DNA of 64,000 bases from Nitrospirota bacterium. GTDB taxonomy: Bacteria; Nitrospirota; Nitrospiria; Nitrospirales; Nitrospiraceae. The position numbers and the translations under genes are program-made. Below are positions 1-64,000 of the stretch, one piece after another. The number at the start of each line of letters is the position of its first letter. Position 1 is the first letter of the stretch. The stretch is taken from assembly GCA_040755395.1 (NCBI GenBank), contig JBFMAX010000002.1, forward strand, positions 1-64,000, given 5' to 3'. The notes under the pieces were generated by a model that had not been told where the DNA came from, did not search any database, and saw only the letters and a list, made by a program, of their open reading frames with translations.

Positions 1-200
1 ATTGACCTTTCTACTGCGGCGAACGATGCACCGACATCTGCGTCGTTCTCGGCCCCGAAAAATCCTCAACGTATTCCAGCGAATACGCCTCCGGTTTTTC
101 GCGGCCTGTGGCCTTGCATCTGCCGGCACCTCCTTCGCCTCGTCACGAACGGCAATGTCGGACAGGCTCCTAGTTCCGGAAATCGGTCTTGTCCGGGACG

Positions 201-276
201 TGGCGCGCCCGGAGGGACTTGAACCCCCAACCCTCAGATCCGTAGTCTGATGCTCTATCCATTGAGCTACGGGCGC
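201..276 (-). tRNA. tRNA-Arg (anticodon ACG)
   Basis: Read on the minus strand this folds as a complete cloverleaf. The 7-bp acceptor stem pairs GCGCCCG with CGGGCGC, the D arm is GCTC/GAGC, and the anticodon stem TCAGA/TCTGA encloses the loop CTACGGA. The TTCAAGT T loop sits between GGGGG-type and CCCTC stem strands. Bases 34-36 of the loop are ACG, so it reads arginine CGN codons after A-to-I editing by TadA. The 3' CCA is encoded (TGG at 201-203 on the plus strand). It appears as a single gene with no neighbouring tRNA. Confidence 0.96.
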
Positions 277-1109
277 CAACCTGATGTGAAAGTTCTGAGT
301 TTTGAGTTCCGAGCACTGACTTGACCGGTCGCCGACCGGCGAATTCGCACGCGCCCCGCCCGTCGTTCAGGCTTCAGCGGACCTTATACAGGTCCTTGCG
401 TAGATCGGTCAAGTCGGCGTGACGGGAAACTCTGGTCCGCGGAATCGCTGGAGAAGCGGTGGACAGCGGTACCGGGGCCGCCCCCCGGCCAGGGGTGTGA
501 GCGGCTGGGAGAGCGACCGTCCGCCCTGGCTTCATTGACCCGTAGGCGGACGGCGACCAATTTGGAAAGCAGTGGCCATGGCCGCCGGGCGGCCACCCAG
601 CAGAATGAAAATCGCGGCTAGGCAAGAGGCAAGGGGCTCGGGGCAAGGGGGAAGAGACTCAGGCCTCTAGCCGCGGGCCTCTCGCCTAGTTTCAACGCAG
701 GGATCGCCTTCTCTGGTCTAAATAGATGCTCTTGCTGAATCGTTGGAATAGACGCGTTTGTTGCCTGCGGTGTCGTAAGCCCCTGCGCAGGTCATGGGTC
801 TTGCATCTACCGCCGTTGCCAGGGCGAGGCGGCATCGTGCGGTCCGAGGCATCCCTTTAAAGTTTAGAGGCGCTCTCTCCCTGATCCGGTCGGAAATGCA
901 AAAAACAGGAGAACCTTCGGGGCAGATCCGCGCCGGCTGTCGGCGCCTGTGGCGGTAAGGGTTCGCGAGTGTGGGGATTGGCCGACTGTACGTTCCGGCG
1001 CATGGATGCATGCCTGCGGAGACAGTCTGCATAATCCGCTAAATCCATACACGGAACGGACCGCCTGGTGTACCATCGTGATGTTTCTGCGCATCGACGG
1101 AGGGCGGTC
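277..1109. other. 833-bp spacer, no supported gene
   Basis: No open frame here has a ribosome site or recognisable product. The first 50 bases carry a short degenerate repeat (GTTCTGAGTTTTGAGTTCCGAG-like units, in pieces). Bases 601-689 hold copy 1 of a dispersed repeat listed separately. The remainder is GC-rich with no hairpin followed by a T run that I could see. I found no clear promoter for the gene at 1110. Confidence 0.6.
601..689 (+). repeat. Dispersed repeat R1, copy 1
   Basis: About 90 bp that recurs in the opposite orientation at 42095-42190 and 59803-59890. Shared blocks in this orientation are AGAATGAAAATCGCGGCT, then AAGAGGCAAGGGGCTCGGGG, a purine-rich stretch, then GGCCTCTAGCCGCGGGCCTC. 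The two ends contain complementary CTAG-GC-rich words, so one copy can fold back on itself. It lies entirely outside genes. It resembles a REP or MITE-like family, but no coding capacity or known family name can be assigned from sequence alone. Confidence 0.75.
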
Positions 1110-1415
1110 ATGTCGAACGAAGAAGCTGGAAACGGAACGGTCGTGACGGAACGCGCGATGACGGTGATGCCAACCCTTGCCGCGAAGCCCGGTCCCGAGA
1201 GCGAGAGTCGCACGAGAACGCCGGGCCTGCTGTTTCTGATTGCAGGCGCCGTCTTGGCGGCCTTGATCGGCACCTGGCTCGTCTGGTTATCCGCCTACAT
1301 GCAGCGGACCATGGCGGAAGAGGAGATTCGGGCGGCCTGCCGGCGGGTCATGCCGGAGACCGCGGACCGCTGCTTCGACACCGTGATCATTCAGCGGGGC
1401 GGCGCACGCCGATGA
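1110..1415 (+). CDS. Small single-pass membrane protein, unknown function
   Basis: A 101-residue protein. The ATG at 1110 is chosen because GGAGGG lies 6 bases upstream; an upstream in-frame start at 1068 has no such site. Residues around 30-60 contain one hydrophobic helix (LLFLIAGAVLAALIGTWLVW), preceded by a charged, probably cytoplasmic segment. The C-terminal tail has two cysteines (ACRRVM and DRCFDT). No family is recognised. The stop codon overlaps the ATG of the following outer-membrane protein gene (ATGA), so the two are translationally coupled and may act together in the envelope. Confidence 0.6.
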   Translation: MSNEEAGNGTVVTERAMTVMPTLAAKPGPESESRTRTPGLLFLIAGAVLAALIGTWLVWLSAYMQRTMAEEEIRAACRRVMPETADRCFDTVIIQRGGARR

Positions 1416-2488
1416 ACCGAAACGGTGTGATGGGTGCGAGATGGAAAAAAGAGGAGGCTTGCCACCGGCCTGCCTGCGTTCGATTATACCGAGCCGCGGC
1501 ATGGGTCGCCGCGGGGTTGACCGTTTGGGCGGCAGGATCCGCTGAAGCCAGCGAGAACTTCCAACGGTCCAATGTCAGCGTGGCGGTGGGGCTTGCCGGT
1601 TGGATGACACAAGGCGAGACCACCTGGAGCCATAACGCGTCGAGACCAGGTTCCCCCTTTGGGAATCCGACCTCAAGGCTCGAGTACAAAGACGTCGGTA
1701 CCAACGTGATTGAATTCTCCGGCAAGGTGAAGTTCGCCCGGCGGTGGTTCGTGCGGGCAAACTACGGGACCGCTGCGATAGGAGGCGGACGTCTCACCGA
1801 CGACGATTTCCTTGCAGCGGACGGAGGAAACCCTTCGTTGCGGACGTTCAGCGATCTCAAAGGAGACAACATCTGGTACGTCAACGGGGACCTCGGATTC
1901 ACGGTGCTGAATTACCCGGGCCATCGCGGGACGCTCGATCTGGTAATCGGCTATCAGTATCGGAGAGAAAAACACGTCGCGAGCGGGGTTACTCAGGTCA
2001 TATGTACTTCGGCAGGTGCTACAACAGATTTAGATCCTGCACCAGGATTGCAGCCTCTCTGTAATCCCGGGGCTGCTCCTGTTAGCGGTGTGACCGTCAT
2101 CACCAACACCCAGACCTGGAGTTCGCTCAAGCTCGGAGTGGAGACCGAATATCGGATCACGCGGCGGTTGAGCGTGGAGGGCAAAGCCGCGTTCCTTCCA
2201 TTTACCTCGCTGAGCAATACGGACGTTCATCACCTCAGGACCGACCTTCAACAGAACCCCAGCTTTGAAATGACCGGTACCGGCATCGGCGCCAACTTGG
2301 AAGGCGATGTGAGCTATATGGTGCTGAAGGGACTGGTTCTCAAGGTCGGCTATCGGTACTGGTGGAATCGGGTATCCGACGGCACCTGGAAGAATTTTCC
2401 CCGGACCTCCCCCTCCGAGACATTCAACCTGAATGAGTTTGAAAACATCCGCCAGGGCCTCACATTCGGCGCGACCTATATGTTTTAG
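1412..2488 (+). CDS. Outer-membrane beta-barrel protein
   Basis: A 358-residue protein with an N-terminal basic stretch and a hydrophobic signal segment (AAWVAAGLTVWAAGSAEA) likely cut after the AEA site near residue 47. The mature part is rich in alternating polar and aromatic residues typical of transmembrane beta strands (GYQYRREKH, VGYRYWWNR). It ends in phenylalanine (FGATYMF), the usual BAM-recognition signature of barrels. A region near residues 200-225 with two cysteines (VICTS, QPLCNPG) looks like an extracellular loop. It overlaps the upstream small membrane protein gene by four bases. Substrate or role is unknown; it could be a porin-like or OmpA/OmpW-like barrel. Confidence 0.7.
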   Translation: MNRNGVMGARWKKEEACHRPACVRLYRAAAWVAAGLTVWAAGSAEASENFQRSNVSVAVGLAGWMTQGETTWSHNASRPGSPFGNPTSRLEYKDVGTNVIEFSGKVKFARRWFVRANYGTAAIGGGRLTDDDFLAADGGNPSLRTFSDLKGDNIWYVNGDLGFTVLNYPGHRGTLDLVIGYQYRREKHVASGVTQVICTSAGATTDLDPAPGLQPLCNPGAAPVSGVTVITNTQTWSSLKLGVETEYRITRRLSVEGKAAFLPFTSLSNTDVHHLRTDLQQNPSFEMTGTGIGANLEGDVSYMVLKGLVLKVGYRYWWNRVSDGTWKNFPRTSPSETFNLNEFENIRQGLTFGATYMF

Positions 2489-2599
2489 AGGCTGTGTGGA
2501 AAATAGCGAGCAGCGAATAGCCGGCAGCTAGCAGCTCTGCGCGGCTCGCCATGGACATTTTCATGATGGCGAGTGAGCCGAAAGGTCATGCAGCCCGTG

Positions 2600-3685
2600 T
2601 TAGCGGGACCGCGGAGGGAGGGTCTCGTCTTCGTAATGGGCGAACAGTCGTTTGGCTTCCGGGTGCAGCGCGCCGGGATGACCGTAGGGAATACCGGCCG
2701 TTCGAAACAGCGGGACCAGTTTGCCGTTTGGATGCAGGTACCCGGCGCGCAGCGGCACGGACCGTTTCGCGTGCTTGACCAAGTGGCAGGGGGTCGGCCG
2801 GATCGAGGTCAGCCAGTCGGCGATGTCGTGCGGGTTCCCGATGGAGGCTGAAAGCAGCAGCAACCGGGCCTGCGAGGGACAAAAAATGATGGTCTCTTCC
2901 CACACCACTCCGCGTTCCGGATCGGCCAGATACTGCGATTCATCCATGATGACCAAGCCCAACGTATCCAGCCGCACGTCGATTTCACCGCCCGCCGCAT
3001 CGTAGAGCAGATTCCGGAGAATCTCCGTCGTCATGATCAGCAGCGGGGCCTGAGCATTGTCCCGCCGGTCTCCGGTCAGAATACCGACCTTGTCGGCCCC
3101 GAAGAGGCGCGAGAATTCGGTGAATTTGGTGTTCGAGAGGGCCTTCAGCGGGGAGGTATAGATCACCGTCCGATTGTCGTCCATCGCCCGCCGCGCCGCC
3201 TCGATCGCGACATACGTTTTGCCGCTGCCGGTCGGCACGCTCACGATGACATCCGTTTCGGCCAGGCGGGCCAGCGCTTCTTCCTGCCAGGCGTCAGGGA
3301 CGAACGGCTTCGGCTCAGGCACGCCGAGACCTTCCAGCCATGAAGCGAGGGTGCAGGCCGGCTCCGAAGATTCCGGTTCCGGCGGTCTGGCGTGGGTCTT
3401 CCCGGGTTGAGTCGGCGCGTGGTCATGCCGGCGGCTGGGTTTCGCCGAGCGCGGGTGGTCCGCAAGCCTCGGCTCCGATGGAGACTGGCGGTTGACCCGT
3501 TCCTGGATGAGCGTGTGGAGGTCCGACTCCAGTCCTGCCCGGTTTTCGGCGGAATGCCGAAGGAGCAGTTCGACCAGGCGTCGCTTGCCCAACCGGAAAT
3601 GGCGATGCACTCGTCCCCGCGCCAGGCGATGCAGCAAGGCGACGGGCTGCGCGGCCAGCAGTTTTTCAAGTTCGTCGGTCGTCAT
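2600..3685 (-). CDS. Ski2-like DEAD/DEAH helicase, RecA1 (N-terminal) half
   Basis: A 361-residue protein holding only the first helicase lobe. Residues 1-110 are a basic, low-complexity lead. Then come a Q-motif-like FVPDAWQEEAL, Walker A PTGSGKT (about 148-154), motif Ia TSPLKALSN, motif Ib TTEILRNLL, a Walker B of the DES(Q) type (about 246) and motif III SASIGNP (about 278). Motifs IV-VI are absent; they occur in the separate gene at 3786-5648, which is transcribed before this one. The two products would have to assemble to make an ATPase. Ski2/Mtr4-type relatives unwind structured RNA; the substrate here is not known. The 100-bp spacer between the halves contains inverted GCGCGACGAG/CTTGTCGCGC-type words. 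Confidence 0.8.
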   Translation of the reverse strand: MTTDELEKLLAAQPVALLHRLARGRVHRHFRLGKRRLVELLLRHSAENRAGLESDLHTLIQERVNRQSPSEPRLADHPRSAKPSRRHDHAPTQPGKTHARPPEPESSEPACTLASWLEGLGVPEPKPFVPDAWQEEALARLAETDVIVSVPTGSGKTYVAIEAARRAMDDNRTVIYTSPLKALSNTKFTEFSRLFGADKVGILTGDRRDNAQAPLLIMTTEILRNLLYDAAGGEIDVRLDTLGLVIMDESQYLADPERGVVWEETIIFCPSQARLLLLSASIGNPHDIADWLTSIRPTPCHLVKHAKRSVPLRAGYLHPNGKLVPLFRTAGIPYGHPGALHPEAKRLFAHYEDETLPPRSR

Positions 3686-3785
3686 AGATACGAAAGGTAC
3701 GTTGTCACGGGACGCGCGAGAGTTGCGAGAAAGGCGCGACGAGCCCTTCTCGCTAGTCCCGCTTGTCGCGCGTTTCTCGCGTTTG

Positions 3786-5648
3786 TCACGGCAATTCCTC
3801 CAGCACGCCGCGTCGCAACGCCGCGATCGCCCGGTCGGCGGTTTCGGCCAATCCCGGATGGGTGGCTTTCAAGGTATGGAGCTGCGACAGATACTCAAGC
3901 GTGCGCGCCAACAAGCGATAGATGTCCCCCTCCGCCATCGTCGTCATCTTGCAGAGGCCGATCCAGGTGAGAGTCGGATCGCCGACCCATTTTTCCGTCA
4001 GCGCCGCCACGTCGGCCCGGAGCAGCGGCGGGTCTTCGTGCGGGGCCAGCGTCTCGGCGAGTCGCCGGACTTGCCACAGCAGCGACGAGAGGCCGGGGCT
4101 GGCGCGCGGGAATGCGCCCGGGCGGTCGTCGTCGTGGGCGATGCTGGCCATGACTCCGGCCAGGAGTTGCGGATCGGCTCCCGTGAAGGCCTCGGCGCGG
4201 ATCAATTCGGTGATCAGGAGCGAGTGGTCGATGCGGATCAATCTCGCCCATTCGCCGTCTTCGGTGAGATGCGCGGTCGGCGTGAGGTACCCGAATTGCT
4301 GGAGCACTTCGACTTTGGCCTGGAACCGATGCCACAGGCTCGTGCGCAGGGCTTGGATGGCTTTCGTGTGACGCTGGATGTCCTGCCGGAGCCTGAGCGC
4401 CGTCGCGTGGTCCTTCTGACAGGCGGGACGCGATGGACAGGTCGGACAGGGGAAATCGTCGAGCGTTTGGGCGATGGCGCTTTCCGGGATCGATTCCTGC
4501 TCATCGTGTACGAGGATCGGCAGGATCGGAATGCGGGCGGGCAATTCCTCCAATTGTCGCGACAGGTCGTCGAGGCTCTTCGGGGTGCACCAGGGATACA
4601 CCGGCGCCTCCTCGAACTCGAACACCCGGTCGAAGACCTGGGTGATGCTGGCGACCGGACATTCCGTGACGGCCCCGCCCGGCCGCAGCACGGTGACCAT
4701 CGGGCTGCGCTGGCCTCGGCTGCGGTATTGTCGCAGCACGACGCCGCGTCCTCTTGTCAACCCGACGACCCGTCCCGGCGTGAGAAAATGCAGGCGGGCG
4801 GCGAGTTCCGGCGGCTCTTTGCGCCGGATGTGAGCGCGGTGCGCTTTCTGCTTGCGGGCGTGATCAAAGATTTGCCACTGGGTGATCCAGTCGGTACACA
4901 CACGCGGGCCGTAGGGTTGCATCAGTTCGTGGAGGACGTCGAGCTTCTGTTCCAGCGTCTCGGCGCGCTGGTTGAGCTGAAACTGGGCGAAGCTCTTGGC
5001 GAGGATCGGTTGGATCTGCTCCAGCGGGTGGGCTTTCAGGAGATTGAGGACCATCGGATAGGTGATCACGAACTGGCTGTCGATCGGCTCGGGGTGTCCG
5101 GTCAGCCCTTTCGTGATGACGCTCAGATCGATGTACGGCGACGGTGTGACGATGGCGAAGCCGACCATGTCCTTCCCGCGCCGTCCGGCCCGTCCGGCCA
5201 ACTGCTGGATCTCTCCGATGGTGAGGTCGGTGAAATCCTTCGTCTTGCGGACGCTCGATTGGGTCAGCACGACGGTCCGAGCCGGAAAGTCCACGCCGGC
5301 CGCGAGCGTGGTCGTCGCGAACACCGCGTCCAGGCACCCTTGTCGCATCAGCTCTTCCACGGCGATTTTCCAGGACGGCAGATGCCCGGCATGATGGGCT
5401 GCGACGCCGATCTGTTTGACCGTCTCCAAGAGAGGATGGTCGGCGATGCTGGGAAATTGAGCGATGACCTGATCCAGCACGGCTGCGATGGCCCGCTGTC
5501 GGGCCGGCGGGAGGAGCGCCTGGTCTCGCTCGAAGGCCTGCATGGCTTCGTCGCACGCGCGACGGGAAGTCAGAAACACGATGGCGGGCGTCAGGTGCTT
5601 CTGGCGCAGCGCGGTGATCAGGTCAACCGGATGGATCGAGGGAGGCAT
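3786..5648 (-). CDS. Ski2-like helicase, RecA2 and C-terminal half
   Basis: A 620-residue protein that starts exactly where the second RecA lobe of a Ski2-like helicase would start: PAIVFLTSRRACDEAM (motif IV, about residue 26), TTTLAAGVDFPARTVV (motif V) and QLAGRAGRRG (motif VI, about 147-156). A long helical C-terminal part follows. It includes a Cys cluster CPTCPSRPACQ near residue 402, as found in bacterial Ski2/Dob1-type proteins, and there is no Walker A or DExH box. The missing lobe is the gene at 2600-3685, downstream on the same strand, so the domain order is inverted relative to the usual single polypeptide. The start overlaps the end of glgC by 26 bases. Confidence 0.8.
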   Translation of the reverse strand: MPPSIHPVDLITALRQKHLTPAIVFLTSRRACDEAMQAFERDQALLPPARQRAIAAVLDQVIAQFPSIADHPLLETVKQIGVAAHHAGHLPSWKIAVEELMRQGCLDAVFATTTLAAGVDFPARTVVLTQSSVRKTKDFTDLTIGEIQQLAGRAGRRGKDMVGFAIVTPSPYIDLSVITKGLTGHPEPIDSQFVITYPMVLNLLKAHPLEQIQPILAKSFAQFQLNQRAETLEQKLDVLHELMQPYGPRVCTDWITQWQIFDHARKQKAHRAHIRRKEPPELAARLHFLTPGRVVGLTRGRGVVLRQYRSRGQRSPMVTVLRPGGAVTECPVASITQVFDRVFEFEEAPVYPWCTPKSLDDLSRQLEELPARIPILPILVHDEQESIPESAIAQTLDDFPCPTCPSRPACQKDHATALRLRQDIQRHTKAIQALRTSLWHRFQAKVEVLQQFGYLTPTAHLTEDGEWARLIRIDHSLLITELIRAEAFTGADPQLLAGVMASIAHDDDRPGAFPRASPGLSSLLWQVRRLAETLAPHEDPPLLRADVAALTEKWVGDPTLTWIGLCKMTTMAEGDIYRLLARTLEYLSQLHTLKATHPGLAETADRAIAALRRGVLEELP

Positions 5649-6861
5649 GCAGTTTCATTCCCTTGGAAATGACCACGAGGCCGGAGTCCGTGACCGTGAA
5701 ACGCCGACGGTCCGCGTCGGGGTTGTAGCCGATTTCGGTCTTGGGCGGGATGACCACGTCCTTGTCGATGATGGCCCGCCGGATGCGGGAATGCTCGCCG
5801 ATCACCACGTTCTCCATGACGACGGATTCCCGGACGTCGGCATGATCCTGCACCCGCACGTTCGGAGAAAGGACGGAGTTCTGAACCCGTCCTCCCGAAA
5901 TGATGCATCCGCCGCAGACGATGGAATCCAGCGCCACGCCCATCCGCCCGCCCTGGTAGTCCTGCGCGAAGACGAACTTGGCCGGCGGATATTGACCCTG
6001 ATAGGTGCGGATCGGCCACTCCTGGTCGTAGAGGTTGAACAACGGATCCACCGCGACCAGGTCCATATTGGCTTCCCAATAGGCATCCAGGGTGCCGATG
6101 TCGCGCCAGTATTTCACGGCCTTCTTGTTCTCGTCCTGGAACTTGAACGCGTAGACCCGGTTTTCCCGGATCATGCGGGGGATGATGTCCTTGCCGAAAT
6201 CATGCGCGCTGTCCTCTTTGGCGTCCTGGGTCAACCGTTCGCGGATGATCGGCGCGCGAAAGAGATAGATGCCCATCGAGGCGAAGGCCTGTGTCGGGTC
6301 GTTGGGAATGGGCGCAGGATTCTTGGGCTTCTCGTCGAAGCGCAGGATGCGGTGGTCCTCGTCCACCCCGATCACGCCGAAGCGACGGGCCTCGGCGAGT
6401 GGAATCTCGATCGCGCCGACCACGGCGTCGGCCTGTTTGGCCAACAGGAAATTGTACATGTCCGCATAGTTCATCTTGTAGACATGGTCGCCGGCCAGCA
6501 CGAGCAGGAACTCCGGCTGTTCGTTGTCCAACAGGAACAGGTTCTGATACACGGCGTCCGCCGTGCCCCTATACCAGTCTTCGCTGATCCGTTGCTGCGG
6601 CGGGACCGACGCGAGGTATTCGCCCAACTCGGCGTTGAGAATGTTCCAGCCGGTGCGGATGTGCCGGTCCAGCGAATGCGACTTGTACTGGATCAGTACG
6701 ACGATCTGCCGGAGGCCGGAATTCAGGCAGTTGCTGAGGGTGAAATCGATGATGCGATATTTTCCGCCGAAAGGAACCGCCGGCTTGGCTCGGTGCTCGG
6801 TCAGGGGATGGAGCCGCTCGCCTTTGCCCCCGGCGAGCACCATGGTCAGGATTTTCCGCAT
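5623..6861 (-). CDS. glgC: Glucose-1-phosphate adenylyltransferase
   Basis: A 412-residue enzyme that makes ADP-glucose from glucose 1-phosphate and ATP, the first committed step of glycogen synthesis. The N-terminal nucleotidyltransferase signature is intact: LAGGKGERLHPLT with the Gly-rich loop and basic residue, then KPAVPFGGKYRIIDF. Further on are WYRGTADAVYQN, LAGDHVYKM (the metal-binding Asp region) and the sugar-phosphate-binding FDEKP. The C-terminal 100 residues carry left-handed beta-helix hexapeptides (VVMENVVIGEHSRIRRAIID). Length matches the family. It is first in a minus-strand unit with the split helicase. No other glycogen gene is in the window. Confidence 0.95.
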   Translation of the reverse strand: MRKILTMVLAGGKGERLHPLTEHRAKPAVPFGGKYRIIDFTLSNCLNSGLRQIVVLIQYKSHSLDRHIRTGWNILNAELGEYLASVPPQQRISEDWYRGTADAVYQNLFLLDNEQPEFLLVLAGDHVYKMNYADMYNFLLAKQADAVVGAIEIPLAEARRFGVIGVDEDHRILRFDEKPKNPAPIPNDPTQAFASMGIYLFRAPIIRERLTQDAKEDSAHDFGKDIIPRMIRENRVYAFKFQDENKKAVKYWRDIGTLDAYWEANMDLVAVDPLFNLYDQEWPIRTYQGQYPPAKFVFAQDYQGGRMGVALDSIVCGGCIISGGRVQNSVLSPNVRVQDHADVRESVVMENVVIGEHSRIRRAIIDKDVVIPPKTEIGYNPDADRRRFTVTDSGLVVISKGMKLHASLDPSG

Positions 6862-6964
6862 GGTGCCGGCATTGTAACAGGAGGGAGGCCTAAAAAGAAG
6901 GGATGATTGACATCGACGGCGGCCGGGACGATACTACGCGGCAATCACCGGCGAGGAGCGGACG

Positions 6965-7258
6965 ATGCGAAAGACGGCGGTCACGAAGCGGACCGACAAC
7001 GAGGCGCCTGCGGCGAAGGCACCCGGGTCCGAGGCGACGATCAGGGGCGTGCTGTGGCGGTTGGATCGACTGGAGCGTCAGTTGCAGAAGTTGTCGGAAC
7101 TAGTCCGGGATCACGCCGAAGACGCGGACCGGCTGGTGCGGATCGTCGCCGAAGACCGGGACGTCATCCGCCGGGAACTGCTGAGGAAACATCAGGAAAC
7201 AATCCGAGTCCGCAAACACCTGCGCGACGTCAGCGCCAAAGTCGGCCTCGATCGCTGA
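6965..7258 (+). CDS. Small coiled-coil protein, unknown function
   Basis: A 97-residue protein with GAGGAG 7 bases before its ATG. After a basic, Ala-rich first 25 residues the whole protein is predicted helix with heptad-like leucines and charged pairs (LWRLDRLERQLQKLSELV, then IRRELLRKHQET), suggesting a coiled coil. There are no cysteines, no signal peptide and no membrane segment. It stands alone between glgC (opposite strand) and the potABCD operon, 135 bases upstream of potA. No family is recognised. Confidence 0.55.
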   Translation: MRKTAVTKRTDNEAPAAKAPGSEATIRGVLWRLDRLERQLQKLSELVRDHAEDADRLVRIVAEDRDVIRRELLRKHQETIRVRKHLRDVSAKVGLDR

Positions 7259-7393
7259 AGAGCCGGCGCCGGTCCGCGTCCTCGATCGGCATGGCGTTCC
7301 GGCGGTTTCCCCGGACACAAGACGGTGTCACGCCTGACCGTGAGCCGCTCTCGATGTCGAATCTCCCGATGAACAGCGGAGGAGTCGGCGGCG

Positions 7394-8491
7394 GTGGCCG
7401 ACTGTAGTGTCGAGACCCGCAATCTGGTGAAACGGCACGGCTCGACGACGGCCGTCGATCACGTGTCGCTGCAAATCAAGCGGGGAGAGTTTTTCTCCAT
7501 CCTCGGTCCGAGCGGGGCCGGTAAAACGTCGGTGCTGCGCCTGCTCGCCGGGTTCGAGCGGCCGGATGAGGGCGAGATTCTCATCGAAGACCGTCCGATG
7601 ACCGTGGTGCCGCCCCATCGCCGGCCCGTCAACCTGGTGTTCCAGTCTTACGCGCTGTTTCCTCACCTCACCGTGTTCCAGAACATTGCGTTCGGATTGG
7701 AGATGCGCCGCCTGCCCGGGGAGGAGGTCGAGTCGCGGGTCCAGGCCGCGCTGGAAATGGTCAGGCTGGGAAAGCAACGAACCCGCTATCCGTCTCAACT
7801 CTCGGGCGGAGAGCAACAGCGCGTCGCCTTGGCCAGGGCGCTCGTGAATCGGCCGGCGGTGGTGCTGCTGGATGAACCGCTGGCGGCGCTGGATCAGCAA
7901 CTGCGGCAGGAGATGCAAGTCGAACTGAAGGCCATCCAGGAGCAGATCGGCGTCACCATGGTCTGCGTCACCCATCATCAGGAAGAGGCGTTGACCATGT
8001 CCGATCGGGTGGCGGTGATGGATCGCGGCCGGGTGTTGCAAGTGGGACGTCCCCACGAGATCTATGACACGCCGGCGTCGTTGTTCGTCGCCCGCTTCAT
8101 CGGGCTGTCGAACGAACTCACGGGATCGGTGGTCAAGTTGGAGAACGGGATGTGCGGCGTGGACCCCTCCGGCCTCGATCCGTCCAGGCCGATCCGGGTT
8201 CGCTGCCTGCAGGATCTCGCCGTCGGTGACCGGGTCACCGTGGTGCTGAGACCGGAACGGGTCCGTCTCTCGACTGAAACGTGTCCGTCAAGGGACGGGA
8301 ACGTGCTCGAAGCGAGAGTCGAGAAGGCCATCTACAGCGGTCATGAACTGCACTACCTCCTGCGGCTCTCGGATCATGTGCTCTGGAAGGCCCGCGTCGC
8401 CAACGGCGCCGGTGACCACAAGCGGTTCGCCGCCGGAGAGAGGGTGTTCATCCGCTGGAGCGCCGACGAGGGGGTCGTGTTGAGAGCGTGA
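7394..8491 (+). CDS. potA: Polyamine (spermidine/putrescine) ABC transporter ATPase
   Basis: A 365-residue ABC ATPase powering polyamine import with PotB, PotC and PotD. Walker A GPSGAGKT (about 38-45), Q-loop VFQSYALFPH, signature LSGGEQQR (about 136) and Walker B VVLLDEPLAALD (about 156) with H-loop CVTHHQEEA are all intact. The last 120 residues form the TOBE-type regulatory domain with VTVVLRPERVRLS. The GTG start is chosen for the GGAGGAG 9 bases upstream. Its stop overlaps the GTG of potB (GTGA), and the gene order A-B-C-D follows the classical operon. Confidence 0.92.
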   Translation: MADCSVETRNLVKRHGSTTAVDHVSLQIKRGEFFSILGPSGAGKTSVLRLLAGFERPDEGEILIEDRPMTVVPPHRRPVNLVFQSYALFPHLTVFQNIAFGLEMRRLPGEEVESRVQAALEMVRLGKQRTRYPSQLSGGEQQRVALARALVNRPAVVLLDEPLAALDQQLRQEMQVELKAIQEQIGVTMVCVTHHQEEALTMSDRVAVMDRGRVLQVGRPHEIYDTPASLFVARFIGLSNELTGSVVKLENGMCGVDPSGLDPSRPIRVRCLQDLAVGDRVTVVLRPERVRLSTETCPSRDGNVLEARVEKAIYSGHELHYLLRLSDHVLWKARVANGAGDHKRFAAGERVFIRWSADEGVVLRA

Positions 8492-9393
8492 ACGTGCCCG
8501 TTCCATCCGACCCGATCACGACGGGTGTCGAGCCCGGAGAGACTGTGGCCCGATACCCGGGTTGGCTCCTCGCGCCGGGGCTGTGCTGGGCCATTCTCTT
8601 TTTCTTCGTTCCCCTCCTGATCGTCTTCGCGGTCAGCTTTGCGGCGCGCGGCACGTACGGCGGCGTGGTCTGGACCTTCAGTCTGACGAATTATGCCGAT
8701 CTGCTCCATCCGCTTTACTTCCGGATCTTCGCACAATCGGTTCTCTTCGCGGCTGTGACGACGGCGCTCTGCCTCCTCCTCGGCTTTCCCCTGGCCTATT
8801 ACATCGCACGCCTCCCGCGAGGCCGGCAGGGGATCTGGCTCATGCTGGTCATGATCCCGTTCTGGACGAATTTTCTCGTCAGGACCTATGCCTGGATGTT
8901 CATCCTCCGGACCGAAGGGGTGATGAACAGGCTCCTCATCGGAGCCGGGCTGATCGAGACGCCGATCGAGCTGCTCTATTCCGACGGCGCCGTGGTACTC
9001 GGGCTGGTCTACAGCTATCTCCCGTTCATGGTGCTCCCGTTGTATGCGGCCGTCGAGCGACTCGACCCGGCGTTGGTGGAAGCGGCCTGGGATCTCTACG
9101 CTTCCCGTTGGTCGGTCTTCCGGCGGGTCGTGCTGCCGCTGGCGAAACCGGGCGTGATCGCGGGTTGCCTCCTGGTATTTATTCCGTCTCTGGGGGCGTT
9201 CATCACCCCCGATTTGCTGGGTGGCGCCAGGAGCATGATGGTGGGGAACCTGATCCAGCACGAGTATTTGGTTGTGCGCGACTGGCCGCTGGGATCGGCC
9301 CTCTCCTTCGTGCTGATGGGGTTCTTGATCGTCGCGATGGCCGTCTATTATCGGGTCGATGCGGGCATGAACCGAGAGGGGAGCCAACCGTGA
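8488..9393 (+). CDS. potB: Polyamine ABC transporter permease PotB
   Basis: A 301-residue inner-membrane permease with about six hydrophobic helices. The first is LAPGLCWAILFFFVPLLIVFAV. The cytoplasmic coupling loop EAAWDLYASRWSVFRRVVLPLAKPG matches the EAA motif that docks onto PotA. The segment IPFWTNFLVRTYAWM is typical of PotB/PotH proteins. It starts at a GTG overlapping the potA stop and ends overlapping the potC start, so translation of the three is coupled. Together with PotC it forms the channel for spermidine or putrescine. Confidence 0.9.
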   Translation: MNVPVPSDPITTGVEPGETVARYPGWLLAPGLCWAILFFFVPLLIVFAVSFAARGTYGGVVWTFSLTNYADLLHPLYFRIFAQSVLFAAVTTALCLLLGFPLAYYIARLPRGRQGIWLMLVMIPFWTNFLVRTYAWMFILRTEGVMNRLLIGAGLIETPIELLYSDGAVVLGLVYSYLPFMVLPLYAAVERLDPALVEAAWDLYASRWSVFRRVVLPLAKPGVIAGCLLVFIPSLGAFITPDLLGGARSMMVGNLIQHEYLVVRDWPLGSALSFVLMGFLIVAMAVYYRVDAGMNREGSQP

Positions 9394-10172
9394 TTCGGCG
9401 GCGCGTCTGGCTTCAGGGGATGAGTCTCGGCAACTTGCTTTTTCTGTATCTTCCGATCGCCGTCTTGGTCCTGTTCTCGTTCAATGCCTCCCGTCTCTCG
9501 GCGACCTGGCAGGGATTCACGCTGAAATGGTATGCCGCGCTCGCCGAGGACCGGGCCCTGCTCGCGGCGACATGGAACAGTCTGCTGGTCGCGGTCGTTT
9601 CCACGTTCCTCGCGACCGGGCTCGGGGTGGCCGTCGCCTTAGGCCTGGAACGACTCGGTTCCCGCTCGCGGCGGGTGATCGAGGGCGCCATGCTGCTGCC
9701 GCTGGTGGTTCCGGAGATCATGATGGGCGTGGCCTTGATGTTGTTCTTTGTGTTGATCAGGCTGCCGCTCGGCTTGCCGACGGTCATCATCGCCCACACC
9801 GCCTTCAATCTGCCCCTGGTCATGGTGATCGTGCGGGCGAGGCTCCAAAAACTGGACCCTCGTCTGGAAGAGGCCGCTTCCGACCTCGGCGCCACGCCCT
9901 GGCAGGTGTTTCGCCGCGTGACCTTCCCCTTGCTGCGGCCGGCGGTCGTCGGGGCCGCGCTCATGGCCTTCACGGTTTCGTTGGACGACTTCATCGTCAC
10001 CTTCTTCACGGCAGGCCCCGGCTCGACCACCCTGCCGCTGAAGGTCTATTCGATGATCAAGTCCGGAGTGTCGCCCGAGATCAACGCCTTGTCCGCCATT
10101 CTGGTCCTGGTCTCGATGGGGCTGGTCGGCCTTTCGCTGGCCATCCAACGGCGCGGGACATTTATTCGCTGA
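9390..10172 (+). CDS. potC: Polyamine ABC transporter permease PotC
   Basis: A 260-residue permease starting at the GTG that overlaps the potB stop (GTGA). It has six likely membrane helices (LLFLYLPIAVLVLFSFNAS near the N-terminus). The EAA loop is EEAASDLGATPWQVFRRVTFPLLRPA in pieces, followed by VSLDDFIVTFFTAGPGSTTLPL, a PotC/PotI hallmark. It is the second half of the membrane channel. The open frame extends further upstream into potB sequence, but that part reads potB out of frame and is not used. Confidence 0.9.
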   Translation: MIRRRVWLQGMSLGNLLFLYLPIAVLVLFSFNASRLSATWQGFTLKWYAALAEDRALLAATWNSLLVAVVSTFLATGLGVAVALGLERLGSRSRRVIEGAMLLPLVVPEIMMGVALMLFFVLIRLPLGLPTVIIAHTAFNLPLVMVIVRARLQKLDPRLEEAASDLGATPWQVFRRVTFPLLRPAVVGAALMAFTVSLDDFIVTFFTAGPGSTTLPLKVYSMIKSGVSPEINALSAILVLVSMGLVGLSLAIQRRGTFIR

Positions 10173-10206
10173 TCCATGGAATCATTGGATCATTGACAAT
10201 GAAGCA

Positions 10207-11292
10207 ATGAACAAATCGTCAATGATGCAATTCTCGATCGCCGCTGTCCTCTGTGCAGCGGTCCTGGCTTGCCAGCCGACCCCGGAGGACGGGCCGAAGA
10301 AGAGCCCGCGGGCCGGCGGCGTCCGGGCGAGCCCGACGCTCCACTACTTCACCTGGTCCGATTACGTGAGCCCCGAGCTGTTGCGGGAATTCGAACAGCA
10401 AACCGGGGCGAAGGTCGTCGTCGACACCTTCAGCAGCAACGAAGAGCTGCTGGCCAAACTGCAGAGCGGGGCGACCGGCTACGACGTGACGGCGCCGTCG
10501 GATTTCATGGTGTCGATCATGATCGGACTCGGGCTCCTGGCCGAGCTGGATCTGTCGAACATTCCCAATGCCGCGCTGCTGGCGGAGCATTTGCAGCGTT
10601 TGCCGTTTGATCCGGAACACCGCTATTCCGTGCCCTATCTGTGGGGAACCGTCGGGATCGGCTACGACTCGAGCGTCGTGCCGGAACCGCCCGACAGTTG
10701 GTCCGTGCTCTGGGACGCCCGATACAAGGGCAAGATCAGCATGCTGAACGACCAGCGCGAAGTGTTCGGCGCCGTCCTGCGGTCGATGGGCCACTCGCTC
10801 AATACGCGGGATCCGGCCGTGATCGAGCAGGCGAAAGAGAAGCTGGTCAAACAGAAGCCGCTCGTGAAGACCTACACCAGCGAGCACTACGACCACCTTC
10901 TGGCCTCGGGCGAGGTCGTGCTCGCTCACGGATGGGGCGGCCCGGTGGCCAGGGCGATGGCCGAGCGGCCTTCGATCCGCTATGTCGTGCCGAAGGAAGG
11001 AGGAACCATCTGGTCCGATTGCCTGGTCGTGCTCAAGACCTCCCGCCACAAGGACCTGGCGATGCGGTTTGTGAATTTTCTCCTCGATCCTCGGGTAGCC
11101 GCGCTCACGTCGGATCGGTTGCTCTTCGCCTCCGCCAATCGGGAAGCCAAGAAACTGGTGTCGCCCCGGGTGAGGGACAATCCGGCCGTCTATCCGCCGG
11201 AGTCGTTGTTGGCCCGGCTGGAGTGGATGAGCGACGTCGGAGATGCGATCCGGGTGTATGATCGCGCATGGACGGAGCTGAAGATGCACTGA
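10207..11292 (+). CDS. potD: Polyamine-binding lipoprotein PotD
   Basis: A 361-residue extracytoplasmic solute-binding protein. The N-terminus carries a lipoprotein signal with lipobox VLAC (Cys near residue 22), so it is lipid-anchored, which differs from the soluble E. coli PotD. The mature part starts with LHYFTWSDYVSPELLREFE, closely matching PotD/PotF, then TGYDVTAPSDFMV and YLWGTVGIGYD, part of the ligand pocket. It follows potC by 34 bases containing a small degenerate TGGATCATTGA-type repeat. It delivers polyamine to PotBC. The start could also be one of the upstream or downstream ATGs by a few residues. Confidence 0.9.
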   Translation: MNKSSMMQFSIAAVLCAAVLACQPTPEDGPKKSPRAGGVRASPTLHYFTWSDYVSPELLREFEQQTGAKVVVDTFSSNEELLAKLQSGATGYDVTAPSDFMVSIMIGLGLLAELDLSNIPNAALLAEHLQRLPFDPEHRYSVPYLWGTVGIGYDSSVVPEPPDSWSVLWDARYKGKISMLNDQREVFGAVLRSMGHSLNTRDPAVIEQAKEKLVKQKPLVKTYTSEHYDHLLASGEVVLAHGWGGPVARAMAERPSIRYVVPKEGGTIWSDCLVVLKTSRHKDLAMRFVNFLLDPRVAALTSDRLLFASANREAKKLVSPRVRDNPAVYPPESLLARLEWMSDVGDAIRVYDRAWTELKMH

Positions 11293-11427
11293 CCTCCCGT
11301 CTCTTTGTGTTTCCCCCGGCCTGATAAATCGGTATAATACAAGCGCGTTTCGCGCGCGGGGCGTGTCGTCGCGTTGAGGTCTGTCCCCGGATTTCCCGGG
11401 GACGATCATCATGTTGAAACCTCGAGG

Positions 11428-12780
11428 GTGGAGTTGTCTGCAACCCTGACCCGTTGGTGGACCGGAGTCCGGTTCTCGTCCCTTGCCGTTTTGATCTTCT
11501 TCAGCACAGTCATTCCGTTGTACCCGGACACGCTGCCCGCTGCGGATGACCCGGCAACATCCGCCGTTCAGTCCGGCCCGTCGATACGGCTGAGCCTCGA
11601 TGAGGCGTTGGCTTTGTTCCTGAAACAAAACCTCGACCTTCTCATCGCCAAATTCGGCGTCGAGTACGCCAGGGGACAGCAGATCACGGCCACCCTGTTC
11701 CCGAACCCTGTGTTCTCGGTTTCGACCGCGGGCTCGTTTGCAAAGAATCAGTTCGGCGAACGCTCCAACCTGACCCGCAGCGGCCAGGTCTATCCGCAGA
11801 TCCAGCAACTCTTCGAGATGGCCGGTAAGCGAGGCTACCGGATCGAGAGCGCCGGGTTCGGGATGCAGTCGGCCGAAGCGAATTTTGAGGACGCGATCCG
11901 CCAACTCGGTTTCACGGTGAAGGATACCTATTACCGGGTGCAATTGGCCCAGCGGCGGCTGGCCCTGGCGGAAGAGAACCGCGACCGGTTTTCGCGCATT
12001 CTCGAAATCAATACCATTCGGTTCAAGAAAGGGTACATCGCGGAAGTCGATTTGATCCGCATCCGCCTCCAGTTCATCGATTTTCAATCGCAGGTCATCC
12101 AGTTTGTCCAGGAGGCGGACTCGGCCCGCGCCGATCTGCGTCAATTGCTCAGGCTTTCGCCGGCCGTCCGGCTCGAGTTGACGACGGAGTTGGAGTTCCA
12201 TCGAATCGATCCGGATATCGATAAATTGCGGATGTTGGCTCTGGAAGCAAGGCCGGATCTCAGGGCGAAACGCCATCTTCAGGCTCAGCGCATGGCCGAT
12301 TTGAAATTGGCCAGGGCGTACCGCTACCCGGATGTGACCCTCGGGGGCGGATACGCGGTCCAGGGACCGACGGGCCCGGATTTGCAACAACAGGCGATGA
12401 TGAGCGTCGGCGTGCCGCTCCCGCTGTTCAACCGCAACCAGGGCGGTATCATGCAGGCCGAGGTCGCGGTGCAGACGGCGGAAGCGGATCTCAACAAGAC
12501 GATCAATCAGGTGGAAAATCAGGTGGATGTCGCCTACCGGAACCTGGTGCAAAGCCGGCGCCTGGTGGAAGCGTACCTGGGCGGCATTTTGGAGGATGCG
12601 CGCGCCACCTTCACGATCGTCGAACGGGCCTACGAACGGGGAGGTGCGACCATTCTCGACCTGCTGGACGCGGCCCGGACGTCGCGGACCATTCAGCAGA
12701 ACTATATCGAGGCGCTGTTCAATTATCAGCGCAACCTGTTTCAGCTCGAGAGCGCGGTCGGGCAGGAGATCACGTCGTGA
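11428..12780 (+). CDS. TolC/CzcC-family outer-membrane efflux protein
   Basis: About 450 residues. A hydrophobic signal sequence (FSSLAVLIFFSTVIPLY) precedes a mature part with the two repeated OEP halves. The first starts IRLSLDEALALFLKQNLDLLIAKFG, in pieces, and both contain long amphipathic helices such as RLALAEENRDRFSRI and VAYRNLVQSRRLVEAYLGG. PLPLFNRNQGGI matches the CzcC/CusC conserved loop. It would form the outer-membrane channel of the tripartite pump encoded by the next two genes; its stop overlaps the adaptor start (GTGA). The start is uncertain: GTG at 11428 or TTG at 11434, with GAGGGTGGAG nearby, look better than a TTG at 11374. A TATAAT-like box lies at 11333. Confidence 0.85.
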   Translation: MELSATLTRWWTGVRFSSLAVLIFFSTVIPLYPDTLPAADDPATSAVQSGPSIRLSLDEALALFLKQNLDLLIAKFGVEYARGQQITATLFPNPVFSVSTAGSFAKNQFGERSNLTRSGQVYPQIQQLFEMAGKRGYRIESAGFGMQSAEANFEDAIRQLGFTVKDTYYRVQLAQRRLALAEENRDRFSRILEINTIRFKKGYIAEVDLIRIRLQFIDFQSQVIQFVQEADSARADLRQLLRLSPAVRLELTTELEFHRIDPDIDKLRMLALEARPDLRAKRHLQAQRMADLKLARAYRYPDVTLGGGYAVQGPTGPDLQQQAMMSVGVPLPLFNRNQGGIMQAEVAVQTAEADLNKTINQVENQVDVAYRNLVQSRRLVEAYLGGILEDARATFTIVERAYERGGATILDLLDAARTSRTIQQNYIEALFNYQRNLFQLESAVGQEITS

Positions 12781-13943
12781 AGTGGCAAGAGGCGAGAGGC
12801 GAGAGGCGATGGGTTGCGATGCTTGCCGTCTTGTGCGCGGTGTTGGCCTCCTGCGGGCGGGCGGAGGAGCCCTCCCAGTCCAATGCGGCGACTCCTCCGG
12901 TGTCACCGGCGCCGGCGCCCGTCGCCGAGGCGCAGCCGCGCATCGAAACCGCGGTGGTGGATTACAGTCCGGTCAAACCGGCACTGGTGCTGGCCGGCAA
13001 GGTGGCGTACGGCGAGGATCGCTATTCGAAGATCTCGTCTCCGCTGCAAGGGCGGGTCGTCGAGGTGCGCGTTCATCTGGGAGACCACGTGAAGGCTGGC
13101 GACACGCTGCTCGTGATCGATAGTCCGGACATCACGGCGGCCTACTCCGACTTTATCAAGGAAGCGTCGGAGCTGGAGTATGCGACCAGGGCCTATGAGC
13201 TCGCCAAGGATCTGTACGAGACCAAAGCCTTGCCCCAGAAGGATCTGAAGCAGGCGGAGAACGACTTGATCAAGGCCCGAGCCGAGTTTCGCCGGGCCAA
13301 GGAACGGCTCCTGTCGCTCCGCGTGCCGGCGGCCGAGTTGGAGAAACCCCTTGCTCAGCAGCGCATCACCTCCCGCTTTGAGATGAAGAGCCCGCTGGCC
13401 GGCACCGTGGTGGAGCGCTTTGTCACGCCGGGTCAATCCGTGGGCGGCGATCCGTCGCAGGTGCTGTTCACGATCGCCGATCTGGACACGCTGCAGGTGG
13501 TGGCGGATGTCTACGAGCGCGACCTGGCCTTGGTCAAGGTCGGGCAGGTCGCGCGCGTGACGGTCGAAGCGTATCCGGGCGTGATGTTCCCGGCCGCGAT
13601 CGCCTCCGTCGGCGACGTGGTCGATCCGAATACGCGGACGATCAAAGTCCGCGCATGGGTCAACAACGAAGACCGCCGGTTGAAGCCCGAGATGTTCGCA
13701 CGGCTGAACATCGACGTCGGCGATACCACTCCGTTCCTGGCGATTCCGAAGGAAGCGGTGCTGGAAGCGGACGGGAAGCACTTCGTCTACGTCGTGGAAG
13801 GACCGGACCGGTATGTCAAGCGGGAGATCAAAGTCGCCAGCGTGTCCCCCGAACAGTTTCGGGTTCTCGAAGGGCTCTCTCCGGGCCAGCGCATCGTTGT
13901 CAAAGGCGCGGTGCTGATCAAGGGCCAGGAAGTGAAGGGATAG
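12777..13943 (+). CDS. RND efflux periplasmic adaptor (CzcB/CusB family), lipoprotein
   Basis: A 388-residue membrane-fusion protein linking the outer channel to the RND pump. The lipobox is LASC near residue 25, so it is likely lipid-anchored. A biotinyl-lipoyl-like half-motif ISSPLQGRVVEVRVHLGD and its partner MKSPLAGTVVERFVTPGQ flank an alpha-helical hairpin (EYATRAYELAKDLYETKAL). The beta-barrel segment VVADVYERDLALVKVGQ and a membrane-proximal domain follow. The first 14 codons arise from a GAGGCGAGAGGCGAGAGG repeat, so the true start may be the ATG at 12819, just before the hydrophobic stretch. Confidence 0.88.
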   Translation: MKWQEARGERRWVAMLAVLCAVLASCGRAEEPSQSNAATPPVSPAPAPVAEAQPRIETAVVDYSPVKPALVLAGKVAYGEDRYSKISSPLQGRVVEVRVHLGDHVKAGDTLLVIDSPDITAAYSDFIKEASELEYATRAYELAKDLYETKALPQKDLKQAENDLIKARAEFRRAKERLLSLRVPAAELEKPLAQQRITSRFEMKSPLAGTVVERFVTPGQSVGGDPSQVLFTIADLDTLQVVADVYERDLALVKVGQVARVTVEAYPGVMFPAAIASVGDVVDPNTRTIKVRAWVNNEDRRLKPEMFARLNIDVGDTTPFLAIPKEAVLEADGKHFVYVVEGPDRYVKREIKVASVSPEQFRVLEGLSPGQRIVVKGAVLIKGQEVKG

Positions 13944-13994
13944 CGTGCATGAACGTCACGCGGTCGCCTCGGTTGCGGGCGATGGGCCGAGACG

Positions 13995-16900
13995 ATGATC
14001 GCACGAATCGTTGAAATTTCCCTCGTTCAGCGGTTTCTCCTCTGCACCCTCGGCATCAGTCTTCTCTTCGGCGGGCTCTACGCCTTTCACCTCCTCGACA
14101 TCGTCGCCTACCCGGACCCCTCCCCGCCGATGGTCGAATTGATCACCCAATATCACGGGTGGTCGGCCGAGGAGATCGAACGTCAGATCACCATTCCCAT
14201 CGAGGTGGCGCTCAACGGCACGCCGGGGCTCACCGACATTCGGTCGGTGTCCATTTTCGGCCTCAGCGACATCAAGGTCTATTTCGACTTCGGCACCGAC
14301 TATTTCTTCGACCGGCAGGAGGTGTTGAACCGCCTCACGATGGTAACCCTGCCGCCTGGCGCTCAGCCGACGCTCTCACCATGGTGGGCGATCGCCGAAA
14401 TCTATCGGTACGAATTGGCGGGAGAACACGTCAGCCTGACCGATCTGAAAACCATTCAGGACTGGGAATTGCGAAGAGAGTTCCGGCGCGTGCCGGGGGT
14501 TATCGACGTGACGGCGTTCGGCGGCACCACGAAGGAATATCACGTCGATATCGACCCGGGAAAGCTGATCAGCTACGGTGTCAATCTGCCGCAGGTGATG
14601 ACAGCGCTCGCCAACAGCAACGCCAACGTCGGTGGCAATTACCTGACGGTCGGGGCGCAGAATTTCAACATTCGAGGATTGGGGCTGATCAACAGCCTCG
14701 CGGACATCGAGAACGTGGTGGTGGCGGAAAAGGAGGGGATTCCGATTTTCGTGAAGACCCTCGGCCAGGTGTCCGTCGGCCATCGCGTGCGTCTGGGAAA
14801 AGTCGGGATCGACGATCGCGACGACGTGGTCGAAGGCGTGGTGCTGCTGCAACGCGGGTACAAGGCGCTGTCCGTACTCGAGGGGGTCAGAGCGAAGGTC
14901 CAGGAGTTGAATGCCTGGAAACTGCCCGAAGGCGTGAAAATTAAAACGTTTTACGACCGCACGGTTCTGATCAACACCACGCTGGAGACGGTGACGGACA
15001 TCCTCATCAGCGGCATGGTCCTGGTGTTCGTCATCCTGTATCTGTTTCTCGGCCATTTCCGCGCGGCCGTGATCGTCGCGTTGACCATTCCCTTCTCGCT
15101 GCTCTTCACGTTCACCATGATGGTGCTGATCGGGCAGTCCGCCAACCTCATCTCGCTCGGGGCCATCGACTTCGGCATTATCGTGGATGCGACGCTGATC
15201 ATGGTGGAGAGCATCTTCTACCATCTGGCCCATCACCGCGGTCCCGGATTGACGCCGCCGCAGCAGATCGTCCGGGCGGCCCGCCAAGTCGGGCGCCCCA
15301 TCTTTTTTTCGACGGCGATCATCGTCGTGGCCTTCATTCCCCTGTTCACGATGACCGGCGTGCCGGGCAAGATCTTCGCGCCCATGTCCATCACGTACGG
15401 TTTCGCGCTCCTGGGCGCGTTGCTGATGGCCTTTACGCTGGCGCCGGTGCTGTGCTCGCTGCTGCTGACCGGCCCGATCAATGAGCAGGACACGGCCGTG
15501 GTCCGCGTGGTCCGCCGTCTGTACGCGGGGACGTTGCGCTGGGCCCTGTCGCACAAAATGATCGTGGTGGGCTTCGTGCTGGCGCTGCTCGCGACGGCGC
15601 TCATGGCCCTCCGATTGTTGGGCGGCGAATTCATGCCGGCGTTGGAGGAGGGAAATCTGTGGGTGCGGGCGACCATGCCGGTGGATATCTCATTCGACCA
15701 GGCGGCGCGGTTGACGACCGAGATCCGGCAGATCTTCCGGCAATCCCCCGAGGTGACGACGGTCGCCTCGCAGCTCGGACGGCCCGACGACGGGACCGAC
15801 CCCACCAGCTTTTTCAACGCGGAATTCCTGGCCAACCTGAAGCCGCACAAAGAGTGGCGACCCGGCCTGAGCAAAGAGAAGCTGATTGCGGAGATCGAAG
15901 AGCGACTCAAGTCGATCCCCGGGGTCATCTTCAATTTCTCGCAGGTGATTCAGGATAACGTCGAGGAGGCCATGTCCGGGGTCAAGGGCGAGAACTCCAT
16001 CAAATTGTTCGGGACCGACCTGAGAGTCATGGAAGCGAAAGCCGTGGAGATCGAGCGGGTGATGCGGCGGGTGCCGGGCGTCAAGGACCTGGGCATTTTC
16101 CGTCTGATGGGACAACCCAACCTGCTGATCGAGGTGGATCGGGAGGCCAGCGCCCGGTACGGGCTCCAGGTGTCTGACGTCAATGCGGTGGTCCAGGCGG
16201 CGGTCGGCGGGCAAGCCGTCACGAAAGTCTACGAAGGCGAGCGGTTGTTCGATCTCGTCGTCCGGTTTCTTCCCGAGTTTCGGCAGGATCCCGAGGCGAT
16301 CGGGAACATTCTGGTCAGCACGCCGAACGGCGCGCGCATTCCGCTCAAGCAGATGGCCAGCATCACGACTCAGACCGGCGCGTTCATCATCTATCGGGAG
16401 AACAACCGCCGCTACATCCCGATCAAGTTCAGCGTGCGGGATCGGGACTTGGCCAGCACGGTGCAGGAGGCGCAGGCCCGACTGGCCAGGGAGGTGCGTC
16501 TTCCCGAACGCTACGCTATGGAGTGGGCGGGCCAGTACGATCAGTTGAAGGACGAGCAAAAGCGGCTGACCAAGGTCGTGCCGCTCAGCCTCGTCATCGT
16601 TCTGTTTCTCCTCTACACGGCCTTCAATTCGGTCAAGAACGCGTTGCTGGTCCTCGTCACGGTGCCGTTCGCGCTCATCGGCGGCGTGCTCTCCCTGGTC
16701 GCGACGAACACGCATTTCAGCATCTCCGCGGCGGTCGGCGTCATTTCGACCCTGGGGGTGGCAATCCTAGGGGGCGTGTTGTTAATCTCTCGTATCGAGG
16801 ATTTCCGCCGCTCCGGCATGCCTCTTACGGAGTCGATCATGAAGGGGGCGGATGTTCAGATGCGGCCGATCCTGATGGCGACGCTGGCGGCGGCGATCGG

Positions 16901-17063
16901 GCTCCTGCCGGCGGCCGTGGCGACGGGCATCGGATCGCAGGCGCAGAGGCCGCTCGCGAGGGTCGTGGTGGGCGGGATGCTGACGGCCGCGGTGCTGATT
17001 CTCCTCGTGCTGCCGGTGTTGTATGATATCGTGCACCGACGACGCGATGGACGAGAAACCTAA
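13995..17063 (+). CDS. CusA/CzcA-family heavy-metal RND efflux pump
   Basis: A 1022-residue inner-membrane pump with the standard twelve helices and two large periplasmic loops. The HME-class proton-relay motif in TM4 is intact, DFGIIVDATLIMVE (about 392-405) with Asp, Asp and Glu in the CzcA spacing. Other conserved points are PDPSPPMVELITQYHGWS near the N-terminus, the MSGVKGENSIKLFG porter region and RDRDLASTVQEAQ. It exports a divalent or monovalent metal cation with the adaptor and outer channel upstream. The metal cannot be told from sequence here. A 50-bp spacer separates it from the adaptor gene. Confidence 0.93.
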   Translation: MIARIVEISLVQRFLLCTLGISLLFGGLYAFHLLDIVAYPDPSPPMVELITQYHGWSAEEIERQITIPIEVALNGTPGLTDIRSVSIFGLSDIKVYFDFGTDYFFDRQEVLNRLTMVTLPPGAQPTLSPWWAIAEIYRYELAGEHVSLTDLKTIQDWELRREFRRVPGVIDVTAFGGTTKEYHVDIDPGKLISYGVNLPQVMTALANSNANVGGNYLTVGAQNFNIRGLGLINSLADIENVVVAEKEGIPIFVKTLGQVSVGHRVRLGKVGIDDRDDVVEGVVLLQRGYKALSVLEGVRAKVQELNAWKLPEGVKIKTFYDRTVLINTTLETVTDILISGMVLVFVILYLFLGHFRAAVIVALTIPFSLLFTFTMMVLIGQSANLISLGAIDFGIIVDATLIMVESIFYHLAHHRGPGLTPPQQIVRAARQVGRPIFFSTAIIVVAFIPLFTMTGVPGKIFAPMSITYGFALLGALLMAFTLAPVLCSLLLTGPINEQDTAVVRVVRRLYAGTLRWALSHKMIVVGFVLALLATALMALRLLGGEFMPALEEGNLWVRATMPVDISFDQAARLTTEIRQIFRQSPEVTTVASQLGRPDDGTDPTSFFNAEFLANLKPHKEWRPGLSKEKLIAEIEERLKSIPGVIFNFSQVIQDNVEEAMSGVKGENSIKLFGTDLRVMEAKAVEIERVMRRVPGVKDLGIFRLMGQPNLLIEVDREASARYGLQVSDVNAVVQAAVGGQAVTKVYEGERLFDLVVRFLPEFRQDPEAIGNILVSTPNGARIPLKQMASITTQTGAFIIYRENNRRYIPIKFSVRDRDLASTVQEAQARLAREVRLPERYAMEWAGQYDQLKDEQKRLTKVVPLSLVIVLFLLYTAFNSVKNALLVLVTVPFALIGGVLSLVATNTHFSISAAVGVISTLGVAILGGVLLISRIEDFRRSGMPLTESIMKGADVQMRPILMATLAAAIGLLPAAVATGIGSQAQRPLARVVVGGMLTAAVLILLVLPVLYDIVHRRRDGRET

Positions 17064-17133
17064 CGCGGCGGATAGGCGACGGAACGGAGACGGCGTCGAT
17101 GAATCGACGTGATACGGAGGAGGACAGCGTGCC

Positions 17134-17940
17134 ATGAAGGCGGGGATGAGACTGCTGGCGGCGGTACTGATCGGGGCGGCGTCGATGTGGGGCGGTGCGC
17201 GGGCGGTGTGGGCCGGAGGGAACGTCCCTCCGATCGTTCCCGTCCAGATTCCGTACGAGGCTCCGCCAAAACTGGAAACCGCTCCGGACACGTCGGTCCC
17301 GCAGAACACCGAACCGCTGAGCCAAGAGGAATTGCAGCGCGCGGAGGCGCTGCTTCCCCTGCTGGAAGGCAAACAGGAGTTCTGGGCCATGGGGGAGTTC
17401 GTGCATCTGGGTGAGCCGGTGGTGCCGGTCCTGGTCAAGGCTTTGACCATGTCGGGTCCGCGACTCCGCTACAACGCGATCGAGACGCTGTCGATGTTGA
17501 AGGCGACCGCGGCCGTGCCCGCGTTGCTCGAGACCGCCAAGCAGCCGAACGAGATGCCCAGAATCCGTGAGCACGCCTTGCGGGTCGCGGTTCGGCTGGA
17601 TCCTTCGCAGGCGCCCGTCGCCATCGAACTGATGGCGAAAGACCAGAATCCGACCATCCGGAAGGCCGCGGCGTTCGAATCGCGCTATGTCCGCCAGAAG
17701 GCGGTGGTTCCCGTGCTGATTTCGTTGTTGTCCGACGAGGAGCGCTTCGTAGCGATTTCCGCCATCCATTCGCTCTGGCTGTTGACGCGACACGAAAGCG
17801 AGATGCACAACTGGGAAGCTTCGACGCAGCAAGAGCGCCAAGAGTGGGCGCAGGAGTGGATCGATTGGTGGAACGCGAGCCAGGAGACGTTCGAGTTGCC
17901 GGAGCCGAGAAGGCCGAAGGGGGCTTCTCCGCAAGGGTAA
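17134..17940 (+). CDS. HEAT-repeat exported protein
   Basis: A 268-residue protein with a cleavable signal (LLAAVLIGAASMWGGARAVWAGG). The central part, residues 65-220, contains HEAT-like helical pairs: GEPVVPVLVKALTMSGPRLRY, AAVPALLETAKQP, and AVVPVLISLLSDEERFVAIS. Such repeats bind protein partners. The C-terminus is Trp- and Gln-rich (QERQEWAQEWIDWW). GGAGGAGG stands 12-16 bases before the ATG. It lies 70 bases after the RND pump on the same strand and may belong to that operon, but there is no direct evidence for a metal role. Confidence 0.7.
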   Translation: MKAGMRLLAAVLIGAASMWGGARAVWAGGNVPPIVPVQIPYEAPPKLETAPDTSVPQNTEPLSQEELQRAEALLPLLEGKQEFWAMGEFVHLGEPVVPVLVKALTMSGPRLRYNAIETLSMLKATAAVPALLETAKQPNEMPRIREHALRVAVRLDPSQAPVAIELMAKDQNPTIRKAAAFESRYVRQKAVVPVLISLLSDEERFVAISAIHSLWLLTRHESEMHNWEASTQQERQEWAQEWIDWWNASQETFELPEPRRPKGASPQG

Positions 17941-18040
17941 TGCGCGCGGAGCGAAACGGCCCGCGTCTTGTCGGCGTTGAGAGGCCTATGCTATAAGAAT
18001 CGCCTCCGGTTCTGTCCGGTTTCACTGCAGAGAGATTCGT

Positions 18041-18571
18041 ATGGCTCGGTTGAAAATCGCCAAGCTTGGCAACCCGGTTCTCAGAAAGATCGCGGCTCCG
18101 GTCGATCCCGCCGACATTCGGTCATCGTCGTTCCAACACTTCATCGACGACATGTTCGAGACCATGTACGAGGCGGAAGGCATCGGGCTTGCGGCCCCGC
18201 AGGTGTCCCGTTCGCAACAACTGGTGGTTATGGAATGTCCGGGCGAAGGCGGGTTCCCCAAGACCGTGCTGATTAACCCGACGATTCTCTACTACGGACC
18301 CAATCAGATCGAGAACTGGGAGGGATGCTTGAGCATCGACGGGTTGAGAGGCAAAGTGACCAGGCCGTCGATGGTGCGGGTGAAGGGGTTGGACCGGTAC
18401 GGCGCTCCGGTCGACTTCGAGGCGTCCGGCCTGTACGCGGTCTGCATCCAGCACGAACTCGATCACCTGATCGGCAAGCTCTTCCTCGACCGCATGACCG
18501 ATCTGTCGACGCTCACCCAGTTGGAGGAGTTCGACCATTACTGGAGAAAAGAAACCGCAGCCGTCATCTAG
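18041..18571 (+). CDS. def: Peptide deformylase
   Basis: A 176-residue metalloenzyme that removes the formyl group from nascent proteins. All three family motifs are present: GIGLAAPQ (47-54), EGCLS (94-98, metal-binding Cys96) and QHELDHLIG (137-145, His138, His142 and catalytic Glu139). Length is normal. GAGAG precedes the ATG. A TATAAG box at 17992 with TTGTCG 18 bases upstream is a possible promoter. No fmt gene is adjacent, which differs from the common def-fmt arrangement. Confidence 0.95.
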   Translation: MARLKIAKLGNPVLRKIAAPVDPADIRSSSFQHFIDDMFETMYEAEGIGLAAPQVSRSQQLVVMECPGEGGFPKTVLINPTILYYGPNQIENWEGCLSIDGLRGKVTRPSMVRVKGLDRYGAPVDFEASGLYAVCIQHELDHLIGKLFLDRMTDLSTLTQLEEFDHYWRKETAAVI

Positions 18572-18576
18572 CAGCC

Positions 18577-18645
18577 AATGAGGAATGTTGAATGAGGAAT
18601 GTTGAATTGTCATTCATAATTCAGAATTCACAATTCATAATTGTC
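18577..18645. repeat. Quasi-repeat stem-loop spacer, GAATGAGGAATG word
   Basis: The spacer after def consists of degenerate copies of AATGAGGAATGTTGAATG, followed by inverted words CATTCATAATTCAGAATTC and CAATTCATAATTG, so the two halves can pair into an imperfect AT-rich stem. It fills almost the entire gap up to the GTG at 18648. The same word in the same arm-loop-arm layout occurs at 36247-36347, 53466-53530 and 59027-59133. Confidence 0.7.
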
Positions 18646-18647
18646 GA

Positions 18648-20372
18648 GTGAACTCCCTTCTCCGCGTCCTCACGTACCTCAAGCCGTATCGCTTCCTTGC
18701 GTTGATCACGCTGTGTTTCGCCGGGCTTGCCACGGCGATGGAACTGGTGCCGCCGTGGCTCGTCAAGGTCGTCATCGACGACGTGATCGCGGCCAAGCGG
18801 CCGGAGTTGCTGCCTTGGACCTTGGCCGGATTACTGCTGGCCTACGGGCTCAAGAACCTGTGCGCCTCCCTGCGTATCCGATTCAACAATACGCTTGAGC
18901 AGCGCGTCGTGCACGACTTGCGGGCCCAGGTCTTCGCGGCTCTCCAACGCCTGTCGCTCGGCTACTTTGAGAACCGCGCGACCGGCGAAATCATGTCGCG
19001 GGTCAACAACGATACGGAGCATGTCGAACGCATCTTCATCGACGGGTTGGAGGGCATGCTCACCGCGTCGTTGACTCTGGTGGGCATCGCGATCATGCTC
19101 TTTTCGCTGAACTGGAAGCTCGCCTTGCTCTCCCTTATCCCGATTCCGGTTCTTATCATGTCCGCGTTGAAATTCACGGCGCGGGTGCATACCTATTACC
19201 ATCGCATCCGAAAAAGCGCCGCGGAGCTGAACGCGTATCTGCAGGATGCGTTGTCCGGCATCAGGGAGACGATGGGGTTCAACCAGCAGGCCTACGAGCA
19301 GCAACGGTTCAACCGGTTAAGCCAGGAGTACAGCCGGAGCAACCTCCTGGCGATGCGTCTCTGGTCGATCTATTCGCCGGGAATGATCTTCGTGGGCAGC
19401 GCGGGCACGCTGCTGATCCTGTGGTACGGGACCGGAGAGGTGTTGGCCGGAGCGCTGACGGTCGGTGAGTTGGTGATGTTCCTATCTTATTTGGCGCTCT
19501 TTTATGTTCCGATCAATCAAATCCACTCCGTCAACCATATGCTGCAACATGCGCTCGCGGCCAGCGAGCGCGTGTTCGACGTGCTGGACACCGCGCCGGA
19601 AGTCCGGGATCGGCCCGGAGCGGTCAGGCCGGTCGCGCGATTGCGGGGCGACGTTCGTTTCGATCGGGTGTCGTTTCACTATCGCGCGGACGCGCCCGTG
19701 CTGTCGGACGTCACACTGACGGTGAAACCGGGCGAACGGGTGGCTTTGGTCGGTCCGAGCGGGGCGGGCAAGAGCACGATGCTCAAGCTCCTCATGCGTT
19801 TCTATGACATCCGATCCGGCGCGATCACGATCGACGGCTACGATCTGCGGGACTTGCCGCTTGCCTTTCTCCGGAGCCAGATCGGGTTGGTGCAGCAGGA
19901 GCCGTTCCTGTTCAACGGCACCGTGCGCGAGAATATCGCGTACGGCGATCTGTCCGCGGATCAGGAGAAAATCGAGGCGGCGGCCCGCGCGGCCCGCGCT
20001 CATGAGTTCATCATGGATCTGCCGGAGGGGTACGACACCTGGATCGGAGAGCGCGGGGTCAAGCTCTCGGTCGGCCAGAAGCAACGGGTCTCCATCGCGC
20101 GCGTTCTTCTGAAGGACCCGCCCATCGTCATCTTCGACGAGGCTACGTCCAATATCGACACGGAAACCGAGGTGAAAATCCGCGAAGCCTTGAGCCACCT
20201 GACCCGCGGGCGGACGACGTTCATCATCGCGCACCGGTTGTCGACGCTCCACGCCGTCGACCGCATCGTCGTGGTGGAACGCGGCCGCATCGTCGAGGAA
20301 GGCGTGCACGAGGAGTTGTTGAATCGAGGCGGAGTGTACGCGGGGCTCTACGAGGCCCAGTTCCAAATCTAG
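18648..20372 (+). CDS. MsbA-like ABC exporter (fused membrane and ATPase domains)
   Basis: A 574-residue half-transporter that would work as a homodimer. Residues 1-310 hold six membrane helices of the type I exporter fold, with the coupling segment RLSLGYFENRATGEIMSRVNND in pieces. The ATPase domain has Walker A GPSGAGKST (about 368), Q-loop VQQEPFLFNGTV, signature LSVGQKQR, Walker B PPIVIFDEATSNID and the H-loop IAHRLST. Relatives flip lipid A, lipids, peptides or drugs; the substrate cannot be assigned. The GTG start directly follows a repeat spacer and has no clear ribosome site. Confidence 0.88.
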   Translation: MNSLLRVLTYLKPYRFLALITLCFAGLATAMELVPPWLVKVVIDDVIAAKRPELLPWTLAGLLLAYGLKNLCASLRIRFNNTLEQRVVHDLRAQVFAALQRLSLGYFENRATGEIMSRVNNDTEHVERIFIDGLEGMLTASLTLVGIAIMLFSLNWKLALLSLIPIPVLIMSALKFTARVHTYYHRIRKSAAELNAYLQDALSGIRETMGFNQQAYEQQRFNRLSQEYSRSNLLAMRLWSIYSPGMIFVGSAGTLLILWYGTGEVLAGALTVGELVMFLSYLALFYVPINQIHSVNHMLQHALAASERVFDVLDTAPEVRDRPGAVRPVARLRGDVRFDRVSFHYRADAPVLSDVTLTVKPGERVALVGPSGAGKSTMLKLLMRFYDIRSGAITIDGYDLRDLPLAFLRSQIGLVQQEPFLFNGTVRENIAYGDLSADQEKIEAAARAARAHEFIMDLPEGYDTWIGERGVKLSVGQKQRVSIARVLLKDPPIVIFDEATSNIDTETEVKIREALSHLTRGRTTFIIAHRLSTLHAVDRIVVVERGRIVEEGVHEELLNRGGVYAGLYEAQFQI

Positions 20373-20392
20373 CCACCCGCTGGACCGCAGGA

Positions 20393-20422
20393 TTGCGGAC
20401 TCTGTCGCCACGTGGCTATACT
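20393..20422 (+). promoter_or_regulatory. Possible sigma-70 promoter
   Basis: TTGCGG at 20393-20398 and TATACT at 20417-20422 are separated by 18 bases. They stand 27 bases before the ATG at 20449, between the ABC exporter and the small zinc-ribbon gene. The match is by eye only. Confidence 0.4.
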
Positions 20423-20448
20423 CTCGGTCAGTCAATGAAGGGGTGACG

Positions 20449-20643
20449 ATGGTGTTAGTGTATGAGAGCGATCCGCTGGACAGCGAGCATGCGAGAGGGC
20501 ATTTCTACCATGTTTGCCTCGGGCGCATCGACCGCAACGAGCTGACGGTGCCTCCGCCGGACAAGCCGTACGAATGCCCCCGCTGCGGCGTGGAGTTGGA
20601 GACGGAAGACTTCATGGTCGCTCAGTACAAGGGATCGGTCTGA
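20449..20643 (+). CDS. Small zinc-ribbon-like protein
   Basis: A 64-residue protein. The ATG is chosen for AAGGGG 6-10 bases upstream; a GTG two codons earlier is possible. The first half has YHVCLGRIDRNE and the second half YECPRCGVELE, a CxxC that with the earlier Cys could bind a metal or stay reduced. No membrane segment. Followed 142 bases later on the same strand by another small Cys-pair protein, with a repeat spacer between them. Family not recognised. Confidence 0.6.
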   Translation: MVLVYESDPLDSEHARGHFYHVCLGRIDRNELTVPPPDKPYECPRCGVELETEDFMVAQYKGSV

Positions 20644-20644
20644 G

Positions 20645-20735
20645 CGGATGTGAACCGTTACGTGTTAACCGTGAATCGGGGCTCCGGCCGAGTCTTGGCG
20701 GTTCGCGGATAACGGTTCGCGGACGACGGAAAATC
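20645..20735. repeat. Quasi-repeat spacer, GTTAACCG/CGGTTAAC word
   Basis: Degenerate words GTGAACCGTTACGTGTTAACCG, split here as GTGAACCGTTACG and TGTTAACCGTGAATC, face inverted words GGCGGTTCGCGGATAACGG and TTCGCGGACGAC. They allow an imperfect stem around a GC-rich loop. The same word set occurs at 22800-22893 and 38818-38920. Confidence 0.6.
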
Positions 20736-20772
20736 CATGCCGGGAAGCACAGGGCGAAAGACCGTGTCCGTG

Positions 20773-20946
20773 ATGCGAGGCCTGATGATGCTCTGTGATG
20801 CCTGTTACGACGAGGTCATCAAGGACAAGCTGGTGGACGCGAAGAATTATGTGGCCGACCACGAGGCCCTGTTCGACACGATCTGTCCGGGGTGCAGCGA
20901 TATCAATCGCCCGCTGATCGACGACATGCTCGGCAGCTCGGAGTAA
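20773..20946 (+). CDS. Small protein with two Cys pairs
   Basis: About 57 residues from this ATG; other in-frame ATGs at 20737, 20785 and 20788 are possible, and none has a strong ribosome site. The protein has LCDACYDEV near the start and ICPGCSDIN near the end, two CxxC pairs about 30 residues apart, as in small zinc-binding or redox proteins. The helix between is acidic (DAKNYVADHEALFD). Its neighbour at 20449 is a similar small Cys protein, so they may share a role. Confidence 0.5.
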   Translation: MRGLMMLCDACYDEVIKDKLVDAKNYVADHEALFDTICPGCSDINRPLIDDMLGSSE

Positions 20947-21035
20947 GCATCCGCCTGATCCTCCTTCGAACGTCTCGCCCGTCGCCCGCGCTGCATCTTT
21001 TCCCACGGGCCCTCGCCGCACGCCTCGTGCCCGCT

Positions 21036-21371
21036 TCAGTGACACGTCTTGCCGTCGAAGAACTTGCAGGCGGATTCGCCGCCTGTGACTTTCCAGGTCT
21101 TGAGCAACGGCGGCTTGTCGGGACGTAACTCCACGACGATGTCGACCAGCGTCATCAGCGGAAGCTTGTCCACGTGCGGCTTCGCTTCCTCCGGGAGATC
21201 GACCCAGAAGACTGCCCCGCTATCCGCGATCACAATGCGGCCGTTCTGCTTGTCGATCTGAATGATCGGACTGTAGAAGCTTTTCTCCACGGCGAAACTT
21301 ACGGCGGACCAGCCGAAGAGAAAAGCCAAGGCAATGAAGACGATGAACCCAATCATGGTTGTTCGTGGCAT
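21036..21371 (-). CDS. Exported small protein, unknown function
   Basis: A 111-residue protein whose ATG is preceded by GGAGGG at a good distance; an in-frame extension upstream is unlikely. It starts with a hydrophobic segment (IGFIVFIALAFLFGWSAVSFA) that is a signal peptide or anchor, then a beta-rich domain (IQIDKQNGRIVIADSG, VDIVVELRPDKPPLLKTWKV). It ends with two cysteines (ACKFFDGKTCH). No family is recognised. It is the last minus-strand gene after the sulfur operon, 109 bases downstream of the JAMM peptidase gene, and could be cotranscribed. Confidence 0.6.
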   Translation of the reverse strand: MPRTTMIGFIVFIALAFLFGWSAVSFAVEKSFYSPIIQIDKQNGRIVIADSGAVFWVDLPEEAKPHVDKLPLMTLVDIVVELRPDKPPLLKTWKVTGGESACKFFDGKTCH

Positions 21372-21480
21372 GACGGGACCCTCCGCTAGAGTGATGAATG
21401 AAAGGTACGGGGTGAATAGACGGCACAATAGTACATGAAACTCTTCCGGACGGGAAGGAGGTGAAATGAGCGGAAGGGCG

Positions 21481-21993
21481 TCAGATCGTTTGAATATCCG
21501 CCGGTGTCACCCGACCCTTCCGGATCCAGTAGGTCCGGATGTCGGGCTTGGCTTTGTCTTGAAGCGAAATGAGCAGATAGGCGGGAACCGGCAGGTTGAT
21601 CTTCCCCCAGTAGTCCTCGTATTCGGTCGCGATCTTGATGTCGGTGACCGACGGCCGGGCCGGGTCGTTGGGATGGGAATGGTAGACGACCTGCAGCTCC
21701 AGGCCCCGTTTCCTCATATCCTTCTGAGCCAGAGCCAGATCATGGGAATCCATGACAAAGGCGATCTCCGCCCGTTCCCGGGGAGAGAGGCGCTCCAAGT
21801 GGGCCGCCTTGGCTTCATCAAAGCCGGCCAGCTTTTCCGCGCCGTCGAGCGCGACCACGTTCTTGATCCGGTAGATGTGCGTGACGGTCCGATCGTTTCC
21901 GGCCAGCAACCCGCAGCACTCATAGGGATCGAGTTCCCGGGCGTGGGCGACGATTTGGTCCAGAATGCGCCGGGGGATCTTGAGGTCGGGCAC
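21481..21993 (-). CDS. JAMM/MPN metallopeptidase (Mec+/HcyD-like)
   Basis: A 170-residue zinc peptidase of the M67 family. The JAMM motif is complete: YHSHPNDPARPSVTDI gives H-x-H-x7-S-x2-D (about 101-114), and the upstream acidic residue lies in YECCGLLAG near residue 24. Bacterial relatives act in sulfur metabolism: Mec+ releases cysteine from CysO, and HcyD and QbsD trim extra C-terminal residues from sulfur-carrier proteins. Both carriers in this operon end in GGR, so trimming a C-terminal Arg is the likely job here (inference). It starts 2 bases after the MoeB-like gene stop. Confidence 0.85.
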   Translation of the reverse strand: MPDLKIPRRILDQIVAHARELDPYECCGLLAGNDRTVTHIYRIKNVVALDGAEKLAGFDEAKAAHLERLSPRERAEIAFVMDSHDLALAQKDMRKRGLELQVVYHSHPNDPARPSVTDIKIATEYEDYWGKINLPVPAYLLISLQDKAKPDIRTYWIRKGRVTPADIQTI

Positions 21994-21995
21994 GG

Positions 21996-22799
21996 TCAGA
22001 TGCTGCAGGTCACGGTGTAGTTCCCGCCCAGATCGGTGATGGTCGGGTGCGCCCCGCAGAGCGGGCAGCCCGGGTCTTTCGGTCTGGATACCTTCCGGAA
22101 CTTCATCTCCAGCGCATCGTAGATCAGCAACCGGTCGGCCAACGTTTCGCCGATGCCGAGGATTTCCTTGATCGCTTCGGACGCCTGCAGCACCCCGATG
22201 GTGCCGGCGAGCACGCCCAAGACCCCGGCTTCCTGACAGTTCGGCACCAGGCCGGCCGGAGGCGGCTCGGGGTACAGGCAGCGATAGCAGGGGTAGCCTT
22301 CATGCGGCTTGATGGTCGTCAACTGGCCTTCGAACCGGAAGATGCTGCCGGAGATGAGGGTCTTCTTGGCGAAGAAGCACGCGTCATTGACCAGGAACCG
22401 GGTCGAGAAATTGTCGGAGCCGTCCAGGATGACATCGTAGTCGTGCAGCAGGCCCATGATGTTGTCGGCATCGACATGGAATTGATACGTCTTGACCGTC
22501 ACATCCGGGTTCAGCGCCGCGAGGGTCTTGAGGCCTGATTCCACCTTCGGCTTTCCGACCGATGCGGTGGTGTGCAGGATCTGTCGCTGGAGGTTCGACA
22601 GGTCGACGACATCGCCGTCCACCAATCCGATCGTACCGACGCCGGCGGCGGCGAGGTAGAGCGCGGCCGGCGAACCCAACCCGCCGGCACCGATCACGAG
22701 CACCTTGGCCCGCGCCAGCTTCTTCTGGCCCTTCCCGCCGACATCCTGCAGGATGATATGTCGGCTGTACCGCTGGATCTGTTCGTCAGTGAAGTCCAT
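21996..22799 (-). CDS. MoeB/ThiF/HesA-family adenylyltransferase (E1-like), copy 1
   Basis: A 267-residue enzyme that activates the C-terminal Gly of a sulfur carrier with ATP. It has RYSRHIILQDVGGKGQKKL, the ATP-binding GAGGLGSPAALYLAAAGVG (about 37-55), the catalytic DGSDNFSTRFLVNDAC segment, and two CxxC pairs for structural zinc (CYRC and CPLC). There is no rhodanese domain, so sulfur must come from another donor. A second copy is at 24711-25556; the two share the whole core but differ in their ends, suggesting one per carrier. It sits between the NIL gene and the JAMM gene. Confidence 0.9.
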   Translation of the reverse strand: MDFTDEQIQRYSRHIILQDVGGKGQKKLARAKVLVIGAGGLGSPAALYLAAAGVGTIGLVDGDVVDLSNLQRQILHTTASVGKPKVESGLKTLAALNPDVTVKTYQFHVDADNIMGLLHDYDVILDGSDNFSTRFLVNDACFFAKKTLISGSIFRFEGQLTTIKPHEGYPCYRCLYPEPPPAGLVPNCQEAGVLGVLAGTIGVLQASEAIKEILGIGETLADRLLIYDALEMKFRKVSRPKDPGCPLCGAHPTITDLGGNYTVTCSI

Positions 22800-22893
22800 G
22801 GTTCGAAGACGTTATTCGTGAATCGTTATTCGTTGAACGGGTGGGAGTCTTCGATGCTGACGATTAACGGTTCACGGTTGACGATTGACGTCC
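22800..22893. repeat. Quasi-repeat spacer inside the sulfur operon
   Basis: Degenerate units GTTATTCGTGAATC and GTTATTCGTTGAACGG oppose GACGATTAACGGTTCACGG and TTGACGATTGACG across a short GC-rich centre, so an imperfect stem can form. It occupies the gap between the NIL gene and the MoeB-like gene. The word resembles the spacers at 20645-20735 and 38818-38920. Confidence 0.65.
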
Positions 22894-23133
22894 TCATTCC
22901 ACCACGTTCAACTCGATCGGATCGACGATGCAACCTTTCTCTCTCAGCCCCTGGACGGCCCGCTCGATTTCCGCGGTCTCGCCGGTCAGTTCGACGTCCA
23001 TCCAGCCCGTGGTTTCCCGCACATCGGCCCGCCGGACGTTGGTCACGACCTTGTACTCGTGGCCGATCTGATAAATGATCGGTTCCTTGATCTTTTCCTC
23101 AGGGAACCGGATGTGAAAGCGAAGGCTCGGCAT
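22894..23133 (-). CDS. NIL-domain protein
   Basis: A 79-residue protein made of one NIL domain: LRFHIRFPEEKIKEPIIYQI, then VRRADVRETTGWMDVELTG and a C-terminal IVDPIELNVVE. NIL domains are found at the end of methionine-import ATPases and in stand-alone or ferredoxin-fused proteins linked to sulfur amino-acid synthesis. The ATG overlaps the stop of the MoaD-like gene (TGATG), so the two are translationally coupled. A role in binding a sulfur amino acid or supporting sulfur transfer is inferred from context. Confidence 0.85.
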   Translation of the reverse strand: MPSLRFHIRFPEEKIKEPIIYQIGHEYKVVTNVRRADVRETTGWMDVELTGETAEIERAVQGLREKGCIVDPIELNVVE

Positions 23134-23408
23134 CAACGCCCTCCCGCGATGGCGGGGACGATCGACACCTCATCGCCGTCCTTGAGCGAGGTGTTCTTGC
23201 CGTTCAGGAAGCGGATGTCCTCTTCGTTGACGTAGATATTGACGAACCGGCGCAGTTCCCCCGTCTCGTCGCAGAGACGGTCTTTCAAGCCGGGATGCGT
23301 CGTGTTCAGGTGCTCGATCATCTCCGCGATCGTCGCGGCCTTGGCTTCAACCTCGCCCTGTCCCTTGGTCAGCGGCCGTAGGGGAGTCGGAATGCGGACT
23401 TTGATCAT
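23133..23408 (-). CDS. MoaD/ThiS-family sulfur carrier with C-terminal GGR
   Basis: A 91-residue ubiquitin-fold protein. Features are the acidic-hydrophobic core (VNIYVNEEDIRFLNG), KDGDEVSIVPAIAGG, and one extra Arg after the Gly-Gly that must be free for adenylation and thiocarboxylate formation. Relatives that carry residues after Gly-Gly (HcyS, QbsE) need a JAMM protease to expose it; one is encoded three genes downstream. The start overlaps the stop of the threonine-synthase-like gene by four bases. It would hand sulfur to a PLP enzyme of this operon; it is too short and in the wrong context to be only a molybdopterin subunit. Confidence 0.88.
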   Translation of the reverse strand: MIKVRIPTPLRPLTKGQGEVEAKAATIAEMIEHLNTTHPGLKDRLCDETGELRRFVNIYVNEEDIRFLNGKNTSLKDGDEVSIVPAIAGGR

Positions 23409-24655
23409 GCGTCACCACCGCCGTTTTTGCCCATCTTGAATGTCTTCTCGAAACTCACCAAACTCGGCTGAATGCGAACCGGCCTGCCGACCGCGTCGAT
23501 GACCGCCTCCTGGGTTTTCAAACCGTTGCCCGTCACATAGGCCACCGTCGCGTCGGTTTTCTTGATCACACCCTGCTTCACCAGCTTGCGGAGCACCCCG
23601 ATGGTTACACCCCCGGCCGTTTCCGCGAAGATCCCTTCGGTCTGGGCCAGTAACTTGATCCCCTCCACGATTTCCTCGTCGGTCACCATCTCCATGGCGC
23701 CTTTGCTCTCCGCCGTCGCCTTTAGCGCGTAGTAGCCGTCGGCGGGGTTGCCGATGGCGAGCGACTTGGCGATCGTCTTCGGCTTCACCGGCTTGAAAAA
23801 GTCCCGGCCGGCCTTGTACGCGGTCGCAATGGGCGAGCAGCCCTCCGCCTGGGCGCCGTTGATCTTGGTGCGGACGGCCTCAACGAGCCCCAACGCGTGC
23901 ATTTCATTCAGGCCCTTCCAGATCTTGGTCAGGAGAGAGCCGGACGCCATCGGGATGACGACCTGATCGGGTGTCCGCCACCCCAATTGTTCGACCGTCT
24001 CGAAGGCCAACGTCTTGGAGCCTTCGGCATAGTAGGGCCGCACGTTGATATTGACGAACGCCCAGCCGTGCTCGGCGGCGATCTCGCTGCAGAGCCGGTT
24101 CACGTCGTCATAATTGCCTTCGACTTCGACGACGTTCGGCCGGTAGATCAGATTGCCCAGCACCTTCGCCGCTTCCAGGTCGCCGGGGATGAAGACATAG
24201 CAGGTCATGCCGGCGGCGGCGGCGTGGGCGGCGACCGAATTGGCCAGATTGCCGGTCGAGGCGCAGGCGACCGTCTCGAAGCCGAGCTCTCTGGCGCGGG
24301 TCAGGGCCACGGCGACGACCCGGTCTTTGAACGACAAGGTCGGATGGTTGACCGTATCGTTCTTAATGTACAGCTCGTCCAGCCCCAGGTAGGCGCCCAG
24401 GTTTTTGGCGCGCACCATGGGCGTGAAGCCGGCGTGTGGTCCGACGAGCGCCGTCCCTTCGACCGGCAACAGGTCGATGTAGCGCCACATGCTCCGCGGG
24501 CCTTCCTCGATCTTCTTGCGTGAGACGGTCCGCTTGATCTCCTCGTAGTTGTATTTCACCTCGAGCGGACCGAAGCACATCTCGCACACATGGATGGCCT
24601 TGGTGGGATATTCCTTGCCACATTCGCGGCAGACAAGCGCTTTCATCTTGCTCAT
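23405..24655 (-). CDS. thrC: Threonine-synthase-like PLP enzyme with zinc ribbon
   Basis: A 416-residue fold-type II PLP enzyme. An N-terminal CRECGKEYPTKAIHVCEMC zinc ribbon is followed by NHPTLSFKDR with the PLP lysine, STGNLANSVAAHAAAAGM (phosphate-binding loop) and VIPMASGSLLTKIWKG. By family it converts O-phosphohomoserine to threonine. Its location, overlapping a sulfur-carrier gene and next to E1, NIL and JAMM genes, raises the alternative that it or a partner uses carrier-bound sulfur to make homocysteine from the same substrate. I call it thrC on similarity; whether another thrC exists in the genome cannot be seen. Confidence 0.85.
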   Translation of the reverse strand: MSKMKALVCRECGKEYPTKAIHVCEMCFGPLEVKYNYEEIKRTVSRKKIEEGPRSMWRYIDLLPVEGTALVGPHAGFTPMVRAKNLGAYLGLDELYIKNDTVNHPTLSFKDRVVAVALTRARELGFETVACASTGNLANSVAAHAAAAGMTCYVFIPGDLEAAKVLGNLIYRPNVVEVEGNYDDVNRLCSEIAAEHGWAFVNINVRPYYAEGSKTLAFETVEQLGWRTPDQVVIPMASGSLLTKIWKGLNEMHALGLVEAVRTKINGAQAEGCSPIATAYKAGRDFFKPVKPKTIAKSLAIGNPADGYYALKATAESKGAMEMVTDEEIVEGIKLLAQTEGIFAETAGGVTIGVLRKLVKQGVIKKTDATVAYVTGNGLKTQEAVIDAVGRPVRIQPSLVSFEKTFKMGKNGGGDA

Positions 24656-24661
24656 GGGACA

Positions 24662-24753
24662 CCTTCAAAAAAGCTGTCAGCTCTCAGCTTTCAGCCGTCG
24701 GCATGAACCGTCAATGCTTGCTGACCGCCGACGGCTGATCGCTGACGGTTGTC
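24662..24753. repeat. Quasi-repeat spacer, AGCTGTCAGCTCTCAGC word
   Basis: Units such as GCTGTCAGCTCTCAGCTTTC run into CAGCCGTCGGC, which is perfectly complementary to GCCGACGGCTG about 30 bases away and followed by ATCGCTGACGG. It forms a stem with an 11-bp perfect core. The right arm lies inside the last codons of the MoeB-like gene, giving it an unusual SDQPSAVSKH tail. The same word occurs at 55985-56070 and within 60718-60890. Confidence 0.7.
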
Positions 24754-25556
24754 GTTCTCAGATCGCAGGTCTCCGGTTCGTGATCGAAGAGTTCCGCGAT
24801 CGTCGGATGGTCGCCGCAGAGCGGGCAGTTCGGGTTCCGCCTCGTCCTGATCTCGCGGAATGCGGTCCGGCGCGCATCGAAATCCAGCATCCGATCGGTC
24901 AACGGGCGCCCGATGCCCAGAACCAGCTTCAAGGCTTCCGTCGCCTGGAGCGTACCGATGATCCCGGCCAGAACGCCGATCACACCGGCTTCCTGGCAAC
25001 TCGCGACCAAGCCCGGCGGCGGGGGATTCTTGAACACGCACCGGTAGCAGGCCGATTTTCCGGGAATAATGGTCATCACGCGCCCGTCAAAGCGCAGGAT
25101 GCCGCCGTGGACCAGCGGTTTGTCGGCGAAAAAACAGGCGTCGTTGATGAGGAACTTCGCGGGAAAGTTATCCACCCCATCGATGACGACATCGTATCCC
25201 TTGACGACGTCGAGCGCGTTCTTGGAAGTGAGACGGTCCTCGTAGGTTTCCACCGAGACGTCCGGATTCAGCGCCTGAATCTTTTCTCGGGCGGAGGCGA
25301 CCTTGGGACGCCCCACATCCGGCGTATGGTGGATGACTTGGCGTTGGAGGTTCGAGAGATCCACCACGTCGCTGTCGATCAACCCGATGGTGCCCACACC
25401 GGCGGCGGCCAGATACAACGCGGCCGGCGAGCCCAGACCGCCGGCACCGACCAGCAGAATCTTGGCCTGCGCGATTTTCTTTTGGCCTTTCCCGCCTACC
25501 TCCGGCAAGAGAATATGCCGGCTGTACCGGGTGATTTGGTCGTCGGTGAAATTCAT
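24711..25556 (-). CDS. MoeB/ThiF/HesA-family adenylyltransferase (E1-like), copy 2
   Basis: A 281-residue paralogue of the enzyme at 21996-22799. It has RYSRHILLPEVGGKGQKKI, the ATP loop GAGGLGSPAALYLAAAGVG, DGVDNFPAKFLINDAC and zinc pairs CYRC and CPLC. Its last 14 residues (TTTVSDQPSAVSKH) come from repeat sequence that invades the gene end and are probably not functional. It follows the cysteine synthase gene and likely serves the carrier at 26582. Two E1 copies in one operon suggest dedicated pairing with the two carriers. No rhodanese domain is present. Confidence 0.9.
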   Translation of the reverse strand: MNFTDDQITRYSRHILLPEVGGKGQKKIAQAKILLVGAGGLGSPAALYLAAAGVGTIGLIDSDVVDLSNLQRQVIHHTPDVGRPKVASAREKIQALNPDVSVETYEDRLTSKNALDVVKGYDVVIDGVDNFPAKFLINDACFFADKPLVHGGILRFDGRVMTIIPGKSACYRCVFKNPPPPGLVASCQEAGVIGVLAGIIGTLQATEALKLVLGIGRPLTDRMLDFDARRTAFREIRTRRNPNCPLCGDHPTIAELFDHEPETCDLRTTTVSDQPSAVSKH

Positions 25557-25655
25557 AAGCCACGTTATGCGTGATACGTCATGCGTGATGCGTTGCTCGA
25601 CTTGCCTGTGTCTTCACGGTTCCCTCGTATAACGCATCACCCATCACGTTTCACG
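25557..25655. repeat. Quasi-repeat stem-loop, ATGCGTGATGCGT word
   Basis: The gap between the cysteine synthase and MoeB-like genes has a left arm TATGCGTGATACGTCATGCG and a right arm AACGCATCACCCATCACG, followed by TTTCACGTC. They are inverted copies of one degenerate word around a 40-base centre. The same word occurs at 43330-43383 and 60718-60790. Confidence 0.7.
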
Positions 25656-26581
<926 letters not shown>

Positions 26582-26585
<4 letters not shown>

Positions 26586-26782
26586 CGGCCGCCGCCCATA
26601 TAAAACAGGAATTCGACTTGGTCTCCCTCTTTGATGGGGGTCGTCGCCAAATGTTCTCGGTCCAGCATGGTGTTATTCAGTTCGACGGCGACCATCTGCG
26701 GCTCAATGTTCTTAGCTTTGAGCAAATCGAGGACTGTTCCGGCTTGAATTTCTTCGGCTTTTCCGTTGATCGTGACCTGCAT
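26582..26782 (-). CDS. ThiS-like sulfur carrier ending in GGGR
   Basis: A 66-residue ubiquitin-fold carrier starting MQVTINGKAEE. The ATG is chosen because GGGAG lies just upstream; the frame is open 42 bases further but without support. It has the ThiS pattern TVLDLLKAKNI, VAVELNNTML, IKEGDQVEFLFYMGGG, then one Arg that blocks the usual Gly-Gly terminus. It is the first gene of the sulfur operon and overlaps cysteine synthase. No thiG or thiamine gene is nearby, so a role in cysteine synthesis is more likely than in thiazole synthesis. Confidence 0.87.
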
Positions 26783-26822
26783 GAACGCTCCCAACTCGGC
26801 CTGGGGCCTAGAGAATTCCTGC

Positions 26823-26852
26823 AAGCTAGCAAATGACCCGTCGGATTGTCAA
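26823..26852 (-). promoter_or_regulatory. Likely sigma-70 promoter of the sulfur operon
   Basis: On the minus strand a perfect TTGACA (plus strand 26847-26852) is 18 bases from TAGCTT (26823-26828), 41 bases before the carrier ATG. No operator-like palindrome or riboswitch fold is evident in the short leader. Confidence 0.55.
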
Positions 26853-26960
26853 GGTAAGCGAGTTCGCTCGGCGTTGCGGCTGTGCCCGGATCACGCCGTG
26901 CGCGTCTTGACTTTTCAGGAAGCGTCACTCCACTATGCCTCCACTTCGGAGGAAAGGTCG

Positions 26961-27338
26961 ATGTGGAAACGCAATTTTATGTTTCGCGCGCAGGAATCGA
27001 CTCCGCTCAAGGAATCGGAAAACGAGCTGTTTCACGACACGGAGCCGGCGATGGACAGTGCGGGGCTGAACCTCGAGAAATTTCTTTCGGTCTGGGTGCA
27101 GGGGGACGGGGACGAAGACAGGCCCACCGCCTACACGAACCTCTATGTCCGGACCGCCACGCTGGATTTCAACAAGCGATGCGGCTTCCTCCAGCCGCTT
27201 CAGGGCCGCGCCCACCAGATCAAGCAACTGCTGACGCCGGGCCAGAAAATGTTCCTGCGGGATTGGCTCAGCCGGCATTCGCCTCAAGCGTGGGACGCCT
27301 CCGACGACCAATTCCGGTCTCTTTTCGAGTTGGAGTGA
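26961..27338 (+). CDS. Conserved-looking small protein, unknown function
   Basis: A 125-residue soluble protein. The ATG follows GGAGGAAAGG at ideal spacing; upstream in-frame codons overlap the divergent promoter region and are excluded. The sequence is mixed alpha/beta with FLSVWVQGDGDED, NLYVRTATLDFNKRCGFLQPLQ and DWLSRHSPQAWDASDDQFRS. It has one cysteine, no signal peptide and no membrane helix. It is divergently oriented to the sulfur operon and 54 bases before an FAD enzyme. Family not recognised. Confidence 0.6.
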   Translation: MWKRNFMFRAQESTPLKESENELFHDTEPAMDSAGLNLEKFLSVWVQGDGDEDRPTAYTNLYVRTATLDFNKRCGFLQPLQGRAHQIKQLLTPGQKMFLRDWLSRHSPQAWDASDDQFRSLFELE

Positions 27339-27392
27339 TCTGAAATCTAGCCCGCCGGCGCAATTCGATCTCGGCGGGTGAAAGAGCGGCGC

Positions 27393-28637
27393 ATGCCCGC
27401 AAGGCGCTACATCATTGTCGGGGCCGGACCGGCCGGCGTCCATGCGGCGGTCGCGATTCGAAACAAGGACCACGACGGCGAGATCGTCGTCATCGATCGC
27501 GATCATGATCCGCCGTATTACCGAACGGAGTTGGATACTTACGTCGGCGGCTCGACGTCCGACGCCGAGATGCCGCTCTATCCGGAGGATTATTATCGCG
27601 AGCACCGCATTCGACTCCGGCTTCGGACCGTGGTCGCGAAGGTTCACGCCTCCGAGCGTACGGTCGAACTGGCCGGGGGGGAACGGGTTGCCTACGACGC
27701 GCTGTTGCTTGCTCCGGGATCCTATCCTCTGACGATCTCCTGCCCCGGGGCATCGAATCCCGGGGTCGTGACGGTCAGGACGTGGGAGGACGCCCGGAAG
27801 CTGATCCGGCTGGTGATGGAAACGGACCGGCCGGTCGTGGTCGTCGGCGGAGGAGTGCTGGGGCTGATTCTCGCGGAAGGCGTACGGCAGCGCGGCCGTC
27901 ACGTGACCTTGCTGGAACGGGAACCGCGTCTGTGGGCGCCGGTGTTGGACGAGACGGCTTCGCAATTGGTCCGGCAAGGCGTCCGACAGCGGGGCATCGA
28001 AGTCCTTCTCAGCGAGGAGGTGGCGGAGATCGTCGGTGCCGACGGCCGGATCGATCGAGTCACGACTTCGGCGGGCCGCGGCTTGGAGGCGTCGACCGTG
28101 GTCGTGGCGATCGGTGTCCGCCCGGATGTGGCGTTTCTGGACGGCGGCTCGATCCGAATCGACCGCGGGATCCTGATCGACCATGAATTTCGCACGAACG
28201 TTCCGGACGTGTTTGCGGCCGGCGACGCGGTGCAAGGGTACGACCCGATCTCCGGACAGTTCCGGGTCGTGACGAACTGGAACAACGCCGTCGAGCAGGG
28301 CAAGCTGGCCGGAGGTTTCATGGCGGGCGATGGGCATCCTTACCGCGGCGTGATCGTATCTAATTCGGAGACGTTTTGCGGCGTGCGCGTCACGGTGCTG
28401 GGGATGACCCAGGCGACGGGCGGCGGTCTTGTGATGTTGAAAGGACTGGATCAGGCCAAAGGAATCTATCGCAAGCTCACGCTGCGGGACGATACACTGG
28501 TCGGAGCGCTGCTGGTCGGCAATACCTCGGGCGAAGGGATGATAAAGAAAATGATCCTGGAGGCCAAACCGACGTCGATCACCGAGGTCAAGTCCAAGTT
28601 CCTGACCGGCCTCATCCTTGAAGAAACAGGGACGTGA
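27393..28637 (+). CDS. FAD/NAD(P)-dependent pyridine nucleotide-disulfide-type oxidoreductase
   Basis: A 414-residue flavoprotein. FAD-binding GAGPAGVHAAVAI is at the N-terminus, followed by a second dinucleotide fold VVVGGGVLGLILAEG near residue 145 and the FAD-contact motif DVFAAGDAV near residue 275. It resembles NADH-dependent ferredoxin or rubredoxin reductases and the NirB N-terminal part. There is no redox-active CxxxxC pair, so it is not a disulfide reductase. The electron acceptor is not evident. The ATG at 27393 is preferred over a GTG five codons earlier. The stop overlaps the next gene. Confidence 0.82.
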   Translation: MPARRYIIVGAGPAGVHAAVAIRNKDHDGEIVVIDRDHDPPYYRTELDTYVGGSTSDAEMPLYPEDYYREHRIRLRLRTVVAKVHASERTVELAGGERVAYDALLLAPGSYPLTISCPGASNPGVVTVRTWEDARKLIRLVMETDRPVVVVGGGVLGLILAEGVRQRGRHVTLLEREPRLWAPVLDETASQLVRQGVRQRGIEVLLSEEVAEIVGADGRIDRVTTSAGRGLEASTVVVAIGVRPDVAFLDGGSIRIDRGILIDHEFRTNVPDVFAAGDAVQGYDPISGQFRVVTNWNNAVEQGKLAGGFMAGDGHPYRGVIVSNSETFCGVRVTVLGMTQATGGGLVMLKGLDQAKGIYRKLTLRDDTLVGALLVGNTSGEGMIKKMILEAKPTSITEVKSKFLTGLILEETGT

Positions 28638-29209
28638 TGGCGCGGAGGGCCGGTCGGAACCGGTATAAGCGGCGATCGCCGGGAACAGGGTTTACGGCCG
28701 TCTGCTGTCTCGTCCTGGCTCTGCTGTCGGCGACGGTCGGAACCGCCGCGTCGATCGAGATCTATTACGCGCCGGAGGATACGCCCGTCGATCGGATCGT
28801 CAGGATTTACGAGGGCGCTCGCCGGTACATTTATGTCGCGGTCTACGGCCTGACCTATCCGCCCGCCGTTAAGGCGCTGATCTCGGCGAAGAAGCGCGGC
28901 ATAGACGTGCGCGTCATGACCGATCGGGAGAAACTCGACGATCCGAAACAGCGGACGGCGCTGGAGACCCTGCGGTTGGCCGGGATTCCGGTCCGGGTCA
29001 ATCGACACGACGGGCTGATGCATCTGAAACAGGTCGTGGTGGACGACGAGGTCAATACGTCCGGCTCCGTCAACCAAACCGGCAGCGGGAATCGCTACAA
29101 CGACGAACGTCTCGACGTGATCACCGATCATATGACCAGCGTCAAGGCGCGCGAGAAGTTTCTGGCCATGTGGAAAGACCAGAGCCGTTACGGGCTCTGG
29201 CAGGACTGA
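28637..29209 (+). CDS. Phospholipase D-like exported nuclease-type protein
   Basis: A 190-residue protein with a basic N-terminus and a signal segment (AVCCLVLALLSATVGTAA). It contains one PLD/Nuc-type catalytic motif, HLKQVVVDDEVNTSGSVN (H-x-K-x4-D with downstream Ser/Asn), as in single-domain Nuc endonucleases that dimerise to form the active site. It is likely periplasmic, acting on DNA or phospholipid. The ATG overlaps the stop of the flavoprotein gene. It is short for a lipase, which favours the nuclease-like group. Confidence 0.8.
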   Translation: MARRAGRNRYKRRSPGTGFTAVCCLVLALLSATVGTAASIEIYYAPEDTPVDRIVRIYEGARRYIYVAVYGLTYPPAVKALISAKKRGIDVRVMTDREKLDDPKQRTALETLRLAGIPVRVNRHDGLMHLKQVVVDDEVNTSGSVNQTGSGNRYNDERLDVITDHMTSVKAREKFLAMWKDQSRYGLWQD

Positions 29210-29223
29210 GACGCGGCGACGCG

Positions 29224-30504
29224 ATGATGGAACGGATCGAACAAACCGATGTGGCGATCGTCGGGGCTGGCGGGGGCGGGGCGGTGTTGGCCCTGGCCTT
29301 GGCCAGGAGAGGGGTCAGGACCCTGGTGCTGGAACAAGCCTCCGGGCCTCCCCAAGGCTTGCGCGGCGAAATTCTACAACCGAACGGCCAGCGCATATTC
29401 GATCGGCTGGGGTTGCTGGGCAAACTTCCCGGCGAGGCGACGCGGTCGGTCCGGTATTTTCATTTTTACCGCGTCGGCGGGGAACGCCTCTGCACGATCG
29501 ACTACGGAGTTCTTCCACCGCCGTTCAATCGAGCCATCGTGACGCTCCCCAACGTCGCGCACCAGGTCATCCTGAGCGAGTTGGAGGCTCGGAATCCCGG
29601 CCGGCTGTGGTACGGCGCGCAGTGTTCTTCGCTCCTCTTCGAGCATGGGCGGGTGGTGGGCCTGATTGCGGATTGCGGCGGTACGCCGGTCAAGGTGTCG
29701 GCCAAGTTGGTGGTCGGCGCCGACGGGGCCTTCTCCAAGGTCCGCGAGGCGTTGAAGATCCCCGCGAGCCTGCATCTCTATCCGGATGGCTATCTGATCG
29801 CGATTCTGGACACGCCGCAGGAGCTGGCGGACGCGCGCTATTTCGTGGGACGCAAGACCATTCTCGGCGTCTTCCCGGCGGCAGGCCGCAAGGTCTATCT
29901 CTTTTACATGATTCCGGCCGGCACCATGGAGCAGGTGAAAGCCCGGGGACTGTCGGCGCTCCAGGAACAATGGGTCAAGATCGATCCGAGCTTGGAAGCG
30001 ACCTTCCGCGGTCTCAAGGACTGGGAGCAAACCGCGTATATGCCGACCGGCCGAGTCCGCGCCCCCCGGTGGGTCGCCGACGGCGCCGCGCTGATCGGCG
30101 ATGCGGCTCATGCGATGAATCCGCATGCCTCGCAGGGGCGAATGCAGGCGATGGTGGATGCGATGACGCTCGCCGATGTCATTCCGACCTGTTTGGAATC
30201 CGGTGATTGGTCGGCGGAAAAACTTCGCGTCTATGAGCGTCATCGCCGCCCTCAGGTGGACATGCTTCAACGGCTGGCCGATGAACAGGTCGTCTTCTGG
30301 AACACCGGCAACCCGCTGCTGGGATTGTTACGCGACCGCGTGTTCCGGACGCTGGATCGGAATCCCAGGCTCCGATATCAAGTGCTGGCCGCCACGGCCG
30401 GTTTGCGCGCCAGACCTCCCTTTGGACTGCTCGATCGGCTGATGGCCGTCGGGTTTCTGCCCGACCCGCGGGCGCATCATGTCTCGCCGGAACCGACCGG
30501 CTGA
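29224..30504 (+). CDS. FAD-dependent monooxygenase / reductase (PHBH fold)
   Basis: A 426-residue flavoprotein of the UbiH/PHBH group. The GxGxxG loop is GAGGGGAVLALALARRG near the N-terminus, the DG motif is GADGAFSKVREAL near residue 165 and the FAD-ribityl motif is LIGDAAHAMNPHASQG near residue 295. Relatives hydroxylate quinone or aromatic rings, or reduce isoprenoid chains; the substrate is unknown. The ATG pair at 29224/29227 begins the protein; an extended reading upstream lies over the previous gene. It ends 27 bases before a nucleotidyltransferase-fold gene. Confidence 0.82.
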   Translation: MMERIEQTDVAIVGAGGGGAVLALALARRGVRTLVLEQASGPPQGLRGEILQPNGQRIFDRLGLLGKLPGEATRSVRYFHFYRVGGERLCTIDYGVLPPPFNRAIVTLPNVAHQVILSELEARNPGRLWYGAQCSSLLFEHGRVVGLIADCGGTPVKVSAKLVVGADGAFSKVREALKIPASLHLYPDGYLIAILDTPQELADARYFVGRKTILGVFPAAGRKVYLFYMIPAGTMEQVKARGLSALQEQWVKIDPSLEATFRGLKDWEQTAYMPTGRVRAPRWVADGAALIGDAAHAMNPHASQGRMQAMVDAMTLADVIPTCLESGDWSAEKLRVYERHRRPQVDMLQRLADEQVVFWNTGNPLLGLLRDRVFRTLDRNPRLRYQVLAATAGLRARPPFGLLDRLMAVGFLPDPRAHHVSPEPTG

Positions 30505-30531
30505 CCGATTTTCACAAGGAGAACGCAGGCC

Positions 30532-31314
30532 ATGCGACCACCCGATCGTCCGCTTGACGGTCTGCCCACCGAGGTGAAAGAGACGTTGCGGTCGTACATG
30601 CCGGAAGTGATCGAACTGTTCGGGTCAACGTTGGAAGGGATCGTGCTCTATGGCAGCGCGGCGCGCGATGAATATCTTCCGGGGCGATCCAACCTCAACC
30701 TGCTGTTCCTGCTGACGACCGGTGAAGCGGCGGCGCTGAAGCCATACGGCAAGGTCCACCGCCGCTGGAGCAAGGAGCAGATCGTCGTTCCGCTGTTCAT
30801 GACCCAACCGGAGCTTGAAGCGTCGGCTGCGCTGTTTCCGCTGGAATATCTGGAAATGAAGGAGCACCACCGTCTGTTGGCCGGCCGGGACCCGTTTCCC
30901 GGCCTGTCCATCGACCTTCGCCAGTTGCCGTTCCAGGTTGAACAGGGCCTGAGGAGCAATCTGCTTCGTCTCCGCCAGCGGTTTGTGGAAGGATCAGGAA
31001 CAGTGGAAGCCATCACGATCCTGCTCCCCCTCTCTCTGACGGCCCTCTTACCCTGTCTGCGCGGGTTGTTGCGCGTCATGGGATACCAGGCGCCGACCTC
31101 TTCGGAGGCCGCTCTAAGAGAGGTGCAGTCGAATTTGCAGTGTGACGTCACCGCCTTCGCCGAAGCCTTCAACCTCAAGCGCGGCCTTATTTCACCGGGT
31201 GGAGCGGAAGTGCCGCGGCTGTTCGGCCGCTATGTCGCCTGCTTGGAGGCGCTGGTTCGGCGGGTGGGCGAATGGAAAACCCAGGGAGTGTTTCCGAAGA
31301 GGAATGAGGAATGA
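30532..31314 (+). CDS. Nucleotidyltransferase-fold protein with degenerate metal site
   Basis: A 260-residue protein with AAGGAG before its ATG. The N-terminal part matches the MNT/AadA-type nucleotidyltransferase start: IVLYGSAARDEYLPGRSNLN, with G41 and S42. The two aspartates expected about twelve residues later (D-x-D) are replaced by Asn54 and Asn56. A helical C-terminal part (about 150-260) resembles the four-helix support domain. Loss of both acids should abolish metal-dependent transfer, so it may only bind nucleotide or partner protein. The stop overlaps the ATG of the TPM gene. Confidence 0.65.
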   Translation: MRPPDRPLDGLPTEVKETLRSYMPEVIELFGSTLEGIVLYGSAARDEYLPGRSNLNLLFLLTTGEAAALKPYGKVHRRWSKEQIVVPLFMTQPELEASAALFPLEYLEMKEHHRLLAGRDPFPGLSIDLRQLPFQVEQGLRSNLLRLRQRFVEGSGTVEAITILLPLSLTALLPCLRGLLRVMGYQAPTSSEAALREVQSNLQCDVTAFAEAFNLKRGLISPGGAEVPRLFGRYVACLEALVRRVGEWKTQGVFPKRNEE

Positions 31315-32108
31315 GGAATGTGAAATTAGGAATGTGGGAGGCGGAGTGCGGGGCGCGGACTGCGGAGGTGGCGAAGGCACGAGTGAGAGGGAAAGCCGCC
31401 GCGGTGCTGTTGGGAATGGGCCTGTTGCTGGCTCCGCGGGGAGTCGATGCCGTTCCCGGCGGCAAGCCGCCGCTGCCCGAGCCGCTTGGATACGTCAGCG
31501 ACCATGCCAGAGCGCTGGATGACGACTGGAAGGCGCGCATCCGCTCCGTGTGTCAGGACTTGGAGCGGAAGACCGGCGTCGAAATGGTGGTCGTCACCGT
31601 CAGCTCGCTGCATCCTTACGCCACGGCGAACGAATATGCGTCGACGTTGTACGACAAATGGGGGATCGGGACGGCGCAGCAGGAGCACGGCGTGCTGGTC
31701 TTGCTGGCAGTGCAGGAGCGGCAGGCGGCTCTCACGGTCGGCAAGCGGATGGTGCCGGTCGTCACGCCGGAGGTGGTGACAAGGGTTGGGCGCGACTATC
31801 TCGATCCGTCGTTGAAGACCGGTCGTTACGGGGAGGGACTCTATCGCACAGCGGTCGCGCTGGCGTCCGTGTCGCAGGACATCCGCGTTGGGACGCCCTC
31901 TCGCGCCCACGTCAAAGGGCTCGGGGTGTGGATTACGGTCCTCACCAGTATCGGTTCACTGATCTTTCTTTGGTGGATCAGCCGACCCGATCTGCGCCAT
32001 CCGTACGGCCGCATCAGTCGCGGAGAATACTGGGGGACGGGCCAGGGCGGCTTCGGCGGCAACTTCGGCGGCTTCGGCGGAGCGACCAGCGGGGAGGGAT
32101 GGCAATAA
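31311..32108 (+). CDS. TPM-domain membrane protein (YgcG-like)
   Basis: A 265-residue envelope protein. A signal segment (AAAVLLGMGLLLAPRGVDAV) leads into a TPM domain (about 55-185): LGYVSDHARALDDDWKARI, VEMVVVTVSSL and WGIGTAQQEHGVLVLLAVQER. One membrane helix (LGVWITVLTSIGSLIFLWWIS) follows, with a Gly/Phe-rich tail GGFGGNFGGFGGATSG. TPM proteins act in the periplasm, for example in photosystem or cytochrome maintenance; the role here is unknown. The first 10-14 codons (MRNVKLGMWEAEC) derive from the GAGGAATG repeat, so translation may really start further in. Confidence 0.8.
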   Translation: MRNVKLGMWEAECGARTAEVAKARVRGKAAAVLLGMGLLLAPRGVDAVPGGKPPLPEPLGYVSDHARALDDDWKARIRSVCQDLERKTGVEMVVVTVSSLHPYATANEYASTLYDKWGIGTAQQEHGVLVLLAVQERQAALTVGKRMVPVVTPEVVTRVGRDYLDPSLKTGRYGEGLYRTAVALASVSQDIRVGTPSRAHVKGLGVWITVLTSIGSLIFLWWISRPDLRHPYGRISRGEYWGTGQGGFGGNFGGFGGATSGEGWQ

Positions 32109-32234
32109 GCGTCATTGGTCATTCGTCAATGGTCAATCGGGAAGGACACTGAGCAACGCAACGATTTTCTCGATTGGCAAATGACGGATGACGGTTGACA
32201 TGTCCTGGTTGACCGTTTGACGAGTGACGCGGTT
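32109..32234. repeat. Quasi-repeat spacer, GTCAATGGTCAATC word
   Basis: The spacer between the convergent TPM and DUF5069 genes contains words GGTCATTCGTCAATGGTCAA and, inverted or re-ordered, GGCAAATGACGGATGACGG and TTGACATGTCC/GTTGACCG. It is AT-richer than the genes. A bidirectional terminator role would fit the convergent position, but no T run follows. Confidence 0.5.
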
Positions 32235-32681
32235 TTATGACCGCCCGGCGGTATGGCGAACGGGAACCGGGCGTCCTTCTTCCAAGTCGAGTAAGTCGGC
32301 CCAACTGGTGATGTCGGTTCTTGTCGGGTCCACGGCGTCGCGGCACTTCTTGAAATATTCCCATTTCTCTTCCGTATCGGGCCCGCGCGTCAGCAGCATC
32401 TCGTTGCAGGCTTCGATCTCGGCCGGCGAATGCCGGGCTGCATGTTCGACGAACCACGCCACGACCGCTTGGTCGGATGCTCTGGCATGAACCGCCTCGG
32501 TAAACTGTTCCGCTGTCAGACCGGCAAAGTCCAGCAGCCGTTTGTCCATCGGGCAGGGATAGATGTAGTCGCCCTGGGTCCCGGCGAGGACGGCCCGGCA
32601 TTTGTCGATCATCCGGGCGAGATGGGCGTACCCGGCCAGCTTCTCACGCGGGCTGCGCGGATGCACTGTCCGAAGGTCCAT
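32235..32681 (-). CDS. DUF5069-family protein
   Basis: A 148-residue soluble protein starting MDLRTVHPRSPREKLAGYAH, the typical DUF5069 beginning, then LARMIDKCRAVLAGTQGDYIYPCP and LLDFAGLTAEQFTEAV. Function of the family is unknown. The C-terminal half (CRDAVDPTRTDITSWADLLD) is helical. It lies 6 bases downstream of the DUF3386-like gene on the minus strand, so the two form an operon. Confidence 0.85.
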   Translation of the reverse strand: MDLRTVHPRSPREKLAGYAHLARMIDKCRAVLAGTQGDYIYPCPMDKRLLDFAGLTAEQFTEAVHARASDQAVVAWFVEHAARHSPAEIEACNEMLLTRGPDTEEKWEYFKKCRDAVDPTRTDITSWADLLDLEEGRPVPVRHTAGRS

Positions 32682-32687
32682 CCCGTT

Positions 32688-33374
32688 TCACAGCATCTTG
32701 TGATTCGAAAACGTCAGGCTGCGGACCACCACCGCGCCGTTTTCGAACGAAATGATGCGCCGTCCGGCCGGCAGGTCGGACGAGGCGACGCGGACGTGCG
32801 TGTCCGAGAAGCTTTCGACGTTCGACAGTTTTCCATCCTGCGGGGAGTAGTAATAGACGGTGTATCGCGTGGTGATGTACTTGTCGTCCTGCGTGAGCGC
32901 GCTGTCTTCGACGTTGATCGTAAAGGCGAAGGGCGGCATGCCGGGATGGGCCATCGTTCTGTTGATCTGGGTGATCCGGTCGTCTTTGATCCGGTAGAAC
33001 GAATGCATGCCGTCTCCGTGGATCAGCAGCTTCGGGCCGAACGGATGGCCGTCTTGCTCAAGCGTCAACGTATATTTGCCGTCAGATTCTTCGAAGCTCC
33101 GGGGACCCCGGTGGACGGCGATCATCCCGATCTGGCCTTCGGCCCACTTCTGTACTTCAGCGTCCGGTATGCTGACGGTCACCTCGCGCGGTCCTTTGAC
33201 CGTGACCGCGCCTTTCATTTCTTTCCCGTTGACATTAACGGTCAGGTCGGCCGTAAAGCCCTTGAAATCCGACTGCCATCGAGCCGTCTTGTCAAACGCT
33301 TTGCGCAGGAGTGCTCTCGCCTGGGGATCGTCGGCGACGGTGCTCTGTTCCGGTTCTCGCTTGCACGTTTCCAT
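32688..33374 (-). CDS. DUF3386-like protein
   Basis: A 228-residue protein beginning at an ATG with AAAGGAG upstream (an in-frame extension to 33452 lacks support). The pattern ARALLRKAFDKTARWQSDFKG with FTADLTVNVNG resembles DUF3386, a family best known from cyanobacteria. The rest is beta-rich (GMHSFYRIKDDRITQINRTM, KYITTRYTVYYYSPQDGKLS). It has no signal peptide or membrane helix. It is first in a two-gene unit with the DUF5069 gene. Confidence 0.65.
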   Translation of the reverse strand: METCKREPEQSTVADDPQARALLRKAFDKTARWQSDFKGFTADLTVNVNGKEMKGAVTVKGPREVTVSIPDAEVQKWAEGQIGMIAVHRGPRSFEESDGKYTLTLEQDGHPFGPKLLIHGDGMHSFYRIKDDRITQINRTMAHPGMPPFAFTINVEDSALTQDDKYITTRYTVYYYSPQDGKLSNVESFSDTHVRVASSDLPAGRRIISFENGAVVVRSLTFSNHKML

Positions 33375-33714
33375 GGACTCGCTCCTTTCTGGTTCGCCCA
33401 CCGGAAGGCTCCGGCAGCCGGAGTCCGATGGGTGATGGATTATAGTCGGCACACGATACGGCTACAACCCGATAAGCTATCCTCGCCCTCGACTCAGCCG
33501 ATGGCTCGACCATGAAGAGAAATCGATATTTCAAACGCTTAGCTGTCACTTTGGCCGAGCCGTGCCGGCGAAACTTTCAAGATTTTGCATACTTCTGAAG
33601 AAGTTCGCATCTTTTGGGCTGGCAAAAGCCCTCGTTCCCCTATATAATGTGCGTTCTATCGTGCCGGTAAGAGCGCCATCTCTGAAAAAGCGGGAGATGG
33701 AGAAAGGGTTGCGC
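33375..33714. other. 340-bp divergent spacer with promoter-like elements
   Basis: The region lies between the minus-strand DUF3386-like gene and the plus-strand gene at 33715. The first 200 bases show nothing clear. Near 33591-33628 are two palindromes and at 33643 a TATAAT box, listed separately. No open frame with a ribosome site is seen. Confidence 0.5.
33591..33648 (+). promoter_or_regulatory. Promoter with two palindromic operator-like sites
   Basis: A perfect TATAAT at 33643-33648 has a weak CTGGCA 18 bases upstream. Two perfect palindromes precede or overlap it: ACTTCTGAAGAAGT (33591-33604) and CTTTTGGGCTGGCAAAAG (33611-33628, 6-bp arms), the second covering the -35 box. This suggests repression or activation by a DNA-binding dimer at the gene starting at 33715. 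Confidence 0.45.
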
Positions 33715-34032
33715 ATGGAGCGACGGGCTGCCTCTCATACCGAAGAAGAAGAAATGAACCAACGGCGGCGCCTCCTCAACCTGGCGAGGAAAGGAGACGT
33801 CAAAGCCATCAATAAGCTCTTTGAGTTGTATCAGGTTCGGGTCTATAGCGGAGAGATGCTCAATAAAGTCGGCCGGTTGCCTTTTGGTCCCGTGATGCAC
33901 GAAAAGTCGGCGCCTCGACGGGCTACCAAGGTCACCAAACGAACCGCCCGGAGAAAACAAGCCAGCCTCCGCCGGAAAATGACCAGGAAGATCTCCCGAA
34001 AGGCGGCTCGGCGGAAGGTCGGCAGTCGCTGA
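33715..34032 (+). CDS. Small basic protein with Arg/Lys-rich tail
   Basis: A 105-residue protein. The ATG at 33715 has GAGAAAGG upstream; earlier in-frame starts are less likely. The N-terminal half has EEEEMNQRRRLLNLARKGDVKA, and INKLFELYQVRVYSGEML, helical. The last 40 residues are a histone-H1-like cluster of Arg, Lys and Ala (RRATKVTKRTARRKQASL and KISRKAARRKVGSR). It probably binds nucleic acid; the exact target is unknown. It has a strong promoter-like region and a bidirectional terminator, so it is a single-gene unit. Confidence 0.65.
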   Translation: MERRAASHTEEEEMNQRRRLLNLARKGDVKAINKLFELYQVRVYSGEMLNKVGRLPFGPVMHEKSAPRRATKVTKRTARRKQASLRRKMTRKISRKAARRKVGSR

Positions 34033-34063
34033 GACGGCCCTCGCTGGGTTGGAAACCGGAAAA

Positions 34064-34115
34064 AAGAAGCCTGCCTGACCCTCGATGCTTCTGCCCGGAG
34101 TCGGACAGGCTTCTT
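34064..34115. terminator. Bidirectional intrinsic terminator
   Basis: Arms AAGAAGCCTG (34064-34073) and CAGGCTTCTT (34106-34115) pair perfectly and extend with mismatches (GCCTGCCTGA/TCGGACAGGC). An A run precedes the left arm and TTCTTTATT follows on the right, so it can stop both convergent genes at 34032 and 34115. Confidence 0.75.
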
Positions 34116-34411
34116 TATTGCACCACGACCTTGAGCCCTCCAGCAGAAAGCCGCTGCGCGATTCCTTCCGAAGTTTTCCACTCGCCGCTGTACACCACCG
34201 CCTGGCCCTGGGTATGGATTCGATAGGCGAGCTCGAACGCCCGGTCTGAATTCATCCCCGGAATGACCTCGCAAAACAGCTTGATGACCTGTTTGAAGGT
34301 ATGACAGTCGCAATTATAGACAATCACCCGGGCTTCCAGGCCGTCGCCGGTGCCTGTGTCGACGTTTTCGATGGTTTCGGGCGTCGCGGCGGGAGTCGAA
34401 GCAGCAACCAT
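34115..34411 (-). CDS. clpS: ClpS-family adaptor (variant type)
   Basis: A 98-residue protein with a Thr/Ala-rich lead and the ClpS core: VIVYNCDCHTFKQVIKLF, then SDRAFELAYRIHTQGQAVVY and a C-terminal LSAGGLKVVVQ. ClpS brings N-degron substrates to ClpA/ClpC. The canonical N-D-D pocket motif reads N-C-D-C here, a variant in which cysteines replace or are inserted beside the acidic residues, so specificity may differ. No clpA is next to it, unlike E. coli. Its stop codon abuts the terminator. Confidence 0.85.
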   Translation of the reverse strand: MVAASTPAATPETIENVDTGTGDGLEARVIVYNCDCHTFKQVIKLFCEVIPGMNSDRAFELAYRIHTQGQAVVYSGEWKTSEGIAQRLSAGGLKVVVQ

Positions 34412-34456
34412 GCTGGTTCATTCTAACAAAGTGATCGGACGAGAGTAAAACCTCCG

Positions 34457-35137
34457 CTAATAACCCCGGCGGGGGAGCCAGTCATTCCGCAGCGTCCATC
34501 CCTCTCGCTCGCAGGTTCTCGCCAGCAGCCGGTAATGGGGTTCGGAGTCCGTCACGGCAACGAGCCCATGTTGGCCCGCCAGCCGGACGGTATAGATCAG
34601 GGACGCCGAGGTCTTGAGCAGGGCGATCCCGTACTCATACCGGTATCCGTCGTCGAGCGAAAGCGGTCGCCCGCCGAGTGACCGCAGGTCGTCGACGGTG
34701 TAGCGTTCGCTCTTCCATGTCTCATCGACCAGACGCAGCAACGCAGCCGGACCGGGAACCGTCCTGTCGCCGATGCGCATTTCGTGCGAGAGATCGAAGA
34801 GGCCGGATTGAAACCGCCGGTCGGTTGCGAGAGCGACGTGAAAGAATGAACGCCAAATCGTATCGGCCAAGTCTCGATCCACCGCGTCGGCGGTTTCACG
34901 GTCCAGCGGACCGCTGACGGAATATCCCTGGACGATCCGTCCGCTTTCCACCAGCTCGGGGAACATCGCCCCCATCCGGTCGTTGTAGGCCGTCGTGCCG
35001 CTCAACGGCGTGAGTTGCAGCGCCATGTAGTCCCGGAAATGAACGGACCGATAGCGTTCGAGCAGCCGTTCCAACGTCCGCGCGTGGCACAGATGGAACG
35101 GATAATACAGCGCCTGCGTTTCATCCGCGGCGTTCAT
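34457..35137 (-). CDS. Hypothetical protein, unknown family
   Basis: A 226-residue soluble protein, with the ATG at 35137 preferred over a TTG two codons earlier. It begins [20 protein letters not shown] and has [20 protein letters not shown], then a helical central part ([20 protein letters not shown]) and a C-terminal [13 protein letters not shown]. Many His, Tyr and Asp residues are present but no known motif. It is divergent from the Cax gene with 35 bases between. Function is not assignable. Confidence 0.6.
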
Positions 35138-35172
35138 CGACAAATGAGAAGGGCCGTGCTAGGGTGGGCGCG

Positions 35173-36246
35173 ATGCGTCTTCCGCTCGGCTCCTGGCTCG
35201 ACCTGCTCCTGATCTTCGTGCCCCTCTCCATCGCGCTGGAAATGCTCCATGCCGATCCCGTCCTCGTCTTTGTGTCCTCCGCGCTCGCGATCGTGCCCCT
35301 CGCCGGCCTCATGGGCAAAGCCACCGAGCACCTGGCCGGCCACGTCGGTGCGGGAGTGGGCGGTCTGTTAAACGCGTCGTTGGGCAACGCGGCCGAGTTG
35401 ATCATCGCCCTGGCTGCGCTGCGGGAGGGGCTGCACGACGTCGTCAAAGCCTCGCTCACCGGCTCGATCCTCGGCAACATCCTGCTGGTTCTGGGGCTGG
35501 CGATGGTTGCCGGCGGCATGCGCCATGAACGGCAGAAGTTCAACCGGACGGCCGCCGGGATGGGAGCCAGTCTCCTGTTGCTCGCCGCGGTCGGGCTGGT
35601 AGTGCCGGCCTTGTTCCATTTGACGGCCTCGGAACGAGGGCGGGCTGTCGAGCGGGAGCTCAGCCTTGACATCGCCGTCGTGCTGTTCGCCATCTACGTG
35701 TTGAGTCTGCTGTTCTCGCTCAAAACACATCGCCATTTGTTCGCCGGACAAGGCTCCGAGACCCATGATCCGGCCGAGCGACCCTGGAGCGTGCGCCGAT
35801 CGGTCGGCGTGTTGACCGTCGTGACCGTCCTGATCGCCGTGCTGAGCGAATTGCTCGTCGGGTCCATCGATCCCGCCGCCGCGCGCCTGGGCATGACCCA
35901 GATTTTCGTGGGTGTGATCTTGGTCGCGTTGGTCGGCAACGCGGCGGAACACTCGACGGCGGTCCTGGTCGCCCTGAAGGACAAGATGGATCTGGCCTTG
36001 GGGATCGCGGTCGGCTCCAGTCTCCAAATCGCTTTACTGGTCGCACCCGTGCTGGTGTTTGCCAGTTACCTGTTCGGGGCGCCGCTCGATCTGATTTTCA
36101 CGCCGTTCGAGGTGGCGGCGGTGACGATCTCGGTCCTGATCGTCGGCTTCGTGGCCATGGACGGAGAATCGCACTGGATGGAGGGCGTGATGCTGGTCGG
36201 AGTCTACCTGATCCTGGCGATCGCGTTCTATTTCCTGCCGGCGTAA
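35173..36246 (+). CDS. cax: Calcium/proton exchanger (CaCA family)
   Basis: A 357-residue inner-membrane antiporter with about eleven hydrophobic helices. The two alpha-repeats are intact: [21 protein letters not shown] (first) and [20 protein letters not shown] (second), each with the GNA-x-E signature whose glutamates bind Ca2+. An acidic loop near the middle ([15 protein letters not shown]) separates the halves. It exports Ca2+ in exchange for protons. The ATG is preferred over a GTG three codons upstream. A repeat spacer follows. Confidence 0.92.
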
Positions 36247-36347
36247 TAGGGAAATGAGGAATGAGGAATTAGAAATGTGAAATGTCAGTTCCGGAGAATG
36301 AGATCCCGCATTTCTCCTTCATCATTCCCCATTCCACATTGCCGAGG
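36247..36347. repeat. Quasi-repeat stem-loop between convergent genes
   Basis: Left arm words AATGAGGAATGAGGAATTAG and AAATGTGAAATG face right arm CATTTCTCCTTC, ATCATTCCCCATTCCACATT, an inverted version of the same word. The loop contains GTTCCGGAGAATGAGATCCC. It fills the whole gap between the cax stop and the stop of the minus-strand gene, so it may end transcription from both sides. Confidence 0.7.
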
Positions 36348-36560
36348 TCACCATTTGTCCATGTCGATGACTTCGGTCGCGTCCCAGAGATTTTTCCACT
36401 CCGCGTCGGCCAGGGCTTTCTGCCGATCTTCTTCGGTCTCCTCCCCGAACGCGTTCTTGTCGGTTTTCGCGGCGAGTGGAGCCGGCGCGGCAGCCTTGGG
36501 TTCCTCGGGTACAGGTTGGACCCTCGGCCGGCGATTTTTGGGGTCCATGTTAACCGGCAT
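36348..36560 (-). CDS. Small hydrophilic protein, unknown function
   Basis: A 70-residue protein, Pro-, Ala- and Lys-rich in its first half (RRPRVQPVPEEPKAAAP) with an acidic helical second half (EETEEDRQKALADAEWKN) ending WDATEVIDMDKW. GGAGGGA precedes the ATG. It is probably disordered at the N-terminus. No homologous family is recognised. Confidence 0.6.
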   Translation of the reverse strand: MPVNMDPKNRRPRVQPVPEEPKAAAPAPLAAKTDKNAFGEETEEDRQKALADAEWKNLWDATEVIDMDKW

Positions 36561-36655
36561 ACTCCATCCCTCCCGTGAAACGTAGGCGTGTCAGCTCTGT
36601 TCCTACCTTCCGCCTTCGAGCTTTGTCAAGCAGGGCCGGCTCGTCGTGTCTTGCA

Positions 36656-36684
36656 TTGACTGACCCCGGCCGGGTTGCTACAGT
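36656..36684 (+). promoter_or_regulatory. Likely sigma-70 promoter
   Basis: TTGACT (36656-36661) and TACAGT (36679-36684) with exactly 17 bases between, 55 bases before the ATG of the membrane protein at 36740. Confidence 0.5.
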
Positions 36685-36739
36685 CGTGCCCGTTTGCGCA
36701 GAGGGGACACAGATGCAAATCGGTCGCTGAAGGAGACGT

Positions 36740-37099
36740 ATGGAATTGAGCGCTAAAGTGCTGTGGCCGTTGTTCCCGCTCTTGCTCCTGATCGTCATCG
36801 TCTGTCTGACCTGGGCCTTAGTCGCCGCAGTACGGCGGTCAAGCGGGGCCGGAGCCGTCTGGCTGCAGGCGGGCGCGTTGACCTGCTATCTGCTGGCCGC
36901 CGTGTCCGCCATCGCCAGCGAACGCGGGGGCATGTCGGCCAATGTCCATCGACCGTTTTCCCTGCTCACGCAAATCCTCATTGCGGTGGCGCTCTATCAT
37001 CTCTGGAAACGCGGCGATCGTTCTCTGCTGTGGCTCAACGGCGGGGCCTGGGCCGCGATCCTGGCCGATACCGCGCTTCACTATCTGCTGGCCAGATAG
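36740..37099 (+). CDS. Small integral membrane protein, four helices
   Basis: A 119-residue protein with GAAGGAGA before the ATG. Hydrophobic segments are VLWPLFPLLLLIVIVCLTWAL, WLQAGALTCYLLAAVSAIA, FSLLTQILIAVALYHLW and a C-terminal LLWLNGGAWAAILADTAL. The connecting loops are short and basic, suggesting both ends face the same side. No charged residues are conserved-looking within helices. Unknown family; a promoter lies directly upstream, so it is a single-gene unit. Confidence 0.6.
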   Translation: MELSAKVLWPLFPLLLLIVIVCLTWALVAAVRRSSGAGAVWLQAGALTCYLLAAVSAIASERGGMSANVHRPFSLLTQILIAVALYHLWKRGDRSLLWLNGGAWAAILADTALHYLLAR

Positions 37100-37107
37100 C
37101 GGCTTTG

Positions 37108-38241
37108 TTACAACAGCTCGACGGCGATCGAATCGGCCACCCGCCGCCCCCGCTCAGAGAGTCGGACCTTTCCCGCCCGCGATTCGAGCAAGGCCTCTCC
37201 GATCAGACGCTCGACCGCCCGGGCCAAGTGCTGTCGGTCCGCGTCCCGCTTCAGCAGGCCCTGATCGATCCCTTCGATCAGACGCAACCCGAATACGATC
37301 GCCTCCCGTACGCATTGGCGTGGGCTGAGACGCTCGACCGCCTCGACCGGCGCCCGTCCCGCCTCGATCAGGCGATGATAGGCGCCCAGATCCTCGACGT
37401 TGCCGAATCGGCACCCGTTCAGATACGACTGCGCGCTCGGGCCGAGGCCGAGGTACTCCCCGTCGGTCCAGTAAAGCAGATTATGGCGGCACGCGAAGCC
37501 CGGGCGCGCATAGTTGGAGAGCTCGTAGCGGACGTAGCCGGCGTCCTCTAAGACGACCTGTGCGGCATCTTCCATCCGGTTCTGCAACTCTTCATCCGGC
37601 TCGACCGCTTCGCCCCGGTGGCGATCCACGTTCAGTCTGGTGCCTTCTTCGATCGTCAGCGCATAACAGGAGACGTGAGTCGGCAGGAGCGACAGGGCAT
37701 CGCGGAGCGTGGCGAGCCAAGTTTCCAGGGTCTGGCCCGGCAAACCATGGATAAGGTCAAGGTTAATATTGGCAAATCCCGCCTGGCGGGCGTCTGCCAC
37801 CGCGCGCCTCGCCGTGCCGAGAGTCATCGGGCGGCCGACCCGAATCAGTTCATGTTCCTCCATGGACTCAATGCCGAAGCTGATCCGGTTGAAGCCTGCC
37901 CGGCGAAGCAGAGCAAGGGCGTCCCCGGTGACGGTCTCAGGGTGCGCTTCGAGAGTGATTTCCGCGTCGGGTCGCAGGGGAAAGGCGTCGCGGATGCGGG
38001 AGAGGATGTCGAGCAGTTGGGAGGAGCGCAGCGTCGTCGGCGTTCCGCCGCCGAAGTAGACGGAGATCAGTGGGCGGCCGCCGAACGGATTCTGCCCCGC
38101 ATAGAGGCCGATCTCGCGCAGCAGCGAGGTGACGTACGCGGCCGCCCGATCCTCGCGATACATCTGCAGATAGAAGGCGCAAAAATGGCAACGGGACCGG
38201 CAAAACGGAACGTGGATGTAGAGGCCGACCTCTCGCGCCAT
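37108..38241 (-). CDS. hemW: HemW-type radical SAM protein
   Basis: A 377-residue radical SAM enzyme. YIHVPFCRSRCHFCAF carries the CX3CX2C iron-sulfur motif with the Phe after the last Cys typical of the HemN/HemW group. It is followed by SVYFGGGTPTTL, EITLEAHPETV and FNRISFGIESMEEHELI, and YELSNYARPGFACRHNLLYW closes the core. HemW is a heme chaperone rather than a coproporphyrinogen oxidase; the absence of an extended N-terminal HemN segment supports that. It starts 3 bases after the small gene at 38245. Confidence 0.9.
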   Translation of the reverse strand: MAREVGLYIHVPFCRSRCHFCAFYLQMYREDRAAAYVTSLLREIGLYAGQNPFGGRPLISVYFGGGTPTTLRSSQLLDILSRIRDAFPLRPDAEITLEAHPETVTGDALALLRRAGFNRISFGIESMEEHELIRVGRPMTLGTARRAVADARQAGFANINLDLIHGLPGQTLETWLATLRDALSLLPTHVSCYALTIEEGTRLNVDRHRGEAVEPDEELQNRMEDAAQVVLEDAGYVRYELSNYARPGFACRHNLLYWTDGEYLGLGPSAQSYLNGCRFGNVEDLGAYHRLIEAGRAPVEAVERLSPRQCVREAIVFGLRLIEGIDQGLLKRDADRQHLARAVERLIGEALLESRAGKVRLSERGRRVADSIAVELL

Positions 38242-38244
38242 GGG

Positions 38245-38505
38245 CTACCACGCGGGCGGCTTGCTGAAGTCCTTCACCATCGCCACCTCGATTTCGTCGC
38301 TGGGAGACTTTCCCCGGTTCCGGACGCGCACGGTCCAGGACGGATAACGCCGAAGCGATTCGAAAATCGTCTTCAGCAACTCGGGTTTGACCCGGACCTC
38401 CCAGTCCCGCAGCCACGCATAATCGTCTTCGTCGCCTTCATAATCTTCCGGGAACAGGGCCTCGAGGTTGAAACGGAACGTAAACGTCTTTTCTTCCTGA
38501 AACAT
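38245..38505 (-). CDS. Small acidic protein, unknown function
   Basis: An 86-residue protein starting MFQEEKTFTFRFNLE, with GAAGGA upstream of the ATG; an in-frame extension to 38571 overlaps the fmdB promoter and is less likely. The core is acidic and aromatic (LFPEDYEGDEDDYAWLRDWE) followed by RRYPSWTVRVRNRGKSPSDEI. It looks like a small beta-alpha fold. It forms a tight unit with hemW, 3 bases downstream. Confidence 0.6.
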   Translation of the reverse strand: MFQEEKTFTFRFNLEALFPEDYEGDEDDYAWLRDWEVRVKPELLKTIFESLRRYPSWTVRVRNRGKSPSDEIEVAMVKDFSKPPAW

Positions 38506-38532
38506 AAGCGGTGTCCTTCTGTCGGCCGGCAA

Positions 38533-38562
38533 TTGCGGATCGTCGAGCCGGTTCCTTATAAT
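38533..38562 (+). promoter_or_regulatory. Possible sigma-70 promoter
   Basis: TTGCGG (38533-38538) and a perfect TATAAT (38557-38562) with 18 bases between, 27 bases before the ATG at 38589. Confidence 0.45.
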
Positions 38563-38588
38563 AGGCGGCATTCACAGGAGTGAAGACT

Positions 38589-38813
38589 ATGCCCATCTTC
38601 GAATATGTGTGTCAGGAATGCAACCATCGATTTGAACTGTTGGTTCAGGGCTCGACCGTTCCCGCATGCCCGTCCTGCAAGGCCACGAAACTCCAAAAAC
38701 AATTCTCGCCCTTCGGCGTCGGTGCGACGGCCGATTGGGCCGCGTCGAGCGGGCCGGCGCCTTGCGGGACCTGCGGCGACCCGCGAGGCCCCGGCGCCTG
38801 TTCGATGAACTAG
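38589..38813 (+). CDS. FmdB-family zinc-ribbon protein
   Basis: A 74-residue protein starting MPIFEYVCQECNHRFE with a second pair ACPSCKATKLQKQFS, the usual FmdB-type four-Cys ribbon. The C-terminal part has further cysteines (PCGTCGDPRG and CSMN). AGGAG stands 9 bases before the ATG. FmdB was named for a putative regulator of methylotroph amidase genes, but most homologues are of unknown function; zinc binding is the safe call. Confidence 0.88.
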   Translation: MPIFEYVCQECNHRFELLVQGSTVPACPSCKATKLQKQFSPFGVGATADWAASSGPAPCGTCGDPRGPGACSMN

Positions 38814-38817
38814 GCAG

Positions 38818-38920
38818 GGACGTTCATCGTTAACCGTTAAACGGTAACCGTTGATCACAAGAGGAATGCCAAACACGCATTCTTCTCGGTTCACGGTTAA
38901 CGAATCACGATGAACGAGGT
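38818..38920. repeat. Long quasi-repeat stem-loop, CGTTAACCG word
   Basis: CGTTCATCG at the left end pairs perfectly with CGATGAACG at the right end. Between them CGTTAACCGTTAAACGGTAACC and GGTTCACGGTTAACGAATCA, each read in pieces, pair imperfectly. An inner AGAGGAATGC/GCATTCTTCT stem closes a 7-base loop. The whole spacer can fold as one long hairpin up to the ATG region at 38924. Confidence 0.75.
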
Positions 38921-38923
38921 TTC

Positions 38924-39235
38924 ATGACCATCGAGCAGGCCATCGGCACTCTGTCGCAATCCGATCCCATCATCAAGCTCCTGCAACAGGTGAAGCTCGG
39001 ACGGATGAAGCCGACCGATGCCGGACTGCGCGCCGTCACCGATGCGTGGCTCGGGACATACCGCAAGGTGCTTGAAACCGCTGAACTCGATCGAGGTTCG
39101 CTGTTGCGTATCGACCCTTCCCCTCGCCTGGCCGTCTTGATCGAAGCGGGGGTGTTGCCCGACGATCATCCGGCGGTGTGTGACCTTCGCGACCTCTTCA
39201 ACAAGCGACTCGCTGAAGCCCGCCCTTCATCCTGA
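38924..39235 (+). CDS. Small helical protein, unknown function
   Basis: A 103-residue soluble protein. Sequence is mostly helical: TIEQAIGTLSQSDPIIKLLQ, KPTDAGLRAVTDAWLGTYRK, then PRLAVLIEAGVLPDDHPA and a C-terminal CDLRDLFNKRLAEA. One cysteine. Its ATG directly follows a stem-loop spacer, so the ribosome site may be hidden in or released from that structure. It ends 11 bases before the exported protein gene at 39247. Unknown family. Confidence 0.55.
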   Translation: MTIEQAIGTLSQSDPIIKLLQQVKLGRMKPTDAGLRAVTDAWLGTYRKVLETAELDRGSLLRIDPSPRLAVLIEAGVLPDDHPAVCDLRDLFNKRLAEARPSS

Positions 39236-39246
39236 CGATTTCTCCC

Positions 39247-39906
39247 ATGCGGCTGCTCGCGCTCGCCGGAGGCCTGGGGCTGTTCGCCACATGCTCCGTG
39301 GCGCTGGCTGAAGAGCCGACCGGGGAGCGTCCTCTGCTGGTGCTGGAACGTGCCGGAATCGAGACCGCGCTTCCACGGGACACGCGGCCGCTGATCCGCG
39401 CCGACGCCATTGAGCGATTCCTGGACGAATTGGACAGGGCGCCGCCGGACTGGAAGGCCGTGTACGGGCTCGGCCACCATGACCCCGGGCACGACGAGCG
39501 GTTGTTCGAGTTGAATCGGGAACGCGATCGGCGGCGGGAGGGGAATCCGGCGCTTCGACAGCGGGTGACCTTCGTCTGGCCGGGCGAGCTGTCCGGCTAT
39601 GAGCCCGAGAGCGGGGGCTTCCGGGTCGCGATCGGGCCGAAAGTGCATCCGACCCGATGGGGATGGGTCCGGTTCAAGGCCGACGGATTGCCGTCGAATC
39701 TGGTGGCGATTCCTCCAGCAAACCGGCGGGAACCGTTGCGGAGAAAGGTCGCGAACGGCGAGAAGGTCGAAATCGAGGTGGCGATGACCGGCCGCCTCAT
39801 TCCCGAAGAGTCGATCATCTATGACTTCGCCCATGAAGAGGAAGGCCGAGGTCTTATCATGCCGGTGGTACGGATCGAGCAGGTTGAGTATCTCATGGCC
39901 GAGTGA
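39247..39906 (+). CDS. Exported protein, unknown function
   Basis: A 219-residue protein with a classical signal peptide (LLALAGGLGLFATCSVALA, cut before EEPTG). The mature part is charged, with GLGHHDPGHDERLFELNRE, RQRVTFVWPGELSGYEPES and EVAMTGRLIPEESIIYDFAH. It may be a periplasmic beta-sandwich protein. No cysteine is left after processing. The 3' end overlaps the convergent mtnC gene by 14 bases. No family recognised. Confidence 0.6.
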   Translation: MRLLALAGGLGLFATCSVALAEEPTGERPLLVLERAGIETALPRDTRPLIRADAIERFLDELDRAPPDWKAVYGLGHHDPGHDERLFELNRERDRRREGNPALRQRVTFVWPGELSGYEPESGGFRVAIGPKVHPTRWGWVRFKADGLPSNLVAIPPANRREPLRRKVANGEKVEIEVAMTGRLIPEESIIYDFAHEEEGRGLIMPVVRIEQVEYLMAE

Positions 39907-40636
39907 TCGGCGGGAGAGCTGACGGACAGGACGCCGGCTGAGAGAGTTCGCAGAAACTGAGGCCGCGGAAGTCGAGGCTGACAGGATGGCGGGCGCCTTG
40001 GCGGGCGCCCGGGCGAACGATTTGGGTCGTCTTCAAGCCGGCCGCCGCCGCAGCGTCCAGCTCCGGTTCGGCATCGGAGACAAAGAGAATGGCGTCGGGA
40101 AGCAGCGTGAGCCTGCCGGCAATCTGCTCGTAGGAGGCGGCGTCGGTTTTGGCGCCCACGCGGGTGTCAAAGAACTGGGAAAACAGGGGCGTGAGGTCGC
40201 CGTTGGTCGTATGCGCGAGGAGCAGGCGTTGGGCCTGTTCAGAGCCGGAAGAAAAGGTGGCCAGACGAATGCCGTTGTTCCGCCACCGAATGAACATCGG
40301 AGCGACATCCTTGTAGAGTTCGGGTGTGAACGCGCCGGTTTGATACCCCTCCTCCCAGATCATGCCCTGCAGGGCCTTCAGCCCCATGTGCTTGCGGTCT
40401 CCGTCGATCCAACGGGTGAGGAACTCGTGAAGATCCTCGTACGCCGGGCGCAATCCCACCTCCCGTTCCAGGGTGTCTTGGCACAGAGCGGCCCAGGTGA
40501 GGACCGTAGGGTCCTCGCGGTGCTCCCGTAAGAAGGCAGCCAGCCGCCGTCGCGAGTAAGGGAACAGCACCTCACGCACGAAGGCCACGGGGATGATGGT
40601 GCCTTCGATGTCCGTGAGGACGCAGCGAATGGTCAT
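39893..40636 (-). CDS. mtnC: Acireductone synthase (enolase-phosphatase E1)
   Basis: A 247-residue HAD-superfamily enzyme that enolises and dephosphorylates 2,3-diketo-5-methylthiopentyl phosphate in methionine salvage. Visible motifs are CVLTDIEGTIIPVAFV (nucleophile Asp with the MtnC-type D-x-E-G-T), ATFSSGSEQAQR, GAKTDAASYEQI and FVSDAEPELDAA. The ATG at 40636 overlaps the stop of mtnD. The C-terminal 20 residues are Pro/Ser-rich and may be a non-conserved tail. It works directly before acireductone dioxygenase in the pathway. Confidence 0.92.
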   Translation of the reverse strand: MTIRCVLTDIEGTIIPVAFVREVLFPYSRRRLAAFLREHREDPTVLTWAALCQDTLEREVGLRPAYEDLHEFLTRWIDGDRKHMGLKALQGMIWEEGYQTGAFTPELYKDVAPMFIRWRNNGIRLATFSSGSEQAQRLLLAHTTNGDLTPLFSQFFDTRVGAKTDAASYEQIAGRLTLLPDAILFVSDAEPELDAAAAAGLKTTQIVRPGARQGARHPVSLDFRGLSFCELSQPASCPSALPPITRP

Positions 40637-41166
40637 AGGGGCCACCGATAGCGTTGCTCGATTCCGGAATGTGTGTAGTGAGGCACCCAGCCGGCCTGGT
40701 CGGTGAACACTCGAATCGCGCGGACCATCGGCCGCGCGCCGAGGTCGAACCAGTGTTTGGTGTTGGCCGGCACGGAGAGCAGGTCCCCTTCCCGGCAGAG
40801 TACGGCGAACACGTCTTCCTCCGGTCGTTCCGCGTGAAACCAGAACAACCCGGACCCTTCCACGAAGAAGCGCACTTCGTCTTCGGAATGGGTGTGCTCG
40901 CGGAGGAATTTGTCGCGGATCGCGTCCAAATTCGGCGTAGCCGGCGTCACGCGCACGACATCGGCGGCGCGATATCCGCCTTTCTCCATGAACGGCTCGA
41001 GCCAGAGGTCATAGGCGGCCAGGACTTGATCGTCCGTGGCGTCGGCCGGCAAGCCGACGTCCGTCGACCAGCGTTCGTAAAAGATGCCGCGCTCGTCGAG
41101 GAAACGCCGGATCTCGTGCTCGTCCGTCAGGTACACGTTCCTGTCAGGAACTCGAAGCGTGGCCAT
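40633..41166 (-). CDS. mtnD: Acireductone dioxygenase
   Basis: A 177-residue cupin metal enzyme that converts acireductone to the keto acid precursor of methionine. It has REHTHSEDEVRFFVEGSG with the H-x-H-x4-E metal ligands, and LSVPANTKHWFDLG with the last His. The N-terminal half (EIRRFLDERGIFYERW) is typical. Fe2+ gives on-pathway chemistry and Ni2+ off-pathway; sequence does not tell which. It overlaps mtnB at its start by 23 bases and mtnC at its end, forming a compact operon. Confidence 0.93.
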   Translation of the reverse strand: MATLRVPDRNVYLTDEHEIRRFLDERGIFYERWSTDVGLPADATDDQVLAAYDLWLEPFMEKGGYRAADVVRVTPATPNLDAIRDKFLREHTHSEDEVRFFVEGSGLFWFHAERPEEDVFAVLCREGDLLSVPANTKHWFDLGARPMVRAIRVFTDQAGWVPHYTHSGIEQRYRWPL

Positions 41167-41794
41167 GGCTTCTCACCTCCCGTTCGCATTGCAACAAAAA
41201 TTCGAACACCTCCAAGTGGCGCTTGGCCTCCGCCACATTCCTGCCCCAGACATACAGGCCGTGCCCGGCCAGGAGAAACCCGTAGCACGAGTTTTCCCGT
41301 CTGAGATGCGGCTCGATATGAGCGACCAGCGCGTGCATGTCTTGTGAGTTCGGATAAACCGGCAGCGCGACTTCGCAGTCATGGGTCTCCACCCCGTCCA
41401 GGCCTTTCAACAGTTCCCAGCCTGACAGCCGCAGGCATTCCCCCGGACCGGCCAAGCGGGACAACAACGCGGCGGCGATCGAATGGGTATGGAACACGGC
41501 CCCGGCCCCGGCGATCCGGTACAGCATCAGATGCAGCAAGGTTTCCGCGGAAGGCATGAGGTTGAACCCGTTCACCGGCCGGCCGTGCTGATCCACGGCG
41601 AGGATCTGCTGGGGCTCGATCGTCTCCTTGTCCACGCCGGAGCTTGTAATGGCACAGAAGGCGGGCGCGGCGCGCTCGGGAAGCCGGACGCTATAGTTCG
41701 TGCTCGTCCCCGGCGCCCACCCGTTTCGATAGGCCCACCGAGCGATGCCGGCCAGTTGGTCGGCGTAGAGCTTAAAGTCTGAAAATGCGTCCAT
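41144..41794 (-). CDS. mtnB: Methylthioribulose-1-phosphate dehydratase
   Basis: A 216-residue class II aldolase-type zinc enzyme of methionine salvage. APGTSTNYSVRLPE, FNLMPSAETLLHLMLY, AVFHTHSIAAALLSR (metal-binding His pair) and YGFLLAGHGLYVWG match the family. The ATG at 41794 is chosen because the family begins near MDAFSD; upstream ATGs at 41824 and 41854 read through the leader. It is first in mtnB-mtnD-mtnC. mtnA, mtnK or mtnN is not in the window. A strong hairpin lies 58-79 bases upstream. Confidence 0.88.
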   Translation of the reverse strand: MDAFSDFKLYADQLAGIARWAYRNGWAPGTSTNYSVRLPERAAPAFCAITSSGVDKETIEPQQILAVDQHGRPVNGFNLMPSAETLLHLMLYRIAGAGAVFHTHSIAAALLSRLAGPGECLRLSGWELLKGLDGVETHDCEVALPVYPNSQDMHALVAHIEPHLRRENSCYGFLLAGHGLYVWGRNVAEAKRHLEVFEFLLQCEREVRSHGHASSS

Positions 41795-41851
41795 TTTGGA
41801 ATGGCGCTTTCGGTGTACTAGCATCCTTCTAGCACCAGCTTGGATGGGATA

Positions 41852-41873
41852 CACCTGGCGACTCCGCCAGGTG
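41852..41873 (-). promoter_or_regulatory. Perfect hairpin upstream of mtnBDC
   Basis: CACCTGGCG and CGCCAGGTG are perfect 9-bp inverted arms around a 4-base loop. In the mtnBDC direction it lies in the presumed leader, with no T run after it, so it is either an operator palindrome or an RNA hairpin rather than a plain terminator. No SAM-riboswitch core is seen around it. Confidence 0.5.
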
Positions 41874-42472
41874 CGGGGAGGGCGTGAGCTAATGACAATC
41901 TGACGGCGCCGGATCCGAAAAGCTCATGATTTGATTTGGGAAGTCTTGCTAACAACTTGAAAAGCAAAGCCAGTTTGGCCATTCAAAACCCAGTGCACTC
42001 TCAGGCAGACAATCAGGGCGGGAAGATGTTCATCTTGCAGGACTAGACTGGCGGCAGGCGAATGAACCGACGGCTCGTGAAGACTGAATGGGCGCGAGGC
42101 TAGAGGCCCGGGGCTAGAGGTCGGAGACTGTTCCCCCCCCCTCGCCCCGAGCCTCTCGCCTCTCGTCCAGCCGCGATTTTCATCTTGCAGGGTGCTCCGA
42201 AGGGCCATGGGACTATCGAAAACGGGCTGGGTTGAACGCGTAGAGAAGCGGCGGGCTTTGTAATAAAGTTTCTCTTGGCGGAATAACGTCGCGACTCGGA
42301 TCTGAGCTTGCGAGGGAGCTATCCTCCATAGCTTTCCAATAAGACTTCCCATCCGCTCGCACTCTTGAAAACGAGCCGGCGGATTTGGTTAATATTTTCG
42401 TCGTCACGCCAAAACTCGCCCGATTTTGTGAGACGGGCTCGGGCATGGAACGGTTAACAAGGAGGAGAACCG
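41874..42472. other. 599-bp spacer, no supported gene
   Basis: Between mtnB (minus) and the lipoprotein gene (plus). It contains repeat R1 copy 2 at 42095-42190 and a CATCTTGCAGG word that appears at 42029 and again at the R1 edge (42181). The remaining sequence has no frame with a ribosome site. TTAATATT near 42386 is a weak AT-rich box possibly belonging to the lipoprotein promoter. Confidence 0.5.
42095..42190 (-). repeat. Dispersed repeat R1, copy 2
   Basis: The reverse complement matches copy 1 at 601-689 closely: AAGATGAAAATCGCGGCT, AGAGGCGAGAGGCTCGGGGC, a G-rich run and CCTCTAGCCCCGGGCCTCTA. It includes a run of nine C on the plus strand. Located between mtnB and the lipoprotein gene. 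Confidence 0.75.
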
Positions 42473-42751
42473 ATGAAGCGTCTGGTCCTGTGTACGTTGC
42501 TGACGCTGACGCTGGCCGGCTGCTCGCAGTCATCGACCTCGGAGCCTCCCAAGGTGCAGGAGAAAGCGGCTGCCCCGCAGGCTGAGGCGCAGAAAGACGC
42601 GCAGAAGACTGAACCGGCTGCATCCACGACCGCAACAACTTCTGCGACGTCCGGAGACGCGGCTTCAGCGCCTGCCGCGCAGGGGCAGCAGCAACCCGCG
42701 GGCGCGTCCGGGACGACCGCGGCTTCGCCGGAATCGTCAACCGGCAAGTAA
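42473..42751 (+). CDS. Small low-complexity lipoprotein
   Basis: A 92-residue protein with a strong ribosome site (AAGGAGGAGA) and a textbook lipoprotein signal: KRLVLCTLLTLTLAGCSQSS with lipobox LAGC (Cys18). The mature chain is Ala-, Gln-, Thr- and Ser-rich with no predicted fold (QEKAAAPQAEAQKDAQK). It is probably a disordered outer- or inner-membrane-anchored linker. A terminator-like hairpin follows, so it is a single-gene unit. Unknown role; strong expression is suggested by the ribosome site. Confidence 0.75.
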   Translation: MKRLVLCTLLTLTLAGCSQSSTSEPPKVQEKAAAPQAEAQKDAQKTEPAASTTATTSATSGDAASAPAAQGQQQPAGASGTTAASPESSTGK

Positions 42752-42756
42752 ACAAG

Positions 42757-42812
42757 TCAAGAGAGGGGGCGCCCGGCGCGTTGCTGTCGCAACGTCCAGG
42801 CTCTTCTCTTTT
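42757..42812 (+). terminator. Probable intrinsic terminator
   Basis: CAAGAGAG-type left words pair with CTCTTCTCTT on the right, with an inner CGTTGC/GCAACG stem, and the right side ends in a T-rich CTCTTTTCC. It stands just after the lipoprotein stop. Confidence 0.45.
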
Positions 42813-42870
42813 CCAATCCTTAACCTGACAACATGTTGGTGGCGTCGACCAGGGCGCCTCTGACCCGTCG

Positions 42871-42972
42871 CAGCTAAAGAGCAACGGGTACCCTCACAGC
42901 GGGGTCCCTCGGGTCATCGCCTGGCGGGTGTGGGCGGGGCCTGTGGCAAGCTCAGCCGAGCGGTGCGAGTGC
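42871..42972 (+). repeat. Dispersed repeat R2, copy a
   Basis: The shared sequence with copy b (61783-61873) includes AGCAACGGGTACC, GCGGGG-CCCTCGGGT and TGGCGGGTGTGGGC, in the same order and orientation, then a GC-rich tail ending in GAGCGG. Smaller relatives with the CAACGGGT word are at 43111-43145 and 49989-50028. GGGTACCC-type words allow folding. Confidence 0.7.
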
Positions 42973-43250
42973 GAATTATAATCTCCTGCACGGGATAGTC
43001 GGCTCTGCATCGCGACTTGCGCGAAGGAGCGGGTTTGAGATGCGAAGATGCACCCTATTCGTGAACCCGTTGCAATGCGACTTCTTGCAATGGAAAGACA
43101 ATGGGCACCCCGGCAACGGGTACTCGGACCCGCGCTTGCCGAGCAGATGAGAGGCCCAGCGCGGTCGTTTGACCCATTGCACGCAGCCAGCAATGGGGGT
43201 ATTCCGGCACCTGAGCAGGGTAGAGCCGGCCATCCTGTCCCATCCCCTTT

Positions 43251-43280
43251 TTGACTCCCCGAAAAACCCCATGCTATAGT
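43251..43280 (+). promoter_or_regulatory. Likely sigma-70 promoter of the ProA-like gene
   Basis: TTGACT (43251-43256) and TATAGT (43275-43280) with 18 bases between, about 105 bases before the ATG at 43385. A short repeat (CACGCATCACG words) lies between promoter and gene. Confidence 0.6.
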
Positions 43281-43384
43281 CCATCTCCCGACTGAGCGTG
43301 ACGGGCGGCAAGTGGCGAGCGATCGGTTCCCAATCCGTTAAGTTAACGTGTCACGCATCACGCTTCACGCATCACGGTCTTACT

Positions 43385-44749
43385 ATGGTTGAAGTTCCCG
43401 TTAAGATTTACATGACGAACGTGTTGAAGAAGGCCCGCGAGGCGCAGCGCCCATTGGCTGTGCTGCCGACCGCTGTGAAGAACCGGGCATTGTTGGGCAT
43501 GGCGGATCGGCTGGCGGCGGACGAGGAGGCCATTCTCGAGGCGAACCTGCAGGATGTGGAGAACGTCGGCAAGACGCTGGAGGGAGAGACGAACCGGGAA
43601 CGTGTGAAAGAAGCGGTCGAACGGGTCCGCCTCACACCTGACGCGGTCAAGGAAATGGCCGACCGTCTGCGACGAATCGCGGACCTAGCCGATCCGATCG
43701 GCGAAGTGACGAAACGCTGGGAGCAGCCGAACGGGATGCAGGTGAGTCGGGTGCGGGTCCCGATCGGCGTGATCGGCGTGATTTCCGAATTTGGACCGGC
43801 CGTGACGACCGAGACGATGGCGCTGTGTCTCAAGTCCGGCAACGTCTGCGTGTTTCGCGCGGCGCCGGAATGGTGGCGGACGCACCAGGTGATCGTGTCC
43901 GCTCTGCGCGAAGCGGCGGAGGAAGCCGGGGTGCCGGCCGGCGCGCTGTCCTTTGTCGAGCGACCGGAAAAAGAGGCGGCGCTCGAACTGATGAAGGCGA
44001 CGAAGATGCTGGACGCGATCATCCCGCGCGGCGGCGCCGGCTTGCGGAAGGCGGTCACGGAACAATCCCGTCTCCCGATTCTTTGCCATGACGGCGGGGT
44101 CTGCCACATCTACATCGACGAAGACGTGGACCTGCCGATGGCGCAGAACATCGTCATCAATTCGAAGCTCCAGCAGCCCTCCGCGTCCAACTCGGTCGAT
44201 ACCTTACTGGTCCACCAGATCACGGGACGGTCCCTGCTGCCCGCGCTGATTCGCCGCCTGCTCGATGAATTCAAAATAGACGTCTTGGGCTGCCCCAAGA
44301 CCTACTCATTGATGGGTACCATGGATATCAGCGGGCACAAATCGGTCAAGCCCGCGGCGGACGACGACTGGGGGAAGCAGTTCCTCTCCAAAACCATCGC
44401 GGTGAAGATGGTCAAGGACATGGACGAGGCGCTGGAGCACATTGCGCGCTACGGTCCGGGGCATACGGATACGATCGTCACCAAGAACTACGACAACGCC
44501 ATGCGCTTCGTGCGGGAAGTCGATTCGAGCGCCGTGCTCGTCAACGCGTCCACGCGGCTGCACGCAGGCGATCACTTCAGTTTGGGCGGCGAAGTCGGAA
44601 CCAGCACCTCACGCCTGCACGCGCGCGGCCCTATCGGCTTGAATGAGTTGACCTGCCAGAAATATGTCGTCTTCGGGGGCGGACAACTCCGCCACCCTCA
44701 TCCGGTGCCCGTCACCTACGAAGACGCGATCATGCTCAAACGTTTCTGA
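43385..44749 (+). CDS. ProA-like aldehyde-dehydrogenase-fold protein without catalytic Cys
   Basis: A 454-residue protein with the overall length and sequence pattern of gamma-glutamyl phosphate reductase (ALCLKSGNVCVFRAAPEWW, KMLDAIIPRGGAGLRKAV, RGPIGLNELTCQKYVV). However, the segment that in ProA holds the nucleophilic Cys (P-x-V-C-N) reads QQPSASNSVDTLLVH, with Ser near residue 269. The ESRPNVT region reads EFGPAVTTE. It is therefore a divergent paralogue, probably unable to do the standard NADPH-dependent reduction. It is followed 3 bases later by a methyltransferase gene. The start is the ATG at 43385 or 43412. Confidence 0.8.
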   Translation: MVEVPVKIYMTNVLKKAREAQRPLAVLPTAVKNRALLGMADRLAADEEAILEANLQDVENVGKTLEGETNRERVKEAVERVRLTPDAVKEMADRLRRIADLADPIGEVTKRWEQPNGMQVSRVRVPIGVIGVISEFGPAVTTETMALCLKSGNVCVFRAAPEWWRTHQVIVSALREAAEEAGVPAGALSFVERPEKEAALELMKATKMLDAIIPRGGAGLRKAVTEQSRLPILCHDGGVCHIYIDEDVDLPMAQNIVINSKLQQPSASNSVDTLLVHQITGRSLLPALIRRLLDEFKIDVLGCPKTYSLMGTMDISGHKSVKPAADDDWGKQFLSKTIAVKMVKDMDEALEHIARYGPGHTDTIVTKNYDNAMRFVREVDSSAVLVNASTRLHAGDHFSLGGEVGTSTSRLHARGPIGLNELTCQKYVVFGGGQLRHPHPVPVTYEDAIMLKRF

Positions 44750-44752
44750 GCG

Positions 44753-45952
44753 TTGCTTACCCAACTCCACGACGCGCTCCTCGTTCATCTTGCCTGGTGG
44801 GGACTTCGACGCTTCGATTCCGACGCGACCTATTTTCAATGGCAACGCGAGCGCCTGAGCCCGGCCGATCTGGCCCTTTTCAACGAGCGCGTTGAGCGGA
44901 AACGGGCACCCGGCGCCGGCGCCGAGGAGGAAAAAGCGTTCTATGACCTTTCGGCTCGCCCGCACGTTGTCCCTGTGCTCTACAGTCAGCGGTACGACTA
45001 CTATGTCGAGGTCGGACCGCGGGTCGCTTCGCGGATCGGCGACGCTCGGTCCGTGCTGGATTTCGGATGCGGGATCGGCATCCTGACCACGTTTTATGCA
45101 CGGCAGTTCCCCGACCGTGCTTTTCTGGGGATCGATCGGTCACCGGCCTCCATCGAGCTTGCGCGCCGACAGGCCGCCGCGCTCAGCCTGGACAATGTCC
45201 GGTTCGAATGCGCGGACGTGGAGCAGAGCCCACCGGCTGGTACGTTCGATTTGATTATCGCGACCCATGCGTTGGTGCAGGCGGAGCAGGACCCCGGCCT
45301 TCCCAGTCAAAGCTGGCGCACGTTCGAGCGCCCGCGCGATCCTCGGCTCCAGTCCGAATTCGAGCAGCGGACCGGTGTGGGAAGGAGGCTGGACCGGCTC
45401 ACCGCCGCATTGGTTCCGAATGGGCGCATGATCGTGTTCGAGAAGACGAGGACGCTGGCGCGGCGGATTCCGTTCCAGCGCGCGCTGGCGGCGCGCGGTC
45501 TTGGCCTGATCGAGCCACCGGAGTTGATCCGCTACTTTCTCGTCGAAGAGATCGCCGACGACGGACCGTTCTATGTCTTGGGGAAGGGGATGCCGCGCGG
45601 CCTTGACTGGGATGAATCGCCGGAGCCCGACGAGGGCCTTCCGTTCGATCGAACCAAGCGGAAACCCGGGTCAGCCGATCCGCATGCGCCGCTCTATGAA
45701 AACCATTGGCCTTCCGCGCAATTGGTCTGGGAACAGCTTCAACACAAGCATCTCTTCAAGGAGGTCACGCGCCAAGAACCGGATGGCCGTCAACTCCACG
45801 TCGAATTAGGCACCGCCGAGAGCTATTCCTATCTCTACTGCGCCAACACCTTCGACCAGCGGCAGATCGTGATCGTCGAATCTCAACGCCCCGAATTGGT
45901 CGAAACGTATTATCGGGAAATCGTGAGCGGGATGGAAACTGGGCAGGTCTGA
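44753..45952 (+). CDS. Class I SAM-dependent methyltransferase with extra C-terminal domain
   Basis: A 399-residue protein read from a TTG 3 bases after the ProA-like stop. The N-terminal 80 residues are helical. The SAM site is SVLDFGCGIGILTTFYARQF (about 100-120), followed by FLGIDRSPASIELARRQ, and TFDLIIATHAL with an acidic motif. About 130 residues at the C-terminus (ENHWPSAQLVWEQLQHKHLF, SYSYLYCANTFDQRQIVIVE) form an added domain I do not recognise. The substrate is unknown. Tight coupling to the ProA-like gene suggests a shared pathway. Confidence 0.72.
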   Translation: MLTQLHDALLVHLAWWGLRRFDSDATYFQWQRERLSPADLALFNERVERKRAPGAGAEEEKAFYDLSARPHVVPVLYSQRYDYYVEVGPRVASRIGDARSVLDFGCGIGILTTFYARQFPDRAFLGIDRSPASIELARRQAAALSLDNVRFECADVEQSPPAGTFDLIIATHALVQAEQDPGLPSQSWRTFERPRDPRLQSEFEQRTGVGRRLDRLTAALVPNGRMIVFEKTRTLARRIPFQRALAARGLGLIEPPELIRYFLVEEIADDGPFYVLGKGMPRGLDWDESPEPDEGLPFDRTKRKPGSADPHAPLYENHWPSAQLVWEQLQHKHLFKEVTRQEPDGRQLHVELGTAESYSYLYCANTFDQRQIVIVESQRPELVETYYREIVSGMETGQV

Positions 45953-46135
45953 TGGGTGGGGCGGACCTGCCTCCTCTTATCCCTCTGTACCCCTCTGCCC
46001 ACTTATCCCTTTTACCCTTGTTACACCTTGACCCGGCAGATCGTCGGCGCATAGAATTGCCTTGTTTTCTGTAAATCCTGGAACTCCTGATGAATTTCGA
46101 TTTCTTCGCCGTGCGCTGAGGAGGACGGGCCGGTT

Positions 46136-48022
46136 ATGAGAATCGAATATTCCAAAGGCCAACGGGCGAGCGCGGAGCTGATTCTGCTCCATCGCCAGAG
46201 GTCCGAAGCCACCAGCGGGCGGAAGATGAAGGTCCTGCTGATCTTTCCCCCCGACTGGTACCCTTCCGAGCCGTATTTAAGCCTACCCACCCTGACCGCC
46301 GTCCTTCGCGCCGCCGGGCACACCGTGATCCAAAAAGACGTGAACCTCGAGATGTACGACTGGTACTTCAGCGAGGATTTCCTCAAACGCGTCCTGCGAA
46401 AGGTGCCGCAACAGCTCGATCGGCTGAGGAAGCTGGCGAAGAAACGTGAGTTGGAAGCGTGGGAAATGGACCTCCAGCTCGCGTTGTGCGATCTGACCCG
46501 CCAGCGAATCACCGAGCTGATCGAAAAGGCGGAACGGGCGAAGCGGATCGTGCGCAGCCAGGAGTTTTATGACATCGAGAAACTGGAGTGGGCCATCAAC
46601 GCGTTCCAAGAAGTCACCGCGGCGATCTCCCTGGTCTATGCCCCGGCGCGGATCTGCATGCCGCCGATGGAGACCGATCTCTCCTATAAAGTCTTCATGT
46701 CGTCCGAGGTGATGGATGCGGTGCAGGACACGCAGGTTAATGTGTACCGGGATGTGTTCGAGCACCTCGTCAAGCCGGTCATCGAAGCCGAACGTCCGGA
46801 TGTCGTCGGCATTTCCATCGTCCTGCAGCAGCAGCTCTTCTCCTCCATGACCTTCTGCGCGCTCATCAAGCAGCACTTTCCCCAGATTCACGTCACGATC
46901 GGCGGCAATACGGTGACACGGCTGCGCGATGTCCTGCCCGCCTCGCCGCTGTTCTCCTACTTCGACAGTGCGGTGGTGTATGAAGGAGAGACGGCTTTTC
47001 TCCAACTGGTGGAAGCCGTGGGAGCCAAGCGCGATCTCGCCGGCATCCCGAACCTCATCTATCGCGATGCCGCCGGCGTGCATACCTCGGAACTCAGCTA
47101 TGCGGAAGACATGGGCTCGCTGCCCCCTCCCGATTTCGACGGTCTCCCGTTGGAAAAGTATTTCGTGCCGGACCGCATCCTGCCATACCTCGCGACGCGC
47201 GGCTGCTACTGGGGTCGCTGCGAGTTCTGCGATCACGGCGAAGGGTACACCGCCGGCTACCGGACGAAGAAGATCGAACAGATCATCGAGGACATCCGGT
47301 TCATCAAGACCAAGTACAACACCCGGCATTTCCACTTCACCGACGAATCTTATCCTCCGGCGTTGTTCCGAAAGCTGGCCCGCCGACTGGTCGAAACCAA
47401 GATGGACATCATCTGGACCACGCACATGCGGTTCGAAAAAAGCCTGCTTGATGAGGCGGTGTGGCAGGACGCGCGGGATTCCGGGTGCCGGTATCTCCAT
47501 TTCGGCTATGAGTCGGGAAGCGAGCGGGTGCTCAAGCTGATGGACAAGGCCACGACGACGGAGGTGATCAAGCGGCATCTCGAACTCTCCGCCGGGGTGG
47601 GGATCTGGAACCATGTGATGGGGTTCTTCGGATTTCCCGGGGAGACGCGGGAGGAGGCCTGGGAGTCCGTTCGGTTCCTCGAGGACAATAAGGAGCATGT
47701 CCATTCACTCGGCTTCGGAACCTTCGACCTGAGCAAACACACCCCTGTCGCGAAGCATCCGGAGAAATGGGGCGTCATTCCCTACAAGAATCCCGACTGG
47801 GACCTGGCCCTGGACTATTACTACACCGTGCGCGAAGGGCTCAGCGTCGAGGAGGCGGAACGGGTGTTCGAAGAGTTCGAGCGCAGCCATTATCCGGGGT
47901 GGGACCTGCGCATCTTCATCCGGGAATACATCTTCCTCTATATCGCTCGGTTCGGGCTGAGCAAACTTCAAGACCTCCAGTTCAATCGGGATCGAATTCC
48001 CGCCGGGACGGCGTCGTCTTAG
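46136..48022 (+). CDS. B12-binding-type radical SAM protein, copy 1
   Basis: A 628-residue enzyme. The N-terminal domain (MKVLLIFPPDWYP, GHTVIQKDVNLEM, VVGISIVLQQ, VTIGGNTVTR) has the cobalamin-binding Rossmann pattern, without the DxHxxG motif. The radical SAM domain carries GCYWGRCEFCDHGEG near 355-364, with CX4CX2C spacing rather than CX3CX2C. Then come HFHFTDESYPPALF, FGYESGSERVLKLMDK and FFGFPGETREEA. A closely related gene follows 4 bases later. Relatives do methylations, ring rearrangements or cyclisations on unknown metabolites or peptides. GAGGAGG lies 11 bases before the ATG. Confidence 0.85.
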   Translation: MRIEYSKGQRASAELILLHRQRSEATSGRKMKVLLIFPPDWYPSEPYLSLPTLTAVLRAAGHTVIQKDVNLEMYDWYFSEDFLKRVLRKVPQQLDRLRKLAKKRELEAWEMDLQLALCDLTRQRITELIEKAERAKRIVRSQEFYDIEKLEWAINAFQEVTAAISLVYAPARICMPPMETDLSYKVFMSSEVMDAVQDTQVNVYRDVFEHLVKPVIEAERPDVVGISIVLQQQLFSSMTFCALIKQHFPQIHVTIGGNTVTRLRDVLPASPLFSYFDSAVVYEGETAFLQLVEAVGAKRDLAGIPNLIYRDAAGVHTSELSYAEDMGSLPPPDFDGLPLEKYFVPDRILPYLATRGCYWGRCEFCDHGEGYTAGYRTKKIEQIIEDIRFIKTKYNTRHFHFTDESYPPALFRKLARRLVETKMDIIWTTHMRFEKSLLDEAVWQDARDSGCRYLHFGYESGSERVLKLMDKATTTEVIKRHLELSAGVGIWNHVMGFFGFPGETREEAWESVRFLEDNKEHVHSLGFGTFDLSKHTPVAKHPEKWGVIPYKNPDWDLALDYYYTVREGLSVEEAERVFEEFERSHYPGWDLRIFIREYIFLYIARFGLSKLQDLQFNRDRIPAGTASS

Positions 48023-48026
48023 AGCG

Positions 48027-49979
48027 ATGAGCCACCTGATCCACATCGAGGGAGCGAGTTCCAAGCGAGGGAACGGGCGCAAGCTCAAGGCCATGCTCCT
48101 GTTCCCGCCGGAGTGGGTGCCGACCGCCCCGTACCTGGCCTTGCCCTGCCTCGCCGCCGTCCTTCGGGAACACGGACACGACGTGATCCAAAAAGACGTG
48201 AACATCGAGATGTACAACCACTTTTTCAGCGACATGTTCCTCATCTGGGTCAAAGCCCGGATGGGCATGCAGTTGAAGGAGTTGGAAGACAAGGAACAGG
48301 CGGGATGGCTGACCGAACAGGAGGCGGATCAGAAGGCCTGCCTGGAGGCCAAAGCCTCGATAGATGTGTTCGAGCTGGCGGAACGGGCCGAGCGGGCGAA
48401 GCGCATCGTCCACGGAGAGGAATTTTACGACGCCGACAAGCTGGAGTGGGCGCTGAACACGTTCCGCGAGGTGATGCAGTACATTTCCGCCGCCTACTAT
48501 CCGGCGTCGCTGGTGTTCTACCCGATGGAGAGCAATTTAGGGTACCGGCCCGGCGTGTCCAAAGAGGTCTTCGCCTGCTTGGACGACGACCAGGTGAATG
48601 TCTATCGGGATGTTTGCCGGCAACTGGTACTGCCCGTCGTCGGCAGGGAGTCGCCCGACGTGGTCGGGGTCTCGATCGGGACGCAGATGCAACTGCTGGC
48701 CGGCCTGACCTTCTGCAAAATGATCAAGGAAGCGTTCCCGCAGGCTCACATAGTAGTCGGCGGCAACGTCATCACGAGATTGCAGGAAGAGTTGCCGAAG
48801 CACGAGCGGTTTTTCACCGAGGTGTTCGATTCGGCCATTCTCTACGAGGGCGAACATGCCTTGTTGTGGCTGCTCGAAGCGCTGAGCGGGGAACGGGACC
48901 TGGCCTCGGTGCCGAACCTCATGTATCGCGACGCGCAAGGGATTCATACGAGCAACGAGATCTATACGGAGAAGACGACGGCGCTGCCGCTGCCGGACTT
49001 CGACGGCTTGCCGCTTGACAGCTATTTTGTTCCGGCCCGCATCCTGCCCTATCTCGCGACCAGAGGATGCTATTGGGGGCGGTGCACGTTCTGCGACCAC
49101 GGGCAGGGCTATTTCGACCAGTATCGGGGGATGCCGGCGCACCTGGTTGTGGAGCAGGTCAAAGCATTGAAAGACAAGTATCGCTGCGAGCATTTCCTGT
49201 TCTCCGACGAATCCTATCCGCCGGCGCTCTTCAAGAAGGTCACGCAACTGCTCGTCGAGCAGAACGTCGGCATCAAGTGGACGACGCTGATCCGCTTCGA
49301 GGAAACGCTCCAGGATCCGGAGATCTGGAAGTTGGCCGCGCGGTCCGGATGCTGCACCCTTTACTACGGAATGGAATCGGCCAACGAGCGGGTGCTGAAT
49401 CTGATGGACAAACACGTCAAAAAGAGCGTCATCGAACACAACCTGAAAGAGGCGGCCAAGGCCGGCATCTGGAACCACGTGATGGCCTTCTATGGGTTTC
49501 CGGGCGAGACTCGCGAGGAGGCGCTGGAGACCAGGCAGTTCATTCTCGACAATCAGCCGTACATTCACTCGGTCGAACTCTTCTATTTTGTCGCCTATCG
49601 CCATACGCCGATGGTCCGGAATCCCGAGAAGTTCGGGATCACTATTCACAAGCAGGAGGAATACGACCTGCCGCTGGATTACTACTACACCTTGAACGAG
49701 CCAGGCGGCATCTCCTGCCTCGATGCGATGCAGCTTTGCGAGGAGTTCTATCAGAACGATTTCCAGCCCTGGGCCGTGCGGGTAAACGCCCGTGAGCACG
49801 TCTTTCTCTACATTTCCAAGTACGGCACCAACCGGCTGCCGCAGATCTACGCGCAGCGGAAGGAAGGCGTTGCGGACGGCGTTTCCGGGCTGGTGACGTG
49901 GCCGGTCGCGTTGGGCGAGGGCGAGGGGAAGGACGGCGAGCCGTCGATGACCCGGGTGGTCAGCCATGCGATCTCCTAA
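48027..49979 (+). CDS. B12-binding-type radical SAM protein, copy 2
   Basis: A 650-residue paralogue of the preceding gene, colinear over its length: KAMLLFPPEWVPTAPYLALP, GHDVIQKDVNIEMYNH, RGCYWGRCTFCDHGQG (about 347-356), FLFSDESYPPALFKK and AFYGFPGETREEA. The same CX4CX2C spacing is kept. It differs most in residues 70-130 (linker) and in a 30-residue C-terminal tail rich in Gly and Glu. Tandem duplicates with a conserved active site suggest two related substrates or successive steps. A hairpin of repeat R2 type follows the stop. Confidence 0.85.
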   Translation: MSHLIHIEGASSKRGNGRKLKAMLLFPPEWVPTAPYLALPCLAAVLREHGHDVIQKDVNIEMYNHFFSDMFLIWVKARMGMQLKELEDKEQAGWLTEQEADQKACLEAKASIDVFELAERAERAKRIVHGEEFYDADKLEWALNTFREVMQYISAAYYPASLVFYPMESNLGYRPGVSKEVFACLDDDQVNVYRDVCRQLVLPVVGRESPDVVGVSIGTQMQLLAGLTFCKMIKEAFPQAHIVVGGNVITRLQEELPKHERFFTEVFDSAILYEGEHALLWLLEALSGERDLASVPNLMYRDAQGIHTSNEIYTEKTTALPLPDFDGLPLDSYFVPARILPYLATRGCYWGRCTFCDHGQGYFDQYRGMPAHLVVEQVKALKDKYRCEHFLFSDESYPPALFKKVTQLLVEQNVGIKWTTLIRFEETLQDPEIWKLAARSGCCTLYYGMESANERVLNLMDKHVKKSVIEHNLKEAAKAGIWNHVMAFYGFPGETREEALETRQFILDNQPYIHSVELFYFVAYRHTPMVRNPEKFGITIHKQEEYDLPLDYYYTLNEPGGISCLDAMQLCEEFYQNDFQPWAVRVNAREHVFLYISKYGTNRLPQIYAQRKEGVADGVSGLVTWPVALGEGEGKDGEPSMTRVVSHAIS

Positions 49980-49988
49980 CTGCGCTGA

Positions 49989-50028
49989 AGCGGGGACCCG
50001 TTGCATTCCTTGAGCAACGGGTCTCCGG
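49989..50028. repeat. R2-like hairpin after the radical SAM pair
   Basis: GGGACCCGTTGC and GCAACGGGTCTCC are inverted around ATTCCTTGA. The arm word CAACGGGT is that of repeat R2 (42871 and 61783). It stands between convergent genes and could end transcription, but no T run follows. Confidence 0.55.
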
Positions 50029-50078
50029 TGAAGCGTATTTCGTTCGCGAGATACGAGACACATGACATGGAGAATGCT

Positions 50079-50342
50079 TCACGAGGGATGCGGTTGGTCC
50101 GGCGGTTCTTGTCCAACCAGCCATGCCGAAAGGAGCGTGTAGGCGGCCTCGACCTCTTTCGTCATCGCTTCAGCTTTCTTGTACATCTGCATGTACTTGC
50201 GGGGGTTGTTGGTCAGGTTGGCATACCGGTGGGGATGCCACGTATGCAGCAGTTCCCGGCGTTTCCGATCAAGCAGTTCACGTGTGATGGGTAACGAGAG
50301 GCCGAATAGTTTCAGCGCGTGATCGAGGTCTGATTGCTCCAT
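50079..50342 (-). CDS. J-domain-like protein with HPH instead of HPD
   Basis: An 87-residue protein resembling an isolated J-domain: helix II RELLDRKRRELLHTW followed by the loop H36-P37-H38, then helix III AEAMTKEVEAAYTLLSAW. In DnaJ proteins the HPD tripeptide is needed to stimulate DnaK; here Asp is His. It may thus be a scaffold or have lost Hsp70 contact. It is the only minus-strand gene in this stretch, flanked by radical SAM genes. It could also be an unrelated helical hairpin, but the spacing fits J-domains. Confidence 0.6.
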   Translation of the reverse strand: MEQSDLDHALKLFGLSLPITRELLDRKRRELLHTWHPHRYANLTNNPRKYMQMYKKAEAMTKEVEAAYTLLSAWLVGQEPPDQPHPS

Positions 50343-50417
50343 AGTGTGAAGGCTTAGATCAACCGCCGGTCCACATCTCTCAGCGAGTCTGGCAAAGAGT
50401 CGAAGAGCCTGTCAATC

Positions 50418-51662
50418 ATGCCCCTCAGCGCTCCGCTTCCTATCTTGCAAGCAACACCGGTCCTCAAAGGCAAAGACTACCGGGAGGTTCTCAGGCGTGA
50501 AATGGACGGGGGCAAAATCCCTCTGAGCCTGGGCAAGAGTTGTCCCGTCAAGTGCGAATTCTGCTATGAGATCGACCACACGTATCGGGAAACCGCCGAC
50601 CCGCCGAAGACGACCCAGGAAGACTGGGAGTACATTCTCGATTACATCAACAAGAAGCCGACCGATCCCCAGCAGTTCTGGTGCCTGGGGGGAAATGAAT
50701 ACATGGAATGGACCGATTTGTTTCTGCATCCCAAGGCGATGGAATGGCTGGAAGACTTTCTGAAGTACACCGACAAGAATGTCACCTTCTTCACTGTCGG
50801 GTTCGTGCATGTGCCTAAGATCCACCAACTGGCCGAGCAGTACCCGGGACGCATCAATTTTGAGTTGTCGGTGATCACGCTCAGCGATTATCGGGAACGG
50901 CTCATGCCCCACGCTCCGGCGGTGAAGCACCTGATGAAGGTCTTGGACGGTCCGGCCGTCTCCTCGGCCAATTTCTACGCCTTCGACGACTACACGATGT
51001 CCAAGGATGCGGTCGCGATTTCCGCCGTCAACCGGAAGTGCGTGCTCTGGATGGGCTGCCTGACCCCGGTGCGGGGGCTCAAGGAAGAGACGGCCGCGCT
51101 TATGCGGCAGGGGAGGAAATATCTTCCGCGCGAGGCCGAGCGCGTCTATGACGCGGGATTGCCGAATATGCAGACCATCCATACGGAAGCCTCGATCACG
51201 GCGTTTTTGAACCGACGGCGGATCGTCAGCCTGTTTGATTCGCTGGAATTGGAAAGGAACGACACGGTGGTGATGGCGAAGAGCGTCCACAAGATCCTCA
51301 CCATGTACCGGAAAAATCGGGCGCGGTTCCTCATGGTGCCCAACGCGACCTTGGGCGGAGACTCGGACTGCACAGTCCTCTTGACCTTCGACGACATCGC
51401 CCGGCGTCTGAAGGGGCAAAAGATGATCCATATCCCCAAGTGTATGATGCAGTCGGGGCGCGGGCCGTACACGGACATTGCCGGGGTCTCGCTGGATCAG
51501 TTCATCAAGAAGACCGGTGTGAAGGTCAGGGTGCTGCACCGGATCGATACGAAGTTCGCCAACAAACGGCTCTACCGCAACGGCCACCTGCGCAACTACA
51601 TCGAGGACTACGTCCGCAACCCCCTCACGCAGTCCTACGAAGCCCTGCCCATCTCCGCTTAA
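50418..51662 (+). CDS. Radical SAM protein, unknown substrate
   Basis: A 414-residue enzyme with the canonical motif SLGKSCPVKCEFCYEIDHT (Cys42, Cys46, Cys49, CX3CX2C). After the motif come YILDYINKKPTDPQQFWCLG (a GGE-like patch), NEYMEWTDLFLHPKAMEWLE, and a C-terminal half with NRKCVLWMGCLTPVRGLKE and HIPKCMMQSGRGPY. The latter have additional cysteines that may hold an auxiliary cluster. It is unrelated in detail to the two B12-type proteins upstream. It lies 75 bases from the divergent J-like gene. Substrate not predictable. Confidence 0.8.
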   Translation: MPLSAPLPILQATPVLKGKDYREVLRREMDGGKIPLSLGKSCPVKCEFCYEIDHTYRETADPPKTTQEDWEYILDYINKKPTDPQQFWCLGGNEYMEWTDLFLHPKAMEWLEDFLKYTDKNVTFFTVGFVHVPKIHQLAEQYPGRINFELSVITLSDYRERLMPHAPAVKHLMKVLDGPAVSSANFYAFDDYTMSKDAVAISAVNRKCVLWMGCLTPVRGLKEETAALMRQGRKYLPREAERVYDAGLPNMQTIHTEASITAFLNRRRIVSLFDSLELERNDTVVMAKSVHKILTMYRKNRARFLMVPNATLGGDSDCTVLLTFDDIARRLKGQKMIHIPKCMMQSGRGPYTDIAGVSLDQFIKKTGVKVRVLHRIDTKFANKRLYRNGHLRNYIEDYVRNPLTQSYEALPISA

Positions 51663-51743
51663 CAGACATATGCCGCATGAACAACGGCCGCTTCTCCACG
51701 CCTCTTTTGTAAGGAGGGGATGGGGGAAGTAGGGGAAGGACAG

Positions 51744-52412
51744 CTATTTTTTAGAGAGGACCGGATCGAGGTTGAAGGCGACGCTGATGCGCGGTGCCGT
51801 GCCTGTGTACGTGGCCACGGCGTGGAAGAGCCAACCGGGAAACATCACACACTGGCCGGCCGAGGGGGAGAAGGAGATATTCCGCCCAGCGTCATGCAGC
51901 TCGGGCATGGCGTAGCGGAGGTAGGGAGCGAGCATCCTGGGCAAGCAGCCCCGCGGATCGAAGAGCTGCAACTCGCCGCCGCATTTGCCTTCGGATGAAA
52001 TGTCTCCCACATCCACGTAATACACGCCGGACCAGAAGCTGCCAGGGTGCGGATGGGCGGCGTTGCTGCCTCCCTTGCGCTGCACGTTGGACCAGACTTC
52101 GACCACCTGCCAGCCTGGACGTCGTCCAGACGTCCCCGGCGCCCGCTCGGAGAACTCGGTCACCTGCGTCGCCACCTCGATGACGGGCTCGAACAACCGC
52201 TTCAAAGGCTCGCCGGCCCAATCCAGCATGGACAGATCGTGCGGAGACGACCAGCCGACGACTTCGTAATCCGAGTAGGCGGGCGTGGAGGCTTCCCGAT
52301 CGAGGATGGCCCGGCGCAGCTCTGCGTTGATCCGCTCATGGTCCGGAACGGTGAACACGAGGAGGGGAGTCGAGAAAATCGGACGGACGTTGATTTCCAT
52401 CTCCCGCGCCAT
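51744..52412 (-). CDS. 2OG-Fe(II) oxygenase-like protein (TIGR02466 type)
   Basis: About 222 residues from the ATG at 52412; starts at 52439, 52424 and 52400 are also possible. It contains the family block VEVWSNVQRKGGSNAAHPHP, then SFWSGVYYVDVGD, the second ligand region FPGWLFHAVATYTGTA and RISVAFNLDP. The H-x-H and downstream H with Arg fit a double-stranded beta-helix Fe(II)/2-oxoglutarate fold, as in TIGR02466 proteins that are often near modification genes. Substrate unknown. It is convergent with the radical SAM gene at 50418. Confidence 0.75.
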   Translation of the reverse strand: MAREMEINVRPIFSTPLLVFTVPDHERINAELRRAILDREASTPAYSDYEVVGWSSPHDLSMLDWAGEPLKRLFEPVIEVATQVTEFSERAPGTSGRRPGWQVVEVWSNVQRKGGSNAAHPHPGSFWSGVYYVDVGDISSEGKCGGELQLFDPRGCLPRMLAPYLRYAMPELHDAGRNISFSPSAGQCVMFPGWLFHAVATYTGTAPRISVAFNLDPVLSKK

Positions 52413-52532
52413 GGGCGCCAACATAGCGTCGCGTTCCACGGCAAGTCAAGGCCGGCGCCGCGCGCCCGAGCCGGGGGCCGCCCCTGATCGGTTTGACAAG
52501 GGGTTCGGCGCTGACCTACAGTAGCCTCGGCG

Positions 52533-53465
52533 ATGGATGACGAGCCCCGTACCCTCAAGTTCTACCAGGCCGATGTGTTCACCGACCAACCGTTCGGCGG
52601 GAATCCGGTCGCCGTTATCCCGGACGTCCAAGGCTTGACCGATCGCGAGCTGCAACAGATCGCTCGCGAGATGAATCTCTCCGAAAGCGTCTTTGTCTTA
52701 CCTCCTACCGATCAGGCTGCCGTCGCGAAGATCCGCATCTTCACTCCGACGCAGGAGATTCCCTTTGCCGGGCACCCGGTTCTCGGGGCATTTTACATTC
52801 TGGGCAAGCTCCAGAGGCTGGCTGTTCGGGAGCCGGTGACGCGCGTCCTGTACGAGTGCAATCTCGGCCTGTTTCCTGTCGAGCTCCACGTGCGGGACGG
52901 CGAGATTCTGCGGGTGGTCATGTCGCAACCGAAGCCGCAGTTTCTGGGCCAGGTGGAGGGCGTCAAGGATGTGTTCGACGTCGCGAAGGCCCTGGGCTTG
53001 TCGAAAAATGTGATTACCGAGACCAAATGGCCGATCCAAGTCGTCTCGACCGGCTTGCCCGTCCTGATCGTGCCGGTGCGCACGCTGACGGCGGTGCGGT
53101 CCATCGTGCCGGACGTGTCGGCCGTCAGCCGGCTCTGTGATCGCTATGGCGCGAACGGGATGATGGTGTTTACGACGGTGACCGTCGACGAGTTGGCGAC
53201 CGTGCACACCCGCATGTTCGCGCCGCCCATCGGGGTGTTCGAGGATCCCGCCACCGGCAGCGCCAGCGGGGCCTTGGGGGCGTATTTGGTCCATCACGGC
53301 GTGGTGGAAGTGGGTCCGACGACGGAGATTACCGCCGAGCAGGGCTACGAAATCGAACGCCCGTCGCGCATACTCATCCAGGTCGAGTCGGACGACGATG
53401 CGATACAGGAAGTGAAAGTCGGCGGGCAAGCGGTGATGGTGGTGGAAGGGGTTTTAAAATTCTGA
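52533..53465 (+). CDS. PhzF-family isomerase-like protein
   Basis: A 310-residue protein with the two-half fold of diaminopimelate epimerase. It has [34 protein letters not shown] (containing the catalytic-type Glu), [20 protein letters not shown] and [17 protein letters not shown]. PhzF proteins isomerise phenazine precursors, but most homologues are of unknown substrate. There are no other phenazine genes here, so a general epimerase/isomerase role is safer. A quasi-repeat spacer follows. Confidence 0.9.
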
Positions 53466-53530
53466 ATGCGGAATTCTGAATTAGGAATGAGGAATGTTCT
53501 GACAATTTATCATTCAGCATTCGCGACCAT
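53466..53530. repeat. Quasi-repeat spacer, GAATGAGGAATG word
   Basis: GAATGCGGAATTCTGAATTAGG and AATGAGGAATG, in pieces, followed by inverted TCATTCAGCATTCGC. It forms a shorter stem than the other members and lies before the quinone oxidoreductase-like gene. Confidence 0.6.
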
Positions 53531-53539
53531 GAGGGAGCG

Positions 53540-54571
53540 ATGAAGGCGGTGGTGTTTCGCGAGCATGGCGGGCCGGAGAAGTTGACCTATACGGACGCGC
53601 CCCCGCCGCAGGCCGGGCCGGATGAGGTGTTGATTCAGGTCAAAGCCTGCGCGCTGAATCACCTGGACATCTGGATTCGTCAAGGCATCCCGGCGTACCA
53701 GATTCCACTCCCGCATATTTCCGGCTCCGATGTGGCCGGGATCGTCGAAGCGGTGGGGGAGCGGGTCGATGGTATCGCCGTCGGGACCCGGGTCTTCGTC
53801 TCGCCCGGCCTGAGCTGCTGGCGATGCGAGCAGTGCCTCGCCGGGCGGGATAACCTCTGCCCGGCCTACGGCATTCTCGGCGCGAAGGTGGACGGAGGTT
53901 ATGCGGAATTCGTCGCCGTGCCTGCCCGGAATGTCCTGCCCATTCCCGGCGGGCTGACCTTCGAGCAGGCCGCCGCGTTCCCGCTCGTCTCCGTGACGGC
54001 GTGGCATATGTTGTTCACGTTGGCCGATGTCAAGCCGGGAGAGACGATCCTGGTCATGGGAGCGGGGAGCGGCGTTGGCAGTATGGCCATTCAAATGGCC
54101 AAACTCGTCGGCGCGACCGTCATCACGACCGTCGGGTCCGAGAGCAAAATCGCCAAAGCGAAGGAACTCGGCGCGGATGAAGTCATTCAGCATTCAAAAG
54201 AGCAGGTGGCGGCGCGAGTGAAGGTGCTCACCGGCGGGCGCGGCGTGGACGTGGTGTTCGAGCATATCGGACCGGAAGTCTGGGAGGCCTGCCTGCATGC
54301 GATGGCCAAAGGCGGCCGGCTGGTCACCTGCGGCGCGACGACGGGCGGAGAGGTCACACTCGATCTGCGCTACCTGTTTTCAAGGCAACTGACCCTGAAA
54401 GGCTCGTATATGGGCACGCGAGCCGAATTGCTCGCCGCCACAGCGCTGATCGGCCAGGGCAAGCTCCGTCCGGTCATCGACCGGGTCTATCCGCTCCGAG
54501 ACGCCCGCGCGGCGCAGGAACAACTGCTGAGCCGGCAGGTCTTTGGTAAAATCGTGTTGAGAGTGGAATGA
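53540..54571 (+). CDS. Zinc-type alcohol dehydrogenase / quinone oxidoreductase-like protein
   Basis: A 343-residue MDR-superfamily oxidoreductase. N-terminal GroES-like domain: EVLIQVKACALNHLDIWIRQ and HISGSDVAGIVEAVG. The structural-zinc lobe CWRCEQCLAGRDNLC has all four cysteines. The Rossmann domain is ETILVMGAGSGVGSMAIQMA. Two catalytic-zinc ligands (Cys/His) are not clearly both kept, so it may be a quinone or enone reductase using NADPH. GGAG precedes the ATG. A CBS protein gene follows 48 bases later on the same strand. Confidence 0.87.
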   Translation: MKAVVFREHGGPEKLTYTDAPPPQAGPDEVLIQVKACALNHLDIWIRQGIPAYQIPLPHISGSDVAGIVEAVGERVDGIAVGTRVFVSPGLSCWRCEQCLAGRDNLCPAYGILGAKVDGGYAEFVAVPARNVLPIPGGLTFEQAAAFPLVSVTAWHMLFTLADVKPGETILVMGAGSGVGSMAIQMAKLVGATVITTVGSESKIAKAKELGADEVIQHSKEQVAARVKVLTGGRGVDVVFEHIGPEVWEACLHAMAKGGRLVTCGATTGGEVTLDLRYLFSRQLTLKGSYMGTRAELLAATALIGQGKLRPVIDRVYPLRDARAAQEQLLSRQVFGKIVLRVE

Positions 54572-54619
54572 GCGCCGCGAATTCCAACGGACGCATTCTG
54601 ACAAAGGAGGACCTCATCC

Positions 54620-55021
54620 ATGGCGACCGTCGCGCAGATCATGCGAAAGGACCCCAAACGGATCCCCTACACCATGTCGGTGCGGGATGCGGCGAAGAAG
54701 ATGCGGGATGAACGCATCGGCTCGTTGCTGGTGGAAAAGAACGGAGACCTTGTCGGCATCATCACCGATACCGACGTGGTGCGCCGGGCAGTCGCGGGAG
54801 GCGCGGATCTGAATAAGATGACGGTGCAGGACATCATGACTAGCCCGATCGCGACGATCGAAGCAATGCGAACGGTACAGGACGCCCACGATATGATGGG
54901 CGATCTGGGGGTCCGGCACCTGGGCGTGACCGAACAAGGCAAGTTGGTGGGCTTGATTTCCGTGCGCGACCTGCTGGTGTTCTATAAGCGCGTGTCGGAA
55001 CCGAAGATCATGCAGGACTGA
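54620..55021 (+). CDS. CBS-domain-pair protein
   Basis: A 133-residue protein consisting of two CBS domains, KRIPYTMSVRDAAKKMRDER and DIMTSPIATIEAMRTVQDAHD, each followed by the typical G-x-x-T/S-x-x-D loop (GIITDTDVVRRAV, GLISVRDLLVFYK). Such pairs bind adenine nucleotides or related ligands and act as energy sensors when fused or paired with effector proteins. AAGGAGGA is well placed before the ATG. No partner is evident. Confidence 0.9.
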   Translation: MATVAQIMRKDPKRIPYTMSVRDAAKKMRDERIGSLLVEKNGDLVGIITDTDVVRRAVAGGADLNKMTVQDIMTSPIATIEAMRTVQDAHDMMGDLGVRHLGVTEQGKLVGLISVRDLLVFYKRVSEPKIMQD

Positions 55022-55108
55022 TGGAGAAGTAATTGAGTGATTGGTGATTAAGTGATTGTGCAGGCGGGCACTCAAATCACCTCATTACTTAGTTGCTTAA
55101 TCATTGAG
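55022..55108. repeat. Quasi-repeat stem-loop between convergent genes, TTGAGTGATTG word
   Basis: Left words AGTAATTGAGTGATTGGTG and ATTAAGTGATTG face right words CAAATCACCTCATTACTTAG and TTAATCATTGAGTTACTTGG, an inverted, slightly reshuffled copy, around a GC loop. It fills the gap between the stops of the CBS gene and moaB and could end both. Confidence 0.7.
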
Positions 55109-55621
55109 TTACTTGGTGAGCTCTTTGATCAGATGCCCCAACTCCGGCAGGATTAATTTTTCCATCGCGAGCCGGACGGCGTTCATCGAGCCGGGGGTGG
55201 AGAACAGAACCCGGCCCCGCACGATCCCTGCGGTGGCCCGGCTCATCATGGCGGGCGATCCGATTTCCTGGTAGGTCAGGTAGCGGAACAGTTCCCCGAA
55301 ACCGTCCAGCCGTTTTTCCAACATCCCGTCGACCGCCTCGAACGTGGAATCGCGCCGCGAGATCCCGGTGCCGCCGTTGATGATGATCGCCTGAACCGCC
55401 TCGTTCGCCACGCCGCTTTCGATGCATGCCTTGATCTGCGCCGGCTCGTCCTTGACGACCTGGTACGCGACGACTTCATGCCCTTGATCCTTCAACAGGC
55501 GCATAATGAGCTGGCCGCTGTCGTCGGTCTCCGGCGTGCGCGTGTCGCTGCAGGTAATGACCATGCAACCGACTCGGCGAGGAGCGCGGGCCTTGTGTTC
55601 CTGGTGGGAGGGAGTGCTCAC
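55109..55621 (-). CDS. moaB: Molybdenum cofactor biosynthesis protein B
   Basis: A 170-residue MogA/MoaB-family protein: VGCMVITCSDTRTPETDDSG, HEVVAYQVVKDEPAQIKACI, IINGGTGISRRDSTFEA (the GGTG-x-S motif for molybdopterin), RYLTYQEIGSPAMMSRATAG and FSTPGSMNAVRLAMEKLILP. It adenylates or helps insert metal in the cofactor pathway. The GTG start follows a ferredoxin gene by 23 bases on the same strand. No other mo-genes are nearby; the MoeB-like genes at 22-25 kb belong to a sulfur context. Confidence 0.92.
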   Translation of the reverse strand: MSTPSHQEHKARAPRRVGCMVITCSDTRTPETDDSGQLIMRLLKDQGHEVVAYQVVKDEPAQIKACIESGVANEAVQAIIINGGTGISRRDSTFEAVDGMLEKRLDGFGELFRYLTYQEIGSPAMMSRATAGIVRGRVLFSTPGSMNAVRLAMEKLILPELGHLIKELTK

Positions 55622-55644
55622 AAGATGAACCTGGCAGGGAAAAG

Positions 55645-55971
55645 TCAGCGCCAGATGGCGTCGGGATTGAGCTTCTGGACGGGTGTGCCCTTGCCGATGT
55701 GTTCGTCGAGGATGGCCGGCACGTCGGCCTCGGTCACTTTGGAGTACCAGATCCCGTCCGGATAGACCACGAGCGTGGGGCCGTGTTCGCAGGGACCCAA
55801 GCAGGCGGAGCCGGTGACCAACACCTGGCCGGGCTGATAGCCGCGCTCCATCAGTCCCATGTTGAGGGCCATGAGGATGTTGGCCGATCCCGCCGCTCCA
55901 CAGGATGGCTTCGGATGCCCAGGCGGACGGGAATTGGTGCAGACCACAATGTGATATTTGGGCTTCGGCAT
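55645..55971 (-). CDS. 2Fe-2S thioredoxin-like ferredoxin
   Basis: A 108-residue protein of the Shethna-type thioredoxin-fold ferredoxins. The four ligands are VVCTNSRPPGHPKPSCGAAG (two Cys, about 14 residues apart) and TGSACLGPCEHGPTLVVYPD (two Cys, four apart). GAGGAGA precedes the ATG. The family serves as an electron carrier, for instance with formate dehydrogenase or hydrogenase subunits; the partner here is unknown. It is cotranscribed with moaB, which fits a molybdoenzyme link (inference). Confidence 0.88.
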   Translation of the reverse strand: MPKPKYHIVVCTNSRPPGHPKPSCGAAGSANILMALNMGLMERGYQPGQVLVTGSACLGPCEHGPTLVVYPDGIWYSKVTEADVPAILDEHIGKGTPVQKLNPDAIWR

Positions 55972-55984
55972 GGGTTCTCCTCGT

Positions 55985-56070
55985 TAATTTTCAGAGCGAA
56001 TAGCTGGTAGCTGATAGCTAAAAGCTGATGGCTGACATCTGAGGACTGACTGATTGTTGATAGCTGATTT
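55985..56070. repeat. Quasi-repeat spacer, AGCTGATAGCTGA word
   Basis: Units GAATAGCTGGTAGCTGATAG and CTAAAAGCTGATGGCTGACA, continuing TCTGAGGACTGACTGATTG and GATAGCTGATTTC, are one degenerate heptamer-octamer in direct orientation. AGCT palindromes allow local stems. It lies between the GGCT-like gene and the ferredoxin gene on the minus strand. Confidence 0.65.
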
Positions 56071-56514
56071 CTAACGCGGCACGTAGGACTTCCACTGCTC
56101 GATGCACTCGTCGGGCAACTTCCAGTGCTTAAGCCCCTTCAAGACCCATTCCAGGTAATGTTCTTTGGGCTTGAATTTCCCGATGGGCGTGGCCGCGTGG
56201 GTCGTGACGAGCACTTTCTCGCCTTCTTCCGTGATAACGGTGACCGGCAGGTGCCGGAACGCGCCGGGCGGGACATCGCCCTCGAACTCATCCATGAGCT
56301 TCAGGTCTTCGTCCGTGATCTCCACCACGATGCCCCAGACTTTTTCGCCGGGAGACGGGACGGCGCTGGCGAGGCCGCAGCGCCATTGGGAAGACCAGCG
56401 GCAGAACTGAATCGTGTGGTCGGGCAGATAGGCCTTAAAGAGGAACTGATGCTCCGGCGCCCGCCGCTTGAGCTGAGTCGGATTCAAATTGTCGGCATAG
56501 ACGAATAATTTCAT
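56071..56514 (-). CDS. Gamma-glutamylcyclotransferase-like protein
   Basis: A 147-residue protein starting MKLFVYADNLNPTQLKRRAP, the short GGCT start with Y-x-x-N pocket residues. Further on are VWGIVVEITDEDLKLMDEFE (acidic Glu of the D-x-F-E-G type), FRHLPVTVITEEG and a C-terminal helix. GGCT proteins cyclise gamma-glutamyl amines to 5-oxoproline. Length and motifs match a bacterial GGCT-like group, but exact substrate is uncertain. A TTGACA box on the minus strand (plus 56581-56586) may drive it. Confidence 0.78.
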   Translation of the reverse strand: MKLFVYADNLNPTQLKRRAPEHQFLFKAYLPDHTIQFCRWSSQWRCGLASAVPSPGEKVWGIVVEITDEDLKLMDEFEGDVPPGAFRHLPVTVITEEGEKVLVTTHAATPIGKFKPKEHYLEWVLKGLKHWKLPDECIEQWKSYVPR

Positions 56515-56690
56515 GCGCGCTCAAGCCTGTGTGATTTCCCGAAACGGGCCTGGTACTTGTAGCATACCCGCTTGTTGGATTGTCAAGTCGATCGGCTGCG
56601 ATGGCCGAGAGCGTTTACGTCGGTCCGACGCTCCCTGATCGGGAGAGAGCCGGCATTGACTTCCTGCCGGAGGCGAGCCTATGCTTTTTT

Positions 56691-57485
56691 ATGGGCCACT
56701 ACAGACACGTCGTCACGCGGGCGGGCCTGATCCTCCTTGCTCTGGGAGGGGCGATCCGCGCGGCGTCGGCCGCCGAGGCGGCCGAATTCTATAGCTGGAT
56801 CACTCCCGATGGGACGATGGTCATGACCGACGATGCGTCCCGTATTCCTCCCGAAGGCGGACGGAGCCCCGTCAAGGTGCACCGGTTCAAAGACAGTCCT
56901 CGCGCCGGCCTCTCTTCGACTGTGAGCGACACCTCTGTTCGTGCGACGTTGCCGCATACTGATGCGAAACCATCGCTGGAAACTCGATCTGAAGATCGTC
57001 CTTCGGTGATGCGGGATACAGTGGAAGCTGAACCGGCCGACCAGGATATTTCGGTCGTGTCACTCGAGGAGCCGACCCAAAGGACCTTGCCGGACTATCG
57101 CTGGGTGTCGTTGACCACCCCCGTGTATCTGACGTCGGGGCCGATCTCGGGATTCTGGTGTCGCCGTCACGTCAAGGACCCGCTCCGCGCCTTGGTTGAC
57201 CACCTCAGAGCGATGAATCTGTGGACCGGGGCCGGACCGATGACCCTCAATGGCAATGGCGGCTATCGGTGGGGTGTCATCCCAGGAGGGCCGGTGGCCG
57301 GAATCTCGGTTTCCTCATCCGGCAATCCGGTGTACGATCAGGTCCTACGGGAACGGCAGGCCGTGATCGAACGCAACTATTTGCTGCTGAAGGCGGCTCA
57401 ACAGGAAGTCGCCCGTGTGAGTCCGTCCTGCTGCGGGGCTGCGACTTCGAGGACGCACCATTCCCCCAACACGTTGAAGCGCTGA
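56691..57485 (+). CDS. Exported DUF4124-like protein
   Basis: About 264 residues from the in-frame ATG at 56691. A signal sequence (RAGLILLALGGAIRAASA) is followed by AEFYSWITPDGTMVMTDDAS, a DUF4124-like beta-hairpin often found at the start of envelope proteins. A Ser/Thr-rich linker and a C-terminal part with WCRRHVKDPLRALVDHLRAM and two Cys near the end (SPSCCGAAT) follow. The best ribosome site (GGAGG) fits an out-of-frame ATG at 56681; a T6 run lies between. Function unknown. It ends 6 bases before the next gene. Confidence 0.65.
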   Translation: MGHYRHVVTRAGLILLALGGAIRAASAAEAAEFYSWITPDGTMVMTDDASRIPPEGGRSPVKVHRFKDSPRAGLSSTVSDTSVRATLPHTDAKPSLETRSEDRPSVMRDTVEAEPADQDISVVSLEEPTQRTLPDYRWVSLTTPVYLTSGPISGFWCRRHVKDPLRALVDHLRAMNLWTGAGPMTLNGNGGYRWGVIPGGPVAGISVSSSGNPVYDQVLRERQAVIERNYLLLKAAQQEVARVSPSCCGAATSRTHHSPNTLKR

Positions 57486-57491
57486 CTTGCC

Positions 57492-57986
57492 TTGACTGTC
57501 GAGTCTTCCCCCACCCAGCCTTCCGAATCCTCTTCATCGTGGGTGAGAACGATCCACTACATCGGGCTCGGCCTTCTGGTCGCCGGAGGAGTGGCTTATT
57601 GGCTGCTCAAGCCGGCTTCCTTGAACCCCATGGCCGATCCGCGAGCGGCGGAAGCCATCGCGCTGGTGCAGACACACCGGGCTCAAGGGGCGCCGACAAT
57701 CCTGCAGGCTTTGACCGAGCATGTGCGCGCCAAGAAGGCACGGGGCGAAGGCGTGTATTTGGGGGAGTGGCGGGTGCAGCGGCTGGAAGGCGATCTCTAT
57801 GAAGTTCGAGTCACGATGCGGGAACAGGGGCGGAATCAGTGGTTCGAGCGGGAATTGATTTGGCACGCCGACCTGGCGACGAAACGCGTCAACGCGGCGT
57901 CGTTGCCCGCCGATGGATACATGCCTGCCGATGCGACGCCGGGTGCGCCGATGCAGTCCCCGTTCTTACCGGGGGCCGGGCAGTGA
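57492..57986 (+). CDS. Membrane-anchored protein, unknown function
   Basis: A 164-residue protein read from a TTG 6 bases after the upstream stop. One N-terminal membrane helix (IHYIGLGLLVAGGVAYWLLK) is followed by a soluble alpha/beta domain: AAEAIALVQTHRAQGAPTIL, YLGEWRVQRLEGDLYEVRV and FERELIWHADLATKRV, which looks like a periplasmic or cytoplasmic lipocalin-type sheet. A Pro/Ala-rich tail ends it. It overlaps the convergent Rieske gene end by 21 bases. No family recognised; probably cotranscribed with the DUF4124-like gene. Confidence 0.6.
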   Translation: MTVESSPTQPSESSSSWVRTIHYIGLGLLVAGGVAYWLLKPASLNPMADPRAAEAIALVQTHRAQGAPTILQALTEHVRAKKARGEGVYLGEWRVQRLEGDLYEVRVTMREQGRNQWFERELIWHADLATKRVNAASLPADGYMPADATPGAPMQSPFLPGAGQ

Positions 57987-58286
57987 CACTTTGATCACGT
58001 CCCCTTCCACCTGCACATCATAGCGGGCGACCGTGAAATCGGGATTGTCCGGTCGTACGCCGGTCCGCACGTTGAACCGCCAGCCGTGCCAAGGGCATTC
58101 CACGATCTCGCCTGAGAGGGTTCCTTCGCCCAGCGGACCCCCCGCGTGCGGACAGGTATTGTCGAGCGCGTAGATTTTCCCATCCACGTTGAACAGCGCC
58201 ACCAGCAGTCCGCCTTCGGCTTCGACCGAGAGGCAGGAGCCGGGTTCCAAGTCGTTGAGCTTCGCCACCGGAACGAATTGCATCAT
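57966..58286 (-). CDS. Rieske 2Fe-2S ferredoxin
   Basis: A 106-residue protein with the complete Rieske cluster: NTCPHAGGPLGEG (Cys45, His47) and VECPWHGWRFNV (Cys64, His67). The short length, LFNVDGKIYALDN and VEGDVIKVSL indicate a stand-alone nitrite-reductase-small-subunit or ferredoxin-type Rieske protein, soluble, with no membrane anchor. The first of two adjacent ATGs is used, 10 bases after GGAGGA. It is divergent from the HNH gene. It could supply electrons to an oxygenase or reductase elsewhere. Confidence 0.9.
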   Translation of the reverse strand: MMQFVPVAKLNDLEPGSCLSVEAEGGLLVALFNVDGKIYALDNTCPHAGGPLGEGTLSGEIVECPWHGWRFNVRTGVRPDNPDFTVARYDVQVEGDVIKVSLPGPR

Positions 58287-58475
58287 CGCCGCTGAATCCT
58301 CCTTTGTACGTACACACTCAAGCCGTGCGGCTGCGGCCCGGTCGGGAGGCCGGCTCCGGCCTTGCTCCATCGGCCTCACGGCTTGATCTGACTCTCGGAT
58401 TATGGCATACACAAAGGCGGGCGGGCGGCCCAGCCCTGGCTGCGAGGACGGGGAAGGACGGGGTAAGGAGTTCTC

Positions 58476-59021
58476 ATGGAAATGACCTTGTTGCTCAACG
58501 CGACCTACGAACCGCTCCGGGTCATCAACTGGCAGAAAGCCATTACTCTGCTCTGGCAGGGCAAAGTCGAAGTCCTGGAGGTCTATGATCGCGATATTCA
58601 TGGAGTGTCGATCTCGATCAAGCTGCCGGCCGTGATGCGTTTGCTCAAGTTGGTCCGGCTGAAGGACAGCCATCGAGCCGTCAAGTTCTCGCGCATCAAC
58701 ATCTTCACCCGCGACGGCTATACCTGCCAGTACTGCAACCAGAAGTTCCGAACCGAGGACCTGACCTTCGACCACGTCGTGCCGATCGCCAAGGGCGGCA
58801 AAAAGACCTGGGAGAATATCGTCACGGCCTGCTGGCGGTGCAACAACCGAAAGAGCGGCCGGACGCCTGAGGAGGCCGGCATGAGGCTCATCAAGAAGCC
58901 GGTCAAACCCAGGTGGAACCCGGTGCTCACGATCACCATCGGCATCCGCAACGCGCCGGAAAGCTGGCGCGACTACTTGTACTGGAACATGGAGTTGGAC
59001 GCCGACCCGGCGGAGACATAG
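58476..59021 (+). CDS. HNH endonuclease
   Basis: A 181-residue protein. The N-terminal half has LNATYEPLRVINWQKAITLL. The HNH core is RDGYTCQYCNQKF, then LTFDHVVPIAKGGKKTWENI and ACWRCNNRKSGRTPEEA, giving C-x2-C, D-H, N and C-x2-C. Zinc-finger-type Cys pairs flank the catalytic His. This chromosomal HNH type is common and its biological substrate is unknown; DNA nicking is the family activity. Length is standard for the group. A stem-loop repeat follows the stop. Confidence 0.9.
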   Translation: MEMTLLLNATYEPLRVINWQKAITLLWQGKVEVLEVYDRDIHGVSISIKLPAVMRLLKLVRLKDSHRAVKFSRINIFTRDGYTCQYCNQKFRTEDLTFDHVVPIAKGGKKTWENIVTACWRCNNRKSGRTPEEAGMRLIKKPVKPRWNPVLTITIGIRNAPESWRDYLYWNMELDADPAET

Positions 59022-59026
59022 AAAAG

Positions 59027-59133
59027 TCAATGAGGAATGTGGAATGAGGAGTGTGAAATGTGATGCACGGAGCAACCCATTACTCGCTTAACACTTCTCA
59101 ATTCCTAATTCCACATTCCTCATTTCTTCACAG
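59027..59133. repeat. Long quasi-repeat stem-loop between convergent genes
   Basis: Left arm: AATGAGGAATGTGGAATGAG, GAGTGTGAAATG. Right arm: CTCAATTCCTAATTCC, ACATTCCTCATTTC, the inverse of the left with few mismatches over about 30 bases. The loop is about 35 bases. It fills the gap between the HNH stop and the stop of the minus-strand gene at 59134. It is the clearest example of the arm-loop-arm layout. Confidence 0.8.
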
Positions 59134-59586
59134 TCAGTATTGCTTATCGATCGTAATCTCCACGTCTCGCCCGCCGACGAGGGTGGGGTTCTTGTCGTAT
59201 TTCCCTTCCATATCCCCTGGTTGAGGCGGCCCGGCTTGTCCGTCCCGATCCAGCCGCGCGACGACGTCCACCACCCCGCGCAACTCTGATCCCTGTATCA
59301 TCAGGTCCGCGTTCGTGATCTCGAATTCCACCGGAAACTTGGGACTGTCGATTCGCTTGACGGCGATGGGTCGAGGCGCGCCTTGCGGTCGCCGCACAAT
59401 GACGAACAGCACGTCGGTCGGCCTCACCTGGTCCGCCAGCGCCGGTGCGATGGTGACGCGTCCGGCGATCACGCCAGAGCCGCCCTGTTGCTCGCAACTG
59501 TGAGCCAAGCCCAGCCATGCGGCGATGCCGGCCAGGGCAATGATCCCGGCGGTCATGCCGAATGTGCCCAGTGAGTATTTCGCCAC
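59134..59586 (-). CDS. CcmI C-terminal-domain-like exported protein
   Basis: A 150-residue protein from a GTG with AGGAGG 10 bases upstream. It starts with a membrane helix (AGIIALAGIAAWLGLAHSC). Then it has IAGRVTIAPALADQVRPTDV, LFVIVRRPQGAPRPIAVKRI and GDMEGKYDKNPTLVGG, matching the pattern of the periplasmic C-terminal domain of CcmI/CycH (apocytochrome chaperone; V-S-L-D-P-A-L-A, P-Q-P-G-D-L-E-G). Here the domain stands alone without the TPR part. A role in cytochrome c maturation is plausible but there are no ccm genes nearby. Confidence 0.75.
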   Translation of the reverse strand: MAKYSLGTFGMTAGIIALAGIAAWLGLAHSCEQQGGSGVIAGRVTIAPALADQVRPTDVLFVIVRRPQGAPRPIAVKRIDSPKFPVEFEITNADLMIQGSELRGVVDVVARLDRDGQAGPPQPGDMEGKYDKNPTLVGGRDVEITIDKQY

Positions 59587-59622
59587 GTTCTGACTGCCTC
59601 CTGGCGTTGTATCGGCTCGTGG

Positions 59623-59808
59623 CTAGCGCGCATTATTCATGAACGCTTCTGCTGCAAACGCGGGTACGCTGTTCCGACGGGCGTGCTCGTCACTCAGTCG
59701 GTCAACATACTGCTTCAAGTATGCCTCCCTCCTTCGTGGCTGCGCTTGCCCGTCTCAGAACGCGTCTGCGCGTTTTCGCGACGAACCGTCATGAATAATG
59801 CGCGCTAG
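59623..59808. mobile_element. 186-bp MITE-like element with 20-bp terminal inverted repeats
   Basis: CTAGCGCGCATTATTCATGA at 59623-59642 is the exact inverse of the 20 bases at 59789-59808. The 146-bp inside has no open frame. CTAG at both outer ends could be a target or cut site. No direct target duplication is obvious, since repeat R1 copy 3 begins within the right end. The size and perfect ends are those of a MITE, which would need a transposase elsewhere. Confidence 0.7.
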
Positions 59809-59890
59809 AGGCCCGAGGCCGGAGGTCGGAATCTCTCTCCCCCTCGCCCCGAGCCCCTTGCCGGTCGCCCGGCTATATTTTTTCATCTTA
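59803..59890 (-). repeat. Dispersed repeat R1, copy 3
   Basis: The reverse complement has AAGATGAAAAAATATAGCCG, GGCAAGGGGCTCGGGGCG, AGGGGGAGAGAGATTCC and CCTCCGGCCTCGGGCCTC, aligning with the copies at 601-689 and 42095-42190. It abuts and slightly overlaps the right inverted repeat of the element at 59623-59808. Confidence 0.7.
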
Positions 59891-59925
59891 CTGAGTGAGC
59901 CACACGTTCATGAATGACTGCTGTG

Positions 59926-59968
59926 CATTCAAGCCGGCGCTGTGCTGTCGGCGGGGCCGGCTTGAATG
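59926..59968. repeat. Perfect 13-bp hairpin
   Basis: CATTCAAGCCGGC (59926-59938) and GCCGGCTTGAATG (59956-59968) are perfect inverses around a 17-base loop. It lies in the 505-bp spacer between the CcmI-like gene and the precorrin-2 dehydrogenase gene, after the R1 copy. No T run follows, so it may be an operator, a repeat end or an attenuator rather than a terminator. Confidence 0.6.
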
Positions 59969-60028
59969 AGAGTCGGCGCATTATACAGAGCCGAAGCTGA
60001 GGGGAAAAGGGGAGAGTGGAGGGCGCGG

Positions 60029-60058
60029 TTTACGCTCTGTCACACGCTATTGTATGAT
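60029..60058 (+). promoter_or_regulatory. Likely sigma-70 promoter
   Basis: TTTACG (60029-60034) and TATGAT (60053-60058) with 18 bases between, 34 bases before the ATG at 60092. Confidence 0.5.
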
Positions 60059-60091
60059 ACGCGCCGGTCGTGTGAGTTGGGAGGAGGCGCG

Positions 60092-60721
60092 ATGACGGCA
60101 AATCCTGGTTTCCCGATTTCATTGGATGTCAAAGGCTGGCCGTGCCTTGTGCTGGGCGGTGACGAGGAAGCGGCGGAAAAAACCCTGCGGTTGTTGGACG
60201 CCGGAGCCAAGGTCACGGTGGTGAATCCGACGCTCAACGACACGTTGCGCAAATTGACGGCCTCGGCCAAGGTGATTCACCGGGTCCGCACGTTCAGGAC
60301 GACCGACGTGGAAAGCGTCATCCTCGTGTTGAACGTCCTTCGCGGCGACCGTGACTTCGCGCGGTCGTTGCTGGACCTGGCCCGCGAGCGGCGGTTTCTC
60401 GTGTGGTCGATCGATGAGCCGACGCTGTCGAACGTGATGATGCCGGCGGTGGTGAGCCGCGGCCATCTGCGCGTGGCGATCAGCACCAGCGGCGCCTCGC
60501 CGGCCCTTGCGAGCCGGTTGCGGCAGGATCTGGAGCAAATCTTCGGAGAGGAGTTCTCCGCTTTCCTGGACTGGCTGGCCGATCTGCGTGACGAGACCAA
60601 AGCCACCGAGGCCGATGCGGAGAGACGGCGCATGTTGCTGAGAGAAGCCGTCAACGGCTTCAAGTTCACCGGCAGCATCGAATATCCCAAGGCCTGGCTG
60701 GAACAGCGGCAGAAGGCATGA
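60092..60721 (+). CDS. Precorrin-2 dehydrogenase / siroheme synthase N-terminal-type protein
   Basis: A 209-residue enzyme with GGAGG upstream of the ATG. It starts FPISLDVKGWPCLVLGGDEE and has AAEKTLRLLDAGAKVTVVNP, the NAD-binding fold of the CysG/Met8 dehydrogenase, and LSNVMMPAVVSRGHLRVAIS with STSGASPALASRLRQDLEQI. It oxidises precorrin-2 to sirohydrochlorin and may insert iron. The methyltransferase half of CysG is missing, as in SirC/Met8. Siroheme is needed for sulfite and nitrite reductases, fitting the organism's sulfur and possibly nitrite metabolism. A repeat spacer follows. Confidence 0.87.
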   Translation: MTANPGFPISLDVKGWPCLVLGGDEEAAEKTLRLLDAGAKVTVVNPTLNDTLRKLTASAKVIHRVRTFRTTDVESVILVLNVLRGDRDFARSLLDLARERRFLVWSIDEPTLSNVMMPAVVSRGHLRVAISTSGASPALASRLRQDLEQIFGEEFSAFLDWLADLRDETKATEADAERRRMLLREAVNGFKFTGSIEYPKAWLEQRQKA

Positions 60722-60890
60722 TACGTAAGACGTGACGCGTAATGCATGATGCGATGCACGTGATGCGTGATGCGTAATGCGTGATGAGTAGGCGATGGCT
60801 CAAGCTGACTGCTGACGGCTGAGAGCTGACAACTGAAAGCTGATAGCTGACCCCCTGACCGCTGATATCTGACAGCACGCAAAGGAGAGT
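60718..60890. repeat. Composite quasi-repeat spacer, two words
   Basis: First part: CGTAATGCATGATGCGATGC, ACGTGATGCGTGATGCGTAA, TGCGTGATGAG (same word as 25557-25655). Second part: AAGCTGACTGCTGACGGCTG, AGAGCTGACAACTGAAAGCT, GATAGCTGA (same word as 55985-56070). The two classes are directly adjacent, showing they can combine in one spacer. Confidence 0.65.
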
Positions 60891-60899
60891 TTTACCACC

Positions 60900-61208
60900 A
60901 TGGTCTTGCTCGAATTCAGCATGTCGCCGCTCGGCAAAGGCGAGAGTGTCGGCAAGTACGTGTCGCGCTCGCTGGACATCATCGACAAGAGCGGCGTGGA
61001 GTATCGTCTCAACCCCATGGGCACGGTCCTGGAAGGGGAGTGGGACGAAGTGTTCGGCGTCGTCAAGAAATGTTATGAGCGGATGAAGAAAGACTGTAAC
61101 CGCATTTCCTGCACGATCAAAGTCGACTACCGCAAGGGCCACAAGGGCCGTCTCACCAGCAAAGTCGCCAGCGTCGAAAAGCATCTCAAACGGAAACTGA
61201 AAGTCTAG
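60900..61208 (+). CDS. MTH1187-family thiamine-binding-type protein
   Basis: A 102-residue protein with AAAGGAGAG before the ATG. The start MVLLEFSMSPLGKGESVGKY, the central IIDKSGVEYRLNPMGTVLEG with EWDEVFGVVKKCYERM, and a basic tail (RKGHKGRLTSKVASVEKHL) match the MTH1187/YkoF-type ferredoxin-like fold reported to bind thiamine or related ligands. It is a small dimeric or tetrameric cytosolic protein. The neighbours do not indicate a thiamine pathway. Confidence 0.88.
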   Translation: MVLLEFSMSPLGKGESVGKYVSRSLDIIDKSGVEYRLNPMGTVLEGEWDEVFGVVKKCYERMKKDCNRISCTIKVDYRKGHKGRLTSKVASVEKHLKRKLKV

Positions 61209-61422
61209 CGGAGAGAGGGCGGCTGGATCGCCCTTCGTGCTCGCAGAACGCGCACCGTTGCCTGGGAATAGTTTCGGACCCGGAGACACAACAGAACCGC
61301 CACTGTGGCCGGTCTGTCTCGCCTCTCAGGTGTTTTTCTCCCTTGAATGCCGGAATTTGCCGGATCGTGCTTCCTCCGGATCGTGGTTAACCTACGAGCG
61401 AGACCCTGAGTGGGAGGAGGCC

Positions 61423-61677
61423 ATGGAGTATATCCCGATCCAGATTATCTCGCGCATCGAATGGTGCCGCCTCCAGCAAAAACTCGCATCCGTGACGCAG
61501 GAAGAGCGTGCGGGGTGGTGGGCTGAGGAAGCCGGCCTGGTGGACGCCTTGTTGGGCAGAGACAGCACAGATTTCATGAGAGAACGCTACCCTGCTCAGT
61601 TCGAGTGCTATCAACGTGGTCTGGAGGATGGGCGAACCATCATGCGGCTTGCGTCACAACAACGGCCTGCGGCGTGA
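61423..61677 (+). CDS. Small protein, unknown function
   Basis: An 84-residue protein with GGGAGGAGG directly before the ATG; a longer in-frame reading from 61237 lacks support. It is helical and polar: YIPIQIISRIEWCRLQQKLA, TQEERAGWWAEEAGLVDALL, FMRERYPAQFECYQRGLEDG. Two cysteines, no signal peptide. No family recognised. It is a single gene between the thiamine-binding-type gene and the mla unit. Confidence 0.55.
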   Translation: MEYIPIQIISRIEWCRLQQKLASVTQEERAGWWAEEAGLVDALLGRDSTDFMRERYPAQFECYQRGLEDGRTIMRLASQQRPAA

Positions 61678-61701
61678 ATTCAGCGTAGTTGCTGAGTGAA
61701 A

Positions 61702-61725
61702 GAAAGGATTCCCGGAGCCTTTCTC
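61702..61725 (+). terminator. Weak hairpin after 61677, possible terminator
   Basis: AGAAAGG and CCTTTCT (arms) surround ATTCCCGGAG; the right side continues CTCCATTCC without a clean T run. Confidence 0.3.
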
Positions 61726-61782
61726 TCCATTCCTAATATCCTTCCGGGTGGCGGCGACCTGGGAGCCCCCACCGGCTGCATG

Positions 61783-61873
61783 AAGCTAAGCAACGGGTAC
61801 CAGGCGGAGCGGGGCCCCTCGGGTACCCGCTTGGCGGGTGTGGGCAGGGTGCGAGCACCGCTGGGTTGAGCGG
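61783..61873 (+). repeat. Dispersed repeat R2, copy b
   Basis: Same order of blocks as copy a at 42871: CAACGGGTACC, GCGGGGCCCCTCGGGTACCC, TTGGCGGGTGTGGGC, ending in GAGCGG. The GGGTACC/GGTACCC words allow self-pairing. It lies before the 3' end of the convergent mlaD gene. Confidence 0.7.
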
Positions 61874-61895
61874 CGAGGGGACCCGCGAACCGCTT

Positions 61896-62873
61896 TCAGA
61901 AAACCGAGAACTTAAAATACTTCTTCGGATTCTTTTTTACATCCGCCACGAACTCTTCCACTTCGGTCAGGAGCTTGTCCGTTCGAGTGTAGAGGTCGTC
62001 GCGGGTGACGAGCTTGCCCACCGTCCCTTCGCCGCGCTCGATCTTGTCCAGCAGTTGCTCGCCGCGGGCCGTGAGACTATCCAGCTTGGCATAGAGCGTG
62101 GGATCGGCAAGTTTCGCCAGCGTCCCGTTCTGGTTGTTCAGGCGATTTGCGAGTTCGGTCAGCTCCCGCACCGCCTGGTTGGCTCTCGCGTAGAGTTCCT
62201 TGTCCGTGACGAGCTTCCCCACCGTGCCTTCGCCGCGCTCCACCTTGTCCAGCAGGGCGAGGCTCTTCTCCGACGCTTTCTCCAGGTTCTCCAGCACCCG
62301 TTTGGAGCGATCATAGAGTTCCGGATCGTTCACCAACTTGCCGGTCGTACCTTCGCCTTTTGTAATGGCCGCGAGGGCCCGCTGGACTTCCTGTAGCGCG
62401 GTATTGACGTTCTCGATCGTGGCGGAGGCGCCGGACGCCAGGCTGGTGATGTCGGTCTCGGCCTTGCCGGTCAATATGGCTCCCGGCTCCAGCGAGGGTC
62501 TGGTCGGCGTGCCGGGCACGATCTCCAGATACTTGTCGCCGAGCAGGCCCAGGGCTCGGATGTTGATCGAGGCGTCCTCGCGAACGTGCTGCGCCACTTC
62601 GCGCTTGACGGTGAAGGTGATTTCCACCTGCGGCGCATTCCGGGCGATCTCGATCTTGTGGACGTTGCCGATGTTCACGCCGTTCATCAAGACCGGGCTC
62701 CCCACTTTGAGCCCCTGCGTGTGACTGACCATCGCGCGGAACTGCGTCTTGCGGCTGAGCACGCCCAGCCCTTCCTCCAGGTTGAGGATCATGATCATCA
62801 CGATAGCCAAGGAGATCAAAACCAGGATACCGATCTTGACTTGCACCCAGGTCAGATCAGATCGTCTTGTCAT
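61896..62873 (-). CDS. mlaD: MlaD/MCE-family lipid-transport substrate-binding protein
   Basis: A 325-residue protein with one N-terminal membrane helix (KIGILVLISLAIVMIMIL). The MCE domain follows (about 40-120): GLKVGSPVLMNGVNIGNVHK, VEITFTVKREVAQHVRED and ALGLLGDKYLEIVPGTP. A long helical C-terminal region carries a repeated G-E-G-T-x-G-K-L-V block (KGEGTTGKLVNDPELYDR, RGEGTVGKLVTDKELYAR, RGEGTVGKLVTRDDLYTR, plus one degenerate). It moves phospholipid between membranes with MlaF and MlaE. GGAG lies 8 bases before the ATG. The 5' end is 17 bases from mlaF. Confidence 0.9.
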   Translation of the reverse strand: MTRRSDLTWVQVKIGILVLISLAIVMIMILNLEEGLGVLSRKTQFRAMVSHTQGLKVGSPVLMNGVNIGNVHKIEIARNAPQVEITFTVKREVAQHVREDASINIRALGLLGDKYLEIVPGTPTRPSLEPGAILTGKAETDITSLASGASATIENVNTALQEVQRALAAITKGEGTTGKLVNDPELYDRSKRVLENLEKASEKSLALLDKVERGEGTVGKLVTDKELYARANQAVRELTELANRLNNQNGTLAKLADPTLYAKLDSLTARGEQLLDKIERGEGTVGKLVTRDDLYTRTDKLLTEVEEFVADVKKNPKKYFKFSVF

Positions 62874-62890
62874 AGCGCATACTCCAAATC

Positions 62891-63658
62891 CTAATCCGAG
62901 TTGCGCCCGGCGTACACGTCCCACTCTTCGGCAGGCAGTGTGGATGGATCCAGGAACCCGCGAATTTCCCTATCCCGGCGGCCGGCCAGTTCTTGCGGCG
63001 TGCCCTGAAATCTGATGCGTCCCTTGTGGAGCAGCACGATGCGATCGGCGACGCGGAACGCCAAATCGAGATCGTGGGTGACCACGACTTGGGTCACGCC
63101 CTTGGCCTTGAGCTGTAGAATCAGGTGTCCGATGGCGTAGGAATTGATCGGGTCCAGGCCGGCAGTCGGCTCATCGTAAAGAATCACCCGGGCGCCGCTC
63201 GCCAGCGCCCGGGCGATCCCGACCCGCTTGCGCATGCCGCCGCTGAGATCGGCCGGCATCTTGTCGATTGCGTCTTCCAACCCGACGAACTGAAGGCTCT
63301 GCCGGACCCGCTGCTCGATGTCGTCATCGGACAACGTGCCCTGCTCCCACAGGCGATAGCCGACGTTTTCCCGAACGGTGAGCGAGTCGAACAGGGCGGC
63401 GCTTTGGAACACCATCGCCATCTTCTGGCGAATCCGTGGCAGTGCCAGCTCCGATAAGGTGGTGATCTCTTCGCCGTCGATTCGAATGGAGCCCCGATCA
63501 GGCTTGTAGAGGCCGAGGATGAGTCTGAGAATGGTCGTCTTTCCCGAGCCGCTTCCGCCCAGGATGACCTTCGTTTCGCCAGACTCGACCTGAAAAGTGA
63601 TATGCTCCAAAACCTTTCGGTCGCCCAGCGTCAAATCAACCGCATCCAGACTGATCAT
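62891..63658 (-). CDS. mlaF: ABC transporter ATPase MlaF
   Basis: A 255-residue ATPase for the Mla lipid transporter. Walker A GGSGSGKTT (about 34-42), Q-loop VFQSAALFDSLTV, signature LSGGMRKRVGIARAL (the MlaF-specific GGMRKR) and Walker B VILYDEPTAGLDP with VVTHDL H-loop are intact. The C-terminal extension (RREIRGFL-type, here RRDREIRGFLDPS) is short. It starts 7 bases after the mlaE stop and ends 17 bases before mlaD, giving the usual E-F-D order. Confidence 0.93.
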   Translation of the reverse strand: MISLDAVDLTLGDRKVLEHITFQVESGETKVILGGSGSGKTTILRLILGLYKPDRGSIRIDGEEITTLSELALPRIRQKMAMVFQSAALFDSLTVRENVGYRLWEQGTLSDDDIEQRVRQSLQFVGLEDAIDKMPADLSGGMRKRVGIARALASGARVILYDEPTAGLDPINSYAIGHLILQLKAKGVTQVVVTHDLDLAFRVADRIVLLHKGRIRFQGTPQELAGRRDREIRGFLDPSTLPAEEWDVYAGRNSD

Positions 63659-63665
63659 CCCACCT

Positions 63666-64000
63666 CTACAGTGCCATAAACAATTTGGTCAGAAAGAAAT
63701 CGCTCGCCAGGATCAAGATGGAGGAAGAGACCATCGCCTGAGTGGTCGAGACACCTACGCCTACCGTACCGCCTTTGGTCGAGAAGCCAGCATAGCACCC
63801 GACCATGGCGATCAAAAATCCAAACACGGCCGGTTTGACCAGGCCGAGGATGAGATCTTGTTGCCGGAGCGCCTCAAAGGCCCAGGTCCAATAGAAGTAG
63901 GAATCGATGCCCAGATATAGTTTGGCGACCAACCACCCGCCAAAGATCGCGATACCGTCCGTAATGATGGTGAGAAGCGGAATCATGCAGAGGCACGCGA
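63666..64000 (-). CDS. mlaE: ABC transporter permease MlaE (5' end beyond window)
   Basis: The last about 110 codons of a permease whose N-terminal part lies outside the window. The frame stays open to base 64000. Seen are MIPLLTIITDGIAIFGGWLV, a GLVKPAVFGFLIAMVGCYAG coupling region and GGTVGVGVSTTQAMVSSSIL, all typical of MlaE/YrbE. The end FFLTKLFMAL is as expected. With MlaF and MlaD downstream it forms the inner-membrane complex for phospholipid transport. Confidence 0.9.
   Translation of the reverse strand, partial: ACLCMIPLLTIITDGIAIFGGWLVAKLYLGIDSYFYWTWAFEALRQQDLILGLVKPAVFGFLIAMVGCYAGFSTKGGTVGVGVSTTQAMVSSSILILASDFFLTKLFMAL

Follow-up and report, generated by a model that had tools for sequence, protein, structure and literature searches.

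A ProA paralogue lacking the catalytic cysteine is a probable non-catalytic subunit of the adjoining methyltransferase in two Nitrospirales families

The window analyzed here, a stretch of 64,000 nucleotides from a Nitrospirota bacterium (contig JBFMAX010000002.1), encodes a homologue of ProA in which the catalytic cysteine has been replaced and which is followed directly by the gene of a class-I methyltransferase. We propose that this protein is probably a pseudoenzyme derived from ProA that serves the adjoining methyltransferase as a dedicated non-catalytic subunit. Sequence comparisons show a duplication, the loss of the cysteine in every paralogue, purifying selection, the gain of new termini, and constant adjacency and matching distribution of the two genes. 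The features discussed below are located in Table 1.

Table 1. Features of the paralogue-methyltransferase locus (positions within the window)
Feature	Position	Strand	Basis
Sigma-70-like site with extended -10 (TTGACT-N18-TATAGT)	43251..43280	+	Consensus match only, 10/12
ProA paralogue without catalytic Cys (454 aa)	43385..44749	+	Translation, structure alignment, ProA profiles, tree
Paralogue-specific N-terminal motif M-V-E-V-P-V-K	43385..43408	+	E3 and P5 invariant; entropy 0.63 bits
E-F-G-P-A-V in place of ProA E-S-R-P-N-V	43787..43804	+	Alignment; starts at E135
Ser268 codon (TCC) at the nucleophilic Cys position	44186..44188	+	Alignment to solved ProA structures
C-terminal tail P-H-P-x-P-x-x-Y-x-D-A-x-M (residues 438-454)	44696..44746	+	8 invariant alignment columns
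Class-I SAM-dependent methyltransferase, 399 aa, with orphan C-terminal domain	44753..45952	+	Constant paralogue neighbour; Methyltransf_25
B12-binding radical SAM protein	46136..48022	+	After the pair in 8/26 neighbourhoods, window included
Second B12-binding radical SAM protein	48027..49979	+	Same limited distribution, 8/26

Translation of the open reading frame gives a full ProA homologue, which scores 463.7 bits with NF001221 (curated cut-off 289) and 361.4 bits with TIGR00407 (curated cut-off 317.45), so the length and fold of ProA are retained. The AF2 model (pLDDT 81.8) aligns with the ProA structure 1o20 over 410 residues, with a Z of 42.0 and an rmsd of 3.6, and keeps the aldehyde dehydrogenase (ALDH) fold, with low confidence at the active-site turn, at residues 392-416 and in the tail. 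The genome of origin (G000; 4.11 Mb, 100% complete) also encodes a canonical ProA at C2:258980-260221, approximately 214 kb from the paralogue, which is 54% identical to it and carries the cysteine in the sequence QRPSTCN. Proline synthesis in this organism therefore need not rely on the altered copy.

In the alignment with the solved ProA structures 1o20, 8zok and 4ghk, Ser268 of the segment P265-S266-A267-S268-N269 (44177-44191) falls exactly on the cysteine of PGTCN, PSTCN or YGTCN. This position is Ser, Pro, Thr or Ala in 29 paralogue loci (28 full-length and one fragment) and Ala, Pro or Ser in 18 further loci, with a cysteine in none of the 47 paralogues read; all 38 canonical Nitrospirota ProA and the 11 outgroup ProA in our tree keep it. 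Since the cysteine is absent from 47/47 paralogues, its loss in the window protein is more than chance. The motif E-(S/A)-R-P-N-V, whose R137 and N139 are invariant in ProA, has lost both residues in the window protein, and Tyr134 of ProA, just before it, is an invariant Ser134 in the paralogues. The first-pass annotation had described a protein of ProA fold and length with Ser in place of the nucleophile and E-F-G-P-A-V in place of E-S-R-P-N-V, and these observations hold in our alignments.

Proline and alanine are incapable of serving as nucleophiles, so the paralogue is not a Ser-for-Cys enzyme, and a replacement nucleophile of this kind was discarded as a general explanation. C148 and C303, the only cysteines invariant among the paralogues, were likewise considered and rejected as alternative nucleophiles; both are present in the canonical ProA of the same genome and hence are not newly gained. 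In ALDH chemistry, a protein devoid of such a cysteine cannot make the thioacyl intermediate of ProA, and the alignments indicate that the paralogue very likely lacks ProA activity. The curated profile scores would give it the annotation of glutamate-5-semialdehyde dehydrogenase, as expected if it were an ordinary ProA, or a decaying duplicate, in which the cysteine change reflects an error or a neutral loss, or is compensated by the serine or by another cysteine. This explanation is extremely improbable, considering the 47 homologues without the cysteine, many with Pro or Ala at the site, the presence of a true ProA in the genome, and a pairwise dN/dS of about 0.1 (0.06-0.12 for the paralogue versus 0.05-0.07 for canonical ProA of the same genomes). 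No internal stop codons occur in the full-length paralogues listed among 41 related genomes. A sequencing error or a decaying gene was accordingly rejected.

The remainder of the active site has been remodelled unevenly. The canonical ProA of the window's family (f1) and of a second family (f3) have R137, N139, R264, C240, D394 and E272 as invariant residues; among 27 aligned paralogues R137 is kept in none, N139 in 1, R264 in 2, and C240 and D394 in 9 each, and E272 is Asp in all 27. Residues K261, R391, R158 and G216 are invariant in the same 27 sequences, and the ProA pocket residues that persist are K261, R215, G216, R391 and mostly N269. In Drosophila P5CS, C598 serves catalysis and R525 contacts the cofactor adenine (PMC8963878), R712 and D715 are reported to bind gamma-glutamyl phosphate, and N599 adjoins the cysteine (PMC11061531). 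An alignment with plant P5CS places C598, R525, R712, D715 and N599 at positions 268, 196, 391, 394 and 269, respectively. Of the two positions matching the gamma-glutamyl phosphate-binding residues of P5CS, Arg391 is kept in 27/27 paralogues and Asp394 has disappeared from 18/27, the window protein having Ala there. Position 196, an Arg in ProA, is occupied by Lys in 18/27 paralogues and by Pro or His in 3/27.

The persisting pocket residues are compatible with a retained ligand-binding role or with an unrelated catalytic one. The second option would make the paralogue an active enzyme with a new, cysteine-independent chemistry (for example acyl phosphate hydrolysis or transfer, or a reaction of pyridine nucleotides) that shares a short pathway with the methyltransferase. 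The invariant K261, R391, R158 and G216, the mostly kept N269 and the new near-invariant core residues S134, W163, R221 and D272 are in line with such an enzyme, and pseudoenzymes with migrated catalytic residues offer a precedent (PMC10211241). We regard it as unlikely, given the loss of R137, N139, R264, C240 and mostly D394, the free variation of position 268 among Ser, Pro, Ala and Thr, the fact that C148 and C303 are not new, and a core that is under less constraint than that of ProA.

This relaxation is apparent in the column entropies. The NADP-binding region reaches 1.24 bits in the paralogue against 0.59 in canonical ProA, the catalytic region 1.09 against 0.68, and most of the paralogue core lies at 1.1-1.5 bits. 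The lowest means belong to the two termini (0.63 and 0.67 bits; 0.83-1.50 in other segments). At the N-terminus, M-(V/P)-E-V-P is nearly or fully invariant among paralogues, and canonical ProA has an unrelated, variable sequence at this position; the 17-residue C-terminal tail is likewise nearly or fully invariant in the paralogues and is absent from canonical ProA. In our reading, constraint has moved away from the active site and onto the termini, as would befit a protein kept for interaction.

The distribution of the paralogue was determined in a sample of 246 genomes drawn evenly from the phylum, with counts taken from the score table. It was found in 68/68 f1 and 17/17 f3 genomes, with scores of 550-829 bits, and in none of the 161 genomes outside these families, where the top score (504 bits) was at the level of canonical ProA. 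A set of 41 related genomes gave the same picture, with paralogues in f1 and f3; f2 and f4, which belong to this order as well, had none. In 100 Pseudomonadota genomes no score exceeded 450 bits, and a contig scan needing short exact peptides, which found only four paralogues and may have missed distant ones, returned from outside the phylum only Cys-bearing ProA of at most 43% identity. In the IQ-TREE phylogeny all paralogues form a single clade (100/100) on a stem of 0.59, sister to the canonical ProA of f1 and f3 (grouping 100/95), and the ProA of f2, f4 and others fall outside this grouping. Read most simply, the tree implies a single duplication in the common ancestor of f1 and f3, followed by fast change and then by renewed constraint. 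The catalytic residue is thus lost across orthologues (47/47) under purifying selection, and a Cys-bearing canonical ProA, presumably active, is kept separately in the same genome and in its relatives, two properties expected of a pseudoenzyme; together they strongly support the changed function suggested in the first-pass annotation.

Next to the canonical proA lies a gene whose distribution was also followed. It encodes a 599-aa protein (L102:7181-8980, minus strand; G000:C2 ~257181-258980) that follows proA with a 4-nt overlap and has no Pfam or NCBIfam match. Homologues of 48-68% identity are found beside the canonical proA in 15/16 other f1 and f3 loci searched. The final third of the protein may represent a degenerate methyltransferase-like domain (profile comparison with the methyltransferase, probability 36%). 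Further homologues in f2 and some f1 genomes (L187-L192) are not adjacent to proA; they miss the first 29 residues and have no Pfam match.

The methyltransferase gene begins with a TTG codon three bases past the stop codon of the paralogue, and a homologue lies directly downstream of the paralogue, on the same strand, in 26/26 fetched neighbourhoods across f1 and f3; a simple motif test found a methyltransferase-type frame beside it in 18/20 short extra loci. One f1 genome (G013) has two copies of the dead ProA (L056 and L085), each followed by a methyltransferase. In some genomes the two genes lie as much as approximately 280 nt apart, and strict translational coupling is therefore not a general feature. 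A profile search recovered full-length methyltransferase homologues in f1 and f3 only, with no close homologue (60 bits at most) in f2 and f4. The two f1 genomes without it (G006 and G007) have a completeness of 70-76% and also carry no paralogue, and the paralogue is missing in G002 and G014 because the methyltransferase there sits at a contig edge. The three-base gap reported in the first-pass annotation holds in the window, and the link it suggested with the methyltransferase is supported by a pairing that extends across both families. The promoter it assigned to the paralogue fared less well: a sigma-70-like site does lie 104 nt upstream of the ATG, but it is one of three such sites seen across the scanned 3.3 kb, against 0.7 expected, and its role as promoter of the gene is only plausible.

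Among the 26 neighbourhoods no third gene is linked to the pair in both families, and the upstream genes differ by family. The radical SAM genes downstream were rejected as part of the core unit, being present in only 8/26. The region 46136-51662 encodes two B12-binding radical SAM proteins in tandem and then a third, radical-SAM/DUF512-like protein; the trio occurs after the pair in 6-7 related genomes at ~76-84% identity and is more conserved than the pair, and its closest models, RiPP C-methyltransferases and PhpK P-methyltransferases, are all below cut-off. The opposite strand carries, at 39893-41854, what resembles a methionine-salvage cluster: three neighbouring genes with domains of class II aldolase, acireductone dioxygenase (ARD) and HAD hydrolase. 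This cluster is not conserved beside the pair in other genomes. TIGR03478, the nearest model tried for nitrite oxidation, had no match in G000, G003, G004, G010, G012 and G016, all of which hold the pair; in the same rough test G017, which also holds it, gave a short weak match and f2 genomes matched, none above cut-off. As far as this rough comparison goes, the pair has no link to nitrite oxidation.

The methyltransferase matches Methyltransf_25 (E 7.5e-16) and has an intact SAM motif I (DFGCGIG), whose residues D103, G105, C106, G107 and G109 are conserved. It shares this motif and a Rossmann domain with class-I methyltransferases (Methyltransf_25/31; DnrK-type), and differs from the named families in reaching no equivalog cut-off and in its orphan C-terminal domain. 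The best NCBIfam equivalog was BioC (43 bits versus a cut-off of 184.95), and by curated cut-offs the protein is not assignable to BioC, PrmC, UbiG or another named subfamily. The best Foldseek matches, by fold only, were DnrK-type O-methyltransferases. The C-terminal domain (~80 aa) has no Pfam match; it is present once in the window protein and duplicated in longer methyltransferases, e.g., L076:10612-12120 (hhalign probability 96%, E 2e-9). The AF2 model has a pLDDT of 71.7 overall and its C-terminal part is too weak to name the domain.

Taken in order, the proposed history would begin with a duplication in the ancestor of f1 and f3 that gave a second ProA, which would then have lost its thiol chemistry to become a pseudoenzyme encoded with the class-I methyltransferase as a two-gene unit, and would now act as its non-catalytic partner. 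The ALDH-fold core would provide a stable oligomeric scaffold, with the N-terminal motif and the C-terminal tail as putative contact sites for the methyltransferase. A physical complex of the two proteins is likely, and the remodelled ligand pocket could possibly gate methyltransferase activity. Co-occurrence and adjacency are nevertheless no proof of a complex, and the pair could share a pathway without contact. The first-pass suggestion that the paralogue binds a phosphorylated or aldehyde intermediate for the methyltransferase appears weakened, because D394 is mostly lost, as are R137, N139 and R264, although R391 is invariant; the conserved new termini would be better explained by a scaffold or allosteric role. 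A narrower version, which we hold as tentative and rather doubtful, is a two-component Nitrospira-type methyltransferase in which the dead ProA is an obligate ALDH-fold subunit docking via its C-terminal tail and methylation is under metabolite control; the controlling ligand would then be a glutamate/proline-pathway metabolite or NADP(H).

The paralogue might instead tune proline synthesis as an inactive subunit in mixed oligomers with canonical ProA (or ProB), leaving the methyltransferase as a separate or modifying activity. In favour of this are the constant co-occurrence of both ProA copies within genomes, the conserved ALDH core, and the precedent of ALDH2, whose wild-type form is inhibited by an inactive variant in heterotetramers (PMC10211241). 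Such a role is quite unlikely, as the constant genetic partner is the methyltransferase rather than proA or proB, the canonical gene is remote in the window's genome, and the two proteins share only the identity given above, with remodelled and extended termini.

The proposed methyltransferase subunit can be compared with known systems. ProA itself (NF001221, TIGR00407; 1o20, 8zok; the GPR domain of P5CS) shares with the paralogue whole-length homology, the ALDH fold, ancestry through duplication and the pocket residues K261, R391 and G216; the paralogue differs by lacking the catalytic cysteine, the ERPNV motif, R264, C240 and usually D394, by its new N-terminal motif and 17-aa C-terminal tail, and by having a methyltransferase, not proB, as partner gene. 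Human ALDH16A1, the pseudoenzyme of the aldehyde dehydrogenase family, is likewise an ALDH-superfamily protein without its catalytic residues and is believed to work via protein partners (PMC10650815). It belongs to another ALDH subfamily and organism, whereas the paralogue is ProA-derived, has a fixed neighbour gene and is taken to be inactive from its sequence. The trypanosome prozymes are dead paralogues that activate AdoMet decarboxylase, deoxyhypusine synthase and the arginine methyltransferase TbPRMT1 (PMC5201418, PMC3663545, PMC10211241). They resemble our case as dead duplicates under selection with a proposed role as activator or stabilizer of an enzyme, which for TbPRMT1 is a methyltransferase; prozymes, however, activate their own live paralogue, and the partner proposed here, whose activation we infer, is an unrelated methyltransferase. 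A search of a literature library found no published description of this paralogue.

If the proposal is correct, its unusual feature would be that the dead partner and the enzyme it serves come from separate enzyme families. Genes of this clade would be annotated as ProA, whose reaction is almost certainly beyond them, and the misannotation would carry over into models of proline metabolism for these bacteria. With a duplication that is dated, a nucleophile lost in every member, a newly gained tail and a methyltransferase gene as fixed neighbour, the family offers a clean natural case of how an enzyme of metabolism may turn into the non-catalytic subunit of another to which it is unrelated.
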